A stretch of DNA of 64,000 nt from Verrucomicrobiaceae bacterium (GTDB taxonomy: Bacteria; Verrucomicrobiota; Verrucomicrobiia; Verrucomicrobiales; Verrucomicrobiaceae). Every line of letters starts with the position of its first letter. Within the stretch, counting starts at the first letter, position 1. The stretch spans positions 124,001-188,000 of the forward strand of contig JAEUHM010000003.1 of NCBI GenBank assembly GCA_016795485.1, in the 5' to 3' direction. This document shows positions 1 to 64,000 of this stretch, piece by piece. Below the pieces are notes generated by a model. That model made no database searches and was not told where the DNA came from. It saw nothing but the letters and a program-made list of their open reading frames with translations. The position numbers and the translations under genes were made by a program.

Positions 1-738
1 ACCAAGTTTGCTTCTCAGACAAACCTCTCGGCGGTTAACTCCATTAACATCGCAAGGGTGCTTGCTCAGTGCGTCTACTACATCTGGGCGTGGTTACGCT
101 TGCCGGAGGCCGCACGAGACAAAGTGGAGTTTGTCGTACCGACTGGCAACTTCGGTAATGTGCTGGCGGGTTGGCTGGCACGTCGGATGGGGCTGCCTGT
201 GAGCGGCTTCCGCGTGGCAACCAATCACAATGACATTCTGCATCGTTTCTTCAGCACCGGGACTTACTCGGCAGGAGTATTGCGTCCATCTCATGCTCCG
301 AGCATGGATATCCAGGCCGCTTCCAATTTTGAGCGATATCTCTATTACCTCGTTGGAGAGAATCCCGCTCGTGTCCGTGACCTCATGGCCGAGATCAAGG
401 CAGGGCGTTCCGTATCGCTCGACTTGAGCCGCGAGACGGTATTCCGCTCGAGTGCGATGGATAATCATGGAATCGAGGAAACCATCTCAAGGGTATACCA
501 CGACACGGGCTACGTGCTTGATCCGCACACGGCCACCGCCTTTAGTTCCATGGCTCCAAGCGACACCACCAGTGTGGTGCTCAGTACCGCCCATCCTGCC
601 AAGTTCCCGGACGTTATCTACAAGGCGATTGGCTTGGAAGCGACTCATCCATCACTTGAGGCGCTCAAGGCACTTCCTTTGCAGACGTATCCACAGGAAG
701 CCAGTGTGGAGGCGATCAAGGCGTTCATCACGCGCTGA
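1..738 (+). CDS. thrC: Threonine synthase, C-terminal part (cut by window start)
   Basis: Threonine synthase converts O-phosphohomoserine to threonine with pyridoxal phosphate, the last step of threonine synthesis. The frame is open from base 1, so the N-terminal part with the PLP lysine lies outside the window and 245 residues remain. The visible part contains VNSINIARVLAQ near its start and the phosphate-binding stretch VPTGNFGNVLAGW about 45 residues in, both typical of ThrC (fold-type II PLP enzymes). The stop lies one base from the stop of the convergent gene on the other strand, with no room for a separate terminator. Family assignment is firm; nothing can be said of upstream partners. 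Confidence 0.93.
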   Translation, partial: TKFASQTNLSAVNSINIARVLAQCVYYIWAWLRLPEAARDKVEFVVPTGNFGNVLAGWLARRMGLPVSGFRVATNHNDILHRFFSTGTYSAGVLRPSHAPSMDIQAASNFERYLYYLVGENPARVRDLMAEIKAGRSVSLDLSRETVFRSSAMDNHGIEETISRVYHDTGYVLDPHTATAFSSMAPSDTTSVVLSTAHPAKFPDVIYKAIGLEATHPSLEALKALPLQTYPQEASVEAIKAFITR

Positions 739-739
739 T

Positions 740-1741
740 TTACTCCGGCTTTGTGGGTGTTGAAGCTGTCGGAGGCTCTGGGGCTTCGTCGTCTTTTGAG
801 TTGTAAGGTTCCAAGTTGATATTGAGCACGATCGGACGGTGATCGCTGGCTTCGTCAAAATCTTTGGACGAATAGATGAATGACTTTCTCCAGCCTGCAT
901 ACCGCTTCATTTCCGGGCTGATGAAAAAGTAGTCGAGTCGGCCATACTCATCCGCAGTATCCCAAAAATGAGTCCAAACCTCGCCGTTAATGTCCCTCAG
1001 CAATACATCGCTCATGAGGAGTTCTGGCTGGGCACGGTCTCCGATGATCTCGGCAATTGGGGGCTCGTGGCGGCGCTCATTGAAGTCACCATACGCCACG
1101 ACTTTGGTTTTTGGGTCAGCTGTGAGAATCCCATCCAAGTGTTTGCGCAAGAGATGAGCCTCATTGCGCCGCATCAGAGCTTGATCAGCCTCTGGCACAT
1201 CGCGCATCGACTTCAAATGGACTCCCACTGCGCGGAACTTGAACTGGGGATTAACCTCAATAGTGACGTCCAGTATCCCACGCTGCATAGGGAACACCGC
1301 TTCACCGATGAGATACTGAAGTTTACGCTGTGAGTTGCGCTCCACGATGGGGAACTTGCTCAGAAGCCCGAGCATGCGAGTTGGATCGCCACCATTTGCG
1401 ACTTCGTAGTGCGGCAAGTCAAGGCCTGCGAGTTTTAGCCGCTTCTGCATGTCTAGCAGATCAGCTTCTCCCCCAATCTCACAGAGTCCAAGCACCTCCG
1501 GGTGGATGCTATTGATGATCTCCACCACCTTGGCCTTCTCTTTCTCCGGTTTGGAGGCGATCTCAACGCGCTCGCCATACTTCCGGTCCATAAGAAGCCA
1601 GTTCTTCACATTATAAGCACAGAAGCGGAACGATTCCGCCTCGGAGACACCCACGGGCACTGTGGGTTGCTGGGCAATGGAGTTGCCAAAGACCAGCAGC
1701 GAGGCCGCCCAGATTGTATGAAAAAGCCGAGCGGCGCGCAT
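740..1741 (-). CDS. Secreted endonuclease/exonuclease/phosphatase-fold protein
   Basis: The 333-residue product carries the endonuclease/exonuclease/phosphatase fold used by metal-dependent nucleases and phosphodiesterases. The fold motifs appear in order: CAYNVKNW near residue 42, LGLCEIGG with the metal-binding Glu near 88, GDFNERR near 219, and a closing ASDHRP with the catalytic Asp-His near 298. I chose the ATG at 1741 because it opens a signal peptide (basic start, hydrophobic core, SIAQQ cleavage region); the frame upstream of it is out-of-frame tatA sequence. It starts 16 bases after the tatA stop, so the two are probably cotranscribed. The C-terminus is Pro/Thr/Glu-rich and low in complexity. 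The substrate is unknown; a secreted nuclease or phosphodiesterase is inference. Confidence 0.8.
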   Translation of the reverse strand: MRAARLFHTIWAASLLVFGNSIAQQPTVPVGVSEAESFRFCAYNVKNWLLMDRKYGERVEIASKPEKEKAKVVEIINSIHPEVLGLCEIGGEADLLDMQKRLKLAGLDLPHYEVANGGDPTRMLGLLSKFPIVERNSQRKLQYLIGEAVFPMQRGILDVTIEVNPQFKFRAVGVHLKSMRDVPEADQALMRRNEAHLLRKHLDGILTADPKTKVVAYGDFNERRHEPPIAEIIGDRAQPELLMSDVLLRDINGEVWTHFWDTADEYGRLDYFFISPEMKRYAGWRKSFIYSSKDFDEASDHRPIVLNINLEPYNSKDDEAPEPPTASTPTKPE

Positions 1742-1757
1742 GGCGATTGAATCGGGA

Positions 1758-2033
1758 TCAGGCGTCCTGATGGTCTCGCTCACGGGAAACCGTATTGGAG
1801 GCAGAACGCGTGGCATTGGCGTCAATCGAGGGACGCTCTGCTTCATCTTGGGCTTTGTGTAACTCTTGCTCAAACTCTTCACGGGCACGCTTAAACTCGC
1901 CCATGCTCTTGCCCAAACTGCGGGCAAAAGTGGGAAGCTTCTTCGCACCGAAAAGAACGAGGACAAGAATCGCGATAATAATCAGCTCGGGTGTGCCGAG
2001 AGGACCGAAAGCAGCTAAAATGGGGGTGTTCAT
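1758..2033 (-). CDS. tatA: Twin-arginine translocase subunit TatA/TatE family
   Basis: This is a small single-span subunit that forms the channel of the Tat pathway for folded proteins. The 91 residues show a short N-terminus, one transmembrane helix ([13 protein letters not shown], about residues 17-30), the hinge FGAKKLP, then an amphipathic helix and a charged tail, the standard TatA layout. TatC is not in the window. Tat function fits this genome because the DUF1501 proteins at 22.2-23.7 kb and 53.6-55.1 kb carry RR-containing leaders. The gene lies between ispD (99 bases upstream) and the secreted endonuclease-fold gene. TatB is a less likely reading because the protein is short. Confidence 0.9.
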
Positions 2034-2132
2034 ATTGTTGGTGATTGATACTTGGTTCTAGGGGCGGGCGCAATCGGGAGTTTTGTGCCGTGTCACTGCC
2101 CCTGAAACGTGTCGAACCGACGATTCTTTGGC

Positions 2133-2807
2133 TCAGGAATGTTTTCTATTCGCCATCAGACTCTCAGCAAGGGCAAGATCTCCTGGAAAGGTGATCTTAG
2201 GATTGGCAGAAGCGTTCTCCACGACCCAGATTGGCGCTTGGATGTGCTGCAAGGCCGAAACTTCATCCGTTACTAGTTTTCCGTCTGCCAATACCTTCGA
2301 GGAAGCCTTTTCCAAAAGGTCTCGCTGGAAAACTTGAGGCGTTTCCATTACCCACGCGCTCTCGCGCGAAATGGAGCCGATGATCTGGCCGCTCTCGTCG
2401 CACTCTTTCATGGTTTCAGTGGCGCGGCGGGCGCAAGAGACTGCTCCGAGAGATTTGGCAGCTGAGATGCACTTGCTGATTTGTTCAACCTCAATGAGCG
2501 GGCGACCCCCGTCATGCACAGCCACCAACTCGGTATTCGCTGGGAGAACAGCCAATCCTGCAGCCACGGAAAAATGGCGTTCTGCACCGCCTGCAACGAC
2601 AGCATTCAATTTGGAGAAGCCAGCACTCTTGATAGCACCTTCCACATCATCCCCACCCACCACGACGATGTAATCGACGCACGGACAGCGCTCAAACTGC
2701 CGAACGGTGTGCACAATCACGGGTTCACCGTCAAGTGGAGCCAGGAGCTTATTGAAACCCATGCGGCGGCTGCTGCCAGCTGCCACGATGATCGCTGCGG
2801 TTGTCAC
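2133..2807 (-). CDS. ispD: 2-C-methyl-D-erythritol 4-phosphate cytidylyltransferase
   Basis: IspD transfers CMP from CTP to methylerythritol 4-phosphate, the third step of the non-mevalonate isoprenoid pathway. The 224-residue length is normal. The N-terminus carries the nucleotidyltransferase signature AAIIVAAGSSRRMGFNK (residues 4-20), followed by VAVHDGGRPL near residue 96, the conserved Asp-containing loop, and a C-terminal ITFPGDLALAE segment. It begins 8 bases after the yqeY stop, so the two are likely translated from one mRNA. IspF, often fused or adjacent, is not here. The assignment is firm. Confidence 0.93.
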   Translation of the reverse strand: MTTAAIIVAAGSSRRMGFNKLLAPLDGEPVIVHTVRQFERCPCVDYIVVVGGDDVEGAIKSAGFSKLNAVVAGGAERHFSVAAGLAVLPANTELVAVHDGGRPLIEVEQISKCISAAKSLGAVSCARRATETMKECDESGQIIGSISRESAWVMETPQVFQRDLLEKASSKVLADGKLVTDEVSALQHIQAPIWVVENASANPKITFPGDLALAESLMANRKHS

Positions 2808-2815
2808 TCGAAGTG

Positions 2816-3268
2816 TTAGTTGAGGCGCTTGCTTACCTCGGCGGACAAGATGCGATTGTCAGCGCGTCCCGCTGCTTTTTCGCCAAGCTCCTTCATGACC
2901 TTTCCCATGTCCTTTTTAGACGTGGCGCCCAGTTCTGCGATAACGGCTTCGACCAGCTGAATGACATCGGCTTCTGACATGGCAGCAGGAAGATACTTCT
3001 CGAGCACTGCCATCTCCGCCTTCTCCGTGTCTGCCAAGTCTTGGCGGTTCGCTTGCTCGTAGCTTGCCACTGAGTCTTGGCGCTTCTTGATCTCCTTGCG
3101 AATGACGGCAATCGCATCCGTTTCGCCCAGTTCACCATCGGCACCGAGTTTCTCGATCGCGGCATATTTAAGGGCTGACTTGAGATTGCGGACGACATTG
3201 AGGGCTATAGTGTCCTTTGATTTCATGGCGGACTTCATGTCCTCCACGATGCGCTGATGAATGGTCAT
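2816..3268 (-). CDS. yqeY: GatB/YqeY domain protein
   Basis: This belongs to the YqeY family, which resembles the tRNA-binding tail domain of GatB, the amidotransferase subunit that makes Gln-tRNA and Asn-tRNA. The free-standing proteins have no settled role. The 150-residue helical protein shows the family pattern: RIVEDMKSAMKSKD at the start, VVRNLKSALKYAAIEK near 27, YLPAAMSEADV near 95 and a KDMGKVMKEL segment near 125. The ATG at 3268 is preferred over one five codons upstream because family members start with a T/S-rich MT.HQRI. It lies 33 bases after murI and 8 before ispD. Confidence 0.88.
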   Translation of the reverse strand: MTIHQRIVEDMKSAMKSKDTIALNVVRNLKSALKYAAIEKLGADGELGETDAIAVIRKEIKKRQDSVASYEQANRQDLADTEKAEMAVLEKYLPAAMSEADVIQLVEAVIAELGATSKKDMGKVMKELGEKAAGRADNRILSAEVSKRLN

Positions 3269-3301
3269 TGCGCAAAAAAGCAAGCCAGCTCAGGCAGGCA
3301 A

Positions 3302-4108
3302 CTACAACTGCGCCTTCTTGATTTTGCCGAAATCAGCCCCCAAAAACCTGTGGGCAAGGTTTTCAAACTGCTCGGAGTAGTCGGTGAGATGGATCTCCAA
3401 GGTGGGTTTGGTGCGGCTTGTGCGCAGTAAGCAATGTTCCTCCAAACAACGTTTGGTGTGCGCGGCACAGGTGGACGCACTGTCTACGAGGCGGACCTTT
3501 CCCCCCAGTAGTCTCTTTAGCATTGGAACCAGCAATGGATAATGGGTACAACCAAGCACAAGGGTGTCGATTCCTTTGGCCAGCATGGGCTTCAAATACT
3601 CACGTAGGACACTCTTCAGCGCCGGATGATCCAGCCAGCCTTCCTCAATGAATGGGACAAGAAGAGGGGTGGCGATAGCTTCCACGCGCACATCTGGGCG
3701 CCGCATGGCAATGGCGTGCTGATAAGCGCAACTCCGGATGGTACCAGCTGTGCCAATGATGCCAACACGCTCGCAATCGGATGCCTCAAGGGTGGCTTCT
3801 ACGCCGGGCTCCACCACTCCGATGATTGGAACTCGAAATGAACGCTGTAAGTCCGGCAAGGCATGGGCTGTGGCAGTGTTGCAGGCCACCACGACCGCTT
3901 TCACTTGTCGATTCAGCAGAAACTGAGTGTCTTCAGTCGCAAAACGTCGAATGGTGTCTGGCGATTTTGAGCCATAAGGCACCCGCGCGGTGTCCCCGAG
4001 ATAGATGATCGACTCATTGGGCAGCAGTTCCCGAAGCGCCCTCACCACCGTCAATCCACCGACACCGGAATCAAACACACCGAGGGCGGAACTAACATCA
4101 ACAGACAT
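3302..4108 (-). CDS. murI: Glutamate racemase
   Basis: MurI interconverts L- and D-glutamate to supply D-Glu for peptidoglycan. The 268-residue product has GVFDSGVGGLTVV at the N-terminus (first catalytic Asp/Ser), VVACNTATA near residue 72 and LGCTHYPLL near 183, which hold the two catalytic cysteines. I start it at the ATG at 4108 because the open frame further upstream reads through displaced tRNA sequence. The gene follows directly after the outer attachment repeat of the tRNA-Arg element, so before the insertion it lay just downstream of tRNA-Arg in the same direction. Its promoter may therefore have been separated from it, or be supplied by the element. Confidence 0.93.
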   Translation of the reverse strand: MSVDVSSALGVFDSGVGGLTVVRALRELLPNESIIYLGDTARVPYGSKSPDTIRRFATEDTQFLLNRQVKAVVVACNTATAHALPDLQRSFRVPIIGVVEPGVEATLEASDCERVGIIGTAGTIRSCAYQHAIAMRRPDVRVEAIATPLLVPFIEEGWLDHPALKSVLREYLKPMLAKGIDTLVLGCTHYPLLVPMLKRLLGGKVRLVDSASTCAAHTKRCLEEHCLLRTSRTKPTLEIHLTDYSEQFENLAHRFLGADFGKIKKAQL

Positions 4109-4131
4109 GGATTTTGCGCGGAATACAGAGA

Positions 4132-4177
4132 GCACGCCCGGCAGGACTCGAACCTGCGACCCACGGATTAGAAATCC
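4132..4177 (-). repeat. Outer attachment repeat (displaced tRNA-Arg 3' half)
   Basis: These 46 bases match 12196-12241 exactly and then diverge on both sides. They contain the T arm, variable loop, 3' anticodon arm and acceptor strand of tRNA-Arg but nothing 5' of the anticodon. Here the copy is not followed by an encoded CCA, unlike the copy in the intact tRNA. That suggests the chromosomal gene originally lacked CCA and the element brought a CCA-bearing 3' end. Confidence 0.9.
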
Positions 4178-4637
4178 AGTCGGGAATGCATTACTAGATC
4201 GGCCAGGATGGCGTTCAAGCCCCATAAATCAAGCCTTTCCTCGCCGGTGGCTAGGTTTTTCGCATTTCGGGCGACTGGTCAGAAATGGACGGAAATGGAC
4301 TGTTTTTTGGGCTTATCTGTCACCTTTCTGGCGATGTTCTGCCCGCGCATTGCAGATAAGATTCTGCCGGTGAAACCCATTCTTCAGGAGTCGGTGATTA
4401 CTGCACTGTGCCCTTGCTCCACCCGCTTGTTACTGTTGCTGCCGGTAGCCTCCACTAATGATCGTCACTGCACCTTTTTATGGTACTCCACTGAGGCGAG
4501 TTGATTGAGTCACAACAAAATGGAATCCCTTCGATTCCGCCCTCCAACTAGTGTGCGCCTTGCCGGAACCGAACTGTGTCTTTAGGCAGGAGTTCCGTTC
4601 ATCCTCCATCTTTCCCCCCGCGCCCGGATTTCGCCCC
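4178..4637. other. Left end of element, no gene, candidate integrase arm sites
   Basis: I find no convincing gene in these 460 bases. The motif TTATCTG, repeated three times beside the integrase gene at the other end, occurs at 4313-4319 and inverted at 4353-4359 within CAGATAAG. A short direct repeat GAAATGGAC occurs twice near 4282-4301. The spacing from the attachment repeat (about 140-180 bases) suits arm-type binding sites of a tyrosine integrase, which is inference. Confidence 0.4.
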
Positions 4638-5312
4638 TTACGAGCCCATTGCAGCCTTCACCCGCTGCACAGTGCTAATTCCAATCGGCAATCCCTTGGC
4701 ACTCAGTCCATTTACCAAACGTGCGGTGTCCCTTATTGAGTGGCCCTGCTGAAGGCGCTTCACTATGTCCTTGTGCAGGTCCATCAGCTTGGCTGCATCG
4801 TAGGAGGTGCCTTTGCGCCTGCCAAGTTTCTTGCCTTTCCGGCGTGCCTCCGCCAGCCCGCTGTTAACACGCTCCCGGAGGGTTTCGGTTTCATTTCGCG
4901 CCATCTCAGCAAGAAGGGCCAGCATGATGGATGCAGCCGGATTGCGCTTTCCTGAAGCCATCAGTGTCTCTATCTTCTGGCTGTGCCAGTAGAGGGAAAC
5001 TCCAAGCTCCTCCAGCATTTCCACAAAGCGGTGAACAATTGAGTTCCGCCTTGCCAATCGGGACACTTCATGAACCAGCACTTTCTTGATCTTCCCGGCT
5101 TTGGCCAGTTCCTCCACCTCCTGGAGTCCGTGGCGGTCTGACTCATTGGCCCGGCCTGAGACTCCAAGCTCTTCACAAATGGCCACCACCTCCCAGCCTT
5201 GAGTTTCAGCGTGGGCTTTGAGTTCGGAAACCTGACGGGCTGTTTCCTGCTTTGCGGTTGAGACTCGGACAAGGATTGCAACAGGGGTGTTCTTGCTGGC
5301 TTCTGGTTTCAT
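4638..5312 (-). CDS. Serine recombinase, resolvase/invertase type
   Basis: This 224-residue protein is a small serine recombinase. The N-terminus has AILVRVSTAKQETARQ with the catalytic Ser near residue 19, then LVHEVSRLARR near 80 with the conserved arginines, and the E-helix region NETETLRERV near 139. The C-terminus (about 180-224) is a helix-turn-helix, SIRDTARLV...STVQRVKAAM. Enzymes of this type resolve cointegrates or invert DNA at sites near their own gene. Just upstream lie three copies of AGTGTATTCA or its complement, the likely res/operator. Its presence in an element that already has a tyrosine integrase is unusual; a role in dimer resolution or a separate switch is inference. Confidence 0.88.
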   Translation of the reverse strand: MKPEASKNTPVAILVRVSTAKQETARQVSELKAHAETQGWEVVAICEELGVSGRANESDRHGLQEVEELAKAGKIKKVLVHEVSRLARRNSIVHRFVEMLEELGVSLYWHSQKIETLMASGKRNPAASIMLALLAEMARNETETLRERVNSGLAEARRKGKKLGRRKGTSYDAAKLMDLHKDIVKRLQQGHSIRDTARLVNGLSAKGLPIGISTVQRVKAAMGS

Positions 5313-5329
5313 GGTCCCGCACTATGCCA

Positions 5330-5440
5330 AGTGTATTCAAATAAACAAGTGGTTTAATGAATACACTGTTTCTTCCTCCTTTTGCTTCCCCGCGCTGCCG
5401 TTTTCCGTTGCCTCTCCAGCGAGTGATTTTTTGAATACAC
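5330..5440. promoter_or_regulatory. Inverted-repeat site upstream of the serine recombinase
   Basis: AGTGTATTCA at 5330-5339 faces its perfect inverse TGAATACACT at 5358-5367, and a third copy TGAATACAC lies at 5432-5440. The centres are about 28 and 74 bases apart. The block begins 18 bases upstream of the recombinase start and precedes the antitoxin/PIN pair on the other strand. This layout suits a resolvase res site that doubles as an operator. I see no other gene in 5313-5526. Confidence 0.55.
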
Positions 5441-5526
5441 CTTTTGCCAGTTCCTGCCTGTGCCTGCCTGTTGTTGAAACAAGGGGGTTGAGATTCCCGC
5501 CAGTAGGTGGACACTATGCCGTCGCC

Positions 5527-5718
5527 ATGCCCTCCTCTAAACCATCCGCATCTCCTACTGAGAAGCCTCCCGTTCCATCCAAGGGGGTGAAGCTGGCCCG
5601 TGCCAATCGCTCCCTGTGCAATGAGCAAGGCAGCGAGGAGCGGGAAGCACTCATGAGTAGGGCCATGAATCTGATTTACGGTGGCAATGGCCAGCAAGTC
5701 CCCGCTCGTCGCCGTTGA
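5527..5718 (+). CDS. Small basic protein, candidate antitoxin of the PIN gene
   Basis: A 63-residue frame opens at the ATG at 5527 and overlaps the PIN gene start by about 32 bases. The product begins with a Pro/Ser-rich disordered stretch, then VKLARANRSLCNEQG and a helix EEREALMSRAMNLIYGG. Overlapping gene order, small size and position directly before a PIN nuclease are what type II antitoxins show. No DNA-binding fold is recognisable and I know no homologue, so the function is inference from position. The frame could be extended upstream, but the long Pro-free start there looks like noncoding leader with the recombinase operator. Confidence 0.45.
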   Translation: MPSSKPSASPTEKPPVPSKGVKLARANRSLCNEQGSEEREALMSRAMNLIYGGNGQQVPARRR

Positions 5719-6193
5719 TACCAACGTGCTTCTTGATCTCGCTTTGGAGGTCGAAGCCTGCTGGGATTGTCTCGAAGCTCTGAAGCGCCGCCGTGTGGTT
5801 CCGCGTTTAGTGGTCTTGCCCACCGTGCTCCAGGAGCTAGCCCACCTCATGGACAACGGCCCTAGCGCCACGGCCCGCGCTGCCGCGTTAAAGGCTCTTC
5901 AATCCCTCCTCTCTTGGGGATTTCAGCCCTTGGACCTGAAGCCCGTGGGTCATGGCATCGTGGAACGCATTGGCGATGAAATCCGCTCTGCCGGTCTGCT
6001 CCCAGCCGAGGAGAAGAACGATAGCTACATCATCGCAGAAGCCGCGCTTTGTGATTGTGACATTCTTGTAAGCTCGGATCGGCAGGTTTACGGTGTTGAT
6101 CAGTCCGCACTTCATGCCTTGCTGAAAGATTACCATGTCTGGCCGGTGGCAATCCTCTGGCCCGCGCAAGTCGTTCGTGCGCTGGGCCGTTGA
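5687..6193 (+). CDS. PIN-domain RNase, probable toxin
   Basis: PIN proteins are Mg-dependent RNases, commonly VapC-like toxins. The 168 residues show the acidic active-site set: VAVDTNVLLDLA near residue 10, LQELAHL near 48, EEKNDSYIIAEA near 112 and CDILVSSDRQVY near 128. The ATG at 5687 is preferred; an in-frame GTG lies two codons upstream. It overlaps the small basic gene before it, so the two are likely translationally coupled, and it converges on the RepA-like ATPase gene. Stabilising the element by post-segregational killing is a plausible job. A non-toxin PIN nuclease is the alternative. Confidence 0.75.
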   Translation: MASKSPLVAVDTNVLLDLALEVEACWDCLEALKRRRVVPRLVVLPTVLQELAHLMDNGPSATARAAALKALQSLLSWGFQPLDLKPVGHGIVERIGDEIRSAGLLPAEEKNDSYIIAEAALCDCDILVSSDRQVYGVDQSALHALLKDYHVWPVAILWPAQVVRALGR

Positions 6194-6299
6194 TTCTCTG
6201 GCTCGCCTCCGTCTGTGATGCCAGTTGTTGCCAGTTGATTCAAATCTTCCTCCTCCGGCTCCTCACACATAGGAAACCCGGAGCGGAGGAAATGCTGGA

Positions 6300-7499
6300 T
6301 CATTCCTCTTCTTCCTCCTCCGCCTGCCCCGCGTCTGGTCGATACTCCGGCTTCAGGGTCCAAAGCAGTCCGGCGGAAATGTCGAACAAGTGAAACCACT
6401 TCCCGCCGTCCTTTTTCAGATAATCGGAAACGGTGGAGTCTGTCACTCCAGCTATTTGCATCAGCCGCTTGCCCAGTTCCTTCCGAAACAGTGGACCGTC
6501 CTTCATGGCTTCGTGCAGGTGCTCCAATCGGAGAGCGGCCTTGGGCTCCTTCACCCTCTTTGCGTCCTGCTTCCATTCCTCATAGTCGAAGTCTACAATC
6601 TCCTGAAAACCGTCGTCCACCTGTTCCCATGCGGTCACTCCGCCCGGATCACGGCCAAGGTTCTTCTTTGTGCAATACACGATCACTCTTTTTTCTGTGA
6701 TGTCGTTGGTGAATGGGTCGTAGTTGATCACGCATCGTGCATTGGAGAGCAGCACATAAGAGCCAGCCGCCTTCTCCGCATTTTGCCTGCCTTGATGATT
6801 GTCGTCGGGTCTGCCCTTCTTTACATGGGTGAGGATCATCGTTGCAGGTGCATTCTCCGGGTCCATGCCTCTGCATAGTGACATTACCAAACGGATGGCC
6901 GCTTTCACGTCGCGCTCTTGGTTGTTGTCTTCTGTGAAGGCGTTCCAAGGGTCGAAGACGATCAAATCAAACCCGCCATCTGTGACTATAGTCCGCAGAC
7001 TGTTAAATACTTTTTCGTCCTTCAGGTTGGCCTGCCCGAAATCAAACTCTACGATCTTCACCATCTCGTTGAAGTTTTCGGGAAGCTTCAGCCGCAGCGA
7101 GTCCATGTTGAGCCGCCATTGATCATTTTCTGTTTGGATGATCAGCGTCTTGAACTTGCGATGCACCTTGTAGCCCAGCCAGTTGCCTTCACCCTTCGCC
7201 CCAAGCGTCGCCAGCCAGAGGGAAGCAAACGATTTACCCAGTCCCCAGCCGCCCACTAGAACTGTGTTGGCACCTTTGCGGATGTGAAAGTCTCCCACCA
7301 GATTGATATGGTCCGGCATCTTCAGTTGTCGCAGCTCTCCCAGCGTCCACACTCGGAACGGTGGCTTTTCCTCGGGCTTGCCATTGGCCGCCGGTGCTCC
7401 CGGTGACGTAAGCGTGGCGGTTGGGTCAATCACTCGCTTTTTGGGTGCAGTTGCCTGCTTTTCTTCTGCCTTGTGATTGCTCGGTTCAGGGGTCTTCAT
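6300..7499 (-). CDS. RepA-like AAA ATPase (AAA_25 type), replication or helicase role
   Basis: The 399-residue product is a RecA-fold ATPase like plasmid RepA helicases and phage DnaB-like loaders. A Walker A motif VGGWGLGKSFASL lies near residue 82, preceded by DHINLVGDFHIRKGAN; Walker B is FDLIVFDPWNAF near 156; LTHVKKGRPDD near 196 fits sensor 1 and the following loop. The C-terminus carries a winged-helix-like stretch (LGKRLMQIAGVTDSTVSDYL near 345) and an acidic end. Its start overlaps the stop of the upstream primase-like gene by four bases (ATGA), so both are made together. Together they look like a replication module for the excised element. Confidence 0.72.
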   Translation of the reverse strand: MKTPEPSNHKAEEKQATAPKKRVIDPTATLTSPGAPAANGKPEEKPPFRVWTLGELRQLKMPDHINLVGDFHIRKGANTVLVGGWGLGKSFASLWLATLGAKGEGNWLGYKVHRKFKTLIIQTENDQWRLNMDSLRLKLPENFNEMVKIVEFDFGQANLKDEKVFNSLRTIVTDGGFDLIVFDPWNAFTEDNNQERDVKAAIRLVMSLCRGMDPENAPATMILTHVKKGRPDDNHQGRQNAEKAAGSYVLLSNARCVINYDPFTNDITEKRVIVYCTKKNLGRDPGGVTAWEQVDDGFQEIVDFDYEEWKQDAKRVKEPKAALRLEHLHEAMKDGPLFRKELGKRLMQIAGVTDSTVSDYLKKDGGKWFHLFDISAGLLWTLKPEYRPDAGQAEEEEEE

Positions 7500-8545
7500 G
7501 GAAAGAGATCGTGCAAGAGTTCTGGATTAGCTTTTTGTGAGTCGGGGTGGACGTTGCAGAGGTCGGCCAAGTCCTTTCCCGGTGTGCCCTTCGTGGTGGT
7601 GAAGCCTGCTAGGTCGAACGCATCCACCACGGCAGCGCCCGCCTCTTTGATTTGCGTGGCCCAGTGCCGGGCCGCCTTCATGCCGTGTTCATCCGTGTGG
7701 GGATAAAGGCGCACATGCTTGTTACGGAAGCAGGGCAAACACTCCGCCGCCAGCCGTTGCACGCCCGCGCCAAGCACTGCACAAACGGCCACCTTGTCAG
7801 CCATTCCCAGTTGCAGGGCTAGGTCATGCGCCGCCGCTAAATCTGGTGCGCCTTCTACGAGTGCCACGATGGGAAACGGCTCCGCCTCCTTGATGCCAAT
7901 CGGGAAGTCTTTACCGTGGCCTATGGTGTGAGCCTTGCGGTGTGCTGGCCTGCCGTCCTTTTCGGGCCAGTGTGCCCCGTCTATCCGCCGCAGTTCCACC
8001 AGTCGCCGCGCATCATCTGCTACGGCCCAGAAGCCAGCGCCGTGCCAGTGCTTCCGCCATGGTGCCGCCGCATCATAGCGCCCAAAGTGTAGCAACCCGC
8101 GCCGCTCTGCCAGCTCTATGCCGCCCACGGTGAAACCTCTCAACCGGGCCAGGGCCGCCTTTTCCTCCAGTGTCCCAAGCCTCAAAGTAGGCCATGGCTC
8201 CGGTGGCCGCTCTGGCATCGTCCGCCTGGGAAGCATCTTGCGCAACGGTGGCCGCATTTCATCGGCTCCGGCATCACTCAGGCCCGCCTGCAAGGCACAC
8301 CAGCGAACAGCGCCCGCAGTGTCCAGTTCTGCCGCAGCCTTCACGAAGTCGATCACATCGCCGCCTTCGCCATCGCGGTGACTGTACCATCGTCGGCAAT
8401 CGTCAAAGACACTAAAGCTAGGCCGCCTGTCCTCTGCCCACGGGATGCGGCAACTCCTCGCTGGAGTTCCTGGCAGGCCAAGCGCGTGCCATGCATCCGC
8501 TATGGTGAAGCGTTCCTTCACTTTCTCAATCAATCCACGTTCCAT
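7496..8545 (-). CDS. Primase-like protein with Toprim domain
   Basis: This 349-residue product resembles mobile-element primases. Its N-terminus matches the DnaG CHC2 zinc-domain pattern in shape (RRPSFSVFDD, then GEGGDVIDFV near 62), but only scattered cysteines remain where the four zinc ligands should be. The middle and C-terminal part looks like a Toprim domain: VALVEGAPDLAAAHDLA near 223 supplies the conserved Glu, and RLYPHTDEHGMKAA near 280 supplies the DxD-like acidic pair. It starts 282 bases downstream of the small unknown gene and overlaps the ATPase gene by ATGA. Priming of element replication is inference; nuclease-type Toprim function is possible. Confidence 0.65.
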   Translation of the reverse strand: MERGLIEKVKERFTIADAWHALGLPGTPARSCRIPWAEDRRPSFSVFDDCRRWYSHRDGEGGDVIDFVKAAAELDTAGAVRWCALQAGLSDAGADEMRPPLRKMLPRRTMPERPPEPWPTLRLGTLEEKAALARLRGFTVGGIELAERRGLLHFGRYDAAAPWRKHWHGAGFWAVADDARRLVELRRIDGAHWPEKDGRPAHRKAHTIGHGKDFPIGIKEAEPFPIVALVEGAPDLAAAHDLALQLGMADKVAVCAVLGAGVQRLAAECLPCFRNKHVRLYPHTDEHGMKAARHWATQIKEAGAAVVDAFDLAGFTTTKGTPGKDLADLCNVHPDSQKANPELLHDLFP

Positions 8546-8674
8546 AGTGTTGTTAGTTCCTCCAGTTGCGGGAGAAAGCCGGAGGAGGAGCCAGCCCGGT
8601 GCCGTGCCTCAAGCCCTCAGTGCCTGCGGTTCTTGCTGTGCCGGAGGAGGAAACCCGGCCCGGCCTGTCGATGC

Positions 8675-8704
8675 GCCAGCGTGGGCCAGCGTGGGCCAGC
8701 GTAG
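8675..8704 (+). repeat. Three tandem 10-bp repeats in the gap before the primase gene
   Basis: GCCAGCGTGG occurs three times in direct tandem (the last copy ends GTAG). It sits in the 282-base stretch 8546-8827 between the unknown gene and the primase-like gene, where CCGGAGGAGG also occurs twice (near 8578 and 8641). I see no credible gene there. Short iterons upstream of replication genes are typical of replication origins, which is how I read this, with low certainty. Confidence 0.4.
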
Positions 8705-8827
8705 GACAGACAGGGCAGGGGATGCGCCTCCGGGAAAAAACCGCGTGGGAAAGGGCAGAGACTCCGGGAAAAGAAAAAGAAGTGATCCGTCTTCTCTCTT
8801 CTGGCCGGTGTTCCTCCGTCTTGCTCC

Positions 8828-9190
8828 TCAGTGAACCCCGTTGCCGGTGAACTTTGGTTTGGGTGCAGTTGATCGTTTACCGAAGAGCAAGCACGGATAC
8901 TCGCTGCCGTCGTCGTCTTTGCTAACGTAGGTCCGGAGAATCTCCCAGCCTCGTGCCAACAAGCCATCGGCCTGACTGACAGACGCTGTTGTGATCTCCG
9001 AGATGTGGGCCGCTGCGGTTGGATCGGGCATTCCAAGCACGTAGCTAGGCCATGCCGCCGGGCTTCCGTCCATGTGAGTGGCCTGCTGAAAGACGCCCAG
9101 CAACGCCCATCCGTTCTGCATGTAGGTGTTCGCTACATCAGGGGAAGCCGTCTCGAAGACTTCCTTGATATTCGTGGTTATAGTGTTCAC
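8828..9190 (-). CDS. Small unknown protein of the element
   Basis: I do not recognise this 120-residue protein. It begins MNTITTNIKEVFETASPDV, contains NGWALLGVFQQATHMDG near residue 26 and a similar-looking ARGWEILRTYVSKDDDGSEY near 79, each with a W-[AE]-[LI]-L core, which suggests a duplicated alpha/beta unit. There is no signal peptide or membrane span. The start overlaps the stop of the HTH gene by four bases (ATGA), so it is translated with it. Position between regulator and replication genes hints at a replication or regulatory accessory role, nothing more. Confidence 0.6.
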   Translation of the reverse strand: MNTITTNIKEVFETASPDVANTYMQNGWALLGVFQQATHMDGSPAAWPSYVLGMPDPTAAAHISEITTASVSQADGLLARGWEILRTYVSKDDDGSEYPCLLFGKRSTAPKPKFTGNGVH

Positions 9191-9501
9191 GCTTCCACCT
9201 CCCGCAGTTCACAGTTGCGTTGAATGGCCGCCATCACCGCTTCAGGGCGGTAAAAGCAAAGCCTGCCAATGCGGACCACCGGAACCACTTTGGCAGAGGT
9301 TAGACGCGATAGAGTGCGCTTGGAGAAGCCGCAAGCCTGGGCCATTTCTGCCGGAGTCTTCAGCAGTTGGCCCCCGCCCGTCTTTCGCTTCTTCACCTCG
9401 GGGTTCTTGGGTTTGATTTGTCCGGCTCCAGGGTTCTCCTTGCCGGGTTCTACCAGCGCCTTGCGGGCTGGGCCGTTTTTGGTGTGTTGTATCGTAGCCA
9501 T
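9187..9501 (-). CDS. Excisionase/AlpA-like helix-turn-helix protein
   Basis: The 104-residue product has a Lys/Gly-rich basic N-terminus (1-45), then a MerR/AlpA-type winged helix-turn-helix: LKTPAEMAQACGFSKRTLSR, then a wing VVPVVRIGRLCFYRPEAV near 80-97. This is the shape of excisionases and of AlpA-type activators that steer integrase direction in satellites and islands. It lies 95 bases downstream of the unknown basic gene and overlaps the next gene by ATGA. The call as regulator of excision is inference from fold and context; DNA binding is well supported. Confidence 0.7.
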   Translation of the reverse strand: MATIQHTKNGPARKALVEPGKENPGAGQIKPKNPEVKKRKTGGGQLLKTPAEMAQACGFSKRTLSRLTSAKVVPVVRIGRLCFYRPEAVMAAIQRNCELREVEA

Positions 9502-9596
9502 CTTTAGTTGTGTTTAGAACCACCAGCGGCATTGCTGGCAGTAGATGGCTCGAATTGATCATATCAAGTCCATGCAGGCACACGAAGAGCTATTGC

Positions 9597-10802
9597 TCAT
9601 TGCCGGGCAATCAGCCACGGATTCACACTTGACGATTGTTGTGGCGACTCTCTCGCTGCATCGCAGGATGCCATACATACTTCGGTCGATGCCGTCTCGC
9701 AGTTCCTCGGTTCCCAGTCCCACAAGTTGCATATCCAGAACTCTGCCGCAGAAGCTGCAAGCTCAGCCGATGATTTCCGGTAAATGGAGGCTTGAGCCTT
9801 CTTACCTTCAGGTGGGCTGGTGATCCAGCATTTGCGCAAATAAGCGTCTAACCACTGCTTCCAGAAGTCAGGGAAGCTCACTCCGGGCCAATTCCATTCA
9901 TGAATCGGAAACTGTTTGGCAAACTTCGTGGCTTCTTCACTTGGCTCCTTCGCAAAATGTGATTCGTCCAGTTCTAGGGTGTTCCTGAAAACCACCAACT
10001 CGTGTTCAAGTTCCAACAACGTCCACATTTTGTCGTGAACCCATTCCTTCACGGCTGGAGTTGGACGTTTAGTACTTTCTTTTTTGCCTGTCACTTGTGC
10101 CGCCAGCTCTCTGGTTTGTTGTTCGAGGGTCTTACGCTTTGTCCAGCCGTCTTGCTGAGTTACATGGAACCGCTCCTTGCTCGCGCTGCGGAGATCAGAA
10201 TACATGGGTGCCTTTTTTCGGAACTCCTTCTGTCTGTCAAAGGTGTCCCACTTGATTCTGTGGTAGAAGGATTTCAGACGGAATGCAATGAGGTCCTTTA
10301 TTCTCGGCAGACTGCTTTCAGTGCACAGCTTGACCAAATGCCGCTCAATGTCTTCAAGTGCGCAGAGGTATCGGGTTACAAGGTGTTCCGCTTCTTCAGC
10401 ATTGGCATCCACGCTTATGGCGAGCCGCTGGAACTCTTCTCGCATCAGGGTTGGATAGTACGGGTCTCTGGCCCGCATGAGATGAAGCATCCACTTGTTT
10501 CGAGTTTTCCCAGGCTCTGGTGGTCCACCTGGGACCATTCCAAGCCTTGTTTCTTCTGGACTGGGTTTATCCTTTGTCGCTGGTGGCGTGTAGTAGATGA
10601 CAAGCCCTCTGCTTTCGATGGCTGCCCGAACTTGATGCTCCTTTGCAGATATTTTTTTCGGGGCTGAATCCGAATTGGATGGTTCAGATTTTGATTTGGT
10701 GTCACCCCCTCCCCCCGCTGTCTTACTTTCAGCGATTGGTTTTGCTGCCTTTCCTCTCTTCGGTTGGCTGCTTTTGCTTGTTGGCTTCTTCTTGTCCTTC
10801 AT
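9597..10802 (-). CDS. Unknown basic protein coupled to the integrase
   Basis: I do not recognise this 401-residue protein. The ATG at 10802 overlaps the integrase stop at 10799-10801 (ATGA), so it is translationally coupled to the integrase. Residues 1-55 are Lys/Ser/Pro-rich and disordered. The middle (about 120-300) is helical and charged, with DIERHLVKLC, FDRQKEFRKK and a run of Glu/Leu (LLELEHELVVFRNTLELD). The C-terminal third is rich in Trp (EWNWPGVSFPDFWKQWLDAY). Its base composition looks lower in G+C than the integrase. No relaxase, primase or terminase motif is visible. A DNA- or RNA-binding partner of the integrase is one guess. Confidence 0.65.
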   Translation of the reverse strand: MKDKKKPTSKSSQPKRGKAAKPIAESKTAGGGGDTKSKSEPSNSDSAPKKISAKEHQVRAAIESRGLVIYYTPPATKDKPSPEETRLGMVPGGPPEPGKTRNKWMLHLMRARDPYYPTLMREEFQRLAISVDANAEEAEHLVTRYLCALEDIERHLVKLCTESSLPRIKDLIAFRLKSFYHRIKWDTFDRQKEFRKKAPMYSDLRSASKERFHVTQQDGWTKRKTLEQQTRELAAQVTGKKESTKRPTPAVKEWVHDKMWTLLELEHELVVFRNTLELDESHFAKEPSEEATKFAKQFPIHEWNWPGVSFPDFWKQWLDAYLRKCWITSPPEGKKAQASIYRKSSAELAASAAEFWICNLWDWEPRNCETASTEVCMASCDAARESPQQSSSVNPWLIARQ

Positions 10803-12058
10803 GCCGCGCCCTCCTGTTTCCGGTTCGTTTTGAAGTTGATCACCTTGGCGGTTGGTCCGCTGCCCGGCTTCAGTGCCCACCATTGACGGGCCGCCTCCGG
10901 CTTCACTGCCTCACGGTAGTGCTGGAAGAGCATCTTCGTGGACGTGTGGCCTAGTTGCAGCGCTGTCTCGTTTAAGTCCTTGTGCAGCGCTACGTGGTAG
11001 GAAGCGAACGAGTGCCGCAGCACATCCATAGGCCAGCGGTCCAACTTTACTGCCTTCATGGCTGCTCGCCGGTGCCTCCGCTCGTTGGGCTGGGCCACCC
11101 GGCCAGTCTGTCCCGCATACGGTGCTAGCCATGCCTTGAGGTTCTTGGAGATTGTTACCAGTCGCCGCTTGCCCGTCTTGCTCTTGGTTGCCTTCACTTC
11201 AATGAAGCCGCCGTCCAGGTCGATCTCTTCCCAGTCCAGCCGCCGCAGTTCCTCGGGCCGTAAGCCAGCAAAGCCACCAATCACCAGCACGGGAAGCCAG
11301 CTCTTGTGGGCCACCCTTAGAAGTGCCGCCATCTGCTCTGGTGTGAACACGTCCACACCGTCCTTCGTCTCCACAGTGGGCTTCTTCACCTTGCGGAAAG
11401 GATTGTCAGTCACCAACTCCGCGTGAATCGCGTAGCTGAACACCGCAGAGATCGTGCGGTGAAAGTTCCCCTTCGTCATAGCGGAAACATCCATCCCTGC
11501 AAGCCATCGCCTCAGCTTGTCCGGCGTCACATCAAAGGCCAGCGTCTCCGGCCCGAAGTCGTCCTCAAAGCGCCGCCAGCGGTTCCGCACATCTGCCCGG
11601 TAAGCCGTGGATAGCTTCAGAGTCTCAGGATCGGACAAGAACCGCTCGCCAAGCGCCCTCAGAGTCAGGGAAGCCCGCCGTGCTTGATGCCTTGCCGCCG
11701 TATCCTTCACAGCCTCAAGCAAGCCAAGCCCCGTGCCGTCCAGCGCCTTCCGGCATTCCACATACTCCCGCGCTACCTCCTGCAACGTCAGCTCGTAAGG
11801 AGCCAGCAAATCAGCCGCCCGGCCCGCGTCTGCCGCGTGTTCTGGTTTCCGGGCTATGCGTTCCGCCAGTGTGCCCGTATTCACGCGGGCCATCTCCAAC
11901 GTCTGCAATCGCCGCTTCCCGGCATCCTCAGTCGTGAAGTATTCCCGCTTCCGTTTTCCAGCCACGTAGAGCCCCGAGAGAAGCCACCGAACCCTGCCCG
12001 AGGGTAGAACCTCCCGCAGTAGCTTCAGAGTCGTCGTGCGCTGCCTCCGCTTGATCAT
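10799..12058 (-). CDS. Tyrosine recombinase (site-specific integrase)
   Basis: This integrase catalyses insertion and excision of the element at tRNA-Arg. The 419 residues include an N-terminal arm-binding region, a SAM-like core-binding domain (about 140-240) and a catalytic domain with all expected residues: GLRPEELRRLDW (Arg), TKSKTGKRR (Lys), LRHSFASYH (His-x-x-Arg region), LGHTSTKM (His) and LFQHYREAV (Tyr). I start it at 12058, which has AAGGGG six bases upstream, rather than 12097; the longer frame would run through the TTATCTGGCG repeats. It ends in an ATGA overlap with the next gene. The start lies 138 bases from the attachment repeat. Confidence 0.9.
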   Translation of the reverse strand: MIKRRQRTTTLKLLREVLPSGRVRWLLSGLYVAGKRKREYFTTEDAGKRRLQTLEMARVNTGTLAERIARKPEHAADAGRAADLLAPYELTLQEVAREYVECRKALDGTGLGLLEAVKDTAARHQARRASLTLRALGERFLSDPETLKLSTAYRADVRNRWRRFEDDFGPETLAFDVTPDKLRRWLAGMDVSAMTKGNFHRTISAVFSYAIHAELVTDNPFRKVKKPTVETKDGVDVFTPEQMAALLRVAHKSWLPVLVIGGFAGLRPEELRRLDWEEIDLDGGFIEVKATKSKTGKRRLVTISKNLKAWLAPYAGQTGRVAQPNERRHRRAAMKAVKLDRWPMDVLRHSFASYHVALHKDLNETALQLGHTSTKMLFQHYREAVKPEAARQWWALKPGSGPTAKVINFKTNRKQEGAA

Positions 12059-12080
12059 GGCCCCTTGTCGTAGACTGGCA

Positions 12081-12132
12081 TTATCTGGCGATTTCATGCC
12101 ATCACTCTACCTTATCTGGCGCTTATCTGGCA
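12081..12132 (+). promoter_or_regulatory. Three direct repeats, candidate integrase arm sites
   Basis: TTATCTGGCG occurs at 12081-12090 and 12112-12121, and TTATCTGGCA at 12123-12132. They lie between the integrase start and the attachment repeat. Related TTATCTG motifs lie near the opposite end of the element (4313 and inverted at 4353). Repeats at both ends of an element are the hallmark of arm-type sites; they may also let integrase repress its own promoter. Confidence 0.55.
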
Positions 12133-12193
12133 ACAAAAGCCAATCAGTCTCAGGCAAAAATCTTTGTAACGCTCTGGAACCCTTGATTTTCCG

Positions 12194-12270
12194 TGGCACG
12201 CCCGGCAGGACTCGAACCTGCGACCCACGGATTAGAAATCCGTTGCTCTATCCAGCTGAGCTACGGGCGC
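12194..12270 (-). tRNA. tRNA-Arg, anticodon TCT
   Basis: The cloverleaf folds on the minus strand: acceptor GCGCCCG/CGGGCGT (last pair G-T), D arm GCTC..GAGC, anticodon arm CGGAT/ATCCG with loop TTCTAA around TCT, and a T arm with GGTTCGAGTCC. Discriminator G and an encoded CCA follow. The 3' 46 bases are the attachment repeat of the element, so the gene stays functional after insertion. It lies 25 bases after the PGRP-fold gene, same strand. Confidence 0.95.
12196..12241 (-). repeat. Inner attachment repeat within tRNA-Arg
   Basis: This exact copy of 4132-4177 forms the 3' part of the intact tRNA-Arg. Crossover by the integrase must fall within these 46 bases. The repeat begins at the last base of the anticodon stem side and ends at the discriminator region plus one base; the bases beyond it differ between copies (CCA present only here). 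Confidence 0.9.
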
Positions 12271-12295
12271 ATGAAATTGGGCCGACATGTTTAGC

Positions 12296-13159
12296 TCAGT
12301 TCCCGCTGCTTGCAATGGCGGTTGCGATTTGTCTGATCGGGAAGTGTTTCCCGAGGCAACTCGTAGAGCCACTGTGTTGATTGTGCATGTGCTGTAGAAC
12401 TTGGATCGAGCCAGCCCTTAATGCCAAATAATCCAGCATCTCGTCCAGTTTTTCGAGGATGTCTTTACTGGGCGGTGCAGAGTTGAAGTCTCCTACCAAC
12501 AAGATGTCGAATGGTCCTTCGACTGTGTTTTGATTGAGAATACTGATCCCACTAGGCCCAATGACTGCGTCACAACTACTGCCATCGACCCGCCGCACAT
12601 CCATGAGATAACGGGGAATGTTGCTATTCTGCACCGCATCAGATGAAACGGCATGGAGTATGATTTCCATTTCAGCGCCTAATGGGGCGGGGTGTATTAC
12701 ATGAGAAAGTTGAGAGCGGATGGACGGTGTTAAGGCGGTCCACTGAATGCGTGGCGCTTCAAAGTCATGCTCGAGCGGGGGTTCAGCGGGGCGAATGGGA
12801 ATAGCGCGGGGGACAGCAGTAGCTTCATCCTGGACCAAGCGCGCGGAACGGCTTTGCACGTCCTTTTCTACGGTTGGAGTCTCTGCAGTAGGCACTCTAA
12901 AAAATGCCGATGACTCCGCGACACCTGCGGCAGAAAGTAGCGGGATCACGGAAGCGACATTGACCGGGGAGTCGTCCGTCTGCCCGTGAGGCGGCATAGG
13001 TTCGCTGGCTGAAAATATCAAAATCGCAAGAACCAGTCCCGCAGCTACACCACCAGTCACCATCTGCACAGCCCACTGCACAAGCGTGGACTCACTCTCG
13101 CGGGCGGCGTTGTAGCAGCGAGCGAGGACGTTGATGGCTCTCGGGAGTCCAATGGTCAC
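12296..13159 (-). CDS. Membrane-anchored PGRP/amidase-fold protein, degenerate
   Basis: The 287 residues start with a cytoplasmic segment, one membrane span (about 28-51, MVTGGVAAGLVLAILIFS), a Pro-rich linker to about 145, and a C-terminal domain that matches the N-acetylmuramoyl-L-alanine amidase/PGRP fold: MEIILHAVSSD (first zinc His), CDAVIGPSG, FDILLVGDFNSAPPSK, then QHSGSTSCLGKHFP with the His and Cys zinc ligands. The usual YHFVIG is CDAVIG and CPG is CLG, so zinc may bind but activity is doubtful. Peptidoglycan binding is a reasonable inference. The gene ends just before tRNA-Arg and starts opposite a glycosyltransferase gene. Confidence 0.6.
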   Translation of the reverse strand: MTIGLPRAINVLARCYNAARESESTLVQWAVQMVTGGVAAGLVLAILIFSASEPMPPHGQTDDSPVNVASVIPLLSAAGVAESSAFFRVPTAETPTVEKDVQSRSARLVQDEATAVPRAIPIRPAEPPLEHDFEAPRIQWTALTPSIRSQLSHVIHPAPLGAEMEIILHAVSSDAVQNSNIPRYLMDVRRVDGSSCDAVIGPSGISILNQNTVEGPFDILLVGDFNSAPPSKDILEKLDEMLDYLALRAGSIQVLQHMHNQHSGSTSCLGKHFPIRQIATAIASSGN

Positions 13160-13169
13160 GATGATTCTA

Positions 13170-13193
13170 AAATATAAGCGGTACCTTATATTT
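13170..13193. promoter_or_regulatory. Perfect inverted repeat in a divergent promoter region
   Basis: AAATATAAG and CTTATATTT, separated by CGGTAC, form a 9-bp perfect dyad ten bases upstream of the PGRP-fold gene and 68-90 bases before the divergent glycosyltransferase. The AT-rich arms could be an operator for a dimeric regulator or overlapping -10 elements for both genes. Confidence 0.4.
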
Positions 13194-13260
13194 CAGAATA
13201 TTTGCGAAATGTTCCAGCATTTTGTTTGTCATTTCTGCTTTTTTCATCACCCATGGAGGG

Positions 13261-14346
13261 GTGATTTGGATTCTGACGGCCGGATTTGGCGATGGACACA
13301 ATGCTGCGGCTCGCGGCATCCGTGATGCGTGGTCTCGCCAGCAGCCCAAGGTCCCAGTGGTCATGGAAGACTGGTTACTGCGGCAAAAGCCTCTGCTTTC
13401 TGGGCTAAGCATGGCGGCTTACCGGGAAGTGATCGTCCATTGTCCGGCGCTCTGGCGGTTGGCCTATCGGCGGCTGGAGAAAAGGCCGGAGGAAGCACTT
13501 CACCCGTTGCTGTTAGAGCTTCTGCGGGGACCGTTGGAGGACGATCTTGTCCGTTTTCGGCCCAAGGCCATTGTCAGTACTTATCCGCTCTATAGTAGTT
13601 TGCTGGATGCATTAAGACAGGATGGCTTTCCGGTCCCGCCTTTGCTGACCGTGGTGACAGATGCGTTGTCCATCCACCCTACTTGGGTTTTTTCGCCTAG
13701 TGATCGCTATGCGGTTATCGAGTCCAAGTCAGCTGCGGAATTGGTCCGGCAGGGTGTCGAAGGCTCTAAGATATCCGTGACCGGCTTTCCTGTCCGGCTC
13801 GATTATCTGGAACCAAAGCCCGCCCGCCCATCATCTCCGGGAGTGCTATATCTTCCATCAACTCCGGGCTCGCACGTCGAAGAGACTCTGGGGGAACTGG
13901 ACCGCAGTCTTCCACAGGGTACGCGGCTGACCGTGGTGATGGGCAGGCATGACAGGCGACTCTATCATCGAATGCGTAGGTTTGTAGATAACTGTTCGCA
14001 TGTAAGGCTTGACGTTCATGGATGGACGGAACAGGTGCCGGTGCTTATGCGCCAGCATGACTTGGTGATTACCAAAGCTGGTGGTGCTATCGTACATGAA
14101 GTCATGGCCGCTGCTGTCCCTGCGATCATTGACTGCGTGGTTCCTGGTCAGGAAGAAGGTAATGCTCAGGAGATCGTGGACGCAGGTGGGGCGGCGCTTA
14201 GCAAATCACCGCAGGAAACCGCCAAACTAGCGGCACAGTGGCTCTCTGGTCCGGGTCAGTTGCAATTGATGCTCACCGCTCTCGCCAAAGTCAGTAGACC
14301 AGATGCCGCGCTTCGTGTGGTGGATGAAGTGTTAAGAATGATTTAG
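13261..14346 (+). CDS. GT28-type glycosyltransferase (MGDG synthase/UgtP-like)
   Basis: This family transfers sugars from UDP donors to diacylglycerol or to lipid intermediates. The N-terminal domain opens WILTAGFGDGHNAAARGI, the diagnostic loop of MGDG synthase and UgtP. The C-terminal donor domain carries VHGWTEQVPVLMRQHDLVITKAGGAIVHEVMA and VPGQEEGNAQEIV, where Gly-Gly and Glu bind the nucleotide sugar. From GTG at 13261 it is 361 residues. The start is uncertain: GGAGGG touches this GTG, while a TTG at 13222 would add a hydrophobic 13-residue extension. Glycolipid synthesis is inferred from the family; the acceptor is unknown. It converges on ybeY. Confidence 0.78.
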   Translation: MIWILTAGFGDGHNAAARGIRDAWSRQQPKVPVVMEDWLLRQKPLLSGLSMAAYREVIVHCPALWRLAYRRLEKRPEEALHPLLLELLRGPLEDDLVRFRPKAIVSTYPLYSSLLDALRQDGFPVPPLLTVVTDALSIHPTWVFSPSDRYAVIESKSAAELVRQGVEGSKISVTGFPVRLDYLEPKPARPSSPGVLYLPSTPGSHVEETLGELDRSLPQGTRLTVVMGRHDRRLYHRMRRFVDNCSHVRLDVHGWTEQVPVLMRQHDLVITKAGGAIVHEVMAAAVPAIIDCVVPGQEEGNAQEIVDAGGAALSKSPQETAKLAAQWLSGPGQLQLMLTALAKVSRPDAALRVVDEVLRMI

Positions 14347-14368
14347 TGACTGCGGCTGACGCTGCCTT

Positions 14369-14803
14369 TCACTGCGCTAGCACTGCTTTAAGGACCGACT
14401 CTTGATGCTGATGCATTTCCGAGCGCTCGACTGCTTCGTGATCATCCCAGCCAGCAAGGTGTAGCAAGCCGTGAATCACATACAGCAGTAGTTCCTGTTG
14501 AGGCTGGAATCCGTGCTCGGGCCCCCGTTTCTCTGCCGTCTCGGCGCTGATTAGGATTTCGCCGTGATGGAAAGTGATAACATCTGTCGGAGTTGGATCA
14601 TCCATGAACTCCCCATGGACCTTGGCGATGGCTGAATCTGAAACGACCGAGATCTCCACCAACTCAAGTTCAGCAAGGGCAGGGGATTCGCCTTTTTGAA
14701 GTGCCCAGCATTGAGGCAGTGCGGCTTTTGCACGATCCGTCAGCCATTCGACGTCTAGCCACTTCACGGCATGATGAGCGTAGATTTCGATCTCCGGCAT
14801 CAC
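14369..14803 (-). CDS. ybeY: Endoribonuclease YbeY
   Basis: YbeY is a zinc RNase for 16S rRNA 3'-end maturation and ribosome quality control. The 144-residue length is normal. The zinc motif H-x3-H-x5-H is present as HGLLHLAGWDDH near residue 111, with the family Arg in an earlier strand and TDVITFHHGEI near 73. It starts 9 bases downstream of the HD-domain membrane gene, the usual PgpH-YbeY order in bacteria. PhoH, often the first gene of the set, is absent. Confidence 0.93.
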   Translation of the reverse strand: MMPEIEIYAHHAVKWLDVEWLTDRAKAALPQCWALQKGESPALAELELVEISVVSDSAIAKVHGEFMDDPTPTDVITFHHGEILISAETAEKRGPEHGFQPQQELLLYVIHGLLHLAGWDDHEAVERSEMHQHQESVLKAVLAQ

Positions 14804-14812
14804 GATCTCAAA

Positions 14813-16474
14813 TCAAGCGGCAGGCGTACTCTTTGTGGCTGTTCTCCGCCGCGTGGACTTCCGGTTGGGCATCTCTTCACCATCTGCTGAACTTCCGGGC
14901 TCCGTGCTCGTGTCTAGTCTCTGAGGTGGAGTCTCGACTGCTCGCTGCTGATATTTGATCCGGCTGTGCATCATGCTGGCGAGAGTTTTGACAAAACTTG
15001 CTTTCACGCGAGCCAACTCAGACAGGGTAAGGTCACACTCGTCGAGTTGACCGTCAAACATCCGGGTCTGCACGATCTCATCCACCATTTGCTCTATCCT
15101 TTGAGCCGTTGGTTTGTCCAGCGTTCGTGAGGCGCTCTCAACGGCGTCTGCCAGACTTATGATTGCTGACTCTTTGAAGCGCGGTTTGGGTCCTGGATAG
15201 CGGAAGACATCTTCACTAATCTGCGGGATATCGTCCTCAGAGGCTTTTTCCTCCTTAACAAGTCGCAGCATCTCTGCCTTTTGATTCAGGGCCTGTTGGT
15301 AGAAATACCAAGCCAATGATGTGCCATGGTGTTGTTCAATGACATCAATGATCCGGCTGTTGAGGTTGTGTTTGATCGCTAGATCGACGCCATCTTTCAC
15401 GTGAGCCACGAGAATCAGAGTGCTCATCCGTGCCGTGAGGTCAGCATGCGGATTGTGGGCTGGGTCCATGTTTTCAATGAAGTATTCCGGCTTGTTCAAT
15501 TTCCCAATGTCGTGGAAGTAAGCGCACACGCGGCACATAGCTGCGTTGGCGGAGATCGCCTCGGCAGCTGCCTCGGCGAGATTAGCCACCACGAGGCTGT
15601 GGTGGTAGGTCCCAGGTGCCTCCATACTCAGTCGCCGCATCAGCGGGTGATTCAAATCAGCTTGTTCCAGCCAAGTGATGTCGGTAGTCACTCCGAACGC
15701 AGACTCCATCACTGGTAGAAAGCCCCCGGCGAGCAACCCGGTCAGTAGGCCGGAAGCAAATGGTGTTCCCGTGATTTGCCCGAGTTCCGCGCTGGCGATA
15801 CTCCCGTCCAGGGACGCTAATATAAAGCTTACCAGTCCCGCAGTTCCTCCCACGCAAAGTCCTGCGATCAAGAATCGGTTTCTGCGGCGTACACGACGCG
15901 TTGAGAGCACCCCAGCCGCTCCGACAATCAGCCCAGTGCTGATCCAAGTCATGGACGTCACCCCTGGCACCAGCAGCGAACCCAAAACCGAGCAATGCAG
16001 CGCGGCAAACATCCCCATCCGACGCCCTAGAATGACGGACAGCACTAGCGGCGCTACCGCGTGAGGCATGACGCTTGCCAGAAAGCCGCCAGGCCACTCT
16101 CTGGCACTCCCAAATCGCTGTACCATTACGGCTAGGGCTAAATGACCGAACAAAGTCCCCAAAATCAGCAAAGCGAGGCGATTGTCCTTCGTCACCTCCT
16201 TGTTGGTCAGATGCAGGTGCACCAGCATTCCAGCCGACAGCACGACCGCATAGAACCACTTCGTCAGGCCCGGTGAGGCCATTCCTGGAGTCCATCCAGC
16301 ACTGGCTTGCATAAGGATCAGCACGCCGATGACAAATCCCATTGCCACCACCCCCGTCACAGACGGGTGGCAGCGGAGGACATCCCAGAAGTCATCGTCC
16401 TGGTTTTTGCGTCTCGTCCTTCCACAGGAGTAACCCTCGCGGAAGAGCTGGGCGCGGCGTAATGATTCAAACAT
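14813..16474 (-). CDS. Seven-span HDIG domain protein, PgpH-like phosphodiesterase
   Basis: Related PgpH proteins hydrolyse the second messenger c-di-AMP. The 553 residues have about seven membrane spans between residues 35 and 260, then an HD domain: EAPGTYHHSLVVANLAEAA near 275 and CAYFHDIGKLNKPEYF near 310, with further conserved TLILVAHVKDGVD and IEQHHGTSLAWYFY. The large periplasmic domain of typical PgpH is missing, so the protein starts close to its spans. I use the ATG at 16474 because the longer frame reads through the divergent glycosyltransferase. The C-terminus is Arg/Thr-rich. c-di-AMP activity is inference; two Kup transporters in this window would be natural targets of that signal. 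Confidence 0.85.
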   Translation of the reverse strand: MFESLRRAQLFREGYSCGRTRRKNQDDDFWDVLRCHPSVTGVVAMGFVIGVLILMQASAGWTPGMASPGLTKWFYAVVLSAGMLVHLHLTNKEVTKDNRLALLILGTLFGHLALAVMVQRFGSAREWPGGFLASVMPHAVAPLVLSVILGRRMGMFAALHCSVLGSLLVPGVTSMTWISTGLIVGAAGVLSTRRVRRRNRFLIAGLCVGGTAGLVSFILASLDGSIASAELGQITGTPFASGLLTGLLAGGFLPVMESAFGVTTDITWLEQADLNHPLMRRLSMEAPGTYHHSLVVANLAEAAAEAISANAAMCRVCAYFHDIGKLNKPEYFIENMDPAHNPHADLTARMSTLILVAHVKDGVDLAIKHNLNSRIIDVIEQHHGTSLAWYFYQQALNQKAEMLRLVKEEKASEDDIPQISEDVFRYPGPKPRFKESAIISLADAVESASRTLDKPTAQRIEQMVDEIVQTRMFDGQLDECDLTLSELARVKASFVKTLASMMHSRIKYQQRAVETPPQRLDTSTEPGSSADGEEMPNRKSTRRRTATKSTPAA

Positions 16475-16582
16475 CTTGATTATTTCGGGAAACGACGGCC
16501 ATTCTACCCTCACCAGGGACTCCTGACAAGTTTCCCTGTGGCGCGCCTTCCCGGGCCGCCTACTCTCCGACTCCTCCGCAAC

Positions 16583-17482
16583 ATGGCCCGTATTTCCATC
16601 ATTACTCGTACCATCGACCGCCCCCGGCTTCTGGCGCGGACTCTGGACAGCTTGCTTGCGCAAACTTTTGCCGACTGGGAACTCGTTATTGTAAATGGCG
16701 GGACGGAGGAGGGTTTGGAGGCCTCTCTGGGACCCAGACGGGCCCAGTTGGGAGAGCGGGTGAAGGTACATCGTTTCCAAAATCCCCGGCCTGGAATGAG
16801 GGGCGTGCCCATCAATGAGGGTGTCCGTCACAGTTCAAGTCCGCTCATCACCGTTCTCGACGACGATGACACTTGGGAACCGGACTTTCTTGATACCATG
16901 ATTCGTGGTTTGGATGCAGCGCCAGCCGACGTTGGGGGCATCGTTTGCCAGACCCAGATCATCGAGGAATCCTCTGTGGAGGAGGGATTGAACGTCCAGC
17001 GGACCTATCCTCTCAATGACGACCTTCAGAACGTCACTCTAGCCCGTGTGGCTGTCGTGAACGCCTTTTGCATCCATGCCTTTGTTTATCGGCGGGAGGT
17101 TTTTGATGCGATCGGCGGCTACTCGGAGGCACTTCCCGTGCTAGAAGACTGGGACTTTAACCTCCGCTTCCTTTGCCATAGCGACTTGGTGGTGATTCCG
17201 CGCATTTTGACCCACTACCACCTTCGTCCGGCAGTGAAATCAGGTCACGAGGCCAACTCTCAGAATGCGGAGTTTGATCTGCACAAGTTTTACGAGAGCC
17301 GCATCATCAATGCCGCCATGCGAGACGCCTCCAACCCCGTCCTTGGCCAAGCCATGGCCTCCGCCGCGCACACCCGCTGGCTAGAACGGCGAATCCATTC
17401 GGTGGAGAGCAAGCTCAAGTCGGCAGCGGACAAGATCGGCAAAATTGACTCCCGCACCAAGGAGCTAAAGGATCGGCGCTAG
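16583..17482 (+). CDS. Glycosyltransferase family 2
   Basis: The 299-residue product has the GT-A fold: RISIITRTIDRPRLLARTLDSL at the start, then DWELVIVNGG, and the metal-binding acidic run TVLDDDDTWEPDFL near residue 92. LEDWDFNLRF near 191 is the family's ED-type catalytic motif. The last 40 residues are a charged coiled coil (VESKLKSAADKIGKIDSRTK). No membrane span is seen, so it probably acts at the inner face of the membrane on a glycolipid or polysaccharide. I chose the ATG at 16583; an upstream in-frame start would place 15 unconserved residues before the fold. It is divergent from the HD-domain gene. Confidence 0.85.
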   Translation: MARISIITRTIDRPRLLARTLDSLLAQTFADWELVIVNGGTEEGLEASLGPRRAQLGERVKVHRFQNPRPGMRGVPINEGVRHSSSPLITVLDDDDTWEPDFLDTMIRGLDAAPADVGGIVCQTQIIEESSVEEGLNVQRTYPLNDDLQNVTLARVAVVNAFCIHAFVYRREVFDAIGGYSEALPVLEDWDFNLRFLCHSDLVVIPRILTHYHLRPAVKSGHEANSQNAEFDLHKFYESRIINAAMRDASNPVLGQAMASAAHTRWLERRIHSVESKLKSAADKIGKIDSRTKELKDRR

Positions 17483-17608
17483 TGCTCGGCTGACGGTCCT
17501 CGTTTCACGGCACAGTCGCTGTAGGCAGAAAAGAGTTGGTTTTTGAGTCAGTAAGTTGTAGCGAACGGGTTCCCTCGCCCTTTTTCTCACCAGCATTCCT
17601 AGTCATCC

Positions 17609-19648
17609 GTGCCCAAGAAGTCCAAAAACGCAGATTCCTCCAGCGGACCGCTTTTCGCCTCCCACGCTCCGGTTCAAGTCAAGCCTGTCGATGATCTCTA
17701 TTCCGATTGGTTCCTGGACTATGCCAGCTACGTGATTCTTGAGCGCGCTGTGCCGCACATCAATGACGGATTCAAGCCCGTGCAGCGCCGTATCATGCAT
17801 ACCCTTTGGGAGAAGGATGATGGTCGGTACAACAAGGTGGCCAACCTCGTGGGTCACACCATGCAGTATCACCCCCACGGAGACGCTTCCATCGGTGACG
17901 CCCTCGTACAACTCGGCCAGAAAGACCTGCTCATCGACTGCCAAGGGAATTGGGGCAACATCCTCACCGGAGACAACGCAGCAGCCCCTCGTTACATCGA
18001 GGCCCGTCTCTCCAAGCTCGCCAATGACATCCTTTACAGCCCCAAAATCACCGAGTGGGCTGCCAGTTACGACGGACGCAACAAAGAGCCCGTCACCCTA
18101 CCGGTAAAGTTCCCCCTTCTCCTTGCTCAAGGCGTGGAAGGCATCGCCGTTGGCCTCAGCTGCCGCATCTTGCCGCACAACTTCATCGAGCTTTGTGACG
18201 CGTGTGTTTCTTCCCTCCGTGGTGAGGAGTTCACGCTCCTGCCAGATTTTCAGCAGGGCGGCATTATGGATGCCACGGACTACAATGCAGGTCAGCGCGG
18301 TGGACGTATCCGCGTTCGCGCCCGCATCGTCGAGGGTGAGAAGAAAAACCAGATCCGCATCACCCAGATCCCCTTTGGCACCACCACTGGTGGGCTCGCC
18401 GAGTCCATCGTGGCTGCCAACGAGAAGGGCAAAATCAAAATCGCGCGCGTAGAAGACATCACCGCAGAGCATGTCGACATCGAGATCACCCTACCATCGG
18501 GAGCCGACATCGATCAGACCATCCAGGCCCTTTACGCCTTTACCGACTGCGAGGTCTCCATCGCCACCAACGCCGTCGTCATCAAGGACGACAAACCTTG
18601 GTTCTGTTCAGTCCACGACATCGTCAAGCACGCTGCCGAGCGCACCCGCGAGGTCCTCATGCAGGAACTCGAGATCCAATTGGGTGAACTTCAGGAGAAG
18701 TGGCACTTCAGCAGTCTGGAGAAGATATTCATCGAGAACCGCATCTACCGTAAGATCGAAGAGTGCGAGACCTGGGAAGCCGTGATGGCAGCCATCTGGA
18801 AAGGCCTCAAGCCTCACCTTGGCCTCCTGCGGAGAGAAGTCACTGACGACGACGTTGCGCGTCTCACCGAGATCAAGATCAAGCGCATCTCCAAGTTCAA
18901 CTCCTTCGAGGCAGACGAATACATCGCCAAGCTCGAAGCGGAGATGGCCCAAGTGGAAAAGAACATCAAGGGCATCACCCGCTTCACCATCAGCTACTTA
19001 GAGAACCTCAAGAAGACCTACAGCAAAGGCCGCGAGCGCAAGACAGAGATCGCCAGCTTTGAGCGCGTGGCTGCTGCTGAAGTCATCATCCAAAACGAGA
19101 CCCTCTACTTGAACGCCAAAGAAGGCTTTGCCGGCACTGGCCTCAAGAAAGAAGGCGAGCCGGTGTGCAAATGTTCCGCGCTCGACGACGTCGTCTTCTT
19201 CTCCAAGGACGGCACCATGACCGTCACCAAGATGCAGCCCAAGTTCTTCGTCGGAAAGAACCCCTTCTACGTCGGACTGTGGAAAAAGGACGACGAAGCC
19301 GTCTACTCCATCCTCTATCGGGACGGTCGCGATGGCCCCATCATGGCCAAACGCTTCAAGATCGGCGGCATCGTGCGCGACAAACAATATCAGCTCCACA
19401 AAGGCAAGCCCGGCAGTGCTATCGTCTACTTCGCCCGCCATGAGAGTGAAGCTGACTCAGATCGCCAGTTGCTGACCTTGCATCTGAAGAGCGAACTCTT
19501 CCGCCTCCGCAACACCGAGCTCAAGTTCCCCTTCAACTCCATCCCCGTCAAAGGCCGGGATGCCGGAGGCAACATCGCCACCAAGCACGGAGTCGAGAAA
19601 ATCGCCCGCAAAATGGTCCAGTCTGACGGCTCCTCCCCCAGTGCGTGA
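17609..19648 (+). CDS. parC: Type IIA topoisomerase subunit A (ParC/GyrA-like)
   Basis: This subunit cuts and rejoins DNA in gyrase or topoisomerase IV. The 679 residues start at a GTG (17609). The winged-helix domain holds the catalytic Tyr near residue 129 in AAPRYIEARLS, with INDGFKPVQRRIMH near 51 and HTMQYHPHGDASIGDA near 83. A tower and coiled-coil region follows (350-470, rich in KIEE/LEAEM). The C-terminal beta-pinwheel lacks an obvious GyrA-box, so topoisomerase IV or a shorter paralogue is more likely than gyrase A. It is shorter than typical ParC. No subunit B lies beside it. The last 150 bases before it hold no gene. Confidence 0.88.
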   Translation: MPKKSKNADSSSGPLFASHAPVQVKPVDDLYSDWFLDYASYVILERAVPHINDGFKPVQRRIMHTLWEKDDGRYNKVANLVGHTMQYHPHGDASIGDALVQLGQKDLLIDCQGNWGNILTGDNAAAPRYIEARLSKLANDILYSPKITEWAASYDGRNKEPVTLPVKFPLLLAQGVEGIAVGLSCRILPHNFIELCDACVSSLRGEEFTLLPDFQQGGIMDATDYNAGQRGGRIRVRARIVEGEKKNQIRITQIPFGTTTGGLAESIVAANEKGKIKIARVEDITAEHVDIEITLPSGADIDQTIQALYAFTDCEVSIATNAVVIKDDKPWFCSVHDIVKHAAERTREVLMQELEIQLGELQEKWHFSSLEKIFIENRIYRKIEECETWEAVMAAIWKGLKPHLGLLRREVTDDDVARLTEIKIKRISKFNSFEADEYIAKLEAEMAQVEKNIKGITRFTISYLENLKKTYSKGRERKTEIASFERVAAAEVIIQNETLYLNAKEGFAGTGLKKEGEPVCKCSALDDVVFFSKDGTMTVTKMQPKFFVGKNPFYVGLWKKDDEAVYSILYRDGRDGPIMAKRFKIGGIVRDKQYQLHKGKPGSAIVYFARHESEADSDRQLLTLHLKSELFRLRNTELKFPFNSIPVKGRDAGGNIATKHGVEKIARKMVQSDGSSPSA

Positions 19649-19682
19649 CCCCGCTTGGTGACGGGCGGTTTCGCTTGGCTGG

Positions 19683-20141
19683 CTACTCCACGGCTACTTT
19701 GATCACCACTTTGTAGACGTCACTCGTGCTTTCCCAGTCGATGCAGGGGGCATGCGCATCTTCTGGCCAGAGGATGGCAAAGTGACCTGCGCTCATGTGC
19801 ACCGGGGTGCTTGGTGCGGAGAGTTTCCAAAGGGCCGCGTCCTTTTCTGCTGAGAACGGCATAGTCTCGTCCTGCATCGTGGCCACCGGTGCCCAGAGAA
19901 TCGTTTCCTGGCCAGAATGCAGGTATTGCACGTCGATGTACTTCCGGTGAGCCTCAAACAATGCCTTCTCTAGTGGCTTGGTCTCGTAAGTTTGAACCAG
20001 GGCAAAGCACTGGTCACCGTCAAGGTCGTAGCGTCCGGGCGCTTGTGTGCCATCCAATTGACGCAGAAAGGTAAAGGCTTTGGAAAAACGGGAATTGAGC
20101 TGCTCGTAGCGGGTGGCGTTGGCCAGGGTATCCAGGATCAT
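19683..20141 (-). CDS. YhcH/YjgK/YiaL family sugar-binding protein
   Basis: The 152 residues match the YhcH/EbgC family of small cupin-like proteins linked to sugar or sialic acid metabolism. Visible family features are an N-terminal MILDTLANATRYEQLN, the metal-binding EAHRKYIDVQYL near residue 65, and FAILWPEDAHAPCID near 124 with the His ligands. Some relatives act on anomers of glycosides; no exact role is known. The gene is divergent from the secreted sulfatase, 92 bases apart. A role in breakdown of sulfated glycans with that neighbour is inference only. Confidence 0.85.
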   Translation of the reverse strand: MILDTLANATRYEQLNSRFSKAFTFLRQLDGTQAPGRYDLDGDQCFALVQTYETKPLEKALFEAHRKYIDVQYLHSGQETILWAPVATMQDETMPFSAEKDAALWKLSAPSTPVHMSAGHFAILWPEDAHAPCIDWESTSDVYKVVIKVAVE

Positions 20142-20233
20142 GACGCTGCTGTTGTATCAGATGAACTTCCAGCTGCAAGACTCGGGGACATTCTTTTCTA
20201 GCAAGGCATCGTTGCTGGCTGCGTTGTGGCGGC

Positions 20234-22252
20234 ATGTCACGTGTTCTTGTCCTTTTTGCTCTCTTTTCCGCCTCTGTAGTTGCAGCGGACTCTCCCAATG
20301 TCGTGGTCATCCTCAGTGACGACCTCGGCTGGGGAAGTGTCGGCTGCTATGGGGCGAACCCCGATCTGGTGAGCACTCCAAACATTGATCGATTGGCAAA
20401 TGAGGGTCGTCGCTTCACCGATGCTAACACGACATCCTCAGTCTGTTCGCCCACAAGGTATTCGTTGCTTACTGGCCGCTACTGCTGGCGCACGTCGCTT
20501 ATTAGTGAAGTGCTTGGGACGACGGCTCCTCTGCATATCGAGACCACGCGCCTCACTTTGGCATCTATGCTCAAGCAGAAGGGCTACAACTGTGCAGCAG
20601 TGGGCAAGTGGCACCTTGGGTATGGCAGTGCTGAACGTTGTGACTTCACCCAGGAGCTCAAGCCCGGTCCGCTAGAGATCGGTTTTGATTATCACTTCGG
20701 CGTTCCGGCCAATCATGGCGATCTCTCGGGCGTCTATGTCGAGAACCACTGGGTCTACGGCCTGGACAAAGCCAGTCCCTCCACCCCAAGCGCTCCCTAC
20801 TTCACGATGGGACAGCAGAAGGGCAAGCAAGTGAAGAATCTGGAGCTCAATGCACCGAAGCGTGTCGATGAGAACGTGATGGAGACTCTGACAGATAAGA
20901 TTTGCGGCTGGATTGACCAGCAGTCCTCCGACAAGCCGTTCTTCGTCTACTTCACTCCCGTTGCCGTGCACAATCCCATCACGCCATCCAAACACACGGC
21001 TGGAAAGAGCAAAGGTGGTCCCTTTTGTGACTTCATAAGTGATCTGGACCTCAGTGTGGGCAGAGTGATGGAGGTCTTGGACAAGAAGGGCTTTGCCAAA
21101 AACACTCTTGTCCTCTTCTCCAGTGACAACGGGGGCGTTAACAAGCCAGAGAACACCAATCTGGTGCAGACGACCGCACAAAATGCCGGACTCAAGCCCG
21201 TGGGCCCCTTCCGTGGCGGCAAGCATGATGTTTGGGAGGGCGGCTTCCGCGTGCCATACATCATCCGCTGGCCTGGGGCAGTGCCCGCTAAGACCGTGTG
21301 TGATGAAACGGTGAGCATTGTCGATACCTTGGCCAGCATTGCTGCGGTCACGGGTTGCAAACTACCCCCGGCTAGCCAAGGCGCGGAAGATAGTCATGAC
21401 GTTTCAAAAGCTTGGCTTGGGCAGGAATACACAAGACCGTTGCGCCCGGACCTCATTGTCCACAGTGCAGATGGGAACTTCGCCATTCGCAAGGGAATGC
21501 ATAAGTGGATCGAAGGTGTGCCTGCAGATGATGTTAAGCCGACTTCAAAGAAAGCACGTGCCGCGCAGTTTAAGCGCCAACTGTTTGATCTCGCAGGCGA
21601 TCTTGCCGAGACCACGGACATCTCCACGCAGCAGCAGGGAGTTGTGACTGAGCTTGAAGCTCTGCTCAATCGCTACCGAGATGGAGGCTATAGCCGAGAA
21701 ATGCCTCCTCTCGGTGCTAAGCCTCCTTCTGCACTGAATACACTTCCGCCTCTTGAAGGCGCTGAGCCCGTGGACATCACCAAGTATCGTGGGGCAGGGT
21801 GGGCACCGAGAGATGGAGCCATGTTTGGCAAAGCCTCTGCCAAAGGGATGCCGCTTACTGGGCCGATAGCACTCAAAGATGGTGTCTTGGAGTGTAAGAT
21901 CATGCTAGGTGAGGCGGATCGTCACTCTTTGCGCATTCACACGGAAGGCAATACTGGCAGCTTTCGCATTGTCATCTCACGGGCCCATCTGGAAGTAGCC
22001 AAGAACCCATCTCAAGGCGAGTCAGCCGACAAGACACTGCCTTTGGCCAAGTCACGGGTGAAATACAAGGCATCCGACTGGCAGACGCTCCGACTCACCT
22101 TCAAGGGCGAGCAAATGACCGCAGACTTTGCTGGAACGAGCGCCAAGGCCACTCATCCCCTTCTTGCGCAGAAGAAGTCTCAAGCCAATTTCATCGCGTT
22201 CGATGGAGAGGTTGGCATCAAGGACGTGCTCGTTAAGCCAGCAGATCCTTGA
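20234..22252 (+). CDS. Secreted sulfatase (arylsulfatase A-like) with C-terminal extra domain
   Basis: Sulfatases remove sulfate esters, here likely from polysaccharides. A signal peptide (1-18, ending VVAA) precedes NVVVILSDDLGWG, the metal Asp pair. The sulfatase signature is complete: CSPTRYSLLTGR with the formylglycine Cys at residue 71, and GKWHLGYG near 124. DLVLFSSDNGG (LVLFSSDNGGVN near 291) supplies the second metal site. From about residue 520 a beta-rich region (SLRIHTEGNTGSFRIVISRAH) looks like a concanavalin-type lectin or DUF1080-like domain. It overlaps the end of the convergent DUF1501 gene by 20 bases. A specific substrate cannot be named. Confidence 0.92.
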   Translation: MSRVLVLFALFSASVVAADSPNVVVILSDDLGWGSVGCYGANPDLVSTPNIDRLANEGRRFTDANTTSSVCSPTRYSLLTGRYCWRTSLISEVLGTTAPLHIETTRLTLASMLKQKGYNCAAVGKWHLGYGSAERCDFTQELKPGPLEIGFDYHFGVPANHGDLSGVYVENHWVYGLDKASPSTPSAPYFTMGQQKGKQVKNLELNAPKRVDENVMETLTDKICGWIDQQSSDKPFFVYFTPVAVHNPITPSKHTAGKSKGGPFCDFISDLDLSVGRVMEVLDKKGFAKNTLVLFSSDNGGVNKPENTNLVQTTAQNAGLKPVGPFRGGKHDVWEGGFRVPYIIRWPGAVPAKTVCDETVSIVDTLASIAAVTGCKLPPASQGAEDSHDVSKAWLGQEYTRPLRPDLIVHSADGNFAIRKGMHKWIEGVPADDVKPTSKKARAAQFKRQLFDLAGDLAETTDISTQQQGVVTELEALLNRYRDGGYSREMPPLGAKPPSALNTLPPLEGAEPVDITKYRGAGWAPRDGAMFGKASAKGMPLTGPIALKDGVLECKIMLGEADRHSLRIHTEGNTGSFRIVISRAHLEVAKNPSQGESADKTLPLAKSRVKYKASDWQTLRLTFKGEQMTADFAGTSAKATHPLLAQKKSQANFIAFDGEVGIKDVLVKPADP

Positions 22253-23753
22253 TGACATGTCCGTGCACGTCCGTTAACCGACGGTCGATTCCATTGCTCC
22301 GCCAGGTCAGTTTCTCATGGTCGATGCCTAGCAGGTGCAGCATCGTCGCGTGGATGTCGTAGCACGTGGTTGGATTAGCTCTATCCAGTGGCTTGTAGCC
22401 CCACTGGTCACTTTCGCCCGCTATCACCCCTCCTTTGATGCCACCGCCGCACAGCCAGTTAGTGAACACGTAAGGGTTATGGTCGCGCCCCTTGCCACCT
22501 TGCGTACTTGGCATACGACCGAACTCCGTGGTCCACAGGATGATCGTTTCGTCCAGCAAGCCGCGCTGTTTCAGATCTAGGATCAAAGCAGACACCGCAC
22601 GCGCCATTCCCCAGGCCAGCGGACCGTGATCACGCTCCACGTCCTCATGGCTGTCCCAGTTTCTCCGAGGGAAGCCATTATCGTTGCCGCTCCAGATCTG
22701 CACAAACCGCACTCCGCGCTCTAGCAGACGTCTTGCCGCCAGACACTTACGTCCCATGTAGTCCGCCTCCTCCTCGGCATTGATCTCAGTGGGCCAAACC
22801 TTTCTGTGCTCTTGGATGCCATACAGACGCTTCAGCGCTTCTGGCTCCTTGGCGATATCCAGTGCTTCGGGTGCGGCCATTTGCATCTTGGCCGCAAGTT
22901 CATAGCTCTTGATCCGGCTTTCTAGCCTGGAGTCATCCTGACGTAGAGAAGCGTGCTTAGCGTTTAGCTTCTCCAGAAGCTCAAAACCTTGCGCGTCAGC
23001 CCGGCGGGTGATGTAACGTCCATTCTTGTGCGGAAACAAATCCGAGATGGGGTTCTCCGCCCCAGGATAAATGATCGTTCCTGCGTGCTGAGACGGCAGA
23101 AAAGCCGAGTCCCAGTTCTTCGGTCCGTTGGAGGCAAAGCCACGGTGATCCGGCAGCACCACAAACGTCGGCAGATTATCGCTCAATGAACCCAGTGCAT
23201 AGCTCACCCAGCAGCCAGCACCAGGGAAGCCAGGCAAATTGAACCCGGTCGCCTGCAGCAGCGTGCCCTGGGAGTGCACACCCGTCTTGCCCACCATGTT
23301 GTGGACGAACGCCATGTCATCCACACACGCGCCCAGCGGTGCTACCGCATCACTGAGCATCTTGCCTGACGCACCGTATGGACGGAACTCCCACACCGGC
23401 TTCTTCCATGGTCCCAGTCCGTTTTGAAATGCCTCCACCGTCTCCCCAAAGTTCGACTCCTCGCCATGGTGCTTCACCAGAGCAGGTTTGAAGTCAAACA
23501 AGTCCAGGTGACTCGCCGCACCTCCCATGAACAGTTGGATCACCCGCTTAGCTTTTGGCGAAACGATCTGCGAGCGATGAGCAGACTCCTCAGCCTGTAA
23601 GGCACCCAGAGCCAGAGTGCCAAACCCCTGTCCCGTGCGTGCCAAAATCTCTCGTCTGCTGAAACTCTTCTCCACGCGCAAGACTACGCTCCAAACGCGC
23701 TGAAGATTGCATTCCCTCACGTTCCCCTCCGCGCGACCCAAAATCAGCGGCAT
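22233..23753 (-). CDS. DUF1501 family protein with Tat-like leader
   Basis: DUF1501 proteins are large secreted proteins with a sulfatase/phosphatase-like alpha/beta fold, very common in Planctomycetes and Verrucomicrobia beside cytochromes. The 506-residue frame has SRREILARTGQGFGTLALGAL near 32-52, a Tat-like leader. Later it shows GGAASHLDLFDFKPALVKH, WTTEFGRMPSTQGGKGRDHNPY and GGGIKGGVIAGES, the family's metal-site signatures. The likely start is a GTG near 23675, just before the leader. No partner cytochrome gene sits next to it, which is unusual for the family; a divergent small gene lies upstream. Function unknown. Confidence 0.85.
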   Translation of the reverse strand: MPLILGRAEGNVRECNLQRVWSVVLRVEKSFSRREILARTGQGFGTLALGALQAEESAHRSQIVSPKAKRVIQLFMGGAASHLDLFDFKPALVKHHGEESNFGETVEAFQNGLGPWKKPVWEFRPYGASGKMLSDAVAPLGACVDDMAFVHNMVGKTGVHSQGTLLQATGFNLPGFPGAGCWVSYALGSLSDNLPTFVVLPDHRGFASNGPKNWDSAFLPSQHAGTIIYPGAENPISDLFPHKNGRYITRRADAQGFELLEKLNAKHASLRQDDSRLESRIKSYELAAKMQMAAPEALDIAKEPEALKRLYGIQEHRKVWPTEINAEEEADYMGRKCLAARRLLERGVRFVQIWSGNDNGFPRRNWDSHEDVERDHGPLAWGMARAVSALILDLKQRGLLDETIILWTTEFGRMPSTQGGKGRDHNPYVFTNWLCGGGIKGGVIAGESDQWGYKPLDRANPTTCYDIHATMLHLLGIDHEKLTWRSNGIDRRLTDVHGHVIKDLLA

Positions 23754-23768
23754 TACCCACCCCAGGCC

Positions 23769-23978
23769 CTAACGTCTCATCGTCAGCAAGATCTCGTCGA
23801 TCTTCTGAATCACCGCCTGCATCTGATTCTGATCATAGTTCGCGTCTGCGTTCATGCTTAGAGTAGAGACAGCATTGGTATTCGCGCTGCTCCCCTCATT
23901 CACGCCATTGAGTTGGTCTCTCATCACAGAAGACGAAAGCGGCGAGTTATCTGCGGGTAAGGAAGGATCGAAGGACAT
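23769..23978 (-). CDS. Small acidic hypothetical protein
   Basis: I do not recognise this 69-residue protein. It is Ser/Asn/Asp-rich at the N-terminus (MSFDPSLPADNSPLSS) and ends in a helix MQAVIQKIDEILLTMRR. No membrane span or signal peptide is present. It lies 15 bases upstream of the DUF1501 frame on the same strand, so cotranscription is possible, and beside the repeat-rich tract that starts at 23979. The ATG at 23978 is the only plausible start. Real coding is likely from the coherent helix at the C-terminus, but unproven. Confidence 0.55.
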   Translation of the reverse strand: MSFDPSLPADNSPLSSSVMRDQLNGVNEGSSANTNAVSTLSMNADANYDQNQMQAVIQKIDEILLTMRR

Positions 23979-24004
23979 GGTTGGTGGTGGTTAATGTTGG
24001 TTTG

Positions 24005-24073
24005 CAGTGGTTGAGCAGTGGTTGAGCAGTGGTTGAGCAGTGGTTGACGGTAGTTGACGGTGGTTGACGGTGG
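24005..24073 (+). repeat. Tandem 10-11 bp repeats
   Basis: GCAGTGGTTGA is repeated about four times (24005-24047), followed by two to three copies of GACGGTGGTT. A related set (GCAGTGGTTT x3) occurs at 25681-25710. The stretch 23979-24364 (386 bases) holds no gene: it consists of these units, two copies of a 69-bp dispersed repeat, and a short GATGTCTG-rich block. Confidence 0.7.
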
Positions 24074-24090
24074 CGAAGCGGCGGGTCCGG

Positions 24091-24159
24091 AAGGGTAGGG
24101 CGAGGTGTCCTCACCGAGCCGTCACAGCAGGCCAAAAGACTCCCTTCACCCCAACAACC
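24091..24159 (+). repeat. Dispersed 69-bp repeat, copy 1
   Basis: The unit runs AAGGGTAGGGCGAGGTGTCC ... CCCCAACAACC and includes the dyad GGTGAGGAC-type core GAGGTGTCCTCAC. It is essentially identical to copy 2 at 24206-24274 and matches copy 3 at 25724-25792 with a few changes. It lies in the noncoding tract beside the fibronectin-domain gene. Confidence 0.8.
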
Positions 24160-24205
24160 GTAAACCACCGCCAACAATCGCAAACGACGGCAAACTCCCC
24201 CTCTG

Positions 24206-24274
24206 AAGGGTAGGGCGAGGTGTCCTCACCGAGCCGTCACAGCAGGCCAAAAGACTCCCTTCACCCCAACAACC
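24206..24274 (+). repeat. Dispersed 69-bp repeat, copy 2
   Basis: Same unit as 24091-24159, in direct orientation 115 bases further on. It is followed by a block AAGAACAAAGAACC and GTCTGGCATCTGATGTCTG, which recurs in altered form near 26000-26100 on the other side of the fibronectin-domain gene. Confidence 0.8.
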
Positions 24275-24364
24275 AAGAACAAAGAACCAAGAACGACCCC
24301 CGCTCTCAGGTCTGGCATCTGATGTCTGATCATCTGATGTCTAAAAAACCCACCGCAAACTCCC

Positions 24365-25114
24365 CTACATCGCCCTAGCGCTGACCGTATTGCTCCAGTC
24401 AGACTCGCGGGTACTGCCGCCGATGGCGCGGACTTGGAAGGCATACATGGCACCAGGGGTGAGGCCGGAGATCACGAGATCACGCGTGCTGAGGGAGTTG
24501 TTCACCTCCACCCAGGGGCCTGGTGCGCCGTTGGCATCTAGCAGCGCATAGCGCACATCGTAGTTGCGTGCGTTCTTCACCGCAGGCACACGCAGCTTCA
24601 GTTGACCCGATTGTGCTGGCACGATGTCCGCGATGGTTGGAGTGACCAGCGGCACAGAAGCACTGTTCGTGCTCGCTGCATCGAACCCGCTGGACAGCAG
24701 CACCGCCAGGTCGTTGCCGTGGTTCTCTTGCACGTAGTTGGCTAGTTTTCGCAAGATGGCGATCAGTGCCTCCTTCATGCTATTCTTGTTAGCAGTCGCC
24801 TGCGTACCGCCTTGCTCGGTTGCGGCCATGGCGGCGCTAAAGTTGGTAATGGCGGTCATGAGAGCCGCTGCCAACACGGGCGGGTTGGGGAAACTCGTGC
24901 TCGCAGGTGGCGCATAGAGTTTGGTGTGGACGTTGGTCGCCCTTTCCTCCACGGCATGATCCGTGGATTGGGTGAAGTCTAGGAGAACGCGGAGTTGTGA
25001 CATTTTGGTGGGTATGGGTTGCGGCACAGACCAGTCCCAGGTCAGGCTGGAATCCCAGCGCAAGGGCATGCCTTGTGGGCTGGTTCCGTCCCAGGTGAGA
25101 GGAGTCGTCGCCAT
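24365..25114 (-). CDS. Fibronectin type III domain protein
   Basis: The 249-residue product starts at ATG 25114 with MATTPLTWDGTSPQGMPLRW, a short Trp-Asp rich lead, then a helical region (about 45-150, with AALMTAITNFSAAMAATEQG and EALIAILRKLANYVQE). The last 85 residues form a fibronectin-III domain: VPAVKNARNYDVRYALLDAN, LTPGAMYAFQVRAIGG and SDWSNTVSARAM. There is no signal peptide or anchor. I know no exact function; the helical part plus Fn3 occurs in small Verrucomicrobia proteins near HTH genes. The gene is bracketed by related repeats, suggesting an accessory module. Confidence 0.75.
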   Translation of the reverse strand: MATTPLTWDGTSPQGMPLRWDSSLTWDWSVPQPIPTKMSQLRVLLDFTQSTDHAVEERATNVHTKLYAPPASTSFPNPPVLAAALMTAITNFSAAMAATEQGGTQATANKNSMKEALIAILRKLANYVQENHGNDLAVLLSSGFDAASTNSASVPLVTPTIADIVPAQSGQLKLRVPAVKNARNYDVRYALLDANGAPGPWVEVNNSLSTRDLVISGLTPGAMYAFQVRAIGGSTRESDWSNTVSARAM

Positions 25115-25314
25115 GGTTGGTGGTTGTAGGTTGGGTTGGGGGAAGCGGCAGAGCGCAAAAGGGCTGAGAAAATCAGTGTCTCCGCCCATCCTGGCTGATC
25201 AGACTGGAAGGATTGTGAGCCAGACTGGAAGGATAGTGCCGTGGGGGCGACGTGGTCCGTTAGCCCCATGGAGAGGGGTAGCGCGGAGACGATTGCTGCC
25301 AGCAGCGGGTTCAT
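25042..25314 (-). CDS. Possible small protein overlapping the Fn3 gene
   Basis: A 90-residue frame from ATG 25314 starts MNPLLAAIVSALPLSMG, which could be a short membrane or signal segment, then becomes Ser/Pro-rich without recognisable motif. It overlaps the start of the Fn3 gene in another frame by 73 bases. Overlap of that size and the low-complexity tail make it doubtful. I list it because no other gene explains 25115-25351. Confidence 0.25.
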   Translation of the reverse strand: MNPLLAAIVSALPLSMGLTDHVAPTALSFQSGSQSFQSDQPGWAETLIFSALLRSAASPNPTYNHQPWRRLLSPGTEPAHKACPCAGIPA

Positions 25315-25351
25315 GGGCAGAGATTCAACCCAGACCCGATGCTCGTCGATG

Positions 25352-25582
25352 TCACGATCGTGGAATCTCGGCTTGCTCCCAGGCCAGCACCAAACGGTCA
25401 AACGCATCGATCTCCAGATCGAAAGCCCGCGCGACCTTCAGCCAGAACACCGTGTCGGGGAAGCTCTGCACACTGAGCACCTTGGAGATCTGCCCGCGCT
25501 TCAGCCCGGAGTGCGCTGCTAAGTCTGCCCGCCGCCACCACCGGGCCCAAACGCCCAGCTCCAGCCGTGCGTGACGAAGCCT
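25352..25582 (-). pseudogene. XRE-type helix-turn-helix frame without a usual start codon
   Basis: Reading the minus strand, an open stretch encodes RRADLAAHSGLKRGQISKVL, then SFPDTVFWLKVARAFDLEID, the layout of a Cro/C1-type HTH with its following helices, and ends at 25352. Upstream an in-frame TGA (25583-25585) precedes any ATG, GTG or TTG. Either translation starts at CTG, or a frameshift broke the gene; an out-of-frame ATG lies at 25586. If real it would be the regulator of the adjoining Fn3 module. Confidence 0.4.
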
Positions 25583-25723
25583 TCATGACCGATAGCGATG
25601 TTCGAGTAAATGACCCCGCTAGTTTACCAAATACTGCGGAAGAACAAGTCAAAACATCCAACCCGCCAGGAACCTTGTTTGCAGTGGTTTGCAGTGGTTT
25701 GCAGTGGTTGAGCGATGAGTCTG

Positions 25724-25792
25724 AAGGGTAGGGCGAGGTGTCCTCACCGAGCCGTCACAGCAGGCCAAAGAACTCCCTTCATCCCAATAACC
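25724..25792 (+). repeat. Dispersed 69-bp repeat, copy 3
   Basis: This is the unit seen at 24091 and 24206, with small changes near its end (AAAGAACTCCC for AAAAGACTCCC, ATCCCAATAACC for ACCCCAACAACC). It is preceded by GCAGTGGTTT repeats, as copy 1 is by GCAGTGGTTGA, so the repeat tract on this side mirrors the one at 24.0-24.3 kb. Confidence 0.8.
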
Positions 25793-25843
25793 AACAGCCC
25801 ACCCCACGCCCCCAACAACCGCAAACCACCGCCAACGTCCCCT

Positions 25844-25890
25844 GGGAGGTAGGGCGAGGTGTCCTCACCCAGCCGTCGTGGCAGTCCAAT
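25844..25890 (+). repeat. Dispersed repeat, copy 4 (partial, diverged)
   Basis: About 47 bases match the first two thirds of the 69-bp unit (GGTAGGGCGAGGTGTCCTCAC, then CAGCCGTCGTGGCAG in place of CGAGCCGTCACAGCAG). The rest of 25793-26343 holds no gene I can support; it contains GTCTGATGTCTGG and GGAACAAAGAACAAA blocks also present near 24280-24340. Confidence 0.6.
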
Positions 25891-26275
25891 CAACATCATC
25901 TCCTGCCCAGTGCGAAGAAGACGGAAGACGGAAGACTGAAATCCAAACACAACACCCCTCTCCGTCTCAGACGTTGAATCACACCTTCACTCAGGTCTGG
26001 TGTCTGATGTCTGGCAGTCTGCTGTCTTCCCCTAACATTCTACTGCCACCATTCTTCTGCCATCCCGTCAAGAATCAAGCACCAGGAACAAAGAACAAAC
26101 CTCCACCACTCCACCCCAAGGCTGTTAATCCGATCAAAATATCAGAGCAATATCGATTGATCAAGATAGGCGTATTCTCACAAAAGCCTCATGACTACCG
26201 ACATCCACGCAAAAGCGCCCAACCTTGACAGAACAAGCCCTCACCACCATGATTCACCATGAAACAGTCCCAGAA

Positions 26276-26295
26276 ATATCACTCGGCAGTGATAT
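26276..26295. promoter_or_regulatory. Inverted repeat upstream of an orphan gene
   Basis: ATATCACT and AGTGATAT with a CGGC loop form an 8-bp perfect dyad 48 bases before the next gene. It could be an operator or a small hairpin in the leader. Confidence 0.35.
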
Positions 26296-26343
26296 CGCCT
26301 CACACTAATTAGACTGTTCGCCCAAGAAACAAAGTCCAACGCC

Positions 26344-26781
26344 ATGGGTTTTCTCAGTAAGCTATTCCGCCCTCCTATGCCACCGCTCCCTTCGGAGGGT
26401 TCAGCGTTTGTCATTACCTACGGCACCATTAGTCCGCTGGCTGCGTTCTGTGCCACTATTCACATGACAGCAGGCGTTGCTGATGCGGTTTGGTCGACCA
26501 TCGCTGGAGGCACGACGAAGCGCACTAATCATCCGATAACTCAAGAGTTTTTTCGAACGCTTTGGAGTGCGATGGACAGTCTACCTGAGTTTAGGGATGG
26601 GTGGACAACCGCTCCCGAGAAAGACCCTGTGAGGGGATTTCACTACTTTCGTGCGATGATCGTGGACAAGGATAACCCGAAAGAGATCTTGTTTGAGCGC
26701 AGGCACGTTATTCCGACCAAGAACGCATCAGAGTTACTGCGTGATCTTTTATATCAGGCAGGAATGGGACATTTGAAGTAA
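26344..26781 (+). CDS. Orphan hypothetical protein, possible cassette gene
   Basis: I do not recognise this 145-residue protein. It begins MGFLSKLFRPPMPPLPSEGS, continues with a small-residue stretch SPLAAFCATIHMTAGVADAVW (about 30-52) that could be a buried helix, and ends with a helix SELLRDLLYQAGMGHL. The rest is mixed alpha/beta in composition. The gene is alone, with 560 bases of repeat DNA before it, and is followed 37 bases after its stop by an 84-bp hairpin repeat. The same repeat follows the next orphan gene, which is the pattern of integron gene cassettes. Confidence 0.7.
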   Translation: MGFLSKLFRPPMPPLPSEGSAFVITYGTISPLAAFCATIHMTAGVADAVWSTIAGGTTKRTNHPITQEFFRTLWSAMDSLPEFRDGWTTAPEKDPVRGFHYFRAMIVDKDNPKEILFERRHVIPTKNASELLRDLLYQAGMGHLK

Positions 26782-26818
26782 CCCAAGTTTACCTTTGACA
26801 CCACGAACCACCAAAGGC

Positions 26819-26902
26819 GAACAATAAAGACCGTATTGCTGCGAGGGGTTGAGGTTGTTGCTTTTGGGCTTCATCGAGCCAGCAACTACGGTCGCGGTTG
26901 AA
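26819..26902 (+). repeat. 84-bp hairpin repeat, copy 1 (attC-like)
   Basis: The unit is 80/84 identical to 27863-27946. GACCGTATTGCTG (26829-26841) pairs with CAGCAACTACGGTC (26880-26893) leaving one bulged C, across a 38-base loop. It ends in GTTGAAC, which fits the GTTRRRY core of integron attC sites; the opposite end (GGCGAAC) fits RYYYAAC poorly. It follows a gene stop by 37 bases. Confidence 0.65.
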
Positions 26903-27283
26903 CACTGCCATGTCGCGATAGCGGCTCCACTGCTGAACTAGGGTTTAGAATGGACATCGGGGCCCAAATACAATAGTTCTTTGCTCATCTTCATATGTGG
27001 TGTGTTGATTGCACTTTACTTGGTTCGCCGGATCGGGACTCCACGTCCTTCCCCGAACATGCGGATAGGTTTCTCCAGAAGCAGCCCGCGATTGATGAAC
27101 GCTGCCGCGTTCACCCTGGCGGGAAGGCCGTTGGCTTTTCTGTCTCACTCCGTTCGGCTCATAAGCGGCCAGCACACCACGCCTTTTTCAATCAGTCGTG
27201 CTGCACCGTTCAACCAGCTTGCGCTGGCTGGACCGCAGCCATAAAGTCTCGGCCCATATCAGGGAGCCACCCATTATTCGTTC
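26903..27283. other. 381 bases without a supported gene
   Basis: This stretch lies between the first hairpin repeat and the next orphan gene. A frame at 26981-27244 (87 residues, hydrophobic start, Arg/Ser/Pro-rich rest) is possible but shows no conserved feature. A short hairpin CCAGCTTGCGCTGG is visible near 27212. I see no promoter I would defend. Confidence 0.4.
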
Positions 27284-27850
27284 ATGCTAGACGCGCCTGT
27301 ATTGCTAAATGGTCTTGAGGCTCACCGCACAGCGGTGTGGCGGTCTCCAAGCGATGCGGTGGATACCCTTCCGCGGATGCTTGGCAGGCGGACGATTCGA
27401 TGCGCTTGGCTGCCCTCCTGGTATGCCTCCGACCAGCCGCTGTATCGAGACATTTGGGCATTCTATAGAGTCTTTCTTCGTGTTAGCAGGCGTTTGGCGA
27501 CTGCTTTGGAGTCCGCAGGTGTTGATAACATCTTTCTGAGTGATGGGATGGGCTACACGAAGCGTTATGGCGAGAACACGCTCATGCTCTCTCTCTCGCT
27601 CAAGCTGCGTATCACCGATATTCAGCACCCAAAGCTCACGGGCATCAGGGCGCTTACATGGGGACACAACATGTTTTTGGTCACATTGGATGATGGCAGA
27701 TGCGTGACTTTGGATGATGAGGAGGGTGCCGGTCAGTGCGATATCGATTCCATAAGTCCCGATGATTGGAACATGCTCGTGACAGCAGAGGTTGACCCGG
27801 TCGATATTTCGCGACTCAACGACTACTGGAACCATTATGCACTGCGCTAA
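27284..27850 (+). CDS. Orphan hypothetical protein, possible cassette gene
   Basis: I do not recognise this 188-residue protein. It starts at ATG 27284 and has a globular composition: RCAWLPSWYASDQPLYRDIW near residue 38, FLRVSRRLATALESAGVDN near 62, then beta-rich LRITDIQHPKLTGIRALTWG and FLVTLDDGRCVTLDDEEG near 130-150, with an acidic C-terminus ending NDYWNHYALR. No signal or membrane segment. Its stop is 12 bases before the second hairpin repeat. A proline-rich frame on the opposite strand overlaps it but runs on into repeat DNA and is less credible. Confidence 0.72.
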   Translation: MLDAPVLLNGLEAHRTAVWRSPSDAVDTLPRMLGRRTIRCAWLPSWYASDQPLYRDIWAFYRVFLRVSRRLATALESAGVDNIFLSDGMGYTKRYGENTLMLSLSLKLRITDIQHPKLTGIRALTWGHNMFLVTLDDGRCVTLDDEEGAGQCDIDSISPDDWNMLVTAEVDPVDISRLNDYWNHYALR

Positions 27851-27862
27851 CCAACCAAGGCC

Positions 27863-27946
27863 GAACAATAAAGGCCGTATTGCTGCGAGGGGTTGAGTTT
27901 GTTGCTTTTGGGTTTCATCGAGCCAGCAACTACGGTCACGGTTGAA
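27863..27946 (+). repeat. 84-bp hairpin repeat, copy 2 (attC-like)
   Basis: Four differences from copy 1 in 84 bases. The same imperfect stem forms: GGCCGTATTGCTG (27873-27885) with CAGCAACTACGGTC (27924-27937), keeping the single bulged base. Here the left end reads GCCGAAC and the right end GTTGAAA. It lies 12 bases after the stop of the orphan gene, matching the gene-then-repeat order of copy 1. Confidence 0.65.
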
Positions 27947-28084
27947 AGTGCCCGGCTTTGGGGCTGAGCATTGTCGGCCTGACTTGTGTGTTTTGTGTTG
28001 GTCTTGCGTTTGCGGCGTGAGTTGGATGCTTTGGTGAGGGATTTTTTGGTAGGGATGGGTTGCAGGTAGCGCTGGATGAACTCT

Positions 28085-28568
28085 ACGGGGCGTACCTCCG
28101 GGTTGATGGGGCGCACCTCTTTGTTCACGGGGAGGTGGCAATAACTTTCCAGATGCTTCTGAAGTTTCGCGGGTAGCGCCCCAGGATGCGCCAGTATTTT
28201 CTTTTGGCGGTGGGGCTGTGCCTCCAGAGACGCGTGAGTCTGCCCGGGCTTTTTGGGGCGTGCCCCGTGGGATTTGGGGTGTGGCTCCCGAAGTTTTTGG
28301 GAACACCCCGGAAAAAGCGGGGAGTTTCTCGGGATGCGCGGGGAACGCCCCGCAAATGATCGGAAAATACCCGCGGAACTGGAGGCGCGCCCCGCGATTT
28401 TTCAGAAGGTTTTGAAGAATCGTGGGGTACAACCCAAGGAAAATGGGGCGCGCCCCAAAAAGCTTCAAAAACGCCCCGTGGAGGGGATGGAACGCCCCGA
28501 AACGCTCTAAAAGCGCCCCGCAAAACACTGGAGCTGCCCCCAGAAGCTGGGGGATAGCTCTGAGCAGC
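28085..28568 (+). repeat. Degenerate 21-bp tandem repeat array, about 23 units
   Basis: The period is exactly 21 bases from 28254 to 28568 and again, with one base inserted, from 28085 to 28253. Each unit approximates NNNGGGNACGCCCCGNAANNN; the GGGG...CCCC core is near-palindromic (GGGGCGCGCCCC in full at 28446) and the other nine or so bases vary. Read in one forward frame it gives seven-residue repeats of the form x-G-x-A-P-x-x, broken by a TGA at 28413. No two units are identical. The rest of 27947-28788 shows no gene. Confidence 0.75.
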
Positions 28569-28788
28569 TGCCGACTAGCTCAAGCTGGGTTTGGACCCGA
28601 TGTGGGGGCTCCAGACGGTTACCGATGGGGGGTGGAGTGGTGGTGGTCGCCTAAAACTTGTTAAGGGTGGCATGGTCGCTTCGTTTTGAGTCGGTGATGG
28701 CCCTGTTCGGGGTGTTGGGGGTTCTTCTGTTGCAAGTGCCCTGACTCATTTCCTGTCCGAGGCATCCACTGAAGCTTTACGGTCTAAC

Positions 28789-29787
28789 ATGAAACTTAAA
28801 TCCAAAGCCATGGCTGCAATAGCTGCCGCAGCGCTGATGCCGACATCTGCGTTTTGTGAAATACACACCTTTACCAGCACCGCTGGCTCATCCATCCAGG
28901 GGGAGCTAGTGGCGGTTTCCGGTGACTCGGTCACGATCAAGGCAACCGATGGGCGGACGATTAACACGAAGCTCGCCAGTTTGAGTGAGGCGGACGTCAG
29001 TTATGTGAAGTCACATGAGCTTAGCAAGACGAGTGGGCCGACATCACCCGCTGCAGCCACCAAAGAAAGCCCTTTTGTGAACAGTCTTGGCATGAAGTTT
29101 GTGCCGGTGCCGGGAACTCAGGTGCTGTTTGCGACAAAGCTGGTGGATGTGGTCCAGTTTGATCTTTATGCAGCCGAGACACCTAGCCTGACAGCGGCGG
29201 ATGGTGGTCTTGGCGGCCCCGGAGTCCCTGCCAATGAGGTGAGCTACGATCAGGCAAAGGGCTTCTGCGAGTGGCTGAGCAAGAAGGAATCGCTCGTCTA
29301 TCGGTTACCCACCGACCGAGAGTGGAGTTTTGCGATCGGGATTGCTACCCTGGAATCTGCTACTGCGGTGCCCGAGGAGCTCGATGGCAAACTTAAAGGA
29401 GTCTATCCTTGGGGCAGCAGTTGGCCCCCACCCAATGGTTATGCCAACTACTGCGATGAAGCTTATCGTGACTTCTGCAAGAAGAACGGACACGAGGGCG
29501 GACCTCATATTCCGGGTTACCGAGATGGGGAGTATGCTATTTCGCTCACGGGTGCTTTTCCGGCTAACAAGCTTGGCTTGCATGACATGAGCGGCAATCT
29601 GATGGCGTGGTGTGATGGCTGGTATGACAAGCTGCAAACCAGACGGTTCCTCCGGGGCTCGATGTGGGGGAATGCGGCGAGAGATGACTTGCTTTCTTCT
29701 TCCCGCAGGGAGTTGGATATGGGTAAGACTACGGAGAAGGACTTGCCTAGTGCGATCCGGGTGGTGCTGGAGTTGCCAAAGCCTTGA
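28789..29787 (+). CDS. Secreted SHD1 plus FGE/sulfatase-modifying-fold protein
   Basis: The 332 residues begin with a signal peptide (about 1-23, ending TSAFC or so), then an SHD1-like beta domain (HTFTSTAGSSIQGELVAV ... DGRTINTKLASLSEADV, 25-75). Residues 95-332 form a formylglycine-generating-enzyme fold: NSLGMKFVPVPG, ANEVSYDQAKGFCEWLS, YRLPTDREWSFA, GLHDMSGNLMAWCDGWY and FLRGSMWGN. The cysteine pair needed for formylglycine synthesis is not evident near the C-terminus, so a binding or non-FGE enzymatic role is more likely. SHD1 plus this fold is frequent in Planctomycetes and Verrucomicrobia. It stands alone. Confidence 0.85.
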   Translation: MKLKSKAMAAIAAAALMPTSAFCEIHTFTSTAGSSIQGELVAVSGDSVTIKATDGRTINTKLASLSEADVSYVKSHELSKTSGPTSPAAATKESPFVNSLGMKFVPVPGTQVLFATKLVDVVQFDLYAAETPSLTAADGGLGGPGVPANEVSYDQAKGFCEWLSKKESLVYRLPTDREWSFAIGIATLESATAVPEELDGKLKGVYPWGSSWPPPNGYANYCDEAYRDFCKKNGHEGGPHIPGYRDGEYAISLTGAFPANKLGLHDMSGNLMAWCDGWYDKLQTRRFLRGSMWGNAARDDLLSSSRRELDMGKTTEKDLPSAIRVVLELPKP

Positions 29788-29834
29788 AGTGGATGCTTGA
29801 GCGAGCCTTCATGGCACTGGGTGTGGCTTGTGGG

Positions 29835-32800
29835 TTAGCCTTCTAGGAGGTACTTGAAGTCGTCTTTGGTCATGAGTGTTCCGGTGCCTTCGGTGGAGGT
29901 GATGGTGCCTTGCATGACTTGGTCAAAGAGGGCGCGTTTGCGGACTTTGAGTTGCATGATTTTCTCCTCGATGGTGTTGAGCATGAGGAGGCGCTGAATG
30001 AAGACGGTGTTCTGTTGCCCCATGCGGTGGGCGCGGTCGCTGGCTTGGTTTTCTACGGCGGGGTTCCACCAGGGGTCGAGGTGGAAGACGTAGCTGGCGC
30101 GGGTGAGGTTGAGGCCTGCACCGCCTGCTCGCAGGCTGATGAGGAAGACTGCGGGTCCGGTTTGTTTCTGGAAGTTTTCTACGAGTTTGCGGCGGTTGTC
30201 GGTGGGGGTGGAGCCGTCGAGGCGCTGGAAGGCGATGCCGGTGTCTCGAAGATGGTGTTCTAGGTGGTCTAGGGCGCGGGTGAACTGGCTGAAGACGAGG
30301 GCGGCGTGTCCTTCGGAGACGATTTCCTCGAGCTGGCCGCAGAGGTAGCCGATCTTGGGTGAGCACTCGGTGTTGTTGGGGTCTAGGAGGGCGGGGGAGA
30401 CGCAGATTTGACGGAGTCGTGTGAGGGCGGCGAGTGCTACGATGCCTGCCTGTTGGGCGGTTTTGTCCTTGTAGGCGGCGAGGACTTCCTGGCGGACTTC
30501 TCCCACGGCGCGGGTGTAGTATTGCTTCTGCTCTTCGGTGAGCTCGAGGTGGATGTCGCTTTCGATTTTTGGGGGCAGTTCTTTGAGGATTTTCTCTTTG
30601 GTGCGGCGGAGAACGAAGGGTTTGGCGCGGTCGAGGATGTCGAAGACGCCAGCGTCGTTGCGGAGGCTGCTGAGGAAGTCTTTGCGGTCTCCGAGGAGGC
30701 CGGGGAGGGCGAGGTCGATGATGCTGAAGTATTCACCGGCGTGGTTCTCCAAGGGGGTGCCGGTGAGGCAGAGCTTGAAGCGGCCGTTGAGCTGGCGCAT
30801 GGCGCGGGCGCGCTCTCCGAGGGCGTTTTTGACGGCCTGGGCTTCGTCGAAGATGATGCAGTCGAACTCTTTGTTTTTGAGCAGGTCGATGTCTCGGCGG
30901 ACGAGGTCGTAGGTGGTGAGGACGACTCCTTCCCGAATGCCGGTGAGGCTGCGTCCTTTGCCGGTGTAAGGATGGACGTAGAGCGAGGGGTAGAAGGTGC
31001 GGATCTCTGACTGCCAGTTGAAGAGTAGGGTGGGCGGCAAGACGAGAAGGTGGGGCCGGGGCTTGCCATCGGTCTGGGAGAGGGGCTGGACGATGCCTTC
31101 TTTGATGGCGGCGAGGAGGGTGATGGTTTGCAGGGTCTTGCCAAGTCCCATGTCGTCGGCAAGGCAGGCACCGAACCCGTGCCGGTAGAGGAATGCGAGC
31201 CAGGAGTAGCCGTCGTGCTGGTAGGGCCGGAGGGTGGCCTTTACGGATGGCAGGGGCTCTCGCTGCAATTGATCAAATTGGAGGAGGGACTCTAGGAGGG
31301 CTTGGTCTTCCTGGGGTATATCGCAGTGGACGCCGTGCTTGCGGAGGGAGAGCCAGTCCAGAATGCGCAGACGGGGGATTTGGAGGAGTTCCTGCTCGTC
31401 GTCTGCCTCGCCGGCTTGGACTGCAATGACTCGCTTCACTCGGGCTAGGGCGCTGATGGACTCGATGTCGATGACGCGGAGGGTGCCGTTTTCGTCGAGA
31501 TAGACGCCGGTGTTGATGATTTGGTCCCAGCGTTCTTGGGGGATGAGTTCTTGGCCAGAGCGCACCTCGGGCTTGAGCTCAAAGAAGTCGATCTTCTTGC
31601 CGGTGAGAGCGCGGACACTGAGGCTGAGCTTGGAGAGGGAGATGAGATTGGAGGCATAGGTGAGGCGGATGCCCCTGGCTTGGCAGGCGAGCATGAGCTT
31701 CTCTAGGTGCTGAAGAGCGGTGGCTCCCTGGACGGAAAACTCGGCGATGAGGGGGCTGGCAGGGAAGTATTCTCGCCAGTGGCAGCCATATGAGGCCCCG
31801 AGTACTTCATGGACGAGTGCAGTGGCGATGGCGGCTTGCTGAATGCCGTCACGGGCCAAGGCCCACTGGCCGCTGCTCAGCACGAGCAAGACGGACGTGT
31901 CTGGCGGTTCCTGCTGCCATGCGGGACTGACTCCAATCTCGTCAACGATGTTGGCTGCGGCACGTCGTTGGTGGAGGTTCTTGAAGGAGTTGGACTGCCT
32001 GATGTCCTCCAGGATGGCAGCGGCCTCATGGGGTTCTTGGCAAAGCCAGCAGCGATAAATGGCGCCCATGACCTCGGTGGAGCGCTGGCCGGAGCCGAGA
32101 AGGGAGGGGTCTGGGTAGATGGAGTGCACCAAGCGCTCCACGGGGATGAGGGACTGGATGCCTGGGAGTAGGATGTCCTCTTGCTTGACGCAGACTTCGA
32201 CTTGGAGCGTGCCGGGAGGGCTGGAGGGGACAAGATTGATGGATGGCTGGGCCTCTGTGGCTGCCTGGGGCAGGGAGGGCGCGCCATTCACCGCAAAGTC
32301 GCATCCGTGGGGGCTCCAGGAGATGCCCGCCGCATTCCAGGCTGCTCTGGGAACCTTTACGATACGGTCCTCAAGTGTATAGAGCGGCTTCGGACGGGAG
32401 CCCAGTTCGTTGACCGTGAGTGCCTTTAGCAAATCAGGCAGACGGTGCCAAGAACACTGGGGCTGGACTCTCGCGAGGGCCTTGGATGACTCCAAGAACA
32501 CAAACCCCAGGCCGACTTCGTGCCAGCGCCCCTCTACGGGCTGGCCGTCCAGGAAGAGACGACGACGGATGGTGATTACATCCCCCACCAGGTCAAAGAG
32601 CAGCCGCCCATCGTAGTCATGGCGGCCCTTGCCTTTGACTTCCACGGGACCGGGTTCCAGGCCTATGAAGACTGGCAACTTCTTGGCTGGCCCAGTGAAC
32701 CAGGCCCAAAAGCGATCTTCTTCCTCCAGGGTATGCGTCCAGGCCGAGGTGAAGGAGGAAACGGCTGATGGGGCCGTAGCGACGACGTTCTCTGCATTTG

Positions 32801-33266
32801 GGGCAAATGAGACGCGGTAGGAGATGACTTGCTGGGCCTTTGGGTTGAGAAACAGGTGCTTCTGCGGCGGCAAGGTGGGAGTTGGCGGTGCTGATTGGCT
32901 TCCGTGGGACCCAGCAGTGAGGACGAGTTTGAGTTTCTCCGCCAGCACGCGGTTGGGGTAGCGGCCAAAGGCATTGAAGTCCTTCAGCAGGTGGACGACT
33001 AGCATCAGAACGGCGATGTGATGCTGACAAGGCTGGGGTTTGCTGCAATCGCAGACGGCGTCAAGCTTCTGCTGGTTCAGTCTGAGGCGACAAACGAGGG
33101 TGTCTAGCCGGAGGGGGAACTCAGCCTCCAACTGCTGGCCCGTCCAACCCCAGGCGACAGGCTCCCCGGTGGAGAGTAAGCCAGCGGCGTGCATCAAGAC
33201 TGATTTTGGAGCGAGGTTCCAAAGGTCTGCGGGGTCGAGTAAGCGGAGCCGTTCAACGAGGGTCAT
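29835..33266 (-). CDS. SWIM zinc-finger SNF2-family helicase
   Basis: The 1,143-residue protein is an SNF2 ATPase that would translocate on duplex DNA. A SWIM zinc motif CDCSKPQPCQHH lies near residue 76. The ATPase part starts near 680: LRPYQHDGYSWLAFL, Walker A DDMGLGKTLQT, TTYDLVRRD, DEAQ box IIFDEAQAVKN, then LTGTPLENH, and helicase C with VFSQFTRALDHL, FLISLRAGGAGLNL and DRAHRMGQ. I chose ATG 33266; the longer frame reads into the divergent kup leader. Roles in DNA repair or transcription recycling (RapA-like) are inference. The C-terminal half is strongly G+C-biased at third positions, giving long spurious frames on both strands. Confidence 0.92.
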   Translation of the reverse strand: MTLVERLRLLDPADLWNLAPKSVLMHAAGLLSTGEPVAWGWTGQQLEAEFPLRLDTLVCRLRLNQQKLDAVCDCSKPQPCQHHIAVLMLVVHLLKDFNAFGRYPNRVLAEKLKLVLTAGSHGSQSAPPTPTLPPQKHLFLNPKAQQVISYRVSFAPNAENVVATAPSAVSSFTSAWTHTLEEEDRFWAWFTGPAKKLPVFIGLEPGPVEVKGKGRHDYDGRLLFDLVGDVITIRRRLFLDGQPVEGRWHEVGLGFVFLESSKALARVQPQCSWHRLPDLLKALTVNELGSRPKPLYTLEDRIVKVPRAAWNAAGISWSPHGCDFAVNGAPSLPQAATEAQPSINLVPSSPPGTLQVEVCVKQEDILLPGIQSLIPVERLVHSIYPDPSLLGSGQRSTEVMGAIYRCWLCQEPHEAAAILEDIRQSNSFKNLHQRRAAANIVDEIGVSPAWQQEPPDTSVLLVLSSGQWALARDGIQQAAIATALVHEVLGASYGCHWREYFPASPLIAEFSVQGATALQHLEKLMLACQARGIRLTYASNLISLSKLSLSVRALTGKKIDFFELKPEVRSGQELIPQERWDQIINTGVYLDENGTLRVIDIESISALARVKRVIAVQAGEADDEQELLQIPRLRILDWLSLRKHGVHCDIPQEDQALLESLLQFDQLQREPLPSVKATLRPYQHDGYSWLAFLYRHGFGACLADDMGLGKTLQTITLLAAIKEGIVQPLSQTDGKPRPHLLVLPPTLLFNWQSEIRTFYPSLYVHPYTGKGRSLTGIREGVVLTTYDLVRRDIDLLKNKEFDCIIFDEAQAVKNALGERARAMRQLNGRFKLCLTGTPLENHAGEYFSIIDLALPGLLGDRKDFLSSLRNDAGVFDILDRAKPFVLRRTKEKILKELPPKIESDIHLELTEEQKQYYTRAVGEVRQEVLAAYKDKTAQQAGIVALAALTRLRQICVSPALLDPNNTECSPKIGYLCGQLEEIVSEGHAALVFSQFTRALDHLEHHLRDTGIAFQRLDGSTPTDNRRKLVENFQKQTGPAVFLISLRAGGAGLNLTRASYVFHLDPWWNPAVENQASDRAHRMGQQNTVFIQRLLMLNTIEEKIMQLKVRKRALFDQVMQGTITSTEGTGTLMTKDDFKYLLEG

Positions 33267-33435
33267 CAATGCGGGCCGGAGACATTGGCGAGACGGTCTG
33301 ACGATGGAAGAGAAACTTAGCGGACTTGAGGTGGAGCGAAATGGGGCCCCGAAACCGGGACTTGCAAGGGGGCGGGTTTGGCGTAAGGCGTTCTGTCCCG
33401 ACAACACGGGCTCTGGAGTTCTCCAGGGTTTTCAA

Positions 33436-35325
33436 ATGTCAGAACACAACAAGGAAAACAATTGGTCCCTGGCCCTGCTGGCCTTGGGAGTGGTTTTTGG
33501 AGACATCGGCACCAGCCCGCTGTACGCACTCAGAGAGGCGCTCACCCACGCGAATCCGCGCCCGGGAATCCCCCTGGATGTATTGGGGCCGATCTCGCTC
33601 ATGGTTTGGTCACTCGTGATCATGGTTTGCCTGAAGTATCTCACGTTTGTGACGAAGGCGACGAACAAGGGGGAGGGCGGCATGTTCTCACTGCTGACGC
33701 TGTTTCGCTCCCGGTTTGGCCACTCGGGTCCAGGCTGGGTGCTGTTTATTGCGCTAGCGGCGATGTTTGGAGCGGGACTGCTTTACGGAGACGGGATGAT
33801 CACTCCGGCGATCTCGGTGCTTTCTGCGGTGGAAGGACTCAAGGGGGTAAACCCAGCTCTGGGTGAGTATGTCGTGCCCGTAGCAGTGGCTATTCTAGTG
33901 GTGCTGTTCGCCGTGCAGCGGTTCGGCACTGCAAAGATTGGGGTGGCGTTTGGCCCCATCATGATGCTGTGGTTCCTGACGCTGGCGGTGCTGGGTTTGA
34001 TCAACATCGGCAAGCACCCGGCGGTGTTCGCTGCGTTCAATCCTATCCTGGGCCTCGATTTCCTCATTCATCACGGTCATGAAAGCGTGGTGCTGATGGG
34101 CATGGTGCTGCTGGCTGTCACGGGGTGTGAGGCGATGTACGCGGACATTGGCCACTTTGGCCGTCCGCCGCTGCTCAAAGCATGGTACATCGTGGTGTTT
34201 CCTGCCTTGCTGCTCAACTACATGGGCCAAGGCGCGCTGGTGCTCAGTGATGTAGAGGGCTCGCTGCAGCCAGGTTTCCACCACTTCTTCAATTTGGCAC
34301 CTAAACCGCTGCTGATTCCCGTGATCCTGCTGGCGACTGCGGCTACTATCATTGCGTCCCAGGCGATGATCACCGGAGTGTTCAGCCTGACGCAGCAAGC
34401 GGTGCAACTGGGCTACTTGCCGCGCTTACGGATCGTGCACACATCGGCGGATGTTCGGGGTCAAATCTACATGCCGCAGGTGAACTACGCACTGATGATC
34501 GCCTGTGTAGCTCTGGTGATGTCCTTCAAGTCTTCGAGTGCGCTTGCTGCGGCTTACGGGCTGTCCGTGGCTCTGGATATGTTTTTGACAAGCATCATGT
34601 TCTTCCTGGTAGCCATTTCGGTGTGGAAGTGGCCAGTCTGGAAGGCCGGACTGCCAGTTCTGGTGTTCCTGACCCTGGAGAGCGGATACCTTGCAGGAGG
34701 GTTTGTGAAGTTTTTTGACGGAGCGTGGTTCCCGCTGGCCGTGGGCCTGTTCATGTGGGTGCTCATGAAGACCTGGAGTGACGGTCGGGTCATTCTGCGA
34801 GACGCAATGCTGCGTGGCAGACTGCCCACGGACTTCTTGGTAAACGAAATGAAGTCCAACAGCATCATTCGCGTTCCTGGCACGGCCGTGTTCATGAGCG
34901 CAAGCGCGGAGGGTCTTCCGCTCTGCCTGCTCCATCACCTGAAGCACAACAAGGCACTGCATAAGCAAGTGGTGCTGCTTACCGTGAAGTTTGAGGAAGA
35001 TGCACGGGTGACGCCAGAGGACCGAGCCGTGATTGAAGAGATCTACGATGAGTTCTGGAGGGTGACGCTGAGCTACGGGTTTGCCGACACGCCGGATGTT
35101 TTCGCGGACTTAGTGCGGGCATTGGGAACACAGACGACTGTTAAGCCCCAAGGTATCTCGTTTTACCAGAGCAGGGAACTGCTGCTCACCACCGGCCCCG
35201 GCAAGATGGCGGCATGGCGGAAGAAGATCTTCACTTTCTTCTCAAGACTGGCGCGTCCTGCTACGGGATACTTCGAGCTACCGCCGAGACAGGTCATCGA
35301 GTTGGGCATCCAGTTGGAACTCTAA
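33436..35325 (+). CDS. kup: Potassium uptake protein Kup
   Basis: Kup is a proton-coupled K+ importer. The 629 residues start with LALLALGVVFGDIGTSPLYAL, the signature loop of the family, followed by about twelve membrane spans to residue 450 (GAGLLYGDGMITPAISVLSAVEGL near 115), and a C-terminal cytoplasmic part with RVPGTAVFMSASAEGLPLCLLHHLKHN near 490. The ATG at 33436 begins just before the first span; the frame upstream is noncoding. It is divergent from the SNF2 gene (170 bases) and its stop overlaps the tilS start (TAATG). A second Kup lies at 51.1-53.0 kb. Confidence 0.95.
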   Translation: MSEHNKENNWSLALLALGVVFGDIGTSPLYALREALTHANPRPGIPLDVLGPISLMVWSLVIMVCLKYLTFVTKATNKGEGGMFSLLTLFRSRFGHSGPGWVLFIALAAMFGAGLLYGDGMITPAISVLSAVEGLKGVNPALGEYVVPVAVAILVVLFAVQRFGTAKIGVAFGPIMMLWFLTLAVLGLINIGKHPAVFAAFNPILGLDFLIHHGHESVVLMGMVLLAVTGCEAMYADIGHFGRPPLLKAWYIVVFPALLLNYMGQGALVLSDVEGSLQPGFHHFFNLAPKPLLIPVILLATAATIIASQAMITGVFSLTQQAVQLGYLPRLRIVHTSADVRGQIYMPQVNYALMIACVALVMSFKSSSALAAAYGLSVALDMFLTSIMFFLVAISVWKWPVWKAGLPVLVFLTLESGYLAGGFVKFFDGAWFPLAVGLFMWVLMKTWSDGRVILRDAMLRGRLPTDFLVNEMKSNSIIRVPGTAVFMSASAEGLPLCLLHHLKHNKALHKQVVLLTVKFEEDARVTPEDRAVIEEIYDEFWRVTLSYGFADTPDVFADLVRALGTQTTVKPQGISFYQSRELLLTTGPGKMAAWRKKIFTFFSRLARPATGYFELPPRQVIELGIQLEL

Positions 35326-36290
35326 TGCTGCAAGGGGTCAGGGAACAACTCTTCGGGTTTGATCGCTCAGCCACCTCTTTGGTAGGGGTGTCCGGTGGAG
35401 TGGACTCGGTGGTGCTTCTGCACGTGCTCAAGGAAATCGGATTCAAAAACCTGATCGTGTGCCATCTGAACCACCAGTTGCGGCCCAAAGAGGCGGAGAA
35501 GGACGAGTATTTCGTCAGGAGACTGGCCGAGAAGCTCAATTTCACGCTGGATGTGGCTGAGGTGGACGTTGCCGGATACGCGGCGGAGAACAAACTCTCT
35601 GTGGAACTGTCTGCCAGGGTCTTGCGCTATCAATACTTTGAGATGTGCGCGGAGGAACATGGAGCGGACAAAGTTTTTCTGGCGCACCATGCAGATGATC
35701 AAGCCGAGACGGTGCTCATGAATGTGTTGCGAGGTACAGGGGTAACCGGGATGGCCGGGATGCGGTTCATGAACCAACTAGAAGGCGGGCTCAAGCTGGT
35801 GCGGCCATTTTTGGGCGTGAGAAGGTCTGAGATCGAGGACTACGCCAAGGCTGGGAAGATCAACTGGCGGGAGGATGCATCCAACGCCAGCTCTGACTAC
35901 ACGCGCAATCGGCTGCGGCATGAGGCGCTGCCGCTGCTGAGTGAGATCATGCAGCGCGACACGGTGACGAGGCTAGTGAGCTTGGCTGAACTGGCTCGAG
36001 AAGATGATGATGCGCTCAATGTGCTGGCAATGGAAGCGCGAGAAGCGTGTGCTGACACCGGAGGAGGAACGCTAAAGTGCAGTGAACTCAAAAAGCAGCC
36101 GCGCGCCATCCAGCGGCGGGTGGTGCTTAACTGGCTGCGGACCTCATCTGTGCCAGGGGTAGGAATGGCTGAGGTGGAGGCGGTCTTGGGCCTCCTGACG
36201 GAAGAGACGCCAGCCCGGGTCAATCTGCCTGGGGGGCTACAGGTCCGACGGAAGTCTAAAACTCTCACAATTGCCAAGCAAGACGCTTGA
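35325..36290 (+). CDS. tilS: tRNA(Ile)-lysidine synthase
   Basis: TilS adds lysine to C34 of tRNA-Ile(CAU) so that it reads AUA. The 321 residues carry the PP-loop SGGVDSVVLLHVL near 21, HLNHQLRPKEAEKDE near 46, and FLAHHADDQAETVLMNVLRG near 118 with a GVTGMAGM stretch. ASNASSDYTRNRLRHEALP near 185 is the family's RN-R motif. The C-terminal TilS substrate-binding domains appear shortened, as in many non-proteobacterial forms. The ATG overlaps the kup stop in TAATG, so the two genes are translationally coupled, an unusual pairing. I see no hpt or ftsH neighbour, common elsewhere. Confidence 0.92.
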   Translation: MLQGVREQLFGFDRSATSLVGVSGGVDSVVLLHVLKEIGFKNLIVCHLNHQLRPKEAEKDEYFVRRLAEKLNFTLDVAEVDVAGYAAENKLSVELSARVLRYQYFEMCAEEHGADKVFLAHHADDQAETVLMNVLRGTGVTGMAGMRFMNQLEGGLKLVRPFLGVRRSEIEDYAKAGKINWREDASNASSDYTRNRLRHEALPLLSEIMQRDTVTRLVSLAELAREDDDALNVLAMEAREACADTGGGTLKCSELKKQPRAIQRRVVLNWLRTSSVPGVGMAEVEAVLGLLTEETPARVNLPGGLQVRRKSKTLTIAKQDA

Positions 36291-36332
36291 CCTATGGCCA
36301 GAATGCGTTGCATTACCCGCCCACCAAACCCC

Positions 36333-36821
36333 ATGAGCCACGCACGAGCTTTAGCCGCATTCAGCATCACGATGCTGCTGTCAAACTGTGCGCCAATGGA
36401 CCCGTATGGGCAGCCCTACCCCCAACAGGGTTATCCGCAACAAGGCTATCCCGCACAGGGCCAAGCGCCTTACGGCTATGGCCAACAACAAGGCTACGGA
36501 AACACGGGGGCCTACGCACCACAAGGGTATGGGCAGCCCCAACAGCAAGGTGCATACGCACAAGGTCCACAGCAGTATCCTGGACAGCCATACACCCCGC
36601 CGCCCCAAACTTCTCAACAGCCTCGGCCGCCAGCACAAAGTGATTATTTGCCGCACCTGAGCCAGGAATATCGCAGTGGATACGAGATCGGCGCAAAAGA
36701 CCGCCAGTATGGGTATCCCAGAGACTACCGGCGTGCGTATGAACGATTTGGGCGCGGCTACGAGTCTTATTTCCAGGAAGGCTACACTGACGGATACGAC
36801 GGACGTCAAATGGCCCACTAG
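36333..36821 (+). CDS. Lipoprotein rich in Tyr, Gln, Gly and Pro
   Basis: From ATG 36333 this is 162 residues: a lipoprotein leader (LAAFSITMLLSNC, lipobox Cys near residue 21), then repeats of the type YPQQGYPQQGYPAQG and YGQQQGYGNTG (30-105), a Pro-rich linker, and a C-terminal aromatic block YRSGYEIGAKDRQYGYPRD with four GY or YxxG turns and DGYDG near the end. The Q/Y/G-rich part resembles low-complexity prion-like or adhesive segments. The conserved tail with evenly spaced Asp-Gly-Tyr may be a small domain of its own. Function unknown; surface or matrix binding is a guess. Confidence 0.7.
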   Translation: MSHARALAAFSITMLLSNCAPMDPYGQPYPQQGYPQQGYPAQGQAPYGYGQQQGYGNTGAYAPQGYGQPQQQGAYAQGPQQYPGQPYTPPPQTSQQPRPPAQSDYLPHLSQEYRSGYEIGAKDRQYGYPRDYRRAYERFGRGYESYFQEGYTDGYDGRQMAH

Positions 36822-36865
36822 CCGCACTCCTTTTACACTTACTCCCCACTCATCCAACGACCCCA

Positions 36866-38635
36866 ATGCCAACAGCCCCAGCAACTACCCTCCGTAATGC
36901 CATCATTCGATTCGCCGGAAACTCCCAGGACGGGATTCAGTCCGTAGGCGGCATCCTCGCCCGTCTCGCCGGCCGCACCGCTCAGGACGTCATGACTTAT
37001 ATGACGATTCCCTCCACCATCTCAGGCGGGCCTTCGATCTTCCAGGTGCACCTTGGCTCAGGAGAAGTCGTCCATGCAGGTGACCAAGCCGATGTGCTCG
37101 TCGTGTTCTATCAGCACAGCTACAACGATCACATTTCCGCAGTGCGTGACGGTGGCATTTGCATTTACGACAGTGGCGAAGTGACCGAGTTCAAGCACGA
37201 GCGTGGTATCACTCACGTGGGTGTACCGTTCACCACGGCAACGATTGAGGCTACTGGCGGAACTGCTCGTGATCGAGGCAAGAACATCTTCGTCCTAGGA
37301 CTCGTTTGCGCGGCGTTTAACTTGGACAAAGACAAGGTGGTTGGCATTCTCCAGCGTCAGTTCGGCAAGAAAGACGACAGCGTGCTCCGTGCTGCGATGC
37401 AGGCGTTTGATGCAGGATTTGCCTACCACGTCGGCGATCTTCAGAAGTTTGCCTTCAGCCCCGGTGAAGCCAAGGGCGCTCGTCCACGTATCTCTTCTGA
37501 CGGTAACCAGATGCTTACTCTCGGTCTTCTGGCCGGCGGTGTGCGCTACGGTGCCGCTTATCCAATCACCCCATGGTCATCCGTCATGGAAGCCCTGCGG
37601 ACGGAGCTTCCGAAGTATGGTGGCCTATTCGTGCAGGCTGAAGATGAACTTGCGGCTGTCTCTATGGCCATCGGAGCAGCGTTTGCAGGGCACCTCTCCA
37701 TGACTGGAAGTTCTGGCCCTGGTCTGAGCCTCAAAATGGAGGCACTCAGCTATGCTTCCATGGCCGAGTTGCCATTGATCGTTGTTAACGTGCAGCGGGG
37801 TGGCCCTTCCACAGGTCTGCCAACTTCCATGGAGCAATCGGATCTGCTTCAGGCCATCTACGGTTCACACGGTGACTGCCCACGCATTGTCGTAGCTCCA
37901 TCGGATGTGGAAGACTGCTTCTACATCGCAATCGAGGCCTGTAAGATGGCCCGCAAGTATTCCTGCCCAGTAATCATTTTGAGCGACCAAGCGATCTCGT
38001 CCCGAATCGAGGCGTTTGAGGAGCCTGATCTCGACAAGAACTGGATCGAGCCTGAACTCGACCTCGCGACTCGTCCTGCAGACTTCAAGCCTTATCCGCT
38101 CGATGCTATCACACGTCATGCACCTCCAGGGGCGAAGATGGCTAGCGGAAAGTATCCGATCGTGACCGGTCTGGAGCACGATGAGTGGGGCCATCCATCC
38201 GGTAGCCCCAAGATGCACACCAGCATGACGGCCAAGCGCCGCAACAAGCTGATCGAGCTATCAAAGGAGTTGCCTGTTCCTGCAATCCATGGTGATGCCG
38301 CTGGTGATGTTCTTATCGTCGCATGGGGATCCACCACTGGTCCAGTGCGTGAGAGCACAGATCGTCTGCGTTCCGAAGGACACAAAGTAGGCTGCATGGC
38401 GATGCGTCACCTGCATCCTCTGCCTGCGGGTCTTGAGGAGACCTTCAAGAACTACAAGCATGTCATCGTCGTAGAGATCAATGACTGCGGAATGTATGGT
38501 TATGGCCAGTTGGCCATGTTGCTGCGTGCGGCTTATGCGATGCCTCACATTTCTTCGGTGACGAAGACGGACGGTCTGGCTTATCGGATCCGCGAGATCG
38601 TCACAGGCGTGGAGAAAGTTCTCGCATCAGCGTAA
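36866..38635 (+). CDS. korA: 2-oxoacid:ferredoxin oxidoreductase, fused gamma-alpha subunit
   Basis: This enzyme oxidises 2-oxoglutarate (or another 2-oxoacid) to the acyl-CoA with ferredoxin. The 589 residues hold a gamma domain first (RFAGNSQDGIQSVGGILARL, about 15-190), then the alpha (pyrimidine-binding) domain from about 210: ITPWSSVMEALR, SGPGLSLKMEALSYA, QRGGPSTGLPTSMEQSDLL, and a C-terminal transketolase-like part (VLIVAWGSTTGPVRES near 475). Gamma-alpha fusion is typical of KorA in Bacteroidetes and Verrucomicrobia. The beta (TPP) subunit korB is not beside it in this window, which is unusual. Substrate is inferred by family. Confidence 0.9.
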   Translation: MPTAPATTLRNAIIRFAGNSQDGIQSVGGILARLAGRTAQDVMTYMTIPSTISGGPSIFQVHLGSGEVVHAGDQADVLVVFYQHSYNDHISAVRDGGICIYDSGEVTEFKHERGITHVGVPFTTATIEATGGTARDRGKNIFVLGLVCAAFNLDKDKVVGILQRQFGKKDDSVLRAAMQAFDAGFAYHVGDLQKFAFSPGEAKGARPRISSDGNQMLTLGLLAGGVRYGAAYPITPWSSVMEALRTELPKYGGLFVQAEDELAAVSMAIGAAFAGHLSMTGSSGPGLSLKMEALSYASMAELPLIVVNVQRGGPSTGLPTSMEQSDLLQAIYGSHGDCPRIVVAPSDVEDCFYIAIEACKMARKYSCPVIILSDQAISSRIEAFEEPDLDKNWIEPELDLATRPADFKPYPLDAITRHAPPGAKMASGKYPIVTGLEHDEWGHPSGSPKMHTSMTAKRRNKLIELSKELPVPAIHGDAAGDVLIVAWGSTTGPVRESTDRLRSEGHKVGCMAMRHLHPLPAGLEETFKNYKHVIVVEINDCGMYGYGQLAMLLRAAYAMPHISSVTKTDGLAYRIREIVTGVEKVLASA

Positions 38636-38656
38636 ACCAAAGCCTGCTGAGATTGC

Positions 38657-40273
38657 ATGATGCCCAGACTCGCCAAGGGAGCGCTCCTGCTCCTCTTGCC
38701 GGTGTTGGCGTCATGCACAAGCACTCGCACTCCAAGAGTTAAGACGGCTAAGGTAGGTCTTACCGCCCAACCAGGCGGAACCATCAAAGACCGACGGCTG
38801 GATCACGCATTGGAAGCTCTGAGTGCTACCAGGGACAAACTGGATCAAGAACTGACCAGCAGAGTGTTGCTCCGCTTGCAGGAGAAAGTGTCTCTCCGCG
38901 AGTGGAATCGACCGTTGCGTGTGCGGGGTGTTGTGCAGGATTGGGACATCTCCTTTGATGTGAAGGACTTCGGGGAGCAAGGCAAGCCGGAGTGGTCGCC
39001 GTCGGTTTTCGACCAGCTCTATCCAGTGACTTGTTTTGAGACCGATGACTACCTGCACCACAACAAGGGCTCGGGTGCTGGTGTTCCGCTCATTCTGGTG
39101 AACAAGGATGTGAAAACCATTCGCGAGGCCCGCTCATTCAGGCCCGGTAATGCCCTTTACGTCCCTGGCACCGCCTTGTTTGACTTCACCGTCGATCGGG
39201 AAGGGGACGACGTCCGGAGTGTGCGCTTACGATTGGTGAATACCATGGACCACCGTGAGGTGAACGTGGGAAAAAAGAGAGTTAAGGTCGCGTGGGACGT
39301 CACTTGTGCGGTAGAAGCCAATCTGCGCGACCGCTATATCCTGGAGAATGGACTGAAAGGCCTACTTCGACCCGACAAGCGCTCTGAGGACGTGGGTCTG
39401 TTTGGTATCAATGCGGTCCGTCCGGGACAGATTCCGGTCGTGTTTGTTCATGGTCTCGACTCCAGCCCAGCCATTTGGCGAAATGCAGTGAACGAGATGC
39501 TCTATCAACCCGAGCTACGAGAAAAATACATCCCGCTTCTGTTTCTCTATCCGTCTGGGCTGCCCGTCCTGTCATCCGCTGCGAGGTTGCGCGAGAGCAT
39601 TCAAGCCTACCTCAAAACTTGGGACCCGGAAGGCAAAAATCCCGATCTGAAGCGAATGATCCTTGTGGGCCATAGCATGGGCGGCTTGCTCAGCAGACTG
39701 CAAGTGATTGACTCAGGGGATGAACTCTGGAAGGCGTTCTTTTCCGTGCCAGTTAATGAGTTGAACTTGCTACCCGATGAGCAGGAGAAACAACTACAGC
39801 GCGCGCTGACATTTAACACTCAACCTAGTGTTAAGCGAGTTATCTTCATTGCCGTGCCGCACCGAGGGAGCAAGATTGCCGATTTACAGCCAGTGCGCTG
39901 GCTTGTTCGTCTGATCAAACTGCCTGGCAGGCTGGCTGACATCGCTACCACCATCCTTACTCGAGATCCGAGCCTTCTGAATCCCGCACTTCTCAGGTTC
40001 CACTCGCTTGGATTGCGCAGTGTAGATATGCTGTCACCAGGGCATCCGTATTTTGAGGCGATCGACAAACGGAAGATTCAGGTGCCATTCCACAGCATTA
40101 TCGGTGACCGTGGCAAAGGCGGTGGCGAGAAAAGCTCCGATGGCTTTGTGCCATACTGGAGCTCTCATCTAGACGGAGCAGAGTCGGAGTTGATCGTTCC
40201 CTATGGTCACAGTTGCACGAATGAGCCACAGACGATAAGCGAGATCATTCGTATCCTCTCCAAGAGCAACTAA
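38657..40273 (+). CDS. Lipoprotein with alpha/beta hydrolase domain
   Basis: The 538-residue protein starts with a lipoprotein leader (GALLLLLPVLASCTS, Cys at residue 20). The first half (about 30-245) is an unassigned beta-rich domain with DWDISFDVKDFGEQGKP and LYVPGTALFDFTV. The second half is a lipase-like alpha/beta hydrolase: IPVVFVHGLDSSPAIW near 255 (oxyanion HG), GHSMGGLLSRL near 337 with the nucleophile Ser, VPHRGSKIADL near 398, SSDGFVPYWSSHLDG near 497 carrying the likely Asp, and YGHSCTNEP with the His near 517. It is probably anchored in the outer membrane facing the periplasm. It sits 21 bases after korA. Confidence 0.85.
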   Translation: MMPRLAKGALLLLLPVLASCTSTRTPRVKTAKVGLTAQPGGTIKDRRLDHALEALSATRDKLDQELTSRVLLRLQEKVSLREWNRPLRVRGVVQDWDISFDVKDFGEQGKPEWSPSVFDQLYPVTCFETDDYLHHNKGSGAGVPLILVNKDVKTIREARSFRPGNALYVPGTALFDFTVDREGDDVRSVRLRLVNTMDHREVNVGKKRVKVAWDVTCAVEANLRDRYILENGLKGLLRPDKRSEDVGLFGINAVRPGQIPVVFVHGLDSSPAIWRNAVNEMLYQPELREKYIPLLFLYPSGLPVLSSAARLRESIQAYLKTWDPEGKNPDLKRMILVGHSMGGLLSRLQVIDSGDELWKAFFSVPVNELNLLPDEQEKQLQRALTFNTQPSVKRVIFIAVPHRGSKIADLQPVRWLVRLIKLPGRLADIATTILTRDPSLLNPALLRFHSLGLRSVDMLSPGHPYFEAIDKRKIQVPFHSIIGDRGKGGGEKSSDGFVPYWSSHLDGAESELIVPYGHSCTNEPQTISEIIRILSKSN

Positions 40274-40281
40274 CCGCACCC

Positions 40282-41061
40282 ATGTCCGTCATCGACAAAC
40301 TTGAGGCCAGATTTGGCCACTTTGCCATCCCCGGTCTGATACGGGTATTTGCCCTGGCACAACTACTCAACTGGCTGCTGATCATGTTGGTGCCAGATTA
40401 CTTGGCATTGCTCGTGTTTGATCGCGAGGCGATTCTCAGTGGCGAAGTATGGCGCCTGTTTTCTTATGCGCTGTTGCCTGGGAGCTTTGGGATCATTTGG
40501 GTGCTCTTCGGAGTGTTTTTCATGTGGATGCTGAATGATGGCCTCGAAGCGGAGTGGGGAGCGTTCAAAGTGAACCTGTACATTCTGAGCGGTCTCTTCT
40601 TCAGTGCTATCGGGGGCTTTCTGTCGCCCATTCCAGATCATGGATGGATTCTCTGGTCGAGCGTGCTGTTCGCCTTTGCGAGTTACTATCCTAACCATGA
40701 GATCATGCTTTACATGATTGTGCCGCTAAAGATGAAGTGGGTGGCCGCGCTGACTGCGGGGGCTATGTTTTTTCAGTTGCTCGGCAATCCAGAACTGCGG
40801 TTAGCCATTGTGTTTGGGCTCATCAACTTCTTCATCGTTTTCCTCCCAGGATTCATCAAGAATGCAGGGCGGAAAGCTGCAACCAACTCTCGACGAATGA
40901 AGTTTCAGGCCGCACAGTTGGACGAGTCTGAAGCACTTCATACGTGCTCCGTGTGCGGAAAAACGAGCAATGATCACCCTTCACTTGGATTTCGTGTCAC
41001 GGCAGACGGCGATGACATCTGTGACGAGTGCCGAGCTCAGAAGCTATTGAGCAAGGGCTGA
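40282..41061 (+). CDS. Rhomboid-like membrane protein with C-terminal zinc ribbon
   Basis: The 259 residues show about six membrane spans (15-205) with the rhomboid layout: EVWRLFSYALLPG near 54, FMWMLNDGLEAEWGAFKVNLY near 78 (compare the WR and LE.. motifs of the fold). The catalytic GxSG is absent; the equivalent stretch reads WSSVLFAFASYYPN. A catalytically dead, derlin-like member is therefore likely. The C-terminus has a zinc ribbon CSVCGKTSND ... DDICDEC (about 222-250). It starts 8 bases after the lipoprotein hydrolase and overlaps the end of convergent tatD by 18 bases. Role unknown. Confidence 0.75.
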   Translation: MSVIDKLEARFGHFAIPGLIRVFALAQLLNWLLIMLVPDYLALLVFDREAILSGEVWRLFSYALLPGSFGIIWVLFGVFFMWMLNDGLEAEWGAFKVNLYILSGLFFSAIGGFLSPIPDHGWILWSSVLFAFASYYPNHEIMLYMIVPLKMKWVAALTAGAMFFQLLGNPELRLAIVFGLINFFIVFLPGFIKNAGRKAATNSRRMKFQAAQLDESEALHTCSVCGKTSNDHPSLGFRVTADGDDICDECRAQKLLSKG

Positions 41062-41859
41062 AGGTGCGGGGATTTTGAAGAATGCTTTGGCGGTGGCAGT
41101 CGTTGATGCTGCCACTTGTTCAAGGTCGGCACCTCGAAGCTGTGCAATCTTTTCAGCAACGTGCCGAACAAAGGCTGGTTCGTTGCGCTTGCCTCGATGA
41201 GGCAAGGGGGCAAGAAATGGCGCATCCGTCTCAAGCATGAAGGTTCCATCAGGCAAAGATGCTGCCGTTTCTTGAATGATCGGCGCGTTAGGGAATGTGA
41301 CATTGCCAGTAAATGAAACCAGATGTCCGAGATCAATCAACGCCTTGGCCTGATCCAGAGTGCCAGAGAAGCAGTGAAACACAGCACGTAGACGTCCGGT
41401 GAATGGCTTGATGACGGCCAGCATTTCGTCATGACTATTTCGCGTGTGGATGATGACGTTTAGATTGATCGCGACAGCCAACTCAAGCTGTGCACGAACA
41501 ACGAGGTGCTGCTGGGTGCTCCACGCCTCATGCGTAAAGCCCTGCGGTGGGGGATGAAAGAAGTCGAGTCCGATCTCACCAATAGCAGACACCGACGGTC
41601 GCCTAGCCACGCTCTCAAGACGAGCCAGCCAATCATTGGACTCAGCCTGAACGCTATCCGCATCGCATGGATGAATCCCAACGGCAGGAAGCACCCAAGG
41701 ATACGCATCGTGAATGGCAAGTACCTGTAGCGCATCCTCTAAGGTGGTTGCAGGCACCAAAATGGACTGCACACCTGCCGCATTCGCACGCTCCAGAACT
41801 GCTGGCAGATCATCATTCAAGCGTGAGTTGGCCAAGTGACAGTGGGTATCGAATAGCAT
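41044..41859 (-). CDS. tatD: TatD family metal-dependent DNase
   Basis: TatD proteins are TIM-barrel DNases with 3'-5' activity. The 271 residues begin LFDTHCHLANSR (metal His pair), continue with VGIHPCDAD near 67, IGEIGLDFFHP near 98 (metal Glu), VIIHTRNSHDEM near 139, AVFHCFSGTLDQA near 159 and LETDAPFLAPLPHRGKRNEP near 210 with the last Asp. All catalytic positions are present. It reads away from the next, divergent gene (91 bases) and overlaps the rhomboid-like gene at its 3' end. The assignment is firm; the exact substrate is not. Confidence 0.92.
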   Translation of the reverse strand: MLFDTHCHLANSRLNDDLPAVLERANAAGVQSILVPATTLEDALQVLAIHDAYPWVLPAVGIHPCDADSVQAESNDWLARLESVARRPSVSAIGEIGLDFFHPPPQGFTHEAWSTQQHLVVRAQLELAVAINLNVIIHTRNSHDEMLAVIKPFTGRLRAVFHCFSGTLDQAKALIDLGHLVSFTGNVTFPNAPIIQETAASLPDGTFMLETDAPFLAPLPHRGKRNEPAFVRHVAEKIAQLRGADLEQVAASTTATAKAFFKIPAPSALAQ

Positions 41860-41950
41860 GGTGATCTTGAGGCAAAAAGGCTCAATAAGAGGATGGTGGC
41901 GTGGATTTCAATCCCCGGTGTTCGACAAAACCAGCTTCAGTCTCTAGTTT

Positions 41951-44923
41951 ATGAGTCTGATGGCCCCTCCCTCGCCCGCAATTCCCAACGCAATTGACCG
42001 CATTTCCGTAGCATGCGTGAAGACCACGTTTCTTGGTTGGGGTGGTGCGTTGGTGCCGCTTCTCGCCAAGCACCTTGCAACTCGCTGGGATGGGAAAGGA
42101 GCCTTGGACCTCTCGGACACGATGGTGATAGTGCCGACACGGAACGCCAGTCGCCGGCTGCGTGAAGCGCTAGCCATACACGCGGCAAAACACGAGGCAG
42201 CGGTGCTGCCACCGCTAACCGTGACGCCAGACTTCCTGAGTTCACCTGCACGTCTCCCTGAACTCAGGACTGCCAGTCCAGAGGAAACTCTTCTCATTTG
42301 GGCAGGAGAACTGATGTCACTCGATCTCAATGATCTTCGTGAAGTATTTCCGGTGGATCCAGTGGAACGAAACTTTGCCTGGGCATCGAAAGCGGCTGCC
42401 GACCTGTTGGAGGTCCGGGAGACGCTCAACGAAAGCGGCCTGAGCATGCGAGACGTGGCAAGAATGGTCGCTAACACGGACAAAGAACCCGAGCGGTGGC
42501 AGGAACTTGGTGAGTTGGAGTCCCGTTGCCTCGCTTCTGTCCGGGAGCACGGACTTGAAGATTGGCAGGAGGCTCGCCGAATGGCCGCTGCAAACGGCGA
42601 GATGCCTGCAGAAGTCAAAAGGGTAGTTGTAGCATGCGTGCTGGACCCTTCTGGCCTAGCAGTGGCAGCTCTTGAACGTCTTTCCTCGCGCGTTGAGGTG
42701 GAAGTATGTGTGTTTGCACCAGAACAAGGAGTTGCAGACCTTTTCGACGTCTGGGGACGACCATTGCCCGAGAGATGGGGCCATCGTGAGATTGAACTGG
42801 AGTCACCGCTGGTGGCCATCCACGTGAGAAGCAATCCAACGGAGCAAGCCGGAGTAGTTCTGAACTTGCTCGCAGCGTACGAGCGGCCAGGAGAGATGGC
42901 GGGAATAGGTGTGGCAGATAGCGAGGTCATCGCGCCGCTGGAAAAGGCGCTAGCCGGTAGTGGAACGGAGACTTTTGACCCTGCTGGTAAGCCCTATGCA
43001 ACCCACGGGGTGGTTCATGTGCTCAGGCTGATCCACCAGATGAGCACTTCTCGCAGTTTTGGCACTGTGACAGAGTTCCTTCATGTTCCTGATGTCTTCG
43101 ATGCGCTGAAGCACTTGCGCCCTGCTATTTTCGGAAAAACAACGAGCGCCCAATTGCTCAGGGACTTGGATGAACTTGCTTCCACCTGCCTGCCGGACAC
43201 CCTCGATGACGCCCTTGAACTTTGGCCAGCGGTGCAGCAAGATGGCAAGGACATCCGTCATCTCCCTGAAGCGCTTGGGTGGGTCAATGAGGAACTGGGT
43301 CAATTAGAGGAAGGGCCGTTCGGTGATGCGCTAATGCAGTGGCTAGGAACCATTTTTGCAGATCGGAAGTTCCGAGGCGAGCACGCTGAAGGTGCGGTAT
43401 TCAAGGCGATTGCTGATGAAATTGAGACGCTGCTTGAGACGGTGGACGGGCCTTTGGCAGATCGCTTTCCTGGAGGGCTGACGAGTACGCAGCGCCTTGA
43501 GGTCATTTTGCGCGCACTGGACAGCGATTCTTATCACACAGAGCGCGGTGCAGGAGATGTCGACCTTCAAGGCTGGTTGGAACTTCTCTGGGAAGATGCT
43601 CCCCATTTGATCATCACTGGGATGAATGAGGGCAAGGTTCCGGACGTGATTCAAGGACACCCGTTTCTGCCAGATTCCTTGCGGAAGTACCTCGGCTTGA
43701 GGCACAATGATTCACGATTTGCACGCGATGCATGTCTCCTCACTAGCGTGGTGGCATGGAGGAAGGCTGCTGGAGGAAGAGTCGATCTTGTTTTTGGTCG
43801 TGTAACTGCTGGCGATGAGCCATTGCGGCCATCAAGGTTGCTTTTCCAGTGCAACGAGAGACAGTTGGCACAGCGAACTCTTGATCTATTTGAGAAGCCG
43901 GATCGTACGGGTGACCCGATGCCTTGGACGTTGGCATGGCGGCTGAAGCCTAGAGCTCTCGAAAGCGATGCGCCTGTCTTTGATCGCCTGCGTGTAACAC
44001 AGTTCAGAGATTACCTCGCTTGTCCGTTCCGGTTTTATCTGAAACACGGCTTGGGGATGTCTTCGGTTGATGTAGGGCTCACTGAGATGGATGCCATGGA
44101 CTATGGATCATTGATTCATCACGTCCTCGAGCAGTTTGGACGAGATTCCCACGCCAAAGTCTCCGATGACGAGAACGTGATCCGCGAGTTCTTCCATGCG
44201 GCTTTGGATGAGCGATTGCGGGAAGTTTATGGGAGTCGCCTCACTGTTCCGGTGATGATTCAACGGGAGTCTGCACGTCAGCGCCTCAGTTGGTGGGCGG
44301 CAATGGAGGTCGCTGAGAGAAGGGCAGGGTGGAGGATCGTCGACGTGGAGAGGAAACTGGGCCATGACTCGCCATGGAAGATCGGGGCCATGACCATTAC
44401 GGGAAAAGTCGATCGCATTGAAGAACACCCTCAACGCGGGTTACGATTGATCGACTTCAAGACATCTTCAGCCTACAACGCGCAGAAGAAGGCAAGACGC
44501 TCCGTCGCTGAGTATCATCTGACCCGAATCAAAAAGACTGAAGACCCAGGTAGCTATCCGGCATGGAGTTTAGTGAACCTTGGAGATGAGGTTTGGCGAT
44601 GGACCGACCTTCAACTTCCGTTGTACTTACTTGCGCTTGAAACCAAGTCTCTTGGGCAACCGATGATATCGGCCCATGTTACGCTCGGTCGATCGAAAGC
44701 GGATTTGGGTCTCGATGAATGGACCACCTTGGATGCTGACCTACTGCAGAGTGCCCGAGCTTGTGCCGAAGGTGTGGTGGCGGCGATTCAGGGAGCATTA
44801 TTCTGGCCGCCAGCAGAGAAGGTGGCTTACGCGGATGACTTCGATCCCCTGTTTTTTGGAGATGTGGCTTCAGCCGTGGACCCGAGTCAGCTAGTGGGTG
44901 CCAGCCAACCTGCAAAGCGTTAG
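41951..44923 (+). CDS. AddB-like protein with PD-(D/E)XK nuclease domain
   Basis: The 990-residue protein resembles AddB/RexB-type subunits of helicase-nucleases that process double-strand breaks. The N-terminal half has a helicase-like skeleton (TMVIVPTRNASRRLREAL near 55, LIWAGELMSLDLNDLREVF near 114), but I find no Walker A Lys in the first 60 residues, so ATPase activity is doubtful. The C-terminal part matches PDDEXK_1: TQFRDYLACPFRFYLKHGLG near 690, LIHHVLEQFG near 720, and KVDRIEEHPQRGLRLIDFKT near 818 with the D..DFK nuclease residues. The partner AddA is not in the window. It stands between divergent tatD and a convergent gene. Confidence 0.82.
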   Translation: MSLMAPPSPAIPNAIDRISVACVKTTFLGWGGALVPLLAKHLATRWDGKGALDLSDTMVIVPTRNASRRLREALAIHAAKHEAAVLPPLTVTPDFLSSPARLPELRTASPEETLLIWAGELMSLDLNDLREVFPVDPVERNFAWASKAAADLLEVRETLNESGLSMRDVARMVANTDKEPERWQELGELESRCLASVREHGLEDWQEARRMAAANGEMPAEVKRVVVACVLDPSGLAVAALERLSSRVEVEVCVFAPEQGVADLFDVWGRPLPERWGHREIELESPLVAIHVRSNPTEQAGVVLNLLAAYERPGEMAGIGVADSEVIAPLEKALAGSGTETFDPAGKPYATHGVVHVLRLIHQMSTSRSFGTVTEFLHVPDVFDALKHLRPAIFGKTTSAQLLRDLDELASTCLPDTLDDALELWPAVQQDGKDIRHLPEALGWVNEELGQLEEGPFGDALMQWLGTIFADRKFRGEHAEGAVFKAIADEIETLLETVDGPLADRFPGGLTSTQRLEVILRALDSDSYHTERGAGDVDLQGWLELLWEDAPHLIITGMNEGKVPDVIQGHPFLPDSLRKYLGLRHNDSRFARDACLLTSVVAWRKAAGGRVDLVFGRVTAGDEPLRPSRLLFQCNERQLAQRTLDLFEKPDRTGDPMPWTLAWRLKPRALESDAPVFDRLRVTQFRDYLACPFRFYLKHGLGMSSVDVGLTEMDAMDYGSLIHHVLEQFGRDSHAKVSDDENVIREFFHAALDERLREVYGSRLTVPVMIQRESARQRLSWWAAMEVAERRAGWRIVDVERKLGHDSPWKIGAMTITGKVDRIEEHPQRGLRLIDFKTSSAYNAQKKARRSVAEYHLTRIKKTEDPGSYPAWSLVNLGDEVWRWTDLQLPLYLLALETKSLGQPMISAHVTLGRSKADLGLDEWTTLDADLLQSARACAEGVVAAIQGALFWPPAEKVAYADDFDPLFFGDVASAVDPSQLVGASQPAKR

Positions 44924-44950
44924 TGCGTCCCGCAGGCGTGAAGAGTAGAG

Positions 44951-45595
44951 TCAACTGCGGCGTGAGCCACCATTGTCCTCTCCTTCCTCATCGTCGTCAT
45001 CCTCGTCGTCGAAGTCGTCTTCTTCGTCATCATCATCATCGAAGTCGTCCTCGTCTTCAAAATCGTCATCTTCATCCTCATCTTCGTCGTCTTCGCTGAA
45101 GAGTCCTTCTAAATCGTCATGATCATCGCCATCGGTGTCGGATTGAGATTGAGCAGTACGGGCCTCTATCTCCTCCAGAGCGTTGGTCACGTCAGGAACT
45201 TCATTCCATACGGTGTCAGCCACGTAGATTGGTGCATTTTGCTGCACGGCCATAGCGATGCTGTCACTGGGGCGGGCGTCCAACTCAATGAGCTTCTTGC
45301 TATGGAGTTGGTTCTCCGCAGCAAGGATCAATCGTGCGTAGAAGACCTTGCCATTCATGTCATTGATCACGACACGCTCAACTTTGGCTCCGAAGGCCAT
45401 CATCACCGTAGCAAGAAGATCGTGGGTCAGGGGTCGCTCCTTTGGGGTGGATCTCATGAACATGGAGATGGCAACGCCTACCTGCTCGTCGATGTAGATG
45501 ACGAAAGTCTTCTGAGCGTTGCCGAGAAACAACGCATAGCTTCCATCGAGCGGGATTACCGCACGCACTTGTACCTGTTGCACCTGATTGTTCAT
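44951..45595 (-). CDS. Bifunctional nuclease (BFN/DUF151) domain protein with acidic tail
   Basis: The 214 residues from ATG 45595 hold a BFN domain (about 1-140): QVQVRAVIPLDGSYALFLG, FVIYIDEQVGVAISMFM, PLTHDLLATVMMAFG, VVINDMNGKVFYARL and ELDARPSDSIAMAV, which match the family core RPSDAIALA. BFN proteins are linked to nucleic-acid hydrolysis and stress response in plants and bacteria. After residue 150 the protein becomes an almost pure Asp/Glu tail of about 60 residues, ending GGSRRS. Such a tail is unusual for the family and could bind metal or basic proteins such as HU, which is inference. It is convergent with the AddB-like gene. Confidence 0.85.
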   Translation of the reverse strand: MNNQVQQVQVRAVIPLDGSYALFLGNAQKTFVIYIDEQVGVAISMFMRSTPKERPLTHDLLATVMMAFGAKVERVVINDMNGKVFYARLILAAENQLHSKKLIELDARPSDSIAMAVQQNAPIYVADTVWNEVPDVTNALEEIEARTAQSQSDTDGDDHDDLEGLFSEDDEDEDEDDDFEDEDDFDDDDDEEDDFDDEDDDDEEGEDNGGSRRS

Positions 45596-45679
45596 CGCAA
45601 TTGCTGACGCGACTATCACCGGGCCACCCGACAAGGCAACTCCGCTGCTAAAAAACTCGCGTATTCAACGATTTGGGAC

Positions 45680-46258
45680 CTATGGCCATCCAGTGGAGCA
45701 AGCAATCCGCTCCGATGGAGTAGCTCGATAGCGCTTGGCGAGCGCAACGTATTTGAGCGCGAGCTTGCGGCAGCCTAAACGCTCCTCGTTGGATAGTGAG
45801 CGAATGACGCGCCCAGGGCTGCCGATGACAAGGCTGCCAGGAGGCACCTTGGTGCCCTTGGTGACGACCGCACCAGCTCCAATCACGCACTCTTCACCAA
45901 TCTCACAGCCATCCATGACTATCGCTCCCATGCCAACGAGAGTGCCCGCTCCAATGGTGCAAGCATGCACCACTGCGCGGTGACCAACAGAAACTTGGTC
46001 CTCAAGGATGCAGGGATAATCGTCCGCCACGTGGAGAACGGCTCCATCCTGGACATTTGCCTGCGCGCCCACAACGATCCGTTGAATGTCCCCTCGTATG
46101 ACGGCCCCATACCACACGCTTGATTCATCTCCGAGAGTGACCGCACCAATCACACACGCACCGGGAGCAATGAATGCCGTGGGAGACACAATTGGCTGAA
46201 AATCAGTGAGATACGCTCCGGGCGAACCCTCATAAATGCTAGTGTTTGGCTGGGTCAT
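45680..46258 (-). CDS. Gamma-class carbonic anhydrase/hexapeptide-repeat protein
   Basis: The 192 residues form a left-handed beta helix of hexapeptide repeats (from about residue 25 to 145), e.g. IVSPTAFIAPGACVIGAVTLG and VWYGAVIRGDIQRIVVGA. The metal-binding His set of gamma carbonic anhydrases is visible: LHVADDYP near 75, and VGHRAVVHACTI near 92. Many such proteins (YrdA, PaaY type) have weak or no carbonic anhydrase activity and some act in acyl-CoA or lipid metabolism. It ends about 85 bases before the BFN gene and is followed upstream by a divergent HU gene. Family firm, activity uncertain. Confidence 0.87.
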   Translation of the reverse strand: MTQPNTSIYEGSPGAYLTDFQPIVSPTAFIAPGACVIGAVTLGDESSVWYGAVIRGDIQRIVVGAQANVQDGAVLHVADDYPCILEDQVSVGHRAVVHACTIGAGTLVGMGAIVMDGCEIGEECVIGAGAVVTKGTKVPPGSLVIGSPGRVIRSLSNEERLGCRKLALKYVALAKRYRATPSERIACSTGWP

Positions 46259-46407
46259 GGGGCTGGATTCCGCTAAAAATCTGTGTTTTGTGATTGACGC
46301 ACTCCTGATTCCTTAGCTAAATCGCGTCTGCCCGTCGGTCATCTAAAATGTTCGGCAGGCGCAAAGACACAGAACACCACCAACAAACCAACTAAGATCA
46401 TACTAAG

Positions 46408-46680
46408 ATGAACAAGGCAGAGCTCATTGAATCCGTGCAGAAAATCCTCGGCGGCGAAACTTCCAAGCGCGCCGCTGGTGACGCACTTGACGCCGTACTT
46501 ACCGCTATCTCCAAAGGCGTGAAGGGCGGCAGCGTTCAGTTGATCGGCTTCGGCACCTTCAAGAAGGTGCAGCGCGCCGCTCGTACTGGCCGTAACCCGA
46601 AGACCGGTGAAGCCATGAAAATCAAGGCTTCCAAGACCGTCCGCTTCGTTCCTTCTTCCTCTCTGAAGAGCTCTCTGTAA
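46408..46680 (+). CDS. HU family DNA-binding protein
   Basis: HU is a small dimeric histone-like protein that bends DNA. The 90 residues match throughout: MNKAELIESVQKIL at the start, SVQLIGFGTFKKVQRAARTGRNPKTGE near 45-70 including the DNA-binding arm with the RxGRNPxT motif. The C-terminus ends KTVRFVPSSSLKSSL. A strong hairpin terminator follows 27 bases after the stop. The Ala/Gly-rich middle (SKRAAGDALDAVL) is normal. The gene is monocistronic and, from its codon bias, probably highly expressed. Confidence 0.95.
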   Translation: MNKAELIESVQKILGGETSKRAAGDALDAVLTAISKGVKGGSVQLIGFGTFKKVQRAARTGRNPKTGEAMKIKASKTVRFVPSSSLKSSL

Positions 46681-46707
46681 TGGAGACACCTCAGAGCTAA
46701 ACTCTGA

Positions 46708-46746
46708 CCCTGCACTCGCTTCGGTGAGTGCAGGGTTTATTTTTGT
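46708..46746 (+). terminator. Hairpin terminator, possibly bidirectional
   Basis: CCCTGCACTCGC, loop TTCG, then GTGAGTGCAGGG is a perfect GC-rich stem followed by TTTATTTTT on the plus strand, ending HU transcription. The convergent DUF4340 gene ends at 46737 inside the T tract, so the same hairpin lies just past its stop and could serve it too. Confidence 0.85.
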
Positions 46747-48629
46747 ACTGCACTCGCTGGCTGTTTCAATACTGACGCAACAGCGCGCAGAAGTTGGTCT
46801 CGCATGATGACGAACATGTCCGGCTCAGCGCCAAGACGGCCGTAGTAGATCGGGGTTTCGACACCTGGTTGGGTTGGTGCGAAGTTGTATTCTAGCACCT
46901 TTGTTTTTCCGGCCGGGGCAGTTGGATCCTCAAGCACGGTGATCCGAATCGTCAGCTCTGGTTGCTGAAGCGCCTGGGCGGCAGCGGACCGATCCTGAAG
47001 CCATTCATCAGCGCGCAGTCCGGCCATCCTTGACGCCATTGTATCCGCTTTAACCCGGTCGATTAAGGCACTGATGTCCCGCCCCGCTAACGAGCCCTTC
47101 CAAGTGGCAGTCGTTGGGTCGTAATCCAGAATCACGGGCGGGTTGGCGCCCAAAGCAATACTGATCTGCTTAAGCGCGAACTGGGTAAAGCGTGCTGGAT
47201 AAAGCGACTTCCAAGGCGCGGCGTCTCTCGGAAAGGCGTTGATCAACTGTGGGCTGATTTGGTAGACAAACGGTTCGTCGGCGTTCTTGGCATACCATTT
47301 TCCATCAGGGCCAGCACCGAACAGCAGTTCCTGCAAAAACTTGATCTCAGGCTGAACTGCAAACCCACCTTGGGAACTCGAAGTGACTGCTTCATTACTT
47401 GGAGTAGAGCCCTCGCTCCAGCCCATCTTCAAAAAGGGCTGGGCCAATCCAAAGGGTTCGAGAGAAGATGCTGAGTCTGAGGCGAACGCAATGATCTCGT
47501 GCTCATTGAGCTGAGTCAGCAATCGTGAAACTCGGTCAGCATTAGCTGGTATCCATGCTCCGTGGCGCTGGACCTGCCAAAAGTCTGCATTCTTCCGCAA
47601 AGTGACTGAGGCAAGCGCGTTGCTCTCAATCTTCAGTCCGGTCACTCGGTCAGCATTGATTCGCACTAGGTGGTTGTCCCGAAGATCATTCAGGCGCTTC
47701 CAGAGAACCGACAAGTGTTCGTGGGAGACTTTGAATGAGCCCTTCCGGTGGGAAGCGCGTGCAGTTGTCTGTGGCGGGGTTGCCTGATCCGCAAGCGGAT
47801 CAAGCGTGACTTCAATGGGTTTTGGCAGTGCTGGGCTGTGGAGAGCGATTTTGATCTGATTGGATGCAACAGGAGTGGAACTAGACTCACCCTGACTGAT
47901 TTCTTGAATCTTTAGCCCCACCAAGGCCCCGAGAAACTGATTGATTCGGTCAGTGTGACCGCGGGTCTTCATCGGCTTCGTTATCTGCCAAGGCGCGCTT
48001 GGTTTCTCGCGGTGCATCTCAATGAAGCTTACTCCATTTTGCACAGTGATAGACGAGACGCCAGATGCAGGCATGTGAACCAGCGTGCGGTCCCTCCATT
48101 GCTCGGCGGGTGCTTTGAGCATGGAGGAAAGCTTAGTCCGAGCGACGAAATGTTTTCGTTCACGACGACCAATCTGCGGCAACGAAATGTAACAGGCGCC
48201 TTCCAGGGCTGCATCGTGTCCCACCCAGCACTCCGCTAGCAATATCCCAGCTCCCAGCACCTTCATGTGCACTGCCGACTCTCCCAACCCCGTCATTTCC
48301 CAAGCTGAGGCCGACATCACGCTTTGATCAAGCTCCTCAAGCCACTCAGCCTCCGACAAAGCTTTGAGAAGCTCTGTCACGCGATCTGTGTCTGCCACAT
48401 CATCTACGGGTGCACCAACGCGCCAGAAGAGTTCTCGCACTTTGAGACTTGTGGTTGCAGTAGCGGACACAAGTTGAACTTCATCTGCCTGAGTTGGGTC
48501 AAACTTGAGCGGAGCACGTCTTTGTTGCTCCTTGACCGTGGTGGGAACGGCCCATTTTTCCAACCGAAGCACGGCAAACACGACCGCACCGGCCAGCATT
48601 AGCAGAAGCAACGTCGTTCTTAAGTTCAT
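46737..48629 (-). CDS. DUF4340 domain protein, accessory to a Gld-type exporter
   Basis: The 630-residue product has one N-terminal membrane helix (TTLLLLMLAGAVVFAVL, about 4-22) and a large periplasmic DUF4340 region with repeated beta units such as VQLVSATATTSLKVREL, TDRVTELLKALSEAEWLEEL and INQFLGALVGLKIQEI. I start it at ATG 48629, which overlaps the upstream gene stop (ATGA). DUF4340 proteins occur next to GldF/GldG permease genes in many phyla. The set is presumably an envelope transporter, its cargo unknown. Gene order and spacing make cotranslation very likely. Confidence 0.82.
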   Translation of the reverse strand: MNLRTTLLLLMLAGAVVFAVLRLEKWAVPTTVKEQQRRAPLKFDPTQADEVQLVSATATTSLKVRELFWRVGAPVDDVADTDRVTELLKALSEAEWLEELDQSVMSASAWEMTGLGESAVHMKVLGAGILLAECWVGHDAALEGACYISLPQIGRRERKHFVARTKLSSMLKAPAEQWRDRTLVHMPASGVSSITVQNGVSFIEMHREKPSAPWQITKPMKTRGHTDRINQFLGALVGLKIQEISQGESSSTPVASNQIKIALHSPALPKPIEVTLDPLADQATPPQTTARASHRKGSFKVSHEHLSVLWKRLNDLRDNHLVRINADRVTGLKIESNALASVTLRKNADFWQVQRHGAWIPANADRVSRLLTQLNEHEIIAFASDSASSLEPFGLAQPFLKMGWSEGSTPSNEAVTSSSQGGFAVQPEIKFLQELLFGAGPDGKWYAKNADEPFVYQISPQLINAFPRDAAPWKSLYPARFTQFALKQISIALGANPPVILDYDPTTATWKGSLAGRDISALIDRVKADTMASRMAGLRADEWLQDRSAAAQALQQPELTIRITVLEDPTAPAGKTKVLEYNFAPTQPGVETPIYYGRLGAEPDMFVIMRDQLLRAVASVLKQPASAVQK

Positions 48630-50122
48630 GACGCTCGGCGGGATACCCAAATCAACATGCCAACGGCAAGAATCGCCACAGGTCCGAGTATGGCGGTGAC
48701 CCAAAACACAAGATCGCGTTGATTGGAGCTGAGTTGCACACGAAAAAGCGGTCGAGGCTTGGGAGTGATGCCTATCATCCGTTCGCGACTTATCATCCAG
48801 TTGAGTGAAGCAGCAACGAAGTCCTGGTTGGGCTCAAGAAGCGTCCGAGGATCTAGCAGAGTGGCATTTCCCACGACTACAAGTCGAGAGGTTTCAATCT
48901 GGAGGCGTTTATCGGTAATGGCACCTCTTTCAGCTGATGCAGCAAGATACACCGGAGGCGTGATGTCACCTTCATCTGGAGCGGGCAGTTCATCCAAGAA
49001 GTTGAGTTCACCCCAGTAGCGATCACGGGCAGCCATTAGAGGCACAACAGTGACAGAAGCCTCTCGCAGACTAGCATCATCCAAACGCAAATCGAGCGAC
49101 TGCGTCTGTCCTGCGAGTGTCGTTGTCGCATCTCTCAGAGCACGGGTCAGCACGGCTTCCGAAGAGTAGCCAGCTTCGACAGACAGCTGTTTTTTCGGGC
49201 CTGAAGCAGTGCTCTCAGCGTACAGCACGCGGTCTCCTCGTGGTGTGACCCCAACCGATGACAAAAAGCGGTCTAAACGGGGAGTTTTCGATTGGGGGTC
49301 GAGCAAGAATAACATTCCGCTGCGGCGGCGTTCCCAGTAGTCGCGGACGACACGCTCTTCAGCTTCCGATAGGTCATACCGCAAGCCAGCAAAGATCAAT
49401 CCATGCCCATCATCAGGAACCGCAGAGATGCTCCCAAGTTGAATGGGCTCGCTCTTGAAGTTCTGCTGCTTGCCAAGTTCATTCAAGGAGTTGAGGACCG
49501 TATCAAAATCAGCTTCTGGACGCGCACCTTTGCCCGCAACGAGGTAAAACTTACGTTCACCACCTGTTAGAAGACCATCTAGTGCGGAGGTAATGGCGTC
49601 TTCTCCACGTAAAAAAATGTTAGGCCGCTCTTTGTCGGGACCCGGTGTGGCAATAACGAGTTCATCCTCATTGATGTAACGTGTGCGGCCAAGTGCTTTC
49701 AGCAATATGCCCGTCTTTTGCAACGTCAGGCCAGATGCTGCCTTAACCTGCTCTGTGCGCTCGATATCCAGCGTTGGATCTAAGTAATCGACCTTGATCA
49801 GCTTTTTGCCGTGACGCCGATATTCCTCCGTCAGCGACACCACGTAATCGTACAAGGACGAAGTGCGCGCCATGATGACCATGATCTCCACCTCTTTACT
49901 CAGTTTTCTCAGGTAGCTTGTCGTCGACGAACTCAGAGTGGAGGTCCCTGCCGGACTCAAATCTTTTCGAGAGTAGTAACGATGACTTAACACGTTGATC
50001 CCGCCAAAAATCACGATCGCAAGTGCTAGTTGGAGGATAACATTTACGGCGATGCCAAGACGAGTCGGCACGCTACGAGGAGTGGGAGAGTTTCCGGCCA
50101 TGGTTGTTGCTATGCCCTCCAT
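48626..50122 (-). CDS. GldG-like ABC transporter accessory protein
   Basis: The 498-residue product matches the ABC-type auxiliary family (GldG). One span follows the start (LGIAVNVILQLALAIVIFGG, about 23-44) and one closes the protein (VFWVTAILGPVAILAVGMLIW, near 470). Between them lies a periplasmic domain with LSPAGTSTLSSSTTSYLRKL (the GldG opening), YRRHGKKLIKVDYLDP, RYDLSEAEERVVRDYWERR and LLDPQSKTPRLDRFL. It overlaps the permease stop by 13 bases; GGTGGAG lies upstream of its ATG 50122. The partner ATPase is not in the window. Confidence 0.82.
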   Translation of the reverse strand: MEGIATTMAGNSPTPRSVPTRLGIAVNVILQLALAIVIFGGINVLSHRYYSRKDLSPAGTSTLSSSTTSYLRKLSKEVEIMVIMARTSSLYDYVVSLTEEYRRHGKKLIKVDYLDPTLDIERTEQVKAASGLTLQKTGILLKALGRTRYINEDELVIATPGPDKERPNIFLRGEDAITSALDGLLTGGERKFYLVAGKGARPEADFDTVLNSLNELGKQQNFKSEPIQLGSISAVPDDGHGLIFAGLRYDLSEAEERVVRDYWERRRSGMLFLLDPQSKTPRLDRFLSSVGVTPRGDRVLYAESTASGPKKQLSVEAGYSSEAVLTRALRDATTTLAGQTQSLDLRLDDASLREASVTVVPLMAARDRYWGELNFLDELPAPDEGDITPPVYLAASAERGAITDKRLQIETSRLVVVGNATLLDPRTLLEPNQDFVAASLNWMISRERMIGITPKPRPLFRVQLSSNQRDLVFWVTAILGPVAILAVGMLIWVSRRAS

Positions 50123-50865
50123 CTGCGGAACTCCACCACCTGGTGCGTCAGTGCCAGAAACAGCAATGTGAGACTCCCATAGTAAACCAGAGGACGGGAA
50201 TCGACCAGACCACTGGTAAATGTCCGAATGTGCTCTGAAGAAGAAACATACTGCACAATGTCAGCCAAGGCCGGCGGTACATTGCGACCAACCTGAACGA
50301 ACACGCCCAGCAAGAAGTGCATGAGGCACATGGTGAATGACATTACGGCTGCAACGATCTGATTGGACGTCAGAGCAGAGGTGAATAAGCCTATCGCAAG
50401 GTTAAACATGCCCATGAATAACAAGATCACATAACTGCCAAGAAGTGGGCCTTTGGGGATGTCGATCTGACCGGCAGTCAACCAATCGACAAACCGAAAG
50501 TTACCATAGCTTGGAAGCCAGAGGAGGCAGTAGAAGATCACCGCGGCAGAGTACTTTGCTAGAATCACCTGTCCGGCCCTAACAGGAGCTGTAAGCAAAG
50601 TCTCAAGCGTGCCAAGCTTCTTTTCTTCCGAGAACAGTCGCATCGTGAGCAGCGGGAAGATGAAGAAATAAGAAAGCCAGAACCACCAAGAATAAAATGT
50701 CCAAGAGACAATCGAGCCATCACTCGGCTCGCCCTCAAGTTTCGCGAGAGCAGCACGAAACGAAAATCCGTTCAAAGCCGTTACCAACGCCAACACAACG
50801 TAAGCGACTGGCGAGACGAAAAACGCTCGCAGCTCTTTGGACAGCAGGATAAAAAAAAGTCGCAT
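50110..50865 (-). CDS. ABC transporter permease (GldF-like)
   Basis: The 251 residues begin MRLFFILLSKELRAFFVSPVA, then five more membrane spans, with EEKKLGTLETLLTAPVRAGQVILAKY near 78, the ABC-2 permease motif that contacts the ATPase. This is the GldF layout (ABC-2 family membrane protein). It is the first gene of a GldF-GldG-DUF4340 unit. Before it lie 205 bases without a gene, then the second kup, so the ATP-binding subunit (GldA) must be elsewhere or missing. The ATG at 50865 is preferred because the upstream extension is Cys/Ala-rich and lacks conservation features. Confidence 0.82.
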   Translation of the reverse strand: MRLFFILLSKELRAFFVSPVAYVVLALVTALNGFSFRAALAKLEGEPSDGSIVSWTFYSWWFWLSYFFIFPLLTMRLFSEEKKLGTLETLLTAPVRAGQVILAKYSAAVIFYCLLWLPSYGNFRFVDWLTAGQIDIPKGPLLGSYVILLFMGMFNLAIGLFTSALTSNQIVAAVMSFTMCLMHFLLGVFVQVGRNVPPALADIVQYVSSSEHIRTFTSGLVDSRPLVYYGSLTLLFLALTHQVVEFRRWRA

Positions 50866-51070
50866 TAAGGGGGCGGTCTTTCTAGCACACCCAGCGCGTG
50901 CGGACAATGCAAAGAGAGGCTTTTTCACCCCGAGATATGCCATCTTTGACGAGTAACACCCGTGTCGCGTCACTTACGACTGTTGTAGATGTGGTGACTT
51001 CAAGCCCGGCTTTTGATCAGGATAGTGACAGGCTGTTAATTTGTGCAGTGCTGTGATGGGAATCCCGCAG

Positions 51071-53014
51071 CTAGATCTCCACCTGCTGTCCCAACTCGAT
51101 CACGCGGCCCACGGGGATTTGGAAATACGTCGCGGGTTGTTGGGCGAGTTTGCTGGCGAGGGAGAAGAGGTGCTCGCGCCAGCGGGCCATGCCGGGACGG
51201 GCGCTGGGGATGATGATTTCGCGGCCGAGGAAGAAGGTGGACTTTTCCGGATCGACTTCGAGGTCGTGGTTCGAGCACTGGCGCAGCAGGCGCGGGACGT
51301 TCGGCGTTTGCATGAAGCCGGAGCGGCCGGTGATGCGCCAGAAATTTTCACCGAGCTTTTCGACCTCCACTCGGCGGCTCGGTGGCACCCAGGGCTCGTC
51401 CTCGGTGGTGAGGGTCATGAAGATGACGCGTTGATGGATGGCCTGGTAGTGCTTCAGGCTGTGCAGCAGCGCCACGGGCGTGCGTCCGGCGGTGCTGGTC
51501 ATGAAAATGGCCGTGCCGGGCACTTTCACGACTTTGCCGGAGGCGAGACTCTCGATGAGCATCTCCTGCGAGATGGCGCTGCGATCCATGGAGGCCCGCA
51601 CGAGCTTGCGACCGGTGGCCCAGGTGGTCATGAGAATGAAGATGGCCGCGCCTACGGCGAGCGGGAACCAGCCGCCGTCGAAGAACTTCACGAGGTTGGC
51701 ACTGATGAAGGCGATCTCGATCGAAGCGAACACTGCGCACAGCGGCAGTGCTTTGAGCATGCTCCACTTCCACAGATGCCGCGCGGCGAAGTAAAAGAGG
51801 ATCGTGGTGATGAGCATGGTCATCGTGACGGCTACGCCATACGCGGCGGCGAGATTGGACGAGGTGCGGAAGGCAAAAACGAGCGCGAGGCAGGCGAGCA
51901 TGAGCGCCCAGTTCACCATCGGGATGTAGATCTGGCCGCGGGCATGCTCGGAGGTGTGGCGGATGTTGATGCGCGGCAGGTAGCCGAGCTGCACGGCGCT
52001 GAGCGTGAGCGAGTAGGTGCCGGTGATGAGCGCCTGCGACGCGATGACAGTGGCGGCGGTGGCAAGCAGCACGAGCGGCAGCGTGGCCCAACTTGGAGCC
52101 ATTTGGAAAAACGGCGCGTGAGCGAGCTCGGGCTGCTTCATCAACAGAGCGCCCTGGCCGAGGTAATTGAGCGCGAGAGCTGGCAAAACGAGCATGAACC
52201 AGCCGCGGCGGATCGGTCCGGCACCGAAGTGGCCCATGTCGGCATACAAGGCCTCACCACCGGTCACGGCGAGGAAGACGCTGCCGAGGATGACGAAGCC
52301 CGCGTGGCCGCCGGTGGTCAAAAAGTGCCAGCCATGCCAAGGATTGAACGCGGCGAGGATTTCAGGCCCGCGCAGGAGTTGCGACACACCGAGCACGGCG
52401 AGGCTCACGAACCACAAACCGGTGATCGGACCGAAAAAGCGGCCCACTTTGGCGGTGCCGAGAAACTGCACCGAAAACAGCACGATGAGGATGACGATCG
52501 TGATGCCCATGATGAGCCACTGCATCTGCTGGTTCCATGCTTCAGCCGCCAAGGCATCCGTCGGAGCCGCGCCGAGCAATCCGCCATCTTTGAGACCTTC
52601 CACGGCGCTCAAAACGGAGATGGCGGGCGTGATGATGCCATCGCCAAACAGCAACGCCGCACCAAACAAGCCCAGCAGCACCGCGAGAGCGCGGCGTTTC
52701 ATCGTTTCACCCATGCGATGCGTGGCGAGAGCCATCAGCGAGAGCACGCCGCCCTCGCCTTTGTTATCCGCCCGCAGGATGAAGACGAGGTATTTGACGC
52801 AGATGAGCAAAATCAGCGACCACAGCACCAACGAGACGACGCCGAGGATGTTCTCATGCGTGGTGGCGATGTGATGCGGGCTGTGCGGGCTGAAGCACTC
52901 CTTCAACGTGTAGATCGGCGAGGTGCCGATGTCCCCAAACACCACGCCGAGCGCCGCAATGACGAGCGTGGTGGTGGAGAGCTTGTGGAGGCCGTGCGAG
53001 TCGTTGTCTTTCAT
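51071..53014 (-). CDS. kup: Potassium uptake protein Kup, second copy
   Basis: This 647-residue Kup has the same architecture as the one at 33.4 kb: VIAALGVVFGDIGTSPIYTL at the start, GAALLFGDGIITPAISVLSAVEGL near 115, twelve spans, and a C-terminal KVPGTAIFMTSTAGRTPVALLHSLKHYQ. I start at ATG 53014; the 57 residues upstream run into a terminator. G+C, especially at third positions, is clearly higher than in neighbours, so much that an open frame spans the whole opposite strand. That may mark a recently acquired or differently biased copy. A role as backup K+ importer under different conditions is inference. Confidence 0.93.
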   Translation of the reverse strand: MKDNDSHGLHKLSTTTLVIAALGVVFGDIGTSPIYTLKECFSPHSPHHIATTHENILGVVSLVLWSLILLICVKYLVFILRADNKGEGGVLSLMALATHRMGETMKRRALAVLLGLFGAALLFGDGIITPAISVLSAVEGLKDGGLLGAAPTDALAAEAWNQQMQWLIMGITIVILIVLFSVQFLGTAKVGRFFGPITGLWFVSLAVLGVSQLLRGPEILAAFNPWHGWHFLTTGGHAGFVILGSVFLAVTGGEALYADMGHFGAGPIRRGWFMLVLPALALNYLGQGALLMKQPELAHAPFFQMAPSWATLPLVLLATAATVIASQALITGTYSLTLSAVQLGYLPRINIRHTSEHARGQIYIPMVNWALMLACLALVFAFRTSSNLAAAYGVAVTMTMLITTILFYFAARHLWKWSMLKALPLCAVFASIEIAFISANLVKFFDGGWFPLAVGAAIFILMTTWATGRKLVRASMDRSAISQEMLIESLASGKVVKVPGTAIFMTSTAGRTPVALLHSLKHYQAIHQRVIFMTLTTEDEPWVPPSRRVEVEKLGENFWRITGRSGFMQTPNVPRLLRQCSNHDLEVDPEKSTFFLGREIIIPSARPGMARWREHLFSLASKLAQQPATYFQIPVGRVIELGQQVEI

Positions 53015-53091
53015 GACGCCCGCAGGCTCCGTGGCAGAGCTGCGGGTGCCAGTGAAGGCAAGTGTAAGAGGCGTTAAGAAGGTGTTAAAAG

Positions 53092-53125
53092 AAAAACCGC
53101 AGGTTCGGGTGAACCTACGGTTTTT
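53092..53125 (-). terminator. Hairpin terminator downstream of the cytochrome gene
   Basis: AAAAACCGCAGGTTC and GAACCTACGGTTTTT form a near-perfect stem with a GGGT loop; on the minus strand the stem ends in a T run. It lies 26 bases past the stop of the cytochrome c gene and upstream of kup, so it ends the cytochrome transcript. Confidence 0.8.
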
Positions 53126-53150
53126 GAAAACGGGTGGATGACGTGCTAGA

Positions 53151-53567
53151 TTACTCTTCGCCCTTCCAAGCGCCGAAGTTGGCACCTTCGGTGATCCATT
53201 TCTTGATCAACTCTTGCTGATCTTTAGTGAGACGATCACCTTTTGGAGGCATAGCCAGATCGTCATCAGCGGGAAGGGTGGTGGAGGTGTAAACGCTGCT
53301 CTTGGCGGCGTCACCTGGGACAACATCGCTACCCTCACTGCCGCCTTTCATCATCACGGCGGCTCCGTCCATGCGGAACTTACCTTTCGGCTTTTTCACT
53401 TTGCCATTCTTGTCGGTGTATTCTTTCTGATGGCACTCGAAGCAGCGCTCTTTGAAGATCGGGAGGATCTGCTTTTCGAAGTCGACTTTACCATCTGGGG
53501 TTTGTCCATTGCTAGCACCGGCCATTACGGCGACCGCAGCGAGGGAAGTCACAAGATATTTGATCAT
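53151..53567 (-). CDS. Planctomycete-type cytochrome c (PSCyt1-like), secreted
   Basis: The 138 residues from ATG 53567 have a signal peptide (VTSLAAVAVMAGASNG, about 5-20), then FEKQILPIFKERCFECHQKEY with the haem-binding CFECH near residue 42, KGKFRMDG near 62, and DLAMPPKGDRLTKDQQELIKKWI near 105 where the Met is the likely second axial ligand. This is the small cytochrome typical of Planctomycetes and Verrucomicrobia, usually fused to or placed beside DUF1501/PSD1 proteins. The DUF1501 gene lies 83 bases upstream, so the pair probably forms one electron-transfer unit. Confidence 0.85.
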   Translation of the reverse strand: MIKYLVTSLAAVAVMAGASNGQTPDGKVDFEKQILPIFKERCFECHQKEYTDKNGKVKKPKGKFRMDGAAVMMKGGSEGSDVVPGDAAKSSVYTSTTLPADDDLAMPPKGDRLTKDQQELIKKWITEGANFGAWKGEE

Positions 53568-53650
53568 AGAGGGGGTGAATGTGGTTAGGGTTAAGGTGAG
53601 CGCTGGGCGGAGCAGCGAACGTGGATTTGTGGTCTCGGGAACCCAAATGG

Positions 53651-55114
<1,464 letters not shown>

Positions 55115-55166
55115 AGGAATACAAACGAAGCTTGGACGACCGCATTTTCAGCCAGTGTGCGGCCGA

Positions 55167-56132
55167 TTAGCGTGGAACGGGCACTTGTTGGAGGATACGC
55201 TGGATGAGCTCAGAGATCGTGAGTCCCTCAATCTCAAACTCAGGGCGCAGAATGAGACGATGGCCGAGCACGGGTTCAGCCAGACTCCTGATGTCATCGG
55301 GACTCACAAAGTCTCGCTGGTCCAGCACCGCAAAAGCGCGACTCGCTTGGACGAGGGCAATGGTAGCGCGGGGGCCAGAGCCAACGAGTACCGCCTCATG
55401 CTGTCGGGTAGCACGCACGAGGTCCACTACGTAAGCTAGGAGTTCGTCCCTGACGGTTACTTGCTCCAAGGCCGCTTGCATCGCACCGATGCGATCTGCC
55501 GTGAGGACGGCCTGGACCTGGCCTGCAGAGAGGACTCGCTCTGGAGCGCTTGCGCCAAGAAGCCTTGTGGCGAGGTCGAGTTCTTCATCGCGCGTGGGAT
55601 AGTCCACCTTTAGTTTGAACATGAAGCGGTCTTTTTGAGCTTCGGGTAAGGGATAGGTGCCCTCGTACTCTACAGGGTTCTGAGTTGCAAAAACGGTGAA
55701 GCTATCTGGAAGTGCGTGGGTTTCCGTGTCGATGGAGACAAGACGCTCCTGCATAGCCTGAAGCAAAGCGGACTGAGTCTTGGCAGGGGCTCGGTTGATT
55801 TCGTCTGCAAGAAGGAAACTGGTGAACACCGGGCCTTTCACCAGTTTGAACTCATTATCCTTCAAATTGAAGACACTGGTGCCTGTGATGTCAGCAGGCA
55901 TGAGGTCTGGGGTAAATTGGATACGCGAGAAATCCACTCCGAGAACTTGTGCCAAAGTCCTGACAAGAAGAGTCTTTCCCACTCCGGGAACACCTTCAAA
56001 GAGGACATGATTCCGAGTGAAAATGGCGATCAACGCATGATCGATAACAGATTGCTGGCCGATGATGACCTTTGCGATCTCTTGGCGAGCAAGTTGGAGC
56101 GTTTGTTGGAGTTCAGGAATGCTGGCAGTCAT
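55167..56132 (-). CDS. MoxR family AAA ATPase
   Basis: MoxR ATPases act as chaperones in metal-cofactor insertion or envelope stress. The 321 residues carry Walker A FEGVPGVGKTLLVRTLA near 35, Walker B SFLLADEINRAPAKTQSALLQAM near 106, sensor 1 VFATQNPVEYEGTYPLPEAQ near 148, and a C-terminal lid with VLVGSGPRATIALVQASRAFA near 245. It is the last gene of a long minus-strand set; two bases separate it from the DUF4350 gene. A DUF58 protein usually sits next to MoxR but I find none here. Confidence 0.93.
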   Translation of the reverse strand: MTASIPELQQTLQLARQEIAKVIIGQQSVIDHALIAIFTRNHVLFEGVPGVGKTLLVRTLAQVLGVDFSRIQFTPDLMPADITGTSVFNLKDNEFKLVKGPVFTSFLLADEINRAPAKTQSALLQAMQERLVSIDTETHALPDSFTVFATQNPVEYEGTYPLPEAQKDRFMFKLKVDYPTRDEELDLATRLLGASAPERVLSAGQVQAVLTADRIGAMQAALEQVTVRDELLAYVVDLVRATRQHEAVLVGSGPRATIALVQASRAFAVLDQRDFVSPDDIRSLAEPVLGHRLILRPEFEIEGLTISELIQRILQQVPVPR

Positions 56133-56134
56133 GA

Positions 56135-57454
56135 TCAGGGTTTGCGGGATGGATGGAGAGTGTCGCGGATCTGCTGGTAGATCTTAGGGAAGTGATTAAA
56201 GGATGCGCTGCGGCCCAATGAGGTGTCTAGTTCACTGTTAGCCCGAGCAATCCTGTCGGTGGGAACTCGGGTAGACGCGCTAGCAGTACTTTGCCAGATG
56301 CTGAAGGCACGGCGCAAAAGTTGCTTGAACGGGATTCCACGTCGCAAGAGAGCCTCAAGTCCTGATGCCGCGCTCATCCCCGCTACGGCATCTCCCTTCC
56401 AGTGGCCAAGATCGACCGAAGGATCATGGGGAATCAAAGTGGAAACTCCCCGCCAAATAATCAATCCGAACAGTGCAAGACAACCAAAAAACAAGCCGTG
56501 CATGTGGTAGCGTCGAGCCAAAGACATGATTCCCTCATCCTCGCCGACCATGGAGCCGAGATGGGTCTCTTCAAATACAACCTTGGAGCATGGGCCGATG
56601 AGCCACGAGAGAAATGCTGGGTTAGGATCGCTCCAAAGCGCCTCATTGCTGAGGAAGTAGCGGTCCGTGCAAACAACGACTGAGCCAAGACCCGCTTTAC
56701 GCTCCATGATGACAGGTTCTCCCAGAGCGGTAGCGATGACCTTCCATGGCGATGTTTCTGATGGAGCGGATTCCGAATCCTTTGTGTCTTTCGAGCGCGG
56801 ATCCTCGGTGCTGAGCGAATAGATGCTGTGCCAGGAAGGCAAATCCAAGCCGACGAGAGGTGAGTTAGGCGAGGGCATGATCGGAACGCCCTCCTTATCC
56901 ATTACAATGGCATTTTGCGGGTAAACCGTGAAGAGGTTGAAACCGGAACTATTCTTTACCTTGGGCTCGGTCTTTTTATCGTTGGCATCTGATTTAGCAC
57001 TGCTTTTTCGGTGACCACTCCTGGAACGATTGATGTTCTCCCACGGTATCGTGCTTCCGTGAAGTGATGGCATCGTCACAATCATTCGAGTTCCATCCGC
57101 CACAATGCGCTGTATTTCGTCAGCTAGGCCCTTGTCGTCCTCTGAGAACTCAAATGCTGGCAATCCTGCAAACAGCATGGCTTGCCCTGGATGGCTTTCG
57201 ATGCGGTGAGGTGGACGGAAGTTACGTTCCACTGTTAGGCCGGGAATGCGCTGGAGGGATTCATAGAGAGCTCTGGTGCCGAGTGGATCTGTCCGTAGCG
57301 AACTGTACTGAGGATACATCTCGCCTGAATCGAGCCTGATACTCATCATTTGGTACAAGTACCAAATGGATCCTGCAATGGCTCCTACGAGCACGACGAG
57401 AGCCATCTGCCGTCTCCATGGGCTTGCTGGAGCTACGTTAGCTGGCTGTGCCAT
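56135..57454 (-). CDS. DUF4350 membrane protein
   Basis: The 439-residue product has one span at the start (MALVVLVGAIAGSIWYLYQM, 17-36) and another near 333 (HGLFFGCLALFGLIIW), with a periplasmic part between. LRTDPLGTRALYESLQRIPG near 52 and RFFL-like segments VVVCTDRYFLSNEALWSDPN near 265 match DUF4350, whose members sit in MoxR clusters. The last 90 residues are cytoplasmic and charged. It overlaps the DUF4129 gene by 17 bases. Its role is unknown; it is thought to belong to a MoxR-linked envelope system, which is inference. Confidence 0.8.
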   Translation of the reverse strand: MAQPANVAPASPWRRQMALVVLVGAIAGSIWYLYQMMSIRLDSGEMYPQYSSLRTDPLGTRALYESLQRIPGLTVERNFRPPHRIESHPGQAMLFAGLPAFEFSEDDKGLADEIQRIVADGTRMIVTMPSLHGSTIPWENINRSRSGHRKSSAKSDANDKKTEPKVKNSSGFNLFTVYPQNAIVMDKEGVPIMPSPNSPLVGLDLPSWHSIYSLSTEDPRSKDTKDSESAPSETSPWKVIATALGEPVIMERKAGLGSVVVCTDRYFLSNEALWSDPNPAFLSWLIGPCSKVVFEETHLGSMVGEDEGIMSLARRYHMHGLFFGCLALFGLIIWRGVSTLIPHDPSVDLGHWKGDAVAGMSAASGLEALLRRGIPFKQLLRRAFSIWQSTASASTRVPTDRIARANSELDTSLGRSASFNHFPKIYQQIRDTLHPSRKP

Positions 57455-59075
57455 CGTTGATGATTGTTTTGTGGTTTGCTGAGAATCGCTCCAGGAGATC
57501 CGCAGTCACTTCATGCCAGCCATACCAAGCCCAGTCGAACATGCTCACGGTCTGGTCAAAAGCCTCATGAACTTGGCTGGCGGAGCGGGAGCGGAAGCGC
57601 AGTTCGCGGCGATAGTCACCATTTGATTTCCAACGTGATACAGCGATGAGCTTGCGTTCACCGAGGTGCGCAAGTGTCGCGAGGAACAAAGCGCGCATCG
57701 CGAGCCGATAATCGCCAATCGCCGCTTTCTCTTGGGCTAGCCGCAGCCATTCCAGTTCGGGAAGCTGCGTGGCAACCACGGCATCGCTCTCCAAATTGAT
57801 CTCTGGCACGGCGATTGGCGCTTTAGCTGGTGCTGGGGGCATTTTTCGCCATTGACGGTAAAGCACGACCAACAATGCTACACCCAAGATCGCGAGCGCC
57901 GTCCACAAAACCGTCTGAATGGTAGAAGCGCGCCCGGTGCCAAGATCCTCCATGTCTCCGTCGAGTGAAATCTGCCGACCGCGGAAGATTCTGTCGAGCC
58001 AATCTCCAATCGTCCGGTCAAGCCAGCGTCCGACAGTCCTCATTGTATCGACTGCCATGGACTCGATCGCATCGATAAAGTCGGCAATCCAGCCGCGCTC
58101 CTCTTTTTTGTTAGCCTCACGTGGTAGTTTCCATTGGAAGGCATCGGTTTGGAGTACGGATTGAATGCTCTCCTCCAATTGCTGAGGCGACACTGGTTTT
58201 TGGGCTATTGCTGGAGCTCCTGAAGTCGCCAGAAACCCGAGTCCGATGACACAAACGGCCCGAGCTGAGGCAGTTTTGAATCCGATGAGCAAATCCTCTC
58301 CAGTTTTACGCGACTGGCTGTAAAAACACCGGAGGGCGTACACGGCCTTTACGATGGGGGCACAAACCACGTAGGTGCCGCAAATGGTTGCCGCAAGAAT
58401 GCTCGTGCCGAGCAGTATCCAAGGGTTTAGAGCAATTGCATTAGTGCTGCCCGTGAAGGAACTGCCAAGCACCGCGATTAGCATCAAGCCGAAGAACAAG
58501 TTCATCCACACTGCTACTGAGAAGCACAAGAGCGCAATCATGACCCCATGGTTTTGGCCTTGTCTGAAGTGGCTCTGGGCAAGTGCCGACCGAACGACGT
58601 CACGTGTGCGTCCGCCATCCCGCAGAATCTGCACTGACAGTATTGAAGCGTTGTGGAAAGACGCATAAGCCCATCCAAACGGCAGCATTGCGGCTAGGGA
58701 GAGTGGCAAAATCCATGGCATGGATGCATGAACTAGAGCCTGTGAAGTGATCAGCCGTAGCTTGGATCGGAATGGCAGAGGAGCAGGGGAGTTGTCTCCC
58801 TTTAGTTGTCTCATCAAGTGATCGCCGAACATGGCGTGGCACACTTTCATGAAGACATAGGTTAGTGCCAGAAGCAGCGAACTAGAAGGGAGCCTGTTCT
58901 CCGCGCCAGCGCCACGGCTCATGTCATTCCAGAAATGAAGAAGCACACAGACGAACAAAAGTGTGCCGGAGAAATACCACGCCCAGGCGGATGGTGGTGT
59001 GGATCTTAGCAGGCTTGTCGCTTCTTCGATGATTTGTAAAACGGTGCGCTGATCTTGACGAGTTGTTGCGCTCAT
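57438..59075 (-). CDS. Membrane protein with C-terminal DUF4129-like domain
   Basis: The 545 residues have about seven membrane spans in the first 290 (e.g. YFSGTLLFVCVLLHFW, GVMIALLCFSVAVWMNLFFG), a periplasmic stretch with GDMEDLGTGRASTIQ near 375, a further span near 395, and a soluble C-terminal region DYRLAMRALFLATLAHLGER and KSNGDYRRELRFRSRS (440-490) that matches DUF4129, a component of MoxR-linked transglutaminase systems. Overlap with the B-box gene upstream by four bases (ATGA) and with DUF4350 by 17 shows tight coupling. The N-terminal part has no recognised family. Confidence 0.75.
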   Translation of the reverse strand: MSATTRQDQRTVLQIIEEATSLLRSTPPSAWAWYFSGTLLFVCVLLHFWNDMSRGAGAENRLPSSSLLLALTYVFMKVCHAMFGDHLMRQLKGDNSPAPLPFRSKLRLITSQALVHASMPWILPLSLAAMLPFGWAYASFHNASILSVQILRDGGRTRDVVRSALAQSHFRQGQNHGVMIALLCFSVAVWMNLFFGLMLIAVLGSSFTGSTNAIALNPWILLGTSILAATICGTYVVCAPIVKAVYALRCFYSQSRKTGEDLLIGFKTASARAVCVIGLGFLATSGAPAIAQKPVSPQQLEESIQSVLQTDAFQWKLPREANKKEERGWIADFIDAIESMAVDTMRTVGRWLDRTIGDWLDRIFRGRQISLDGDMEDLGTGRASTIQTVLWTALAILGVALLVVLYRQWRKMPPAPAKAPIAVPEINLESDAVVATQLPELEWLRLAQEKAAIGDYRLAMRALFLATLAHLGERKLIAVSRWKSNGDYRRELRFRSRSASQVHEAFDQTVSMFDWAWYGWHEVTADLLERFSANHKTIINDGTAS

Positions 59076-59419
59076 CGGTTACCGAGTGCCTCCCACACAG
59101 AACCTTCATGAAACGACTCGGGAATCGACAATAGAATACGACCGACTAGGAAGATGGTCATCCAGATGATGATTAAGCCAATTCCAAGCTGGAGAGATGT
59201 GGTTAGAAGAAACCAATCGCGCTTTGGCTTCTTCTTGGGAGCCGTGAGGCTGGTAAAGCAGGACGCGCATAACATCCTCCGCTCCACGGGTGTCACGCAT
59301 TCCCTACAGAAACGCAGACCACATCCTGTGCAGCGAGCGGCGGCTTCACGAGCGGGGTGATTTCTGCAATGGTTGTCCGTTGCTGATCTCAATCCTTGGA
59401 ACTCAATGGTGGCAGGCAC
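59072..59419 (-). CDS. Small membrane protein with B-box-like zinc finger
   Basis: The 115 residues open with a zinc finger of B-box type, C-x2-H-x-P ... C-x2-C-x4-C-x2-C: CRNHPAREAAARCTGCGLRFCRECV (18-44), then C-x-x-C (LCASCF). A basic linker KKKPKRD precedes one membrane span (LLTTSLQLGIGLIIIWMTIF, 71-90). A cytoplasmic finger held at the membrane is the likely topology. It lies in the operon between an unknown membrane protein and the DUF4129 gene. Finger and span are clear; partners are unknown. Confidence 0.75.
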   Translation of the reverse strand: MPATIEFQGLRSATDNHCRNHPAREAAARCTGCGLRFCRECVTPVERRMLCASCFTSLTAPKKKPKRDWFLLTTSLQLGIGLIIIWMTIFLVGRILLSIPESFHEGSVWEALGNR

Positions 59420-59463
59420 TGGAGGAGGCTACAATTTTGCTTAGCAAGCTCAAGCAACGTTTC

Positions 59464-60495
59464 TCATGCAGACGGGTGCCCGTGGAAGAGACGCCGAGCT
59501 CTGATCGCCGCTGGCAATGCGATTAGACCGCAGAAAATCAAGATCACCCCAGAGACGACCATCGCGGTGGCTACACGCGGCCATTCAGGGTATCCAATCT
59601 TGGCCATTTCATCGAAGGACTGAATGTCAAAACCAGAGAAGACACGAGCACTGCTGCCGACTTCACCGATCGTTTGAAAGTGAGACACGTTCAGGAGGAT
59701 GTACATGCCTATCCCCACAGCGGTGGTCAAAAACACACCAGTCCACAGGCTCCCGAGAATGGCGGATGGGAGTGCGCGATCACGATTGCGCCCCAACCCG
59801 GCAATGCAAAGCATCCCGGCAATCGTGATCATCACGCCGCTGATTACTGTCACGGCGGTAATGGAACTGATACTGTCTAGCCCCTGAAGGCCACCAGCTG
59901 CGATTAATGCAACGCTAGCACTCGTTACTGATTTAGAGCCTGCGAATGGGAGTTTTGTTTTGGTGCCTTGCAGCGGAATAGCAACGGCAGGTGTGGCTCC
60001 ACTCGGTTCTTGGGCTGTCTTTGGCAGTTCACCCTGATGAATCATACAAAGCTCGGCAGCTCGAGAAACCAGTTTGAGGGCGGCCTTTTGCCGTTTGATC
60101 CCCCGGACGGTCATGACTTGAACGGCTGTCAGCACCTTGGCCCTTACGGTTGGTCCCTTGATCCAGTTGGCAGCCAATACGATCAATCCTGGCACTCCGA
60201 ACAAAAATCCGAAGAAGTGGAGCGCGGAGTTGTCGTCTGACACCGCTGTAGCAGAAATCCAGCCGCCCAAACCCAGAAGTAAAACCCCAACCACGTTGTA
60301 CCAAAGGCGATGCTGCGTCTTGGCGATGGAGATCGCCTGCACATTACGAAAGTCGATCCTTCGGTAGCTTTCTGAGACACGAGCGATGAACGCCTGGGTT
60401 TCGATAAACAGGAAATGATCTGGACCTTCCCAGACCGTTCCTCCAGCTCGTGTGCTGCCGGTAATCCATCGATACTGATCAAAGGCCTTCTTCAT
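59464..60495 (-). CDS. Unknown multi-span membrane protein
   Basis: I do not recognise this 343-residue protein. Residues 1-60 form a soluble beta segment (FDQYRWITGSTRAGGTVWEG, then PDHFLFIETQAFIARVSESYRR) that could be a PH-like domain. Two spans follow (68-110: VVGVLLLGLGGWISATAV), then a cytoplasmic section with KQVMTVRG-type charge, and four more spans from about 195 (ASVALIAAGGLQGL) to 335. It starts directly after the stop of the zinc-ribbon gene (adjacent codons), so it belongs to the same transcript. Function unknown. Confidence 0.7.
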   Translation of the reverse strand: MKKAFDQYRWITGSTRAGGTVWEGPDHFLFIETQAFIARVSESYRRIDFRNVQAISIAKTQHRLWYNVVGVLLLGLGGWISATAVSDDNSALHFFGFLFGVPGLIVLAANWIKGPTVRAKVLTAVQVMTVRGIKRQKAALKLVSRAAELCMIHQGELPKTAQEPSGATPAVAIPLQGTKTKLPFAGSKSVTSASVALIAAGGLQGLDSISSITAVTVISGVMITIAGMLCIAGLGRNRDRALPSAILGSLWTGVFLTTAVGIGMYILLNVSHFQTIGEVGSSARVFSGFDIQSFDEMAKIGYPEWPRVATAMVVSGVILIFCGLIALPAAIRARRLFHGHPSA

Positions 60496-61086
60496 TTATC
60501 TAGTAGCCAAAAAGTAGATCAGGAAACCAATGGCCGCTATTTGCAGCAATGCGATGACCATGCCGATAATAAGTCTGATCCTTGTGCGCGGAATCAGGCT
60601 GCGGGGTGAGTTCCAGTGCCAGAACCCCAGGATGAGCGCTGCGGGAGCCGTTATGACCAGTGCGGGGTAGAAAAGAATCGGCAAAATGGCCAGTGTGAGG
60701 ATGATGTTGTCCCACAACAGCCTTTTTGATTGGAAGTCGACATTTTTGGCATCGGATCGCAGGTGTTCGAGGCATTTGAGGCAAACGGTTTTGCTTCCCC
60801 ATGCGGCCGCCCAAGCGTCTGAGACGAGCACGCCACAGTGACTACATTCTTTGGTGGCCTTCCGTTGCGGCGAGTAGAAACATGCAGATTCACCTTCTCC
60901 CGGAGGATCATCGGTGAGACTGGGCGGTTTGCCTGTTGCGGGGTTGAACAACGCGGGGAATGGCAGCACGTCGTTTACCTTGCCACACCGGGAGCAAGCG
61001 ACTTGTAGCAACTGCCCGTTGCCCTCAGCGACAGGGAGACCTGCTGCATTGCAGCTAGCGCAGTGAGCTGTGCGCAACGAACTCAT
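60496..61086 (-). CDS. Zinc-ribbon membrane protein
   Basis: The 196-residue product has a double zinc-ribbon region: HCASCNAAG ... VACSRCGKVND (8-38) and, after a linker with CFYSPQRKATKECSHCG, a second pair CLKCLEHLR near 102. From about 126 it has two or three spans (ILTLAILPILFYPALVITAP, MVIALLQIAAIGFLIYFL). It resembles B-box/ribbon membrane proteins of Verrucomicrobia with unknown roles. Position next to the other finger gene suggests they recognise the same partner, which is inference. Confidence 0.72.
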   Translation of the reverse strand: MSSLRTAHCASCNAAGLPVAEGNGQLLQVACSRCGKVNDVLPFPALFNPATGKPPSLTDDPPGEGESACFYSPQRKATKECSHCGVLVSDAWAAAWGSKTVCLKCLEHLRSDAKNVDFQSKRLLWDNIILTLAILPILFYPALVITAPAALILGFWHWNSPRSLIPRTRIRLIIGMVIALLQIAAIGFLIYFLATR

Positions 61087-61108
61087 CCTGTCGGAGCGTC
61101 TGTCTTGC

Positions 61109-61867
61109 CTATCGACTGACGATTACACGTGTAGAGGCAATGTGGTCGTGAAGGGCGCGCTTTTGTAGATCGAAGGCTGCGATGACATACCCGATCAAGC
61201 AGGTAAAGTTCGTCACAATATCCGCAAATGCTCTTCCAAAAGCTTTGCCCATGGTGATGGGTGAGTTGTCTGCGTTGACCACTTTGAGGCGGAGCGCCAT
61301 CTTGCCCACGGTTGCTCCATATTTGCCAACCATGATGCCATTGTAGAAAATCTGAAACCCAAAGCCTACCGCGCTCATTAGCCCGATTGCAGTGAAAAAC
61401 TTGGCCATCTGTTCTGGAGAAGGATCGCCCTCCATGGGTCCGATCGATTGAAGACTCGACATAAAGTCGATTCCCACAAGGCTGAGAATGAACATCGCCC
61501 CATAGAAGATAATGTTTTGCACGATTCCATCGATCAACTTGGCCACAACCCTGATCCAGAATCCCGCATACTCTTGGTTCGTGTTGCTGAGCACGCCTTC
61601 TCTCATTTGCTGGACGTAGACATCCTTGTTTTCAACGTTGAACTGAACGCCAGCCACTTCGGTCAAGTTGGATTCAGGGGTGGGCGGAGGCGTGGGGGCG
61701 CCTGATGATGAAGCTGGCATTGCGCTCGACATTGGCTGCCAGTCGGGAAGTCCTTCACGCCAGACGAGAGTATTGAGATTGATGGTGCCGACTTGCAGAA
61801 GTCGCTGGAGCTCTGCTTCGTTGACAGGGCCTTGTTGTTGTCCGTTGAGAGCGTAATACCAATTCAT
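61109..61867 (-). CDS. RDD family membrane protein with N-terminal GYF-2 domain
   Basis: The 252-residue product starts at ATG 61867 with a GYF_2 domain: WYYALNGQQQGPVNEAELQRLL ... TLVWREGLPDWQPMS (2-45), a common lead of bacterial membrane proteins. A Pro/Ser linker follows, then an RDD region from about 100 (YAGFWIRVVAKLIDGIVQNI, the Arg-Asp signature, then GKYGATVGKMALRLKVVNAD and spans). I cut the start here because the longer frame overlaps the upstream gene. It lies 22 bases upstream of the zinc-ribbon gene in the operon. Confidence 0.85.
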   Translation of the reverse strand: MNWYYALNGQQQGPVNEAELQRLLQVGTINLNTLVWREGLPDWQPMSSAMPASSSGAPTPPPTPESNLTEVAGVQFNVENKDVYVQQMREGVLSNTNQEYAGFWIRVVAKLIDGIVQNIIFYGAMFILSLVGIDFMSSLQSIGPMEGDPSPEQMAKFFTAIGLMSAVGFGFQIFYNGIMVGKYGATVGKMALRLKVVNADNSPITMGKAFGRAFADIVTNFTCLIGYVIAAFDLQKRALHDHIASTRVIVSR

Positions 61868-61932
61868 GTGATTGTGGGTGTGATTTGTTAGTCCAAGCTG
61901 ACTGAAGCTTGGCAAACTGCGAAGAAAAATCT

Positions 61933-62205
61933 TTAGTGATCTGTAGAATCTTGATGCTGGTCGATCCACTCCAAGGCTTTTGTGAAACTAGCGCTGGTCA
62001 AAAAATGCCTCAGGCGGGGATCAAGCTGCATCGACCATTTGTTTTTGAACTCATCAAGCTCCTCCGATACACGCTGAAGTTCCGCGAGGTGCGTTGATGG
62101 GTCTAGGTCTCGCAACGTATGATTAGAGATCGTGTCGAGCCGTTGCTGAAGGAGCATACGAAGTCTGCTGATGGGTAAAGTGATGTCTGATGGCGATGAA
62201 CTCAC
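61933..62205 (-). CDS. Small hypothetical protein upstream of the membrane operon
   Basis: I do not recognise this 90-residue protein. From GTG 62205 it reads VSSSPSDITLPISRLRMLLQ, then a charged coiled-coil segment HLAELQRVSEELDEFKNKWS near 45, and DPRLRHFLTSASFTKALEWI near 64. An ATG at 62157 and a longer GTG/ATG set up to 62274 are also possible; the extra Cys-rich lead in the longest frame looks noncoding. It precedes the RDD gene by 65 bases and is divergent from dnaA. Confidence 0.55.
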   Translation of the reverse strand: MSSSPSDITLPISRLRMLLQQRLDTISNHTLRDLDPSTHLAELQRVSEELDEFKNKWSMQLDPRLRHFLTSASFTKALEWIDQHQDSTDH

Positions 62206-62274
62206 GGTGGGATCAACGAAGCATGATATTCTTATGCGAGGAACATGAAAACCGCACAAAAATGTCGCCGACAA

Positions 62275-62476
62275 GAAATGTTTTTTTGAAAGAAGGTGAG
62301 TTACAAAAACAATTTCAAAAACTTGAGAAGATTCTCTTGTCCAGAGTCACAATTTCGTCATACACCAGAGTAGAGTTTTTTGAAAAACGAAAAGCCAATG
62401 TTTGGCACCGATGCAGGCTTTTCGTCGCTCAACCACTCTGCCGATTTTCTTCTGATCCTCCTCAACCAACATCTCA
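62275..62476. other. AT-rich dnaA leader, possible origin region
   Basis: These 202 bases are AT-rich, with tracts TTTTTTTG and AAAAACAATTTC, and separate dnaA from a divergent gene. I looked for TTATCCACA-type DnaA boxes and found no clear match; TCATACACC near 62357 is the closest, with two differences. Position next to dnaA makes it a candidate origin or dnaA promoter, but that is weak evidence. Confidence 0.3.
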
Positions 62477-63952
62477 ATGGCCGCTCCCTCAAACGATTCT
62501 AACTTCACACAAGACCCAGATAGCCAGCCTCAGCATACCTCCCTCACTCATGCTAACCTTGACTCGTTTCTCACCTCCCTCGTTCAGGCCCTAAAGGTCC
62601 GAGTTGGTAGAGAGTATGACCGTTGGTTTGCCAATATGAATGCCGAACATGATGCTCGCACGGGCGTCATTATCACCGTCCCGGCACCGATCTATCAACT
62701 CTGGATCGAAAAGAACTATATGAACGCACTCAATGAAGCCGTGAAAGAGGTTATCGGTTCTGTCCGACCCGTTGAGATCAGGACTGCGTCTGAACGTGAC
62801 TCTTCTGCGGACGAGAAGGAAATGGCGCTTGCATATCGACGTCAGGGTGGGGAGGCATCGAATCGGGAGGCAGCTTCCAAAGTGGTGGCTGAGTCAGTGC
62901 GTGCGCCATCCAGCCTTGCCGAGGCGGGGATCAATCCCAAGTTCACTTTTGAAAACTACATCACGGGTCCAGGAACCTCATATGCAGCTGCTGTTGCACG
63001 TGCCGTGGCCGAGAAGCCGGGGCGGGTTTACAATCCGTTATTTTTCTACGGAGCCTCAGGTCTTGGCAAGACGCATTTGCTCCAGGCCATCGGTCGGGAA
63101 GTGATGTTTCGGAAAAAGAAGGCAGTGGTTCGGTATGTCACGTCCGAGATGTTCACCAATGAGTTTGTCGAAGCCATTCGCCGCCAGTCGTTAGCTACTT
63201 TCCGACAGAAATACCGCAAGGTAGATGTCCTGCTCATTGATGATGTGCACTTCTTTGCAGAGAAGGACAGTACCCAAGAGGAGTTCTTCCACACGTTCAA
63301 CGATTTGTTCAACAACACCAAGCAGGTCGTGCTAGCCAGTGACCGCGCTCCCAAGGACATCAAGGGTCTTGAGGACCGTTTGGTCTCCCGCTTTGATTGG
63401 GGGCTAACCACTGAGATTCAGGTTCCGGACTATGAGACGCGTGTGGCTATCCTCCGTTGGAAAGCGTCTGATTCGGAGTTGAACCTTGAACCTTGGGTCT
63501 TGGAATACATTGCTCAGCGGGTCCGATCTGATGTGCGGCGGCTCGAGGGCGCGCTGATGCGTGTCGCGGCTCACATTTCGATTCACGACACTCAGGTTAC
63601 TGAGGACTTGCTTGATCAAATGCTCAAAGATGTGGCGGATCAAGACAGCAGTCACTCGGTTAACATTGACCGCATCCAGCGCATGGTGGCAGAGCGGTAC
63701 GATATCCGGATGTCCGAGCTATTGGGGCGGGGACGTCCCAAAATGATCGCCGAAGGTCGCCAAGTGGCTATGTATCTTACCCGTGAGATGACCAAAATCT
63801 CACTTGTAGAGGTGGGTAAAGCGTTTGGTGGGCGCGACCATGGCACCGTGATCCACGCCGTTAAGGTCGTTACCGGGCGCATGGAAGTGGAGGACGGCTT
63901 CAGGAATATGATTGCAGAGCTGAAGGCTCGCATTTCATCTCCAGCTCCTTAG
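62477..63952 (+). CDS. dnaA: Chromosomal replication initiator protein DnaA
   Basis: DnaA binds the origin and loads the replicative helicase. The 491 residues have domain I to about 90 (LWIEKNYMNALNEAVKEV near 76), a variable linker, then the AAA+ domain: PKFTFENYITGPGTSYAAA near 155, Walker A LFFYGASGLGKTHLLQAI near 187, Walker B VDVLLIDDVHFFAEKDSTQEE near 249, and the sensor/arginine segment LASDRAPKDIKGLEDRLVSRF near 287. The C-terminal domain has SELLGRGRPKMIAEGRQVAMYL and the DnaA-box reader GGRDHGTVIHAVKVV near 455. Domain I is slightly long at its start; the ATG at 62477 lacks a Shine-Dalgarno. Confidence 0.96.
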   Translation: MAAPSNDSNFTQDPDSQPQHTSLTHANLDSFLTSLVQALKVRVGREYDRWFANMNAEHDARTGVIITVPAPIYQLWIEKNYMNALNEAVKEVIGSVRPVEIRTASERDSSADEKEMALAYRRQGGEASNREAASKVVAESVRAPSSLAEAGINPKFTFENYITGPGTSYAAAVARAVAEKPGRVYNPLFFYGASGLGKTHLLQAIGREVMFRKKKAVVRYVTSEMFTNEFVEAIRRQSLATFRQKYRKVDVLLIDDVHFFAEKDSTQEEFFHTFNDLFNNTKQVVLASDRAPKDIKGLEDRLVSRFDWGLTTEIQVPDYETRVAILRWKASDSELNLEPWVLEYIAQRVRSDVRRLEGALMRVAAHISIHDTQVTEDLLDQMLKDVADQDSSHSVNIDRIQRMVAERYDIRMSELLGRGRPKMIAEGRQVAMYLTREMTKISLVEVGKAFGGRDHGTVIHAVKVVTGRMEVEDGFRNMIAELKARISSPAP

Positions 63953-63976
63953 GTGCTTGCGACCATGCTAGGCGTT

Positions 63977-63999
63977 CGGACCCACATATCTTGGGTTCG
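63977..63999 (+). terminator. Possible hairpin after dnaA, cut by window end
   Basis: CGGACCCA and TGGGTTCG pair over eight positions (one G-T) with a short CATATCT loop, 24 bases past the dnaA stop. Any T run would lie beyond base 64000. It may be a terminator or the start of another structure. Confidence 0.35.
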
Positions 64000-64000
64000 T

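Follow-up and report, generated by a model that had tools for sequence, protein, structure and literature searches.

Why should two unrelated orphan genes be followed by the same hairpin repeat, and is that repeat the recombination site of integron cassettes? Both genes lie within the window (the whole 64,000-nucleotide stretch of Verrucomicrobiaceae DNA that was analyzed):

26344..26781, + strand: orphan cassette gene 1, 145 aa
27284..27850, + strand: orphan cassette gene 2, 188 aa

The proteins of genes 1 and 2 have no match in Pfam, NCBIfam, or PHROG. Each gene has its own copy of an 84-bp hairpin repeat on the 3′ side, separated from it by a gap of 12 to 37 nt (repeat copies, 26810-26902 and 27854-27946; 94% identity over 93 nt). 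A sequence-only reading of this DNA had described the same arrangement and had proposed that the repeat is attC-like and that the locus is a cassette cluster without its integrase, or a different mobile cassette system. We confirm the arrangement and arrive at another account of the repeat: the locus is very probably a fossil cassette cluster in which the attC of each gene was hit at its R′′ box by an element of the IS91 family.

A hairpin repeat that recurs behind small genes

GACCGTATTGCTG and CAGCAACTACGGTC form the repeat stem, whose 3′ arm carries a single bulged C; the copies terminate in GTTGAAC or GTTGAAA; the imperfect stem with one bulged base and both ends are as described earlier. 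The hairpin alone is poor evidence, because the fold energies of the single copies are unremarkable (z of −1.1 and −0.05 on the + strand) and base-pair covariation in the stem is weak among 15 repeat copies. Recurrence of the repeat, on the other hand, is far beyond chance, since the 6.5-Mb genome holds about 20 copies on about 10 contigs. Nearly all of them lie behind small genes, as the sequence-only reading had anticipated when it suggested a genome search for copies at gene 3′ ends. Rfam yielded no match of interest. Other repeated DNA occurs close to some copies: dense G+C-rich inverted repeats (GGGGCGYGCCCC) fill window positions 28240-28560, directly behind the second copy, and long arrays of a short repeat (CCATCCGGCCAGCCGTTTGCT) lie beside degenerate 84-bp repeat copies on contig C4 (L089, 4000-5000 and 7700-8300).

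Genes 1 and 2 are integron gene cassettes

In real integron arrays, the first bases of a cassette pair with its own R′′ box. The following boundaries can be assigned at the two genes:

26316..26322, + strand: left boundary of cassette 1, GTTCGCC, the exact reverse complement of R′′ GGCGAAC
26816..26822, + strand: remaining R′′ box of the cassette 1 attC, GGCGAAC (from the complementarity test)
27250..27254, + strand: left boundary of cassette 2, CGGCC, complementary to R′′ GGCCG(AAC)
27860..27866, + strand: remaining R′′ box of the cassette 2 attC, GCCGAAC (from the complementarity test)

Across 16 slots with the window-type repeat, we compared four bases at each cassette start with the four bases preceding the AAC of the repeat, the cassette boundaries having been assigned by eye. 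The cassette start matches the reverse complement of its own R′′ in 56 of 64 bases, versus 45.3 expected when partners are shuffled (permutation P of approximately 5e-5).

The same genome carries an integron integrase gene, intI, on contig C16 (TIGR02249, 381.8 bits; cutoff, 265), followed by cassettes with canonical attC sites (GCCGAAC-AAAACGGATGCAGGC...GCCTGATCCGAGAC-GTTAGGC), a type found in 24 of the 38 family genomes searched. The absence of IntI noted by the sequence-only reading is thus true of the window and not of the genome. The C16 region (L036, 1121-1260) and contig C27 (L085, 12296-12435) share an identical 140-nt attI-side end with different first cassettes beyond it, and represent two array versions at the same attI region, explained either by strains that differ within the sample or by duplication of attI. 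Contigs C54 and C27 present the same left contexts as the window and then cassettes carrying canonical attC, and on C13 a repeat-bearing cassette is placed behind a canonical attC. Genes 1 and 2 are therefore real integron gene cassettes, on the basis of the complementarity between each start and its own R′′, the canonical-attC cassettes in the same left contexts, and the intI in the genome.

To the left of cassette 1 lies a block that recurs in the genome:

25678..26315, + strand: conserved left block U, in an attI-like position, found only in this genome

The last ~100 nt of block U is present in 10 copies in the genome, each before a different small gene, and the copies end in ...ACTG^TT or a near variant (ATTAGACTG^TT). 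At window positions 26200-26316 and at nine other places in the genome, the block has a conserved TTGACA-like box and a small hairpin. It is absent from the 56 relatives searched, apart from one 30-nt match. Block U occupies the place where attI would stand and may have an attI-like function. On contig C54 (L084, 5502-6302), the cassette after block U encodes a class D beta-lactamase-like protein and has an intact canonical attC; the protein scores 227.7 bits with bla_class_D_main, below the cutoff of 250, and 234 with blaR1_generic.

The repeat departs from attC

If these genes are cassettes, the repeat behind them might be a second, functional type of attC and the locus an ordinary CALIN (a group of attC sites with no integrase of its own). 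The distance of 12 to 37 nt from the orphan genes to the repeat, the complementarity of R′′ to the cassette start, and a bulged hairpin with a GTTRRRY-like end all speak for this reading, to which we give very little credence for the reasons that follow. Cutting at G^TT makes the R′ box of attC (GTTRRRY) vary according to which cassette comes next. In the repeat, almost every copy, here and in other genomes, has GTTGAA or something close to it, regardless of the sequence that follows. The right "core" GTTGAAC, previously taken for an attC box, is then element sequence, constant or nearly so in all copies. The extrahelical base is also on the wrong side: the repeat has it in the 3′ arm, whereas the top strand of C16-type attC has it in the 5′ (L′′) arm, and VCR and other true attC sites likewise have the bulge in the L′′ arm (PMC2727003). 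A covariance model (R2) built from the attC sites of this genome's own integron has no match at either window repeat; its only two matches in the window (16.7 and 10.7 bits) are both away from the repeats. Finally, in other genomes this sequence forms an end of an IS91-family element, as described below.

Reading the repeat on the − strand, as an attC in inverted orientation (GTTCAAC ... GTTCGGC), places the bulge in the correct 5′ arm and gives an R′′ that fits RYYYAAC. We judge this still less probable than a second attC type: beyond GTTCAAC, other genomes carry a Y2 transposase, the gene's own boundaries are left unexplained, and stem covariation is slight. One apparent gene with two different repeats, on contigs C50 and C51, was set aside, as both contigs end there and the assembly is untrustworthy.

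Of the earlier interpretation, then, the cassettes standing away from their integrase are retained, and the repeat as their attC is not. The covariance-model check that had been proposed scores both repeats as non-attC, and the copies are nonetheless not at random places. The left "core" (GGCGAAC or GCCGAAC), which had seemed a poor RYYYAAC, is the true R′′ of a destroyed attC.

The repeat as the origin end of an IS91-family element

The repeat is, by its sequence, the origin (right) terminus of a Y2 rolling-circle element from the IS91 family, present in the window as worn-down relics:

26823..26904, − strand: relic copy 1, IS91-family origin (right) end; profile hit 26824-26904, E = 0.046
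27867..28014, − strand: relic copy 2, the origin end together with ~75 nt of conserved adjoining sequence (block D1); matched by the profile at 27867-28002, E = 8.5e-6

We built a profile of the origin end from 15 intact elements, all outside this genome, and the two window repeats are its two best matches in the whole window. The match of copy 2 begins on the base after the AAC of R′′ and that of copy 1 two bases after it; the transposase of copy 1 would read on the − strand. Copy 1 taken alone reaches only the E value given above with this independent profile, which counts against the IS91 explanation.

When other genomes of the order were searched with a covariance model of the repeat, weaker relatives emerged; almost every one lies behind an orphan gene and continues into much the same tail (GTTGAACAAGCCCGG...TATGCGCTTTGTGTT). 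In one relative genome this tail runs into a Y2 (HUH) transposase (PF04986), the enzyme characteristic of the IS91 family. Three genomes (G078, G079, and G051) have a repeat-like end 240 to 272 nt behind the stop of a Y2 transposase open reading frame (ORF), and a fourth (G054) has one 156 nt behind an overlong transposase ORF; in all four, a tyrosine recombinase gene lies upstream of the transposase. These elements have distinct origin and terminator ends with the origin behind the transposase gene, again as in the IS91 family. Within the genome under study, contig C44 retains a relic of a transposase C terminus behind the repeat and its conserved tail (46% identity, E = 8.6e-5), and a Y2_Tnp search of the genome gave no match and no intact copy. 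Because no intact transposase is left in the genome, we regard the window repeats as relics.

The tail of copy 1, extending to about 26938, may be the other end of the element, fused to the origin end by an internal deletion; a profile of the terminal end lends this candidate no support and located no other end in the window. Nor does the R2 model detect an attC remainder behind either window copy. Deletions that removed the missing ends and attC remainders are therefore assumed.

Intact relatives occupy attC sites

We scanned 84,980 species genomes with a transposase alignment and obtained 58 loci, of which those with at least 44% identity belong to Verrucomicrobiota, plus one metagenome-assembled genome labeled Acidobacteria. 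At these loci, all readable origin ends adjoin an R′′-like box (GGCGAAC, GCCGAAC, GCCTAAC, GCAGAAC, CGCCAAC, GGCTAAC, GCTGAAC, and others). The other end adjoins an attC remainder in the 15 elements examined, with a conserved AA near +15/+16 and, in most of them, a stem with bulges in the 5′ arm. Position and orientation are the same in every readable intact insertion. A clear example is contig C53 of G051, where the origin end abuts R′′ GGCGAAC and the other end, GCCGCGTAGCGGCTTTGTTCAAC, lies ~2.7 kb from it against the attC remainder AAGGCGCTGGTGCCAACCGCC...GGCGGTCGGCACGGAATAGGCGTT. The remainder on contig C14 (L157) is of the canonical type and scores 75.9 bits with the independent R2 attC model. 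As a set, the attC remainders show no significant excess of stability over shuffled sequences (mean z, −1.1), and the assignment to attC therefore rests on position, sequence, the +15/+16 AA, and individual stems. In one further element, in G079 (L203, the same region as L194; terminal end at 5170 on the − strand), the other end adjoins the origin end of a second copy, and the pair is perhaps the product of two insertions in one site.

An R′′ box ends in AAC, often GAAC, and IS801, a relative of IS91, inserts next to GAAC, GGAC, CAAG, or CGAC (PMC3189936). The ends could thus have met GAAC-like tetranucleotides by chance, with cassette clusters as merely tolerant places to land. We hold this to be very unlikely, if marginally less so than either reading of the repeat as attC: the readable intact relatives all show a full R′′ box, an attC remainder, one orientation, and one position, and a tolerant landing zone would also yield insertions within cassette genes and in either orientation.

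An IS110-family relic in the spacer

The spacer between genes 1 and 2 holds the remains of a different element:

26950..27249, − strand: remnant of the left end of an IS110-family element, with the first codons of its transposase, MKMSKELLYLGLDVH

The IS110 element is complete or nearly so on contigs C27, C16, and C1 (copies at C16 [L036] 5420-6987, C27 [L085] 5875-7830, and L091), where it is inserted in the R′ box of a canonical attC, and several further left-end relics are present. The C16 copy scores 221 bits with NF033542 (cutoff, 140). On C27 the junctions with attC are GTT/GATATGG and AGTCT/CGCC (slash, point of joining), and the window shares the left-end sequence. An IS110 transposase and insertion on the R′ side of attC are the features of the IS1111-attC group. 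We think it probable that the attC between genes 1 and 2 received two insertions, the IS91-type element at R′′ and the IS110-type element at R′, and then lost its middle part.

About five loci have the repeat fused to this same IS110 left-end fragment, with differing flanking cassettes. The IS91 model accounts for them only with the addition of homologous recombination between repeats, which is our best guess as to how the fusion spread. Two other accounts of this segment were discarded. The intact right end of the IS110 element in this genome is unlike the repeat, so the repeat and spacer are not the termini of that element, and the spacer (26903-27249) is not a gene-less cassette with its own attC, as it carries the IS110 left end.

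A proposed history of the locus

Taken together, we propose that an integron integrase would have brought in each gene as a cassette and that an IS91-family rolling-circle element would then have hit each attC at the R′′ box (RYYYAAC^). Reading toward R′′, the order in the inserted element would be the Y2 transposase, ~240 nt of noncoding DNA, and the hairpin origin end against AAC, with the element's other end (GCCGCGNAGCGGCTTAGTTCAAC) adjoining the rest of attC. Relics of the origin end are all that the genome retains, and they would leave the attC broken and the cassette frozen in place. The joining at R′′ is visible in the junctions themselves, and the intact relatives show both the identity of the origin end and attC on both sides of the element. 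In the simplest mechanism, the HUH transposase would act on an attC that is exposed as folded single-stranded DNA, joining the origin end to the AAC of the R′′ box; choice of the target in that form is what would be expected of an HUH enzyme. Insertion would part R′′ from the remaining site, so that the cassette could no longer be excised and would be immobilized.

Comparison with known systems

The element resembles IS91 and IS801 in its Y2 transposase, the origin end behind the transposase gene, the GAAC-type neighbor, and the short origin-end fragments it leaves. IS801 and similar relatives of IS91 transpose through rolling-circle replication that starts at the right end, and they frequently leave behind fragments with that end in common (PMC3189936). 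Unlike IS91 and IS801, the element described here is directed to a single precise point within a structured site, namely the R′′ box of attC, and the intact elements examined have, in addition, a tyrosine recombinase gene ahead of the transposase gene. ISCR1, found with class 1 integrons, is likewise an IS91-like element tied to integrons (PMC6218425).

Insertion aimed at attC is already known for the IS1111 family and for group IIC introns. The IS1111-attC group (Tetu and Holmes 2008; Post and Hall 2009; both cited in PMC11187229), which targets one end of attC, accommodates the IS110 element of this genome (C16, C27, and C1). IS1111-attC elements have an RNA-guided DEDD transposase and here lie on the R′ side, whereas the window repeat belongs to a Y2 element and lies on the R′′ side. 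Group IIC-attC introns are mobile elements that prefer attC hairpins (PMC7923331); they are retroelements with an RNA and a reverse transcriptase and have no sequence relation to the window element. The locus is like a CALIN in that its cassettes lie away from the integrase, with intI elsewhere in the genome (PMC7923331). Unlike in a CALIN, the attC sites in the window are broken, and attC-based software is not expected to report the cluster.

Implications for cassette mobility

In a literature search that took in a minority of subscription journals, we found no published attC-specific IS91-family element. We lean toward the view that a whole Verrucomicrobiota clade of the IS91 family is dedicated to attC and recognizes the folded single strand rather than a tetranucleotide. 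If so, attC would have a third, independent class of mobile DNA dedicated to it, and the first with an HUH enzyme, which itself acts on single strands. The interest of the locus resides in this element rather than in the window relics. The element could also serve to test whether an HUH transposase recognizes a folded attC hairpin as its target, a question of single-stranded DNA common to two fields that seldom meet. Recombination at attC is considered the main route by which integron cassettes are retained or lost; by inserting at R′′, a transposon clade would break attC, lock the cassettes where they are, and make them invisible to attC-based software.
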